From positions 1 to 21,508 of the IMG/VR virus record IMGVR_UViG_3300049008_000044: a stretch of DNA of 21,508 nt. One strand, given 5' to 3'. This document shows positions 1 through 21,508 of this stretch, piece after piece (the stretch's first letter is position 1; the number at the start of each line of letters is the position of its first letter). The translations under genes and the position numbers were made by a program. The stretch comes from a virus. Under the pieces are notes generated by a model. That model saw only the letters and a program-made list of their open reading frames with translations, made no database searches and had not been told where the DNA came from.

Positions 1-58
1 CTATTTAAGATAACACTTAGGATATACTCAGCTATTACTTAACAGCTTAGTGTCTGCT
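1..58. repeat. 58-bp direct repeat shared by both window ends (left copy)
   Basis: Bases 1-58 are identical to 21451-21508. The right copy runs to the last base of the window, so the true repeat may be longer. This is what a circular assembly graph or a direct terminal repeat gives. If the ends are joined, the unit is 21,450 bp. Confidence 0.95.
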
Positions 59-262
59 ATACTCTCTGCCTTAACATATAGCTATATGCTACATAGTCAA
101 CTACCTAAGTATATACCTATATAGATTAATACTTAGGAATATACTACTATAACATAAGAGAGCTTAATACACTATATAGTTAGCTACCCCTAGGCTATAC
201 CTTAGTAACTACCTTAGAGTCACTAGCGGGGGGCCTCCCTATTCTTTAAGTGTGAGGGATTG

Positions 263-327
263 TACCCGAAATGGGTATCTTCCGAAGACCTGTTGCACAT
301 ACAAACAATTAGTGTATCTGTAACAGG
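263..327 (+). other. Cluster of three adjacent hairpins
   Basis: Hairpin 1 is TACCC/GGGTA at 263-267 and 273-277. Hairpin 2 is TCTT/AAGA at 278-281 and 285-288. Hairpin 3 pairs 289-303 with 313-327, with one C-C mismatch and one G-T wobble. The wobble becomes C-A on the other strand, so the fold is better as plus-strand RNA or single-stranded DNA. The cluster lies beyond the terminator of the minus-strand genes. It may be a small RNA, a replication structure or a packaging structure; no function is assigned. Confidence 0.5.
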
Positions 328-512
328 TGTTCACGAATTTATCGGTGATTTCTCCCATGCTTGAATTTCAATGATAATCACATAGGTAATGCAATGGTGA
401 CACTAAAATTTTATCGTTGAGTGAGCGGTACTGAGCTCTCGATTCTCGCATTTGTGGTGTCGAAAGGTAAGAATTAATCGGTGGGATTTTGAGATAACCT
501 AGTTATAAAAGC

Positions 513-575
513 AAAAAAAAAATAGGTTAGAGGTTGACACCCACAACCTAACCCTAGAAGGGAAAGATTGTGGGT
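513..575 (-). terminator. Intrinsic terminator with interlocking stems, end of the main operon
   Basis: Read on the minus strand, a GC-containing hairpin (plus-strand arms 525-528/550-553 and 531-536/544-549, loop 537-543) is followed by ten U residues (513-522). It lies directly after the stop of the last gene. A second stem, ACCCACAA (539-546) with TTGTGGGT (568-575), cannot form in simple nested fashion with the first. The order is X, Y, X', Y', as in an H-type pseudoknot or a pair of exclusive hairpins. The same design occurs at 19354-19409 with different bases. Confidence 0.85.
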
Positions 576-581
576 ATCTGC

Positions 582-788
582 TTACAGTTTATCCAATTGG
601 TTTTGTATAACTTTGCGAACAATAGGGTGCGTAGCTTCTCTAAGCTTAGCTTCAAGCTCTTCTCTTATTGCAACCTTAGGGTTCTGCATTTCATAATCCA
701 TTGCATCACTATACGCTTTTCTTGTCTCTGGACAAGGATTAGCTTCATACTCTAAGCGAGCTTTGGTGGTTAGTTCAGTCGCGTTCAT
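582..788 (-). CDS. Small helical protein of unknown function (68 aa)
   Basis: I do not recognise this family. The 68-residue product is charged and looks fully helical, with a run of Glu/Lys/Arg/Leu in its second half. It is the last gene before the terminator at 513-575. The ATG at 788 has a GGAGA ribosome site six bases upstream, which is part of the duplicated leader (hairpin 806-848 plus ribosome site) also found before the 81-aa and 86-aa genes. Expression is expected from the promoter at 1163-1179 through the preceding gene. The ribosome site and shared leader make it very likely real; the role is unknown. Confidence 0.75.
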   Translation of the reverse strand: MNATELTTKARLEYEANPCPETRKAYSDAMDYEMQNPKVAIREELEAKLREATHPIVRKVIQNQLDKL

Positions 789-805
789 TGTATTTCTCCA
801 ATCTA

Positions 806-848
806 CCTAAGGAACACCTCCAGCCAACACGGCTAAGAGGCTCCTTAG
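806..848 (-). other. Conserved leader hairpin, copy A
   Basis: One of three copies of a ~44-bp element (others 1118-1161 and 4178-4221). As minus-strand RNA it folds with an outer stem CTAAGGA/TCCTTAG, a middle stem around CCTCT/GGAGG, and an AGCC/GGCT stem capped by GTGTT. In this copy the outermost pair is lost (A at 849). It separates the 81-aa and 68-aa genes and ends shortly before the ribosome site of the latter. The repeated block with copy B extends through the ribosome site (794-848 against 1106-1160). Confidence 0.8.
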
Positions 849-854
849 ACTCAC

Positions 855-1100
855 CTACTTAATAGCTTCTGCTAACAGAACTTTAACAGCCGCTCTTATG
901 TCTATTGACCGCAACTCCTCTTCTTTAAGAAGTTTTTCAATCTTTAACAGTGCATCTAAACCTTCAGTGTGTATCAACTTCTGCACATATAAGAGCGCAG
1001 GTTCTCTGTCACATACAACTCTATTGAACGGGTCCCATTTGACAGTTGCCAATACCAAGGTAGACGCTTCCAAGATTTGTTCTAGTTTTAACAAGTACAT
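855..1100 (-). CDS. Small helical protein of unknown function (81 aa)
   Basis: The family is not recognised. The 81-residue product is predicted to be largely helical, with two amphipathic stretches (about residues 1-20 and 38-80) and no membrane segment. It is the first gene after the promoter at 1163-1179 and the leader hairpin at 1118-1161. Its ATG at 1100 follows a GGAGA ribosome site identical to that of the next gene. The long shared leader with the 68-aa gene suggests the leader, or a gene-plus-leader unit, was duplicated. Confidence 0.75.
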   Translation of the reverse strand: MYLLKLEQILEASTLVLATVKWDPFNRVVCDREPALLYVQKLIHTEGLDALLKIEKLLKEEELRSIDIRAAVKVLLAEAIK

Positions 1101-1117
1101 GATACTTCTCCAATCTA

Positions 1118-1161
1118 CCTAAGGAACACCTCCAGCCAACACGGCTAAGAGGCTCCTTAGG
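1118..1161 (-). other. Conserved leader hairpin, copy B
   Basis: This is the complete form of the element. The outer stem CCTAAGGA/TCCTTAGG (1118-1125 with 1154-1161) is perfect; inner stems are CCTCT/GGAGG (with one G-U) and AGCC/GGCT over a GTGTT loop. It begins a few bases downstream of the TATAG of the promoter at 1163-1179, so it would form the 5' end of that transcript. A 5' hairpin of this kind can protect mRNA or be an RNase III target; which applies here is unknown. Confidence 0.8.
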
Positions 1162-1162
1162 T

Positions 1163-1179
1163 CTTTCTATATAAGGTAC
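1163..1179 (-). promoter_or_regulatory. Candidate single-subunit-RNAP promoter P1
   Basis: The minus strand reads GTACCTTATATAGAAAG. The 17-bp site recurs at 4224-4240, 5878-5894 and 20282-20298 with only one variable position (T or C at base 2 of the core context). TATAG followed by purines resembles T7 and SP6 class promoters, where transcription starts at the G. It lies between the ThyX stop and leader hairpin copy B, and would drive the 81-aa and 68-aa genes. Confidence 0.75.
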
Positions 1180-1201
1180 CTATCTTTGCGTAGTAGATTC
1201 C

Positions 1202-2038
1202 TTACTTTACACCTAACCTTTTAAAGATTTGTGTAAGTCTTGTTAACTCTACATCATTTAAGTCAGCGTCACCCATCTGCTCTAACACACCTTGTAGCAA
1301 CCCTTTGTCAGCGGCATCGAGTTTCCTTCGATAGGTATCAAAGAACTTCATAGTCTCAGGGAGTTGTTCACTAACCAAATCATAGATAGCTTGAGCGTAC
1401 ACTCTGGCTTCAATCTGAGCATGAGCATCGAGTCTTAACTCCAAGAGGTGCATCAGGTTGTGTAAATCCATCTTCATCACACACTTAGTGTAATGGTTCA
1501 AATGTAAGAACATACGTGCGTGTTCAGGAGCGACACCTTTAAGCAATGAACTCTCATACAACTGGTAGCTATCACCACACTGATAGTTTAATCTTCTCTT
1601 AAAATCAGCTTGAAGTTCTTCGTTAAGACTGTCGGATTGTCCTTGCTTAGCTCCATTGGTAGGTTTCCCTCCAACAGTTTCAGGAATATACCACTCCTTG
1701 TCAAGCTGCACGTACCGACCAGATATTTCGTTGAAGGATGCAGTACGATGACGCATCATCTGACGTGCAATAAAGATAGGCCATTTAATCTCAAACCACA
1801 ACACAGTCATTTCAAGCGGAGTGTTATGGTTGTTAGCCATCAGATACTCTACTAGCTTTAAGTCTTGCTCAGAAGAGCGTTCTTCTAAACCTTTACCGAA
1901 GCTTGTTCTAGCAACTCTTGCTGGAGACTCATCAAAAGCAGGCAGGATAGAGAGTTCTCCCCAGTTATCGAAAGTATCTGCACAAGCCATATTAAGAAGT
2001 GTAACATACCCGTGGTCTAAGCATTTAATTCTGTTCAT
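1202..2038 (-). CDS. thyX: Flavin-dependent thymidylate synthase ThyX
   Basis: ThyX makes dTMP from dUMP using FAD, NADPH and methylenetetrahydrofolate, supplying thymidylate for phage DNA synthesis. The 278-residue protein shows the signature RHR-x7-S at 96-106 with the flanking NEISGRY, the HNTPLEM box at 71-77 (family form HxTPxEH-like), and the C-terminal LRLDAHAQIEAR block at 201-212 that binds dUMP and flavin. Length is normal for phage ThyX. The ATG at 2038 overlaps the upstream stop as ATGA, and GGAGA precedes it. No other nucleotide-metabolism or DNA-replication gene is visible in the window, which is unusual for a phage that keeps ThyX. Substrate use is inferred from the family. Confidence 0.97.
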   Translation of the reverse strand: MNRIKCLDHGYVTLLNMACADTFDNWGELSILPAFDESPARVARTSFGKGLEERSSEQDLKLVEYLMANNHNTPLEMTVLWFEIKWPIFIARQMMRHRTASFNEISGRYVQLDKEWYIPETVGGKPTNGAKQGQSDSLNEELQADFKRRLNYQCGDSYQLYESSLLKGVAPEHARMFLHLNHYTKCVMKMDLHNLMHLLELRLDAHAQIEARVYAQAIYDLVSEQLPETMKFFDTYRRKLDAADKGLLQGVLEQMGDADLNDVELTRLTQIFKRLGVK

Positions 2039-2373
2039 ACATTCTCCAGTTCTAATTTAAGTGATGTAAGGTCTTCTTGTAATTGTGCAACAGCAGTTTC
2101 TTTCTCAAGAACCTCCTTACGGAGTTTAAAGATGTCAGACTCTAAGTCAACTATCAGTTCTTTCTTGTGACTAAGGCCATTCTCCATAGCCTGCCCGTCC
2201 TTCATTGCATCAGCAACTTCTGACACAATATCTTCAAGTAAACTCTTTAAGTTCTCTATCAAATCTTGCACATCATCAAGCCTCTTAGACTCCCACCTGT
2301 CTATTTCCAGTAAACCTGCTTTAGAATACTCTAAGATTTCTTCATGGCGCGTACAGATTGCTTTCTTATACAT
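2035..2373 (-). CDS. Coiled-coil protein of unknown function (112 aa)
   Basis: The product is dominated by heptad-like repeats of Leu, Ile and Val between Glu, Lys and Asp, so a long coiled coil covers most of its 112 residues. There is no membrane segment and no recognisable catalytic motif. I chose the ATG at 2373 (MYKKAI) because AAGGA lies eight bases before it; an in-frame ATG at 2409 would add 12 residues but lacks a good ribosome site and overlaps the small gene upstream. Its stop overlaps the ThyX start as ATGA, so the two are translationally coupled. Function unknown. Confidence 0.75.
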   Translation of the reverse strand: MYKKAICTRHEEILEYSKAGLLEIDRWESKRLDDVQDLIENLKSLLEDIVSEVADAMKDGQAMENGLSHKKELIVDLESDIFKLRKEVLEKETAVAQLQEDLTSLKLELENV

Positions 2374-2377
2374 CTTG

Positions 2378-2494
2378 CTATTCCTTATTAACACTAGTCG
2401 CAACAACACTTCTATTTAGCAACACAAGTATGAGTTGGTCTTTGGCAGCTAGTTGGAGAAGCTCTTCTTCACGACCTTTGTATATTACTTGCAT
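2378..2494 (-). CDS. Very small protein (38 aa), unknown function
   Basis: A 38-codon frame starts at the ATG at 2494 inside the end of the acetyltransferase gene, with AGGTGA as ribosome site, and ends with TAG at 2378 just before the start of the coiled-coil gene. It fills the gap between these genes, and its stop overlaps the next gene's ribosome-site region. The product begins MQVIYKGREEELLQLA and has a short hydrophobic stretch LILVLL. Position and coupling support it; its size means the call is moderate. Confidence 0.5.
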   Translation of the reverse strand: MQVIYKGREEELLQLAAKDQLILVLLNRSVVATSVNKE

Positions 2495-2865
2495 GAATCA
2501 CCTACTCTTTTCCACAAGTGAAGTGAAGGGTCTACACACCAGGGGCCTTCATCGACAAAGCCAAGCTTTCTATTAACAGCCTGCGATGCTAAGTTCAGTG
2601 GGCATATCACTGTAACACTATCTTCTAGCAAGTCAATTGCTAGAGCTTTAGCCTCCGTAGCATAACCCTTGCTTCTCTCAGAAGGTATGATAAACATACT
2701 TCCTAGGCGGTTTCCACGGTCAAGTCTGAGACACCCAATGATTCTACCATTTATGAGAATACCTTGATATAGTTCCCTATGAACTGTAAAAGCACCTATA
2801 TGTGCATCTGCCTGAGCTGCTGCCCACACTTCGTCTGATACATCATTCACTAATTTTATAGACAT
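2485..2865 (-). CDS. GNAT-family N-acetyltransferase
   Basis: GNAT enzymes transfer acetyl from acetyl-CoA to an amine of a small molecule or protein. The 126-residue protein carries the acetyl-CoA-binding motif A around residues 57-75 (SMFIIPSERSKGYATEA, matching V-x-P-x-x-R-G-x-G/A-x-A) and the later NxxSxxxxxKLGF-like block at 91-103 (NLASQAVNRKLGF). The protein is slightly short for the family, so the N-terminal strands may be reduced. Its start overlaps the end of the 83-aa gene. The substrate cannot be read from the sequence; phage GNATs may modify host proteins or neutralise a toxin, but that is speculation. Confidence 0.85.
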   Translation of the reverse strand: MSIKLVNDVSDEVWAAAQADAHIGAFTVHRELYQGILINGRIIGCLRLDRGNRLGSMFIIPSERSKGYATEAKALAIDLLEDSVTVICPLNLASQAVNRKLGFVDEGPWCVDPSLHLWKRVGDSCK

Positions 2866-3107
2866 GGAAATGACACCTTATTTAATGCTGCTACAATAGA
2901 ACAGCCTGTTCTTGAGTTTAATTGGTTGCTTAACTCCAGCGCAGTATAGACCCCAAGAACTACGTTTAATAAGGCCATAGACGCTTCATGAGATATGCTT
3001 TCATTAAATCTATGCTGTGTCTGGAATATCTCATTGATACGACTCTCTAGTGTATCTGTAGGACTTACTATAGTTTTACCTTCAATACCTGTAAATTTAG
3101 TTTTCAT
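2856..3107 (-). CDS. Small protein of unknown function (83 aa)
   Basis: Not recognised. The 83-residue product has a polar N-terminal third, a helical centre with a moderately hydrophobic stretch ALLNVVLGVYTALEL (about residues 45-60), and a Cys-containing tail. AGGAGC lies a few bases before the ATG at 3107. It overlaps the end of the 211-aa gene by 11 bp and the start of the acetyltransferase by 10 bp, so it is part of a tightly packed, coupled operon. The hydrophobic stretch is too weak to claim a membrane anchor. Confidence 0.7.
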   Translation of the reverse strand: MKTKFTGIEGKTIVSPTDTLESRINEIFQTQHRFNESISHEASMALLNVVLGVYTALELSNQLNSRTGCSIVAALNKVSFPCL

Positions 3108-3732
3108 AAATGCTCCTATGTGTCACATTAACACTTTGTTGTTTAATACCAATAGAGACTCTAAGAGTATCTCCTTCTTCCATGCACTTTACTCTAGCTA
3201 CCTGGTCTCTGACTTCTGTGAACAAGTACAGAGCTAAGTCTTTATCATTGTGGAAACGACGTTTTGCAAATCTCATACCTCGCAACATCCAGCCTTTTAT
3301 GTTGTGTGCATCTTGTTTCATCATCACTTTGGTCAGTTCACCTTCTTCACAAATATAACTGTTAACACCTTCTTCAACACCCTCTTTGATGTAATCACTA
3401 GCCGATTCCCAGGGGGCATAATGTCCAGTCATATTTTCAACAGGACGACCTACTCTTAGAAGAGTGTGAACATCACTTCCTAGACTTTGCCCACAAGTGT
3501 ATCGGTGGTTCATTTCAGTAAGTGAGTCACCTCTTATCCAAGCAACACTACCTAAAGCTAGTAACTCGTCTTCAATGGAGCCATCTACAGCGTTAGTGAA
3601 GTGTTCAATGCAATCATGAGCGACTAGAACTGGGCCGCCTGTGTTGTAGACTTTAGGGGCATCTCTAAGAACCCAGCCTAGTGTGCCGTAGTCGAAGTCT
3701 TCTCGGTATTCAAACTCTTTAACTATGTTCAT
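3097..3732 (-). CDS. Conserved phage-type hypothetical protein (211 aa)
   Basis: I cannot assign a function. The protein is soluble, acidic and rich in His and aromatic residues, with a stretch VLVAHDCIEHF (about 35-45) followed by an acidic block GSIEDELLALG (about 51-61). Several His/Asp/Glu residues are spaced as if for metal binding, but this is only an impression. The start is fixed by a TAATG junction with the 56-aa gene upstream and an AAAGGG ribosome site. It belongs to the accessory operon driven by the promoter at 4224-4240. Confidence 0.75.
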   Translation of the reverse strand: MNIVKEFEYREDFDYGTLGWVLRDAPKVYNTGGPVLVAHDCIEHFTNAVDGSIEDELLALGSVAWIRGDSLTEMNHRYTCGQSLGSDVHTLLRVGRPVENMTGHYAPWESASDYIKEGVEEGVNSYICEEGELTKVMMKQDAHNIKGWMLRGMRFAKRRFHNDKDLALYLFTEVRDQVARVKCMEEGDTLRVSIGIKQQSVNVTHRSIYEN

Positions 3733-3902
3733 TAGAAGCCCTTTCGGTTATTATGCAGATTATAGTCAGGTATGAGCACCTTAGGTGCGGAAGGCTCTTT
3801 TGGTGAAGGGGTTGCTTGCATAGACTTAGAGCACCTGCCTCTTTCAACTGCTGTGTGTCGAATCTTTGGTATTCCACAGTTCTTGCATACTGAGTAGTTC
3901 AT
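3732..3902 (-). CDS. Small zinc-ribbon-like protein (56 aa)
   Basis: A 56-codon frame links two genes: its ATG at 3902 overlaps the upstream stop as ATGA, and its TAA overlaps the downstream ATG as TAATG. The product has a CxxCG knuckle at residues 6-10, His16 and a further Cys24, as in half of a zinc ribbon, then a Pro/Ser/Lys-rich tail. Exact coupling at both ends and the Cys motif make it likely real. A nucleic-acid or protein-binding role is possible, but nothing more can be said. Confidence 0.65.
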   Translation of the reverse strand: MNYSVCKNCGIPKIRHTAVERGRCSKSMQATPSPKEPSAPKVLIPDYNLHNNRKGF

Positions 3903-4159
3903 AGTGTAATCTCAGGTTGGGTTTGTTCCCACGGACTCTCAGGTACTGCAATACAATAAACTGCACCCCAAAAATCTACACAGATGTATGGTGAATTTAC
4001 ATATGTGGTATAAAGCACTGATAGCGGAGAATTACCGTCACACCACCTAACCTTACCTTGACAAGCCTTCATTACTATCTTAAAGTTAGATTCAGTATTT
4101 CTAACCTTAAAAGGCTTCTTGTCTTTTATCTTCTTACAAACTCTTTGAACAGGTGTCAT
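3899..4159 (-). CDS. Small protein, paralogue of the 100-aa gene at 4985-5287 (86 aa)
   Basis: Family not known to me. The 86-residue product shares a clear core with the 100-aa protein at 4985-5287: PFK(V/I)-x-x-T-(E/K)SNFK(I/V)(V/L)MK near the start and a CVD(F/Y)W block with following V/A/T residues near the middle. The core suggests a small folded domain with alternating strands and one helix. It is the first gene after the promoter at 4224-4240 and leader hairpin copy C, and GGAGAG precedes its ATG. Two such paralogues in separate transcription units of a compact genome suggest a useful, possibly host-directed role. Confidence 0.75.
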   Translation of the reverse strand: MTPVQRVCKKIKDKKPFKVRNTESNFKIVMKACQGKVRWCDGNSPLSVLYTTYVNSPYICVDFWGAVYCIAVPESPWEQTQPEITL

Positions 4160-4177
4160 AGTTGCTCTCCTAAATTA

Positions 4178-4221
4178 CCTAAGGAACACCTCTGGCCAAC
4201 ACGGCTAAGAGGCTCCTCAGG
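4178..4221 (-). other. Conserved leader hairpin, copy C
   Basis: Third copy of the leader element, with three base differences from copy B. Two keep pairing: the outer stem becomes CCTGAGGA/TCCTTAGG (an A-U becomes G-U), and CCTCT/GGAGG becomes CCTCT/AGAGG (a G-U becomes A-U). The third weakens the inner AGCC/GGCT stem. Retained pairing argues for selection on RNA structure. It sits between the promoter at 4224-4240 and the 86-aa gene. Confidence 0.8.
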
Positions 4222-4223
4222 TT

Positions 4224-4240
4224 CTTTCTATATAAGGTGC
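4224..4240 (-). promoter_or_regulatory. Candidate single-subunit-RNAP promoter P2
   Basis: Minus strand GCACCTTATATAGAAAG. It begins directly at the stop codon of the SleB-like gene (TAA overlaps its upstream edge) and is followed by leader hairpin copy C. It would drive the accessory operon from the 86-aa gene to ThyX. Confidence 0.75.
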
Positions 4241-4678
4241 TTACTTTAACGCTAAGTGTTTAACAGTGAAGAACTCATGCCCACCAATCTTTCCTGTGCT
4301 TACACCACCTTTAGCTTTCTGCCCTTTACTCCGCCATGCAACAGCACCACCTGTAACGTCTTTGGTTGTTCCATTAAGGACTTCTCTGGCGGCTGCAAGG
4401 AATACTGAACCTATGCTTCCAGGTAGTTCCTTTTGTTTAGCAGGGGTGTTACACACAGTTTTGTGTGACTGCTTAGAATGGTGTAGCGTAGTTTGCATCA
4501 CAGCCACCACACCTTTGATTGATTCACCCCTGGCCTCTGCGTAAGCTATCTTGGCCAGACATTCTACTTCACTAGCCTTTCCTTCTACAGCATAGATTAG
4601 TGTTACTATTAGGATAACTCCCATGATTGCACCTAGTAGAAACTGGTCTTTGTGTTGCGGTCTTTTATAGTTATTCAT
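4241..4678 (-). CDS. SleB-like cell-wall hydrolase with N-terminal membrane anchor
   Basis: This matches the SleB/Hydrolase_2 family of peptidoglycan-cleaving enzymes. Residues 41-60 carry the family core CLAKIAYAEARGE with the likely catalytic Glu48, and the C-terminal part shows the family ending DVTGGAVAW (107-115) and GKIGGHEFFTV (129-139). Residues about 13-31 form one hydrophobic segment after a basic N-terminus, which looks like a signal anchor; a signal-arrest-release enzyme is possible. AAGGAAA precedes the ATG at 4678. Far from the lysis genes at 13.7-17.4 kb, it could instead act in wall penetration or late lysis. The family call is good; the role is uncertain. Confidence 0.8.
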   Translation of the reverse strand: MNNYKRPQHKDQFLLGAIMGVILIVTLIYAVEGKASEVECLAKIAYAEARGESIKGVVAVMQTTLHHSKQSHKTVCNTPAKQKELPGSIGSVFLAAAREVLNGTTKDVTGGAVAWRSKGQKAKGGVSTGKIGGHEFFTVKHLALK

Positions 4679-4686
4679 AAGTTTCC

Positions 4687-4872
4687 TTAGTTAAACTGCT
4701 GGTTGGTTTCTTCAATCTCTCTTGCGGCATCTTCTCGACACTTGAATAAGCCAAGGTTTACTTCCACACCGTTTACCTTTGTCTTAGCACAATGTAAATC
4801 TTTAGAGAGTGTGATGCCTTGGACTTTACCTAGGCGTTGTGATTCTAATAGAATCTTTAATATCTTATCCAT
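4687..4872 (-). CDS. AP2-like DNA-binding domain protein (61 aa)
   Basis: The 61-residue product resembles a single AP2-type DNA-binding domain. After a helical start, residues about 19-55 follow the AP2 pattern: a G-(I/V) turn, alternating strands, V-N-G-x-x-x-x-L-G-x-F (VNGVEVNLGLF), then a helix with E-x-AA (CREDAAREIEE). The first strand is less typical, so the domain may be degenerate. AAGGAGAGG precedes the ATG at 4872. It is separated by nine bases from the SleB-like gene and lies in the operon driven from 5878-5894. It could be a small regulator or the remnant of a homing-endonuclease DNA-binding domain. Confidence 0.55.
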   Translation of the reverse strand: MDKILKILLESQRLGKVQGITLSKDLHCAKTKVNGVEVNLGLFKCREDAAREIEETNQQFN

Positions 4873-4985
4873 TTACCTCTCCTTGTTCTGTACATACGCT
4901 TTGGAGGCTTCGGGATAGGTTCCTTTAAAGATAAATAGCGAATCTTTACATCTAAGCCAGGTAAAAGCCTTATAACGAATAACAT
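4857..4985 (-). CDS. Small basic protein (42 aa)
   Basis: A 42-codon frame begins with an ATG at 4985 that overlaps the stop of the 100-aa gene as TAATG, with AAAGGA upstream, and ends inside the next gene's start region at 4857. The product has a hydrophobic start (MLFVIRLLPGL) and a very basic, Pro-rich end (KPPKRMYRTRRGKW). It fills an otherwise empty gap, and coupling supports translation. Nucleic-acid binding is possible; the function is unknown. Confidence 0.5.
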   Translation of the reverse strand: MLFVIRLLPGLDVKIRYLSLKEPIPKPPKRMYRTRRGKWIRY

Positions 4986-5287
4986 TATCTACGTCCTTTG
5001 TGAAGGTTCTTTCTGTAACTAAATCTGGGTATATCTAACCTAGTTTGTGACTGCAAAGACTTAAACAGCGGGGTCGCGACAGCGTACCCATGTAACCAAT
5101 AATCTACACATAACCAGTCAGCATATTTCTTTCCATACCATACAGCGTCTTGAGGAAGTACGTTAGATGCCCACACTATCTCCTCTTCTGCACATAGCTT
5201 CATAAGAACCTTGAAGTTACTTTTCGTGTATGCAATTTTGAATGGCAATCTATGTCTTAGCATTGCCTTAATTTTCAATTTATCCAT
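4985..5287 (-). CDS. Small protein, paralogue of the 86-aa gene at 3899-4159 (100 aa)
   Basis: The 100-residue product is homologous over about 60 residues to the 86-aa protein: LPFKIAYTKSNFKVLMK near the start, then a WLCVDYW block. It also has a basic C-terminal tail of about 20 residues that the paralogue lacks. GAGAGG precedes the ATG at 5287, which follows the stop of the 58-aa gene directly. The function is not known. The pair lies in different transcription units, each starting with the same kind of promoter and hairpin. Confidence 0.75.
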   Translation of the reverse strand: MDKLKIKAMLRHRLPFKIAYTKSNFKVLMKLCAEEEIVWASNVLPQDAVWYGKKYADWLCVDYWLHGYAVATPLFKSLQSQTRLDIPRFSYRKNLHKGRR

Positions 5288-5464
5288 TCAAACCTCTCTT
5301 AGTTGTAATACACATACTTCTTGTTTGGATTTCACATACTGAGAAGACTCTGCTGCGATAATCACAAGTCTGTCGTATGTAGCACCTTCGTTATAACCTA
5401 CGAGAAGTGTGTCTGTTTGGAACTCTTTAAGAGCTTCTGTAAGCTCACCTACTGTGTTAATCAT
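5288..5464 (-). CDS. Small acidic protein (58 aa)
   Basis: A 58-codon frame starts at the ATG at 5464, overlapping the end of the NADAR gene, with GGAG about ten bases upstream, and ends with TGA at 5288 directly before the 100-aa gene. The product begins MINTVGELTEALKEFQTDT and continues with two short strands, a pattern common in small phage proteins of unknown role. It exactly fills the gap between its neighbours, which supports it. Confidence 0.65.
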   Translation of the reverse strand: MINTVGELTEALKEFQTDTLLVGYNEGATYDRLVIIAAESSQYVKSKQEVCVLQLREV

Positions 5465-5840
5465 TATCTCGTAACTCCATCAAAAGCTTACCTAACACAT
5501 TATCACCTCTCCCATTACATACTCCCCAGAATGTATCACCCCAGGTATTGTGCTCGATTATATCTTCTTCAACAGACTTAAGTCTTTCAAGTAACTCTCC
5601 TTTGAACTTACACTTCAGAACACTTCGCATTACATCAACCTTGACCGCCTCCCAATCAGGCCTTAATATGACTCGTCTCCCTTGTGCTTTAGCAGCATAT
5701 CCATTCATGAACTTGAACTGTCCTTTTTCAATACCTAGCTTACATTTCTCAGCTTGAAACATACTCTCCGCGCAGGGATACCCTTCAACATTACAAGAGT
5801 ACATATTACTGAGAAAGGCATACGGACCTTTAAACAACAT
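5457..5840 (-). CDS. NADAR/YbiA-family N-glycosidase
   Basis: NADAR-family enzymes cleave N-glycosidic bonds; YbiA acts on riboflavin intermediates, and other members remove ADP-ribose from guanine in DNA. The 127-residue protein shows the family blocks in order: GPYAFLSNMY (5-14), ES-x-FQAEKC (25-33), AKAQGRRV-x-LRPDWEAVK (50-67), and the C-terminal E-x-N-x-W-x-D-x-FWGVC with GRGDNxLGKLLM (96-121). All conserved regions look intact, so it should be active. It is the first gene after the promoter at 5878-5894 and a perfect 9-bp leader hairpin, with AGGAGA before the ATG. A counter-defence role against DNA ADP-ribosylation or NAD-based immunity is attractive but inferred. Confidence 0.9.
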   Translation of the reverse strand: MLFKGPYAFLSNMYSCNVEGYPCAESMFQAEKCKLGIEKGQFKFMNGYAAKAQGRRVILRPDWEAVKVDVMRSVLKCKFKGELLERLKSVEEDIIEHNTWGDTFWGVCNGRGDNVLGKLLMELRDND

Positions 5841-5856
5841 AAACTTCTCCTAAGTT

Positions 5857-5879
5857 AGAGCTAAGACATCCTTAGCTCT
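5857..5879 (-). other. Leader hairpin D (9-bp perfect stem)
   Basis: AGAGCTAAG (5857-5865) pairs with CTTAGCTCT (5871-5879) over a 5-base loop. It begins at the 3' edge of the promoter at 5878-5894 and ends about 15 bases before the NADAR start codon. Its sequence differs from copies A-C, but its place, directly after a promoter, is the same. Confidence 0.8.
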
Positions 5880-5894
5880 TTCTATATAAGGTAC
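5878..5894 (-). promoter_or_regulatory. Candidate single-subunit-RNAP promoter P3
   Basis: Minus strand GTACCTTATATAGAAAG, starting one base past the stop codon of the MuF-RNA polymerase gene. It would drive the unit from NADAR to the SleB-like gene. The wider context TAGGGTACC resembles P1 (TAGGTACC). Confidence 0.78.
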
Positions 5895-5895
5895 C

Positions 5896-8800
5896 CTATC
5901 CTACGCCATAGAATCCAAGGTCTTCTGAGAAGCCCTCTGGTATAGGTGCAAGTATGTCTGACTTCTTAAGTATGTCAGATTCAATGATTACTCTCCCGCC
6001 TATAACACTTCTACCTGCGACTGGGATTAACCCTGTATCAATAGCTTCATTAAGATACTTATCGAACAACTCTTTTGGAAGACCTCTGTTTCGCATCTCA
6101 GTGAGTGTATTAAACACTACATTAGAGTCTAACATCGTTGCATATATTTCTCTAAGAGCTTTACGTCCAGCTAACATATCGACAGTATTCATGAAAAAAG
6201 CGTCATGTATAGTGCTTGTCTTAAGACCTTTACTCTTTCCCCATAAATGAAACCTCTTAACTATAACAGCGTCATTTGAGTGGTTTCCATTCACTGCAAA
6301 CGCAGTCCTAGCACTAGACACATCTGCAATATCATTTATCTTACCTTCTGCATTGATTACTTGTTGCCACCAAGTTGCCTCTGTCTTCTGAGGAACTTGT
6401 ACTATGTTGTTTACCCAGTTGCCATTCTCATTCTTATAGTGCAGACGCTCCTCGAACTTAGCTGTAAAGTTCTGTTCAATAACCTTTCCGTCAAAGTTTA
6501 CCCAAGGGACATTCGTCCATGCTCTAGGGAGTTTGTTAGCAGTGAATAGTTTGAACTCGAACAACTTCTTGACTTCAAAGAGTTCAACCTTAAGATACTT
6601 AGCTCCAGTTCTACGATACTTAGGTGGAGCTTCGCCATACAAGATAGAGTGAAGTGTACTCTTAGGTTGCCAAGGTCCCCATCGTTTAAGCATCTTCTCA
6701 CTAACTGCTTCGTTAGCCTTTAATCCTAACACCTCAGACACAATAGGTGGAAGTTTATATCCAGCTTTTTCAGTACCTAATAGCTGAGTTTTAGCCACTT
6801 CTTTCCAGTCAAAGGCAGAGTTCTTAGGCTTGGCTGTCTTCATGTAATCCTCAGCTAACCTTCCAAAGAACTTAGTAAAGCCTTTTAACACAGGTACTTT
6901 CTCAGACAAGTGCTTAGACATAATCTTAGCTATGTTGGAGAAGTCTTGAGGTGTTATGACACGGTCGTACTGTGATGTCATCTTACGAACTAAGTCCTTG
7001 GTCTTAGGGTCAAGGAAGTAAAGTTGTTCCATAATCTCATCATCAATGCTCAGGCCTTTGTTAAAGATGTCCTTCACATTCTTACGAAGAGCTTGATACT
7101 CTGCGTAGGTGTCAGGGTCGAACCTGTAGCGGGCTGCACGGGCTGAGATTTCATCTAACACAATATCACGGTCACTTGCTTTGACTACAAGTGTTCCTTG
7201 TTCTTTACCTAAAACTTTAGCTAACTTTCCTTCAACACTAAGTATCCCAGTACGCTCACCAGCACCATAGAATGTCACCATGTTCTGAGCCTTGGCTGCC
7301 TTACGCAAATCTTTCTCAGTAAGTCCTAGCTTCAAGTTAAGTGTCTTGAACTCAGGGTCATCAAAGGTAGCTGCTGCAATCTCATCATACAGCCTACGCT
7401 TCTGAGTTGTAGGGATTACATTAGACATAGCCGCAAGCTCCTTATTGCGAGTAGTCATTGCTATGATTTGTGCACCAGAGCTTGAAGCATCTTGCTCTAA
7501 GGCTAAGGCTGTTTTATAGTCTATAAGTGTAGCTAAGTTCTCAGGGGTGTAGGCATCTCTTCGGGAAGGTTTAAACTGCCAATCTTTTACGGTAGATGTC
7601 AATCCACCATCATACCCGAACTCTAGCTCCTTAGGTTTTCCTGGAACTATTACAATCTCCCCTTCCTTCTTAACTAACACATCCTCTTGAATCCATAACT
7701 CTCTTGTTAGTGTTACATTAGGTGTTTGTGCAAGAGTTGGAGAGTACGTCTTTGGATTACCTTCAACTTTGTACACATACAATCGCTTACCTGCAATATC
7801 TGAGTTTATCTTCCTAAGTGCACCTTGTAGTGTCTCAGATACAGACACCCTAGGAGTCTTCACATTCTCATAACCTTTAGATGTAATGTAATTATAAGGT
7901 ACTTTAGGTGTTAAAGTTAGTGAATCTAACGGTGTTTCACTGACATAAAACAAACCATCATCTAAGTAGAAGTTTCTGACGTTATTCTCTAAGAACTTAT
8001 CTATCTTAGCTGTTTCCATAGCGAACCTGTAGAACTTACCAAACTCTTCACCTTCTACACCTGCTGCGAAGTCAGACTCAAGGATAAATCTTATATCTGC
8101 TGGTTTAGCTCGCAGCATAGCATTACCTAGTTCTATCATCTTAGGCCGCCACATCTTAGCGACCTCTTGACGGCCAGTCATACTTAAGGAGTTGTAAGGA
8201 CCCTCAAACTTATCAGACAGACCTCCTAGAAATGCCCCAATTTGGTCTTGGAAGTTATCAAAAGCCTCCTTAGAGAAGTTCTTGGTTTCTTCTGTGTTCA
8301 GATAAGGTCTAAATGTCTCACCTGACTGAGGGCTTATCATGCCTCTATCATAGACCCTTGCACGATGGTCTACGAAGGCATGATTAGAGAAAGCTGTGTT
8401 TTCCTTAGACAACCACTCCATAGACTTAAAACGTTCATAGGCATCACCACGTCCACCTATATAGTGTTTATATTCATTAAGTCCATCGTAGAACTTAGCC
8501 TTACCTTTATCATCTTGGTAATACAAGAGTTTCTGTGTGAAGTTGTAGAACTCGGGGTCAATCCTGTACTTAGCCTCACCTGCCCAGTTCATAGCATCAG
8601 CTAGAGAGTCATCCACAAGTTCATCAGGGAAGTCCTTAAAGGAGTTAGTTGATGTGATTGGAATCCTTGTATCTTCATAACCTAAGACACCTCTGTCAGT
8701 CCAGTAGGTCTTATATCCAGGTCTAATCACTAGCTTGTTCTTATCAGAGGTTACAGCAGTACGCAACCCAAGCTCTACCTTGCGGGTTAGATTGGAGTAC

Positions 8801-10932
8801 TCCAAGATACGAGGGTCAACAATACGAAGGTTGTAAGATATTGTGTCATAGTAAGGTCCGAAGTAGGTACCACTCATGCGACTCTTCATACGCTTCTTCT
8901 GTACACCAAAAGTCTCAATCTTAAAGTATTTACTTACACGGTTAGAGTTCAATATCTTAAGTCCTGCTTGATACCAAGTCTCTCTACTGCCATTTAAGTT
9001 GGCATGGTTATACAAGTCACGTCCTAAAGATAGTGCTAAGGAGTCTCTATCAGGCCCGTCAGCCATACCTAGTCTATGTGCAAACCTAAGATAGAACTGT
9101 TGAAGGTCTCTATCACTGAGTCTAGCGCGGACAACTAAAGGTATATCACGAGTTATTAATCCATGTAAGTCACGAGCTATCTTAGGGGCTACTTTATCTT
9201 CCCACAGATTCTTAGCACGGATATTAGGCAGGAAATTGTCGTGAAGCTCCTGCAAGGTTGTTTGTCCTAGGATAGAGTCTGTATAGCCCTCTAACTTTAA
9301 CTTCTTGAGAACGTCTGAACCAGACCTTATAGATGTTTCAATCATATCAGATACATTCATTACATCAAACTTCATCTGTGATACGGACACAGCCTTAAAG
9401 TTACCCCAGGCTTGTGGGTTCTCTCTAAACCTTGTGAATAACACTCTGAGGTTCTCTGTAACAGCAACAGCTTCGTTTACACCTAAACTGTCTCTCATTG
9501 TCTCAGAGAAGTTAGTTATGAACTCCTTGTCGGCAACCGTTAACACTTTACTATCATTGACTAATCTTCTACTTGAATCTATTGAAGCGAAGCTAGGTTG
9601 ATACCTACGGACATCTTCATAGTTTCTTGTTACAGGATTAAATATAAGTTGTGCCTCTGTAGGTAAGTTATTCAATACCCTTGTACGCATCGAGCGTTTA
9701 CTTCCTATTAGCACACCACGGTAGTTAGTTAGGCTCAGTAAACCTTCTAAGTCACCTCCTTGCAATTCATAGTATTCCTTCAATGTTTTCTGTAACTCTT
9801 TGCTTGCAATAAAATCATCAGGTGTTGTTGCCCACAGTTTAAGGGAATCTAGCTTCTGTTTAGCGTGTGCAAACATTACTGTATCTCCTTCCATTATGTA
9901 ACTATTATCTAGTGCTCTTAACTGCTTGATGCTCAATAAGTCACCTACTTTATTTACATATTTATCTAGTGTCAAATTACCTTTCTGGAATAAATTAACC
10001 TTGACATCAGAGCCTAGGTGTTTCATTTGAACTTCAACAGGCTGCCTAGTAAGCCAGTCTTGATAGGATTCAGATAAGGCTGTGTTTCCGTCATAATAAG
10101 CCTTCTGTTTATCTGACAGGCCAGCTAGGTTTCTCTTACGGATGTGCTGGACTGAATCTGAGGAGGCTGCCATACTCCAACTCTTAAACACAGGTGAGGT
10201 AGTAGACCTGCAATGCCAGTGAGCAGGAGGTAAGTGAGCATAGTCTCCCAAAGGGAACACCTTGTGGTCGCGGCTTGCACACAAGTTAGTAGTGCGGCTG
10301 TCAAGTACGGCTATATATTGCCATCCAGAGAGTATGTGCGAGTTAGCCTCAAACACTTGCTGGTCAGCCTGGGCTGCCACGCTTGTTGTTGCTGTGACTA
10401 CTAAACCTTTAGCCTGGTTTCGGGTTATTGCATGGACACTTCCTTTGCGAACACTCTGTGCTATCTCTGCTTGAGACAAACCTTCTGACAATCCTTTTGA
10501 TATTACACCAGATAACCTCTTACGTTCATCAACTGAGATACCTTGCCATCCTTGTTCAAGTGTCATATCACTATGTAAAGGTTTCTTTAATACAGTCTCA
10601 GTTATTGACCTTTCAGGTCTTAGGATTCTGGCTATCTTTCCACCTATAGCTTCTAAATTGCCATAAGTGTAAGATACTTGGTTTGATGCAAGCTCCAGTA
10701 AACCTCTCTTTGTGACACTATGGTTAGTTGTATGTGTACGTTCTATCTCTGTTTTAATCTTTGCTGTTAAGGCTTGCTTGGAACCTTTGTGGTTTCCTAT
10801 TAGTTTATCTAACTTGGTTTCATGTTGAGTTAAGTTCACTGAAACTTTACTACTCATGTTCTCTTCATAAGACCTTAGAGCGACAGCACGGTGGACACTT
10901 GCGTCATAAAGGTCTGTGTTTGCGTTGTTCAT
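5896..10932 (-). CDS. MuF head protein fused to a T7-type single-subunit RNA polymerase (putative virion RNAP)
   Basis: This 1,678-residue protein has two recognisable parts. Residues about 120-250 are a MuF-like head-morphogenesis domain, ending in AVLDSRTTNLC (208-218), PPAHWHCRS (235-243). Residues about 780-1678 carry the catalytic signature of single-subunit DNA-dependent RNA polymerases: DHRARVY (855-861; T7 DWRGRVY), motif A LEQDASSSGAQ with Asp1148 (T7 Asp537), motif B R1210-x3-K1214-x7-Y1222-G1223 (T7 R627, K631, Y639, G640), HSND at 1551-1554 (T7 His784), and motif C IHD with Asp1577 (T7 Asp812). Both catalytic aspartates are present, so activity is expected. The middle (250-780) is unassigned and may hold promoter-binding or virion functions. 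AGGA precedes the ATG at 10932. MuF proteins sit inside heads near the portal, so packaging in the virion is inferred; N4 is the precedent for an injected polymerase. Confidence 0.88.
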   Translation of the reverse strand: MNNANTDLYDASVHRAVALRSYEENMSSKVSVNLTQHETKLDKLIGNHKGSKQALTAKIKTEIERTHTTNHSVTKRGLLELASNQVSYTYGNLEAIGGKIARILRPERSITETVLKKPLHSDMTLEQGWQGISVDERKRLSGVISKGLSEGLSQAEIAQSVRKGSVHAITRNQAKGLVVTATTSVAAQADQQVFEANSHILSGWQYIAVLDSRTTNLCASRDHKVFPLGDYAHLPPAHWHCRSTTSPVFKSWSMAASSDSVQHIRKRNLAGLSDKQKAYYDGNTALSESYQDWLTRQPVEVQMKHLGSDVKVNLFQKGNLTLDKYVNKVGDLLSIKQLRALDNSYIMEGDTVMFAHAKQKLDSLKLWATTPDDFIASKELQKTLKEYYELQGGDLEGLLSLTNYRGVLIGSKRSMRTRVLNNLPTEAQLIFNPVTRNYEDVRRYQPSFASIDSSRRLVNDSKVLTVADKEFITNFSETMRDSLGVNEAVAVTENLRVLFTRFRENPQAWGNFKAVSVSQMKFDVMNVSDMIETSIRSGSDVLKKLKLEGYTDSILGQTTLQELHDNFLPNIRAKNLWEDKVAPKIARDLHGLITRDIPLVVRARLSDRDLQQFYLRFAHRLGMADGPDRDSLALSLGRDLYNHANLNGSRETWYQAGLKILNSNRVSKYFKIETFGVQKKRMKSRMSGTYFGPYYDTISYNLRIVDPRILEYSNLTRKVELGLRTAVTSDKNKLVIRPGYKTYWTDRGVLGYEDTRIPITSTNSFKDFPDELVDDSLADAMNWAGEAKYRIDPEFYNFTQKLLYYQDDKGKAKFYDGLNEYKHYIGGRGDAYERFKSMEWLSKENTAFSNHAFVDHRARVYDRGMISPQSGETFRPYLNTEETKNFSKEAFDNFQDQIGAFLGGLSDKFEGPYNSLSMTGRQEVAKMWRPKMIELGNAMLRAKPADIRFILESDFAAGVEGEEFGKFYRFAMETAKIDKFLENNVRNFYLDDGLFYVSETPLDSLTLTPKVPYNYITSKGYENVKTPRVSVSETLQGALRKINSDIAGKRLYVYKVEGNPKTYSPTLAQTPNVTLTRELWIQEDVLVKKEGEIVIVPGKPKELEFGYDGGLTSTVKDWQFKPSRRDAYTPENLATLIDYKTALALEQDASSSGAQIIAMTTRNKELAAMSNVIPTTQKRRLYDEIAAATFDDPEFKTLNLKLGLTEKDLRKAAKAQNMVTFYGAGERTGILSVEGKLAKVLGKEQGTLVVKASDRDIVLDEISARAARYRFDPDTYAEYQALRKNVKDIFNKGLSIDDEIMEQLYFLDPKTKDLVRKMTSQYDRVITPQDFSNIAKIMSKHLSEKVPVLKGFTKFFGRLAEDYMKTAKPKNSAFDWKEVAKTQLLGTEKAGYKLPPIVSEVLGLKANEAVSEKMLKRWGPWQPKSTLHSILYGEAPPKYRRTGAKYLKVELFEVKKLFEFKLFTANKLPRAWTNVPWVNFDGKVIEQNFTAKFEERLHYKNENGNWVNNIVQVPQKTEATWWQQVINAEGKINDIADVSSARTAFAVNGNHSNDAVIVKRFHLWGKSKGLKTSTIHDAFFMNTVDMLAGRKALREIYATMLDSNVVFNTLTEMRNRGLPKELFDKYLNEAIDTGLIPVAGRSVIGGRVIIESDILKKSDILAPIPEGFSEDLGFYGVG

Positions 10933-10953
10933 TGCTACATCCTGCCTTGTTAA

Positions 10954-10979
10954 AAGGCTGCCCAGTTAAGAGCAGCCTT
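10954..10979 (-). terminator. Terminator-like hairpin before the MuF-RNAP gene
   Basis: On the minus strand AAGGCTGC pairs perfectly with GCAGCCTT (plus-strand arms 10954-10961 and 10972-10979) and is followed by TTTT. It lies between the LamG gene and the MuF-RNAP gene. The U tract is short, so it may be a partial terminator or processing hairpin lowering polymerase expression relative to the structural genes. Confidence 0.6.
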
Positions 10980-10984
10980 GGTGG

Positions 10985-11863
10985 TTAAATACGACTCATT
11001 ATATCTTCTGTAGATGTCGCTGTTGTTCCTATACGATACACATTAGACAATGTATCTCTTAATAACAGTAGGTTGCTTGTGGAAGAGCCTCCCTCAACTA
11101 CTGACATTGTACCTATTACAACTACTAGCGCACTATCTGTAAAGGTATCAATGCCAGACTCAACCGCCGACATCGTGCCTGTATAAACACCGGCCCAAAG
11201 CTCAGTCGGCGGGGTAAAGGTTGTGGTATGTCTAGCAATGCCTTTGGTTATTCTTACATTATCAATCTTACCTGTTAAGTTTCGATTACCATCTACTGTC
11301 TGCCCACCAATGATTGGTGTATGAGCTGCGTTATAGTATAAGGGTAACGCACTTGTAAATGATTGCTTTAAAACCCCATCTACAAATAAATAAAAATTAT
11401 TGCCGCTGCGGTCTAGCTCAACATGATATTGAGTGTTAAAAGATAATGCCATTATCTCAGCGTAAGCCGCAACACCCCAAGTGCTGCCAGTACTTGACAT
11501 ATAAAGTGACAACGAGCCACCAGAAGTTATGCTGAAACTAAAAGGTGAGAAAATATCCCCGTTTGACATCTGTACAAGCCGACTGAAGAATGCACTCAGA
11601 GCTGAATAACTGAATAGAAATTCAACTGTAAAATCACCTGTTGAAAAGACCCAATCACTACTTGCAGCTATGACATTACTAGTGTTTACTGTGCCGTCAA
11701 ATAACCCACTGCTAACTCCACTTAACGGAGCAGTTGTTGATAGTTTTGCATTGCCAAAAGCCGTAACTGTATGCCCCTTATCATCTATAAAGGTCGTGCT
11801 ATTATTTGCGCCCTCCATGCGCATATTGAGTACAACATTATCCCAATACGGGTCAAAAGCCAT
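10985..11863 (-). CDS. LamG/concanavalin-like virion surface protein
   Basis: The 292-residue protein begins with a LamG-like (concanavalin A-type lectin) domain over about residues 8-215: opening strands with NMRMEGANNSTTFIDDKGH, a central FSTGDFTVEFLF strand pair, YHVELDRSGNNFYLFVDG, and the closing GKIDNVRITKGIARH with FTPP. The tail repeats a short GTMS-x-VE-x-G motif (about 231 and 252), typical of phage tail or head decoration proteins. GGGAGG precedes the ATG at 11863. It follows the portal and a 122-aa structural gene, which suggests a virion surface, sugar-binding role. Bases here look richer in GC than the neighbouring genes. Confidence 0.8.
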   Translation of the reverse strand: MAFDPYWDNVVLNMRMEGANNSTTFIDDKGHTVTAFGNAKLSTTAPLSGVSSGLFDGTVNTSNVIAASSDWVFSTGDFTVEFLFSYSALSAFFSRLVQMSNGDIFSPFSFSITSGGSLSLYMSSTGSTWGVAAYAEIMALSFNTQYHVELDRSGNNFYLFVDGVLKQSFTSALPLYYNAAHTPIIGGQTVDGNRNLTGKIDNVRITKGIARHTTTFTPPTELWAGVYTGTMSAVESGIDTFTDSALVVVIGTMSVVEGGSSTSNLLLLRDTLSNVYRIGTTATSTEDIMSRI

Positions 11864-11874
11864 AATAACCTCCC

Positions 11875-12243
11875 TTATGAGTGTATAATAGCTGCGGAGG
11901 TTATAGATACCACTGAGCCAACGGTAATACTAACATTGTTTAAGTTAATATCGCTTCCAGACGTTCCAACTGTCAGACCTGTAATAATATCCGTCCCAGC
12001 GGTTGCTGTTCTAATCCGCGCTTCTGCTGCCGTTCCCGTTGCATCCGCTGAGGTGTCTTGTAATGCTTGTGTAAGTGTTAACACGAGACCTATTACTGTA
12101 CCTGCTGTTGCGGCAAGTGGTATGGTTGCCAAAATAGAACCCATTGAAGTAGTACCTATCTCTAAGACACCTGTAGACCCAATTTGTGCAACTACTGCGT
12201 TCATTCGTGCGGATTTTACTGCGGTTGTGTAAATGACCGACAT
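11875..12243 (-). CDS. Small phage structural protein (122 aa)
   Basis: The 122-residue protein is Thr/Ala/Gly/Ile-rich, almost free of charges and likely all beta. Its pattern (SARMNAVVAQIGSTGVLEIGT near the start, ATIPLA, DTSADATGTAAEARI, and a closing NLNNVSITVGSVVSITSA) matches a small family commonly found among phage head and tail genes, with no proven role. AGGAGT precedes the ATG at 12243, which lies at the end of the portal gene. It is too short for a standard major capsid protein. Decoration or tail component is the best guess. Confidence 0.7.
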   Translation of the reverse strand: MSVIYTTAVKSARMNAVVAQIGSTGVLEIGTTSMGSILATIPLAATAGTVIGLVLTLTQALQDTSADATGTAAEARIRTATAGTDIITGLTVGTSGSDINLNNVSITVGSVVSITSAAIIHS

Positions 12244-12244
12244 T

Positions 12245-13732
12245 CTAATACTCCTGTTTAGTTTGTTTAGGGATAAGCTCAGAAGAGTTAATCTCTTCTA
12301 TTGCTTCTTTGTCATCGTAAGTCTCAGGGAGTAAGTCATTCTTCCGTAGCAGTGATAACCACACAGACCTAGGGAGTAACCCTTGTTGATACCATTCGGT
12401 AGCAAGCCGTAACCAATCTGCACCAATAGGGGTAGGGTCAAAGTCCACAGAAAGTTCAACAGATACTTCATAAAGCTTGTTATACTTCCAGAAAAGCATA
12501 CACTCAATAGCTGCTTTTAAGGACGTGCATATTTGTGTATTTAGAAGACCTAGTTGAGATGTCTGTGCAGAATCCCTAAGTTCCAGCGCAACACCTGATT
12601 GAACGTTCTCAGGTGCTAACATACGCACACCTAGTTTAGCTAAATCTTCTATAGACGATGCGATGGCTTTTTCCATATCTTGAAGAGCCTCTGTGGGAGT
12701 AGCTAATACACCTATTGTATCACCCTGGTCGAGCCTAATCCAAGAACCTAATCCTGCTGATATAGCATCCTCGAATGATTCTTTGTTCATAGTGGTAGAA
12801 ACCCAAGGTGTGTACGCCGCAGAGTTGTACAGCAGGTGGTTTCTTCTACTTAGTTTGTTGTACAGAGACACCTCTTTATTAACAAATGTGCCAAGGAAAG
12901 GTTGCACTATATCAATACTACCGTTTGTTGGCCACGCTGGGATATATGTTAAAGGTTTGTCACTTGCCTGTGGAGTGACAGTATCTATCAGCTCAAAAGT
13001 AGGAGCCTTTCTGTTAGTCTGTGACTGAACCTTGCCCTCTGATACAATGGCGCCATTAGTTACTTTGTGTTTATAGTGAAGTATCTCGTAATTACCTTCT
13101 TTGTTTAATTGGTGGACATACACAACTTCTGTCAACACAGGGTGGTAAGGGCTCTCCTCAGTAAACTCCTCGAAGAACCCTCTGATTATAACTCTAGATA
13201 GATTACCTTCTCTATCTGCTGCCCAGTTGATAACATCTTGTGCTCTCCACACTACAGGAAACGGAAACACATCTTTACCTGATTCAGAGGGATGGTCCAC
13301 ATATATCCATGAGCGACTTGTCTGTAGCTCCTCTATTAATACTTCCTGCAAAAATGACACAAGAGATGAGTTATTACTACCTATCTTCGAGGCCAACCAC
13401 TCATCTACTTCTGCTGGTGTACCTTCGGGAAGTACAATCTTAGGAGCCTTTCGCAGAAGACCTCCGATTAAGACTCTTAAGAATTGGCTGGTAACTCCTG
13501 GAAGTTCAGCTTCTGCTCTATAGAAGTTATACTGTGTTTGCGACATAGATGCACTGAAGGGTATCAACAGGTTGCTGAAATTAACTAAGTCCAGTAAACC
13601 GTCTAACTCCTTTACAGCATTCTCACCACTACATACCGCATTACACTTTACCCAAGTAGGTAACATAGACTCGTACGCAGGGCACGGGTCAGCTACATTC
13701 TTAAAGGTTTGGTTACTAACTTGAACTGCCAT
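12245..13732 (-). CDS. Portal protein (DUF4055 type)
   Basis: Portal proteins form the dodecameric ring at one head vertex through which DNA enters and leaves. The 495-residue protein fits the DUF4055 portal family: an N-terminal PAYESMLPTWVKCNAVCSGENAVKE block, FYRAEAELPGVTSQFLRVLIGGLLRKAP, a central SRSWIYVDHP strand, and the clip-to-stem region from about 330 with LGVRMLAPENVQSGVALELRDSAQTSQL. Length is normal. AAAGGAGA precedes the ATG at 13732, which overlaps the end of the membrane coiled-coil gene by 17 bp. MuF proteins are normally encoded near portal genes, which agrees with the MuF domain two genes downstream. Confidence 0.88.
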   Translation of the reverse strand: MAVQVSNQTFKNVADPCPAYESMLPTWVKCNAVCSGENAVKELDGLLDLVNFSNLLIPFSASMSQTQYNFYRAEAELPGVTSQFLRVLIGGLLRKAPKIVLPEGTPAEVDEWLASKIGSNNSSLVSFLQEVLIEELQTSRSWIYVDHPSESGKDVFPFPVVWRAQDVINWAADREGNLSRVIIRGFFEEFTEESPYHPVLTEVVYVHQLNKEGNYEILHYKHKVTNGAIVSEGKVQSQTNRKAPTFELIDTVTPQASDKPLTYIPAWPTNGSIDIVQPFLGTFVNKEVSLYNKLSRRNHLLYNSAAYTPWVSTTMNKESFEDAISAGLGSWIRLDQGDTIGVLATPTEALQDMEKAIASSIEDLAKLGVRMLAPENVQSGVALELRDSAQTSQLGLLNTQICTSLKAAIECMLFWKYNKLYEVSVELSVDFDPTPIGADWLRLATEWYQQGLLPRSVWLSLLRKNDLLPETYDDKEAIEEINSSELIPKQTKQEY

Positions 13733-14087
13733 CTAAGTCTCCTTTTCTTCTAAGATGAAGTTCCTTGCAGAGTTCATTAACCACAGAAGTAAGTTTTTCG
13801 ATGGAAACTGAATCCACTTCTCTATGCGACTCGATAAGTCTTTCAATTGCTTCGTTATGCTTCTCATTCAGACGCTCTATCTGAGCCATGTGAGCAGAGT
13901 TAGTGGCAAGTACAGTAGCAACATTGGTTGCGTTCACTAACTTCATTTCTGCTGAGAAAGCCTTCTCTCTCTCTGTTATGTATCTGACTGCCCAGATTAT
14001 TGCTAAAATGAACATACACAGACCAACAAGAGATAGTTGATAGCCATCCTTAGCGTCTGTTACTGCTGTTAACGGTATTGTTCCCAT
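13716..14087 (-). CDS. Membrane-anchored coiled-coil protein, possible holin
   Basis: The 123-residue protein has one transmembrane helix (about residues 18-37, LSLVGLCMFILAIIWAVRYI) and then a long charged coiled coil (about 60-110). It lies directly downstream of the spanin genes, so a holin-like or other lysis role is suggested by position. One membrane span plus a long cytoplasmic coil is not a classical holin layout, so a virion or membrane scaffold role is also possible. AGGAAA precedes the ATG at 14087, behind the weak promoter-like site at 14109-14123. Confidence 0.6.
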   Translation of the reverse strand: MGTIPLTAVTDAKDGYQLSLVGLCMFILAIIWAVRYITEREKAFSAEMKLVNATNVATVLATNSAHMAQIERLNEKHNEAIERLIESHREVDSVSIEKLTSVVNELCKELHLRRKGDLDGSSS

Positions 14088-14100
14088 AAGATTTCCTGTG

Positions 14101-14123
14101 TAATTAACCTATATAAAGAGGTT
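14101..14123 (-). promoter_or_regulatory. Weak promoter-like site, variant of P1-P4
   Basis: The minus strand carries TTATATAG within ACCTCTTTATATAGGTTA, sharing the core with P1-P4 but not the upstream GYACC or the GAAAG. It is intergenic, between the spanin stop and the 123-aa gene. It could be a weaker promoter; the lack of the full motif keeps confidence low. Confidence 0.3.
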
Positions 14124-14132
14124 GTGTTGTTT

Positions 14133-14642
14133 TTATTTGATTAAATCAGGTGGGATAGACCCAATCCATTGTAATAAAAAATGATTATCAGCGTCTATTT
14201 TATCGGCAATAGAAGCCTTGACTTGTAAAAGTCTATCAAGCTCTGTTGAAAGCCCAGCGGTGTCCACGACCTGTCCTGAAATATCATCATTTGCACCGAT
14301 ATTGGAACTACCAGCTTTTGGCACGGGGCAATGATTACTGGATTTAATTGCGGTGCGGTACTGCAATTGAGCAGTGGCAAGCTGACCAGCAAGGCTGTTA
14401 TTATCGTTCTTAGTTTTCTCATGAATAACCTCTAATTGTGTGATAGTTTCGCGTTGCTTTTCTGTTTCCACTTCCACTGTCGCGGTGATTTCATTGAGCT
14501 TTTGAGTTGCAACCTTGTTAGAGAGCTCAATGCTAGATTGCAACATTAACACTTCTTTATGTTCACGTTCCCACCCTGAATAATAGCCAGTGGCAAAGCA
14601 TGAAAGTGCTGCAATGACATAAATAATTAATTGTATTGGCAT
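14133..14642 (-). CDS. Rz: Rz-type inner-membrane spanin subunit
   Basis: Spanins fuse the inner and outer membranes at the end of phage lysis. The 169-residue protein has the Rz layout: an N-terminal membrane anchor (about residues 3-20, IQLIIYVIAALSCFATGYY), then a periplasmic coiled coil of Glu/Lys/Gln/Leu repeats (about 25-100) and a polar C-terminal part. The outer-membrane partner is nested in another frame at 14195-14422, which strongly supports the call. Presence of a two-component spanin means the host has an outer membrane. Confidence 0.85.
   Translation of the reverse strand: MPIQLIIYVIAALSCFATGYYSGWEREHKEVLMLQSSIELSNKVATQKLNEITATVEVETEKQRETITQLEVIHEKTKNDNNSLAGQLATAQLQYRTAIKSSNHCPVPKAGSSNIGANDDISGQVVDTAGLSTELDRLLQVKASIADKIDADNHFLLQWIGSIPPDLIK
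14195..14422 (-). CDS. Rz1: Rz1-type outer-membrane lipoprotein spanin, nested in Rz
   Basis: The 75-residue frame lies wholly inside Rz, shifted by one base. It has a short basic start (MRKLR), a hydrophobic signal segment and a lipobox-like LLNC with Cys20 as the likely lipidated residue, followed by a Pro-containing mature part. Asn before the Cys is not canonical, but other Rz1 proteins vary here. An internal GAGGT ribosome site lies seven bases before its ATG. The layout is that of Rz/Rz1 pairs with fully embedded Rz1, so I consider it real. Confidence 0.75.
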   Translation of the reverse strand: MRKLRTIITALLVSLPLLNCSTAPQLNPVIIAPCQKLVVPISVQMMIFQDRSWTPLGFQQSLIDFYKSRLLLPIK

Positions 14643-14652
14643 GGTTTGCTAC

Positions 14653-16620
14653 CTACGTTTTAATGTATTTTTTGGTTGTTTTAAGGAAGTTTGTAAATAA
14701 TGTTGTTGCGGTTGCGGATGCTGCATTTGATACCCATCCGCCAATAAAGACAACTTTGCTATCTATTACATTTGCCGTGTGTTTATTTCTTGTTACGGGT
14801 AAATCTATCCCTAAAGCATACGTTATTACTGAGCCATTAACGGTTAGTGTGTAAGTGACTGCCGATGTAGAGCCAAGCCCGTTTATACACCCACCAGCAA
14901 GAAACAAAGTTCCGTCGCTTAGCAATGTCACTGTATGCTCATAGCGATTAACGGGTAATGATGCGGTTACTGTATACGCAACCACATTAGATGAAATTGT
15001 CAGTAACAGCGTACTAGGCGAAAAGCCGCCTGCAACAATGCCGCCTGTTATTAAAATTTTTTCGTTGGGCATTCGGTTAGCAGTGTGATAGCAACGAGTA
15101 GCAGGCAAATCAGTACCTGCCGCATACGCAATGACATTACCGCTTATTGTAAGGAATAGAGTGCTGGTAGAAGCAACCCCAGCAACATACCCTCCCGCAA
15201 CAAAAATTCTATTATCACCCAGTAATGTAGCCGTGTATTCACTACGCGTAGCAGGCAAATCAGTACCTGCCGCATACGCAATGACATTACCGCTTATTGT
15301 AAGGAATAGAGTGCTGGTAGAAGCAACCCCAGCAACATACCCTCCCGCAACAAAAATTCTATTATCACCCAGTAATGTAGCCGTATGCTGATAACGAGTA
15401 GCAGGCAAATCAGTACCTGCCGCAAATGTGATTGTATTGCCGCTTATTGTAAGAAAAAGCGTGCTTACTGACGCAACCCCAGCAACCATGCCACCTATCA
15501 ATAAAACCCTGCTATCGCCTAATAATGTAGCCGTATGGTAGTAACGCGTAGCTGTTAAATCAGTACCAGCGGTGTAATCCTTAAAAGTTAATAGTCCAGA
15601 AACCGAAAACGGCACATTAAACGTAGTCGAACCGTCACCCGCACCAAAATTAGTACCAATAATCGCAAACAGCGCGGCGTAAGTTGTACGCGATACCGCC
15701 TGCCCATTGAGTTCAAGGGCGTTGCTTGGTATACCGTAAGAGTCAATCACGTCACCTGAACCCAGCGCACCGACTGGTGTAACCCACACAACATCATTAT
15801 CTACACTACTACTCTTTGACAGTACCTGCCCGCTAGTTCCACCAACAGGAACTCTCCAGGCAACCAAGCAAAATAATCCAACAGCCCAGTCATATACACT
15901 CTTAGGTGTAGAGTACTTAGTGTCGCTTGTCTTATCTGCGTCTAAAGTTGTTGACTTGTTAATAGCATTTTCAGGTGTAAACCCTAGCGTTGTGCTGATA
16001 ACAGACCAGTTAGAAGATAGCTGTCCAGGACTATCTACCATAGCTCTCACAGAAGTCCCAATTACTAAGCCATTACCAGCTACACCAACAAACCAAAGGT
16101 CACCTTTTAGAATTGAGGATGAAGCACCAGAACCACCTAAGTCACCTACCGATATAGAACCTGATGGAAACATAGACACACTAGCACTATAGCTACCTCG
16201 GTCATCCAGCAGTCCTACAACAAGACTGTCAGCGTGAGCCTTTGCATCTATAAGTACCTGTGCTAGATTTCCAACAAGTTTACCAATAGAGGACAACACT
16301 GTATCACTTGAAGAGATAATCCCCGCTGTTGTATCAAGGCCTGTAAGAGCTGCTCCCAGAGAACGGGTTGCAGTGAAGTACAAGTTAGCACCCTCAGTCA
16401 CTACAGTAGAGATAAGTGTTTGAAAAGTCTTATCTCCTCTCCAGTATTTCGTAGTGGTGCTAGGTGTTATCACTGGCTCAGACGGAGTAGCCTCCATAGG
16501 GTTTTCAGCCAAAAGCATAGCTTCAAATTCAGACTCTGTGCCAGTGAATGTTACAGCGTCTCTAGTAGCTGTGATTACACCTCCTATCGCAGATGTTACT
16601 AACCAGTTAGAACGACTCAT
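14653..16620 (-). CDS. Tail fibre/tip with collar domain and six kelch-like repeats
   Basis: The 655-residue protein is a likely receptor-binding tail fibre. Residues 1-60 are an N-terminal attachment region, 60-250 a fibrous Ser/Gly/Thr/Val-rich part, and 288-340 a tail-collar domain (GSGDVIDSYGIPSNALELNG, FAIIGTNFGAGDGSTTFNVP). From 350 to the end there are six repeats of 50-52 residues opening with GTDLPATR-x-x-HTATLL and ending in a GG-x-VAG-like turn, as in kelch beta-propeller blades, so one six-bladed propeller is likely. Blades two and three are identical over 137 bp. The ATG at 16620 overlaps the upstream stop as ATGA. It may bind host surface sugar or protein. Confidence 0.85.
   Translation of the reverse strand: MSRSNWLVTSAIGGVITATRDAVTFTGTESEFEAMLLAENPMEATPSEPVITPSTTTKYWRGDKTFQTLISTVVTEGANLYFTATRSLGAALTGLDTTAGIISSSDTVLSSIGKLVGNLAQVLIDAKAHADSLVVGLLDDRGSYSASVSMFPSGSISVGDLGGSGASSSILKGDLWFVGVAGNGLVIGTSVRAMVDSPGQLSSNWSVISTTLGFTPENAINKSTTLDADKTSDTKYSTPKSVYDWAVGLFCLVAWRVPVGGTSGQVLSKSSSVDNDVVWVTPVGALGSGDVIDSYGIPSNALELNGQAVSRTTYAALFAIIGTNFGAGDGSTTFNVPFSVSGLLTFKDYTAGTDLTATRYYHTATLLGDSRVLLIGGMVAGVASVSTLFLTISGNTITFAAGTDLPATRYQHTATLLGDNRIFVAGGYVAGVASTSTLFLTISGNVIAYAAGTDLPATRSEYTATLLGDNRIFVAGGYVAGVASTSTLFLTISGNVIAYAAGTDLPATRCYHTANRMPNEKILITGGIVAGGFSPSTLLLTISSNVVAYTVTASLPVNRYEHTVTLLSDGTLFLAGGCINGLGSTSAVTYTLTVNGSVITYALGIDLPVTRNKHTANVIDSKVVFIGGWVSNAASATATTLFTNFLKTTKKYIKT
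15098..15384 (-). repeat. 137-bp perfect tandem repeat within the fibre gene
   Basis: Bases 15098-15234 and 15248-15384 are identical, with a period of 150 bp, which is exactly one 50-residue blade. Neighbouring blades share the repeat only partly. This is a very recent blade duplication, or a region under repeated recombination, and a place where short-read assembly may have gained or lost copies. Confidence 0.9.
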
Positions 16621-16805
16621 TTTAGCCTCCGATTAAACTCTTCTAAGGAGCCCTCAAATGTATGTGTTCCATTCACAGCTTTAATCAAACCCGTTGAAAG
16701 CTCACTGATAGACCATTGGAAAGGTGCACCTACTAACTTATCTTCGATTGGTTTTGTATGCTCCACCATAAGTTTAGCAGAGGTTATTTTAGTTTTAATT
16801 TCCAT
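16617..16805 (-). CDS. Small protein with fibre-like motif (62 aa)
   Basis: The 62-residue product is not recognised, but its C-terminal half matches the fibre N-terminus: STGLIKAVNGTHTFEGSLEE against AIGGVITATRDAVTFTGTES, with TF-x-G-x3-EF-x3-L common to both. The ATG overlaps the upstream stop as TAATG, and its stop overlaps the fibre start as ATGA, so all three genes are coupled. It may be a short fibre-associated or attachment protein that arose by partial duplication. Confidence 0.65.
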   Translation of the reverse strand: MEIKTKITSAKLMVEHTKPIEDKLVGAPFQWSISELSTGLIKAVNGTHTFEGSLEEFNRRLK

Positions 16806-17059
16806 TACAATAATCCAGCCAGTTTATGTGCAAGCAAGTAACCTTCGAGTTCCCACAAACTATCTATAGCTTGCTCCCTTGAGTATTCCTCACCTGTCTC
16901 TTTGTTAAAATTATCAGGGTCAACACAAGCTGATAGCCCTACAACCACGAACCCGCAGGTCAGCGTTATACTGCACACAGTTGTTGTAGTACCTTCTAAG
17001 ATGTGGTAAGCAGTGTGCTTAATCTTAGCTTCAATTGACTCTTTTGTTACAGTGTTCAT
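16805..17059 (-). CDS. N4 Gp49/Sf6 gene 66-like protein
   Basis: The 84-residue product fits the phage Gp49/Sf6 Gp66 family of small proteins with no settled function: SIEAKIKHTAYHILEGTTTTV, then VVVGLSACVDPDNFNKETGE, and the closing IDSLWELEGYLLAHKL helix. I chose the ATG at 17059 because AAAGG lies about nine bases before it and it falls four bases after the endolysin stop; the in-frame ATG at 17092 would overlap the endolysin and has no ribosome site. Its place between endolysin and fibre genes is common for the family. Confidence 0.8.
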   Translation of the reverse strand: MNTVTKESIEAKIKHTAYHILEGTTTTVCSITLTCGFVVVGLSACVDPDNFNKETGEEYSREQAIDSLWELEGYLLAHKLAGLL

Positions 17060-17063
17060 CTGA

Positions 17064-17432
17064 TTAACCTTTAAGTTGAAAGTGCACACCATCTTTGAAA
17101 GTCTTCCAGTCGCCGCCCCATTCGATTATTACATCTAATTCTTTAGCAGCTTGTTTCATAACTTCGGCAATAGAAATATAGTATCTCCATTCCCAACTCA
17201 CTACACCACCAGGCATAGCAAATAAGTCTACAGCTCTCCCTGTAAGATGTTTAGAGTTCATAGTCTGAGACTTTCCAGAAGAGACTAGCATACGTTGTTT
17301 TTCGACAGACCTTAAACCTTCACCTACCATAAAGTCAACTTGCGTTAATTCAATAGCTCGTTTCACTACACTAACTAGAGCAGGATTAACACCCTCCATC
17401 TTAGTTAGAGATTTATCACTTAAACTGTACAT
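17064..17432 (-). CDS. M15-family peptidoglycan endopeptidase (endolysin)
   Basis: The enzyme cleaves peptide cross-bridges or stems of peptidoglycan at lysis. The 122-residue protein has the M15 zinc motif: SKHLTGRAVDL with His62 and Asp69, and the later DGVHFQL with Asp114 and His117. Its size matches single-domain endolysins of the L-alanyl-D-glutamate peptidase kind, such as that of phage T5. There is no signal peptide, so release depends on a holin. The start overlaps the terminase stop as TGATG. Active-site residues are intact. Confidence 0.9.
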   Translation of the reverse strand: MYSLSDKSLTKMEGVNPALVSVVKRAIELTQVDFMVGEGLRSVEKQRMLVSSGKSQTMNSKHLTGRAVDLFAMPGGVVSWEWRYYISIAEVMKQAAKELDVIIEWGGDWKTFKDGVHFQLKG

Positions 17433-18730
17433 CAGAAATGCCTTCCAGGACTATGTCTTGGTGTTGTTGATTGAATTGGAAAGTGATAGTGTATACCATA
17501 ACGGATACCATCACTAAAATGCTCGATACTCTCAGACTTATCAACGGTAGCTGTATCACCGTTTCCTGGAGTCCACTTAGTTCTTTCTAAGCTTTTAATT
17601 GCCCCTACACATCTTGGATGTATGTATAGGTTTGTTTCACCAGCCGCTGTCATTAACATAGCATTAACTGATTTAGCACTATCTACTATTGAAGGTGCAG
17701 CCCTAGGAGCTAGACAGGTTATTCCTGCGTTCTCTAGTATGGTGAAATCTGTCTTGCCTACTGCGGCTGATGTCTTCCTGCTACGCCCAGAAGGGTCAGG
17801 ATGTGCCACTATCTTGTGTCCAGCATAATGTGATACTAACATCTGAGCTAAGACCTCTGTATTAGGCGCACCCTTGAACTCTTCTAGTATATGTACCTGT
17901 CCGCCTCTTAAAGCCCATGCAGTAGAGGCTTGAATAGCTACGTTAAAGTCTATATTCACATAAACTACTTCTCCTGGCTGGAAGTCCTCTAAGTCTTTAC
18001 GGATGTGAATCTTACGGTCAAAGCAGTAGAAGATACTATTACCAGACTCTTTGATTTGCACTAAGTATTCTGAGGCAAACACTACAGGGTCTAGTTGGTG
18101 CTTGAGCTTTTCTATCTCGTCTGCACTAATGTAAGGGCTAGTTGTGTAGTCAAAGCTAAACGCCATCCAATCTTGGTGAGAATTGTCCCAGCCAAGCTCT
18201 AGACACTCAGCGAAGAAGTTGAAGCCAGCGGTAGTGCTAATCATCAAGCAGCGAGCCACTCCAGGCCAGCGAGTTACAAGGGCTGGCTGAATAACACCTT
18301 CCCAAGCTTTGATAGGTCGCAATCCTTTATTACATGAGCTTACTTCATCCCATATAACAAAGTATGCCCCTTTTCCTCTCATGCGTTCTATTGATTCATA
18401 GGACAGAAGTCTAAGTTCTACACCACCTTCAAATCTAAGAATACCTCTATCAGCACTGCTTGATGTGACATAGTATTCCATCTGCATCTCATACATCAGC
18501 AAAGGATAATATATCTCTACAACATCGCTGTGTGTTGGTGCTATTATGTATACATTTTTATTCAGTGTCTTAGATGGCATATCTAACAGCTCAAAGATAG
18601 CTTTAATTGCAGCTGATGCAGCTAGGAAACTCTTCCCCCAACCACGAGAACAAGCAACAGCATAATAACTAGACTGCTTTCTAATAAAGACCTCGGCAAA
18701 GACTTGTGTCTGCTTACTGTGAAGCTTCAT
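17432..18730 (-). CDS. terL: Terminase large subunit
   Basis: TerL is the ATP-driven motor and nuclease that packages DNA into the head through the portal. The 432-residue protein shows Walker A CSRGWGKS (27-34), Walker B FVIWDE (124-129; Asp128, Glu129), the coupling motif STTAG (165-169), and nuclease residues in NIDFN (Asp261) and HPDPSGRSRKTS (Asp312). Length is in the normal range, though at the shorter end. AAGGA precedes the ATG at 18730, which lies within the end of the HNH/AP2-like gene upstream. Both ATPase and nuclease parts look intact. Confidence 0.93.
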   Translation of the reverse strand: MKLHSKQTQVFAEVFIRKQSSYYAVACSRGWGKSFLAASAAIKAIFELLDMPSKTLNKNVYIIAPTHSDVVEIYYPLLMYEMQMEYYVTSSSADRGILRFEGGVELRLLSYESIERMRGKGAYFVIWDEVSSCNKGLRPIKAWEGVIQPALVTRWPGVARCLMISTTAGFNFFAECLELGWDNSHQDWMAFSFDYTTSPYISADEIEKLKHQLDPVVFASEYLVQIKESGNSIFYCFDRKIHIRKDLEDFQPGEVVYVNIDFNVAIQASTAWALRGGQVHILEEFKGAPNTEVLAQMLVSHYAGHKIVAHPDPSGRSRKTSAAVGKTDFTILENAGITCLAPRAAPSIVDSAKSVNAMLMTAAGETNLYIHPRCVGAIKSLERTKWTPGNGDTATVDKSESIEHFSDGIRYGIHYHFPIQSTTPRHSPGRHF

Positions 18731-19334
18731 TTATGTAATCCTTAGCAATTCTCAAAAGAGCTTCTCGAAGTCTGATATCCTCTTGCTTCAATGCTATATC
18801 TTTTATCAAGCTACCCTTAAAGTTTCTATAAGCAAAAGACGCTGCTGCCTCTGTAAGGTAGTAACCTATATGTTTACTTTTACCATCTACCTTACAAGTT
18901 GCCCTAAACTTTTGCCTACAAGCCCTCCAATTCACGCCTACAACACAAGAACCTCTTGAAGCTGCACAATCTAGCATGAGTTTATTAATCTGTTGTGTAA
19001 CAAATATACAAGTAGTAGGAGAATAGAGTTTATTACCTTCTACCAGTAAATCTTTATCAAGACACTTATCTTTCCAATCTTGAGACTCCATCCAAGCTTT
19101 AAACTTCGTAAAGGTAATCCACTCACTGCAAACAGAACACCCTTTATAAGTCGGATTTTTATCTTGAAGGTTTGTGTTGTAACACCTCTTTAACATACTT
19201 GTCCATACGTTGTAGTACGGGCACTGGCCTTCATCTTTGAGATTAACAATATAAGGTGCATCATTAATACCAACGCCCTCAACTAAACCTCTCATAGTTA
19301 GTGACCAAGGACTTGCTTCTTGTTCTATAAACAT
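18714..19334 (-). CDS. HNH/AP2-like putative homing endonuclease, paralogue 1
   Basis: The 206-residue protein closely resembles the one at 19622-20245. Shared blocks are GINDAPYIV, YNVW-x-x-MLKRCY, PTYKGCSVCSEWITFTKFK, and LDKDLLVEGNKLYSPTTCIFV, then NKLM. The last block resembles a degenerate HNH nuclease core. The C-terminal part, with KHIGYYLTEAAASFAYRNFK, resembles an AP2 DNA-binding domain. Phages carry many such proteins, often called HNH endonucleases, and they commonly lie next to packaging genes. Catalytic residues are not clearly all present, so activity is uncertain. AGGAGT lies ten bases before the ATG, just after the terminator at 19354-19409. Confidence 0.7.
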   Translation of the reverse strand: MFIEQEASPWSLTMRGLVEGVGINDAPYIVNLKDEGQCPYYNVWTSMLKRCYNTNLQDKNPTYKGCSVCSEWITFTKFKAWMESQDWKDKCLDKDLLVEGNKLYSPTTCIFVTQQINKLMLDCAASRGSCVVGVNWRACRQKFRATCKVDGKSKHIGYYLTEAAASFAYRNFKGSLIKDIALKQEDIRLREALLRIAKDYINEASQ

Positions 19335-19353
19335 ATTAGTTTAACTCCTAAGC

Positions 19354-19409
19354 AAAAAAAAAGGTTAAGAGGAACACCTGACCTTAACCCCTGAAGGATT
19401 AAAGTCAGG
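19354..19409 (-). terminator. Intrinsic terminator with interlocking stems, before the HNH/TerL unit
   Basis: On the minus strand the hairpin GGTTAAG/CTTAACC (plus arms 19363-19369 and 19383-19389) is followed by nine U residues (19354-19362). A second stem, CCTGAC/GTCAGG (19377-19382 and 19404-19409), overlaps it in X, Y, X', Y' order. This is the same design as the terminator at 513-575, including a TTTTTTTTTGCTT run. It follows the 68-aa gene and would cut or reduce readthrough into TerL and the late genes. Confidence 0.85.
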
Positions 19410-19418
19410 CAACACTCA

Positions 19419-19625
19419 CTAGTTACACATAGGTAACATTAACTCTTCAATGTTATACTCTGTGATGTAACCGTGGTTGTAAATTCCATGTTTAACTGGA
19501 ACTTTAACTCTGGACGTATCTCTTACCCATACCTTAGGGATACCTGTTACTTTCCATCTGGACATATCTTTAATGGTGTACACAATATCACCAACCTTTA
19601 GGGCCTTTGCCTCTGAGAGTGTCAT
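19419..19625 (-). CDS. Small SH3-like protein of unknown function (68 aa)
   Basis: The 68-residue product looks like a small beta-barrel: KVGDIVYTIKD, WKVTGIPKVWV, VKVPVKHGIYNHGYIT and NIEELM form successive strands. Such SH3-like or translation-barrel-like small proteins are common in phages and have no single function. The start overlaps the stop of the HNH/AP2-like gene as ATGA. The terminator follows its stop by ten bases, so it is the last gene of a short early unit. Confidence 0.65.
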   Translation of the reverse strand: MTLSEAKALKVGDIVYTIKDMSRWKVTGIPKVWVRDTSRVKVPVKHGIYNHGYITEYNIEELMLPMCN

Positions 19626-20245
19626 TGTAGTAACTCCGCAGATATACGCAACAAGGCTTCACGAAGTCTAGAATCTTCTTGCTGCTCTGCAATAACCTTA
19701 ATAACACAGCTCTTAGCTGTATTGTAGACTATGGAAGCTTCTCTATCAGATTTAAAACTCCCTAGGAATATTCTTTTTCTACTCTCATTAACCTGAACTA
19801 CATACTTGCCTAGAGCTTTGTTATAAGTAACACCTAGACTACAATCACCTCTTGCATTTTCGCGACTGTTCATAAGCTTATTAAGTGAGTGTGTAACAAA
19901 GATGCAGGTATCAGGGGAGTACACCTTATTGCCAATGACTAAAAAGTCCTTGTCTAACTGCATACCTTTCCAATCTCTAACTTCCATCCAGCTTTTGAAG
20001 TTGGTAAAGGTAATCCATTCAGTACATACAGAGCAACCTCGGTAGGTAGGGCATCTCGCTTGATAGCGACTCCCATAGCACCTTTCCAACATATTCATCC
20101 ATACACTATAGAACGGACACAAGACCTTCTTACCGTCAAGCCTTGTACTGACTATATAAGGCGCATCGTTAATACCTACACCTTTAATTAAACCTCTCCT
20201 GCTAATAGATGCGTATGTTGCTTCCACTTCTATAAATTCATTCAT
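19622..20245 (-). CDS. HNH/AP2-like putative homing endonuclease, paralogue 2
   Basis: The 207-residue protein is the paralogue of the one at 18714-19334, sharing GINDAPYIV, VWMNMLERCY, PTYRGCSVCTEWITFTNFK, LDKDFLVIGNKVYSPDTCIFV and NKLM. The C-terminal part is a better AP2 match here: SLGVTYNKALGKYVVQV with RIFLGSFKSDREASIVYN. AGGAAGA precedes the ATG at 20245, directly after the promoter at 20282-20298 and its leader hairpin. The pair flank a 68-aa gene between the possible TerS and TerL genes. They may be mobile or regulatory; active-site integrity needs structure comparison. Confidence 0.72.
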   Translation of the reverse strand: MNEFIEVEATYASISRRGLIKGVGINDAPYIVSTRLDGKKVLCPFYSVWMNMLERCYGSRYQARCPTYRGCSVCTEWITFTNFKSWMEVRDWKGMQLDKDFLVIGNKVYSPDTCIFVTHSLNKLMNSRENARGDCSLGVTYNKALGKYVVQVNESRKRIFLGSFKSDREASIVYNTAKSCVIKVIAEQQEDSRLREALLRISAELLQ

Positions 20246-20261
20246 TATCTTCTTCCTACAT

Positions 20262-20283
20262 AGCCTAGGACAACCCTATAGCT
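20262..20283 (-). other. Leader hairpin E
   Basis: On the minus strand AGCTATAGG pairs with CCTAGGCT over a five-base GTTGT loop, with one bulged A and one G-U. It starts at the downstream edge of the promoter at 20282-20298 and ends before the HNH/AP2-like start codon, as at the other three promoters. Confidence 0.65.
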
Positions 20284-20298
20284 TTCTATATAAGGTGC
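20282..20298 (-). promoter_or_regulatory. Candidate single-subunit-RNAP promoter P4
   Basis: Minus strand GCACCTTATATAGAAAG, starting directly after the stop codon of the possible TerS gene, as P2 does after the SleB-like gene. It would drive the HNH/AP2-like gene and, through partial readthrough of the terminator at 19354, the large terminase and late genes. Confidence 0.75.
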
Positions 20299-20874
20299 TT
20301 ACTCTTGCGCCACAACTTCGAAGTACTCTTCGCTATCCAGTTCGATAACAAGCTTAGGTTTCTCTAAAGGAACATTTGCAGGAGTTACTGGAGAGTACCC
20401 GTATTTAAGTAGAGCATTAGCTATGTCAATCTGCTTAGATATAACATTAAGGTGTCCGTCAAGGTAATAAGCCTGAGGTTTACCATCAGCCTTTAACACC
20501 TCTACTGTCTTGTCTCGGATACCAGCTTGACGGTCTGACTCTGCTTCAAGTTGGTGGTACTTATCTACTAGCGCACCTAAAGGGTCGAAACCTAGGTCAT
20601 AAAGTCTATCCCTAGAACCTTGGCCTTTACGAACCCCTTTAGTCATCTGTGAAGCCCTTGTTGGAGGTGCTGCGGCGAAGGCAAGTAAGGCGACTGCCAA
20701 CTCGTTATCATCAGACACATAGTGTTGACCGTCCTTTATGTAGACACTAACATATATATCATCCCTTATGGAGCTGTTGAACTCGTTGTATACTATTGTG
20801 CCATCCCTTCTCTTTACTGTACCGTAGTAAGGCAATGATGACTCCTCTAGGAGCCAGGTGAAACTGTTAGGCAT
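20299..20874 (-). CDS. Possible terminase small subunit (191 aa)
   Basis: The 191-residue protein is not firmly recognised. A block GFDPLGALVDKYHQLEAESDRQ (about 99-120, given here in part) followed by IDIANALLKYGYSPVTP is reminiscent of small terminases and related phage proteins, and the gene lies three genes before TerL. A helical DNA-binding part is plausible around the Arg/Lys-rich MTKGVRKGQGSRDR segment. I chose the ATG at 20874 because AAAGGAGG lies five bases before it; the in-frame ATG at 20946 adds 24 residues without a ribosome site. It borders the repeat-rich non-coding region, which would suit a packaging-site protein. Confidence 0.45.
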   Translation of the reverse strand: MPNSFTWLLEESSLPYYGTVKRRDGTIVYNEFNSSIRDDIYVSVYIKDGQHYVSDDNELAVALLAFAAAPPTRASQMTKGVRKGQGSRDRLYDLGFDPLGALVDKYHQLEAESDRQAGIRDKTVEVLKADGKPQAYYLDGHLNVISKQIDIANALLKYGYSPVTPANVPLEKPKLVIELDSEEYFEVVAQE

Positions 20875-21508
20875 AAAGCCTCCTTTGTAATGAAGCTGGT
20901 TAAGGGTATATCTCAATATCCTCGGAAACCACCTTAGGTTATACATATCTGATTAATACTATGACTGTATCTCTCCGAAGGTAAGCAACATTAAAGACTA
21001 CCTTAGTGGATAGCTAAATGATAGACCTTCGATACTTAACATTAAATGTAGTTAATAGCAGCAGTAGTATATACCAGATGATAGCAAAGAGGATACCTAT
21101 TGTAAGTGTAACAGCTTAATGACTCAGGTAGGTAGAGAGTACAAGTGCATAACCAAATGTGTGTATATACTCTACGTTAAGGAGCATCCCCTAGGCAAGC
21201 AATAAGACACCCTTAGATTAAACCCTCTCCTAAGTAGACTATCTTAGTTACGTTTTGGAGTTACTCTAACAGAGGTACACATACATAGGAACCTCAAGGT
21301 TACAACCTACATAACATAACACTTAGGAATATACAGCTATAACTACTGATAGCTTAGTGGCTGCTATTAGCTCTCCCTTAGAGCACCTTACTGAATACAT
21401 AGTACAGATACCTAGGAGTTATAGTAAATAGCAGCTACCTTAGTATATATCTATTTAAGATAACACTTAGGATATACTCAGCTATTACTTAACAGCTTAG
21501 TGTCTGCT
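20875..21508. other. Non-coding region, right part, upstream of all genes
   Basis: No credible gene on either strand. The stretch is AT-rich, dense in CCTAAG/CCTTAG words and TATATAC-like runs, and includes the first degenerate repeat unit (from about 21319) and the right copy of the 58-bp repeat. None of the strong GYACCTTATATAGAAAG sites occurs here, so how the first gene is transcribed is unclear. With bases 1-512 it makes a continuous ~1.1-kb non-coding region across the join, the best candidate for an origin, packaging site or genome terminus. Confidence 0.6.
21319..21508. repeat. Degenerate tandem repeats and right copy of the 58-bp repeat
   Basis: A unit opening with ACTTAGGAATATA (21321) recurs as ACTTAGGATATA at 21465 (equal to 15 on the left) and ACTTAGGAATATA at 131. 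Shared later words include AGCTTAGTG, TGCTAT and CTACCTTAGTATATATCTAT / CTACCTAAGTATATACCTAT. The unit is 144 bp then 116 bp long. Bases 21451-21508 equal 1-58. Confidence 0.75.

Follow-up and report, generated by a model that had tools for sequence, protein, structure and literature searches.

A MuF head protein fused to a T7-type RNA polymerase, a candidate virion-packaged transcription system of bacterial viruses

We examined a viral DNA sequence of 21,508 nt (IMG/VR record IMGVR_UViG_3300049008_000044, positions 1–21,508), hereafter the window. A gene at 5896..10932 on the minus strand encodes a protein of 1,678 residues that begins with ATG and contains no internal stop codons. The first-pass annotation of this DNA had described one uninterrupted frame joining an N-terminal MuF domain to a single-subunit RNA polymerase (RNAP), and the frame and both parts held up in our analysis. 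We refer to the gene as MuF-RNAP. Two small genes separate it from the upstream portal protein gene (12245..13732, minus strand; phrog_145, E = 1.8e-56), and the terminase large subunit gene is at 17432..18730 (minus strand; phrog_2, E = 3.5e-20). The window portal was ~50% identical to the portals that adjoin MuF-RNAP in relatives, and the terminase was ~53% identical to those of relatives. This 21.5 kb fragment lacked a second RNAP, and because MCP, tape measure, and DNA polymerase genes were not recognized on it, it probably does not represent a complete genome. An exact 58-bp direct repeat, lying within AT-rich, repeat-laden non-coding DNA, occurs at both contig ends (window positions 1–58 and 21451–21508). 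Two ~206-aa proteins adjoining TerL (18714–19334 and 19622–20245) resembled paralogues, possibly of the homing type, and had no matches in the fetched loci.

Pfam matches to the MuF and RNAP parts both exceeded the curated cut-offs. PF04233 (Phage_Mu_F) matched residues 143–245 (window 10198–10506; E = 3.5e-9, 37.8 bits vs a cut-off of 29.6) and the PHROG head morphogenesis family phrog_241 spanned residues 1–344 (E = 7e-61), which we delineated as the MuF/head-morphogenesis region (9901..10932, minus strand). Residues D211, C218, H238, and C241 of this region were invariant in 57/57 rows of an alignment of the window protein and 56 relatives. PF00940 (RNA_pol) matched two segments of the C-terminal half (E = 1.1e-9, 38.1 bits vs a cut-off of 22), and phrog_414 RNA polymerase also matched the fusion protein (E = 2.2e-18). 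A MuF domain and a single-subunit RNAP are joined here in one protein. A structural model of residues 1–700 was weak (pTM 0.43) and its MuF part had no significant match in the PDB, so the MuF assignment rests on sequence. The connector between the two parts (residues 345–561; 9250..9900, minus strand) was mostly helical in that model and had no Pfam or PHROG family matches. The earlier annotation had left ~530 residues between the parts unassigned; this now applies to residues ~345–561, while residues 562–780 are the N-terminal region of the polymerase itself.

The polymerase half carries the signature motifs of the T7 family. The DxRxRVY motif (D855-x-R-x-R-V-Y; 8350..8370), which corresponds to T7 DWRGRVY, motif A with catalytic D1148 (E1146-x-D1148-ASSSGAQII; 7462..7497), and motif C (H1576-D1577; 6193..6219), which aligned with T7 HDSF, were conserved in 57/57 rows (all minus strand). 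Profile comparison aligned DxRxRVY and motif A with T7, and a PDB profile search aligned motif C. Motif B (R1210-x3-K1214-x7-Y1222-G1223; 7264..7305, minus strand) had K, Y, and G in all 57 rows. Its arginine was not universal: 52 rows have R, 3 have Q, and one each has A and K. Both catalytic aspartates were in register as had been proposed, and the residues invariant in 57/57 rows included D855, R857, R859, Y861, D1148, G1153, K1214, Y1222, G1223, H1576, and D1577.

An AlphaFold2 model of residues 479–1678 built with 51 sequences (pLDDT 80, pTM 0.77) returned T7 and mitochondrial RNAPs as its top Foldseek matches (E = 2.7e-15). With VIA-align, the model superimposed on T7 RNAP with Z 28.1 (3.5 Å over 525 residues), on POLRMT with Z ~24, and on N4 vRNAP with Z up to 18.3. 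Residues 38–883 of T7 RNAP matched model positions 84–1200, which places the start of the polymerase near residue 562, and we therefore delineated the single-subunit RNAP fold as residues 562–1678 (5899..9249, minus strand). The predicted fold has the palm and fingers of T7 RNAP, as the first-pass assignment implied. Profile, motifs, and modeled fold all place the protein among the single-subunit (T7-type) RNAPs, with RNA synthesis as its predicted activity. A PDB sequence search with the single protein as query found no match at E up to 10, and T7 RNAP appeared weakly in the PDB profile search (E = 0.02). The top row of that profile search, PH1932 (1e-4), was a probable chance match. A beta-rich insertion of ~140 aa precedes motif A (residues 991–1127; 7552..7962, minus strand); it reached at least 60 residues in 7/57 rows, had no match in Pfam or in GenBank phages, and matched phrog_5043 weakly (E = 0.002).

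A first scan of IMG/VR recovered 42 MuF-RNAP loci, and a scan with a profile gave 578 relatives, the 80 best being retained. At 82 loci from independent metagenomes and two GenBank phages, an ORF free of internal stops aligned with the full length of the query. When the search started from the portal, 80/80 of the best relatives found matched the fusion over all the sequence that could be traced (53 full-length, 24 truncated at a contig end, and 3 with a match ending inside the contig); some of the cut members were too short to show the catalytic part, and a MuF-only member was not found among them. Among 84,980 species genomes, relatives occurred in a single MAG, on two contigs, which fits lytic phages rather than prophages. 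Strong matches to the polymerase half in GenBank phages were limited to EBPR siphovirus 1 and the Naomviridae DSS3_VP1 and DSS3_PM1. The proteins are annotated there as ‘head morphogenesis’, ‘minor head protein-like protein’, or ‘head protein’ plus ‘hypothetical protein’, with the RNAP half unrecorded. In DSS3_VP1 and DSS3_PM1 the accessions of the fusion protein are YP_010105321.1 and QGH74736.1. The DSS3_VP1 member is ~31% identical to the window protein and keeps the catalytic Asp, Lys, Tyr, and Gly residues and DxRxRVY.

Several relatives carry Group I introns (RF00028) within the MuF-RNAP gene, five at locus L042 (11367–16484) and others at L018, L027, L028, and L038. The in-frame breaks fell near residues 691, 874, 1219 (motif B), and 1577 (just past the catalytic Asp), and breaks beside catalytic motifs fit a gene under selection. 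In EBPR siphovirus 1 (L044, 15046–20419), a single MuF-RNAP gene is divided into gp47 and gp49, with an HNH endonuclease gene, gp48, between them; this locus had no Rfam intron match at the cut-off.

Gene order was portal > MuF-RNAP > scaffold > MCP > adaptor > MTP > TMP wherever the fetched contigs reached, with the names from scaffold to MTP given by position and similarity to one relative, except in DSS3_VP1 and DSS3_PM1, where the MCP and TMP are annotated. By gene position MuF-RNAP is a MuF head protein, adjoining the portal and preceding scaffold and MCP in relatives.

Every record of at least 60 kb also encoded a stand-alone RNAP (27/27, from sets of 8 and 19, with MuF-RNAP cut by the contig end in one; best PF00940 E values down to 1e-82). 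Records <60 kb, including the window, contained MuF-RNAP only, as expected of fragments. Several of the stand-alone RNAP genes were split, near motif B in L051/L063 and L052/L064. In DSS3_VP1 the stand-alone RNAP is YP_010105349.1. Against a classical T7-like set (T7, SP6, phiKMV), the stand-alone RNAP gave a profile E value of 3e-76 and MuF-RNAP one of 9e-13, and classical profile scores were 49 to 53 bits for full-length MuF-RNAPs vs 252 to 332 bits for the companion nvRNAPs. Profile-profile comparison of MuF-RNAP with the stand-alone RNAP gave only E = 0.0036 and Prob 9, vs 3e-76 between the nvRNAP and the classical set. These profiles assign the stand-alone RNAP to the classical T7 clade and MuF-RNAP to a separate deep branch of the same superfamily, so a recent duplication linking the two polymerases is not supported.

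The first-pass annotation had also tied 17-bp sites in this DNA to MuF-RNAP. In the window, RGYACCTTATATAGAAAG occurred as four perfect matches on the coding strand, with 0.13 expected even at up to 3 mismatches. The promoter-like site GGTACCTTATATAGAAAG at 5878..5895 begins directly after the MuF-RNAP stop codon, and exact copies are at 1163..1180, 4224..4241, and 20282..20299 (all minus strand). Relatives share AACCCGTTAAATTAACCCAGG instead, found ≤60 nt from the MuF-RNAP stop in 34/60 intact loci and, in 4/5 genomes examined, in the stretch separating the stand-alone RNAP from the genes that follow. The window site at 5878–5895 holds the place that matches AACCCGTTAAATTAACCCAGG after MuF-RNAP in relatives. 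In T7, class II promoters follow gene 1. By position, the promoter-like elements after both RNAP genes look like a better fit to the stand-alone RNAP, so the 17-bp sites are not assignable to MuF-RNAP and the earlier link was not borne out. In several genomes, other repeated motifs occurred upstream of the stand-alone RNAP; these are candidate MuF-RNAP promoters, and no early promoter for MuF-RNAP was identified with confidence. The sequence ACCCGTTAAATTAACCC (GTTA-AAT-TAAC) is a possible N4-like hairpin promoter, with no compensatory change in its stem.

MuF-RNAP shares its fold, motifs A, B, and C, and DxRxRVY with the RNAPs of T7 and the Autographiviridae, but forms a deep separate branch and is attached to a head protein. 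In T7 the polymerase is synthesized in the cell rather than carried in. The virion polymerase of N4 is packaged and injected, and is paired with RNAPII (PMC4496689). Like N4 vRNAP, MuF-RNAP has a single-subunit RNAP fold, is encoded among virion genes, and has a second phage RNAP in the same genome, though that second enzyme is a heterodimer in N4 and a single T7-like chain here. The N4 protein has ~3,500 aa and flanking domains other than MuF (PMC5512222, PMC12633501), with an HExxH metallopeptidase-like domain behind the RNAP (PMC5512222); the HExxH motif is absent from MuF-RNAP. Motif C of MuF-RNAP is the T7-like HDAF, unlike that of N4 vRNAP, and hhalign detected no sequence homology between the two (Prob 0.35). 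Membership in the N4 vRNAP family (schitovirus gp50, Schitoviridae) was rejected on sequence, though the folds resemble each other.

The long-tailed phage P23-45 likewise has an RNAP fused to a virion protein and a stand-alone RNAP, namely a TMP-fused vRNAP and the gp64 nvRNAP, each with separate promoter motifs (PMC10770324). Its RNAP differs in having an unrelated two-barrel fold and in being tethered to the tail tape measure rather than to MuF. With MuF-domain proteins (SPP1 gp7, Mu gpF) and MuF-toxin/polyvalent fusions, MuF-RNAP shares an N-terminal MuF domain, a portal-adjacent gene, and a C-terminal enzyme. The available portion of the Iyer 2017 survey (PMC5512222) lists MuF fusions with PBECR, 2H, RelA/SpoT, and other enzyme domains, proposes their delivery to the host, and confines N4-like virion RNAPs to N4-like phages or prophages; a MuF-RNAP was not found in that portion. 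Nor did the open searchable literature yield an account of a MuF-tethered RNAP, in agreement with the first-pass statement, and a prior remark in subscription papers is possible.

We consider it likely that MuF-RNAP is a tethered virion RNAP: it would be packaged at the portal, leave the head along with the DNA, and begin early transcription, with the second RNAP gene among its targets. Packaging, ejection, transcription of the first genes, and handover are inferred by analogy with N4 (PMC4496689) and P23-45 (PMC10770324). The candidate virion-packaged transcription system of the first-pass annotation is supported by its domain matches, predicted fold, gene position, and companion RNAP, with packaging and ejection resting on these precedents. 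The MuF part would be made with the late head genes and join the portal vertex during capsid assembly, carrying the T7-fold polymerase into the head. At infection the polymerase would leave with or ahead of the DNA, become active in the cell, and transcribe the first phage genes, including the stand-alone T7-like RNAP gene. The stand-alone RNAP would then transcribe the remaining operons, each enzyme using its own promoters.

A variant compatible with this reading is that a protease frees the polymerase from MuF at head maturation and the fusion serves as a packaging device only. Head proteins are often processed, and the poorly assigned connector at residues 345–561 separates the two halves. 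We nevertheless judge cleavage unlikely: neither a cleavage site nor a dedicated protease was identified, the RNAP domain in P23-45 virions belongs to a tape measure protein of full size (PMC10770324), and that of N4 is part of a giant polypeptide (PMC12633501). It is improbable, more so than cleavage, that an active polymerase is never delivered and instead works late in the producing cell in transcription or replication priming, with MuF used for localization or as a structural extra. Because the gene belongs to the late head operon, its product is probably made late, and T7-type RNAPs can also prime replication. However, the gene for N4 vRNAP also lies among virion genes, near-complete relatives already encode a dedicated stand-alone RNAP, and a portal-associated tether has no obvious use in cytoplasmic transcription. 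A catalytically dead, structural remnant could account for the strong divergence from classical T7 RNAPs and the non-universal motif B arginine, yet this is very improbable given that both catalytic Asp residues, Lys, Tyr, Gly, and DxRxRVY are kept in 57/57 rows and in the DSS3_VP1 member, and the Group I introns beside catalytic motifs fit a selected gene. The joining of two genes by an assembly or annotation artefact, for which nothing spoke, is ruled out for practical purposes by the 82 intact end-to-end loci.

Returning to the tethered virion RNAP, we favor on balance, and with less assurance, the broader view of a large siphophage lineage, the Naomviridae with their dU-DNA among them, that delivers a T7-fold polymerase anchored by MuF via the portal, starts its genome without host RNAP, and hands over to a separate T7-like RNAP. 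The viruses of this family are bacterial and mostly known only from environmental DNA. What would be new is a virion RNAP with a new tether on an independent RNAP branch, and MuF would be the carrier of a full transcription engine. If correct, this is a further, independently evolved virion-RNAP tether besides N4-type and tape-measure fusions, adding a widespread portal-vertex-fused family to the few phage groups from which virion RNAPs are known. It also predicts early transcription independent of host RNAP in a widespread phage group. Fusion at the portal vertex would give the polymerase a defined anchor point inside the head and makes its passage through the portal a directly testable question. 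The roseophage DSS3_VP1, whose genome is complete and whose laboratory host lineage is named, is a test case. DSS3_VP1 and DSS3_PM1 have dU-DNA (PMC12697855), a template that a virion RNAP of their own would suit. These results also correct annotations in which an RNAP goes unrecognized behind the label ‘minor head protein’.

The gap between MuF-RNAP and scaffold contained short UGU-triloop hairpins with varying 4-bp stems in 44/60 loci (e.g. GAGU-UGU-ACUC, GGGC-UGU-GCCC, AGAU-UGU-AUCU), and also in DSS3_VP1. These hairpins showed no clear genome-wide enrichment in five genomes and were frequent only in this gap. In the window, near-identical hairpin-forming repeats at 783–848, 1095–1160, and 4155–4220 lie in the stretch from a promoter-like site to the following start codon, and are perhaps 5′ leader structures.
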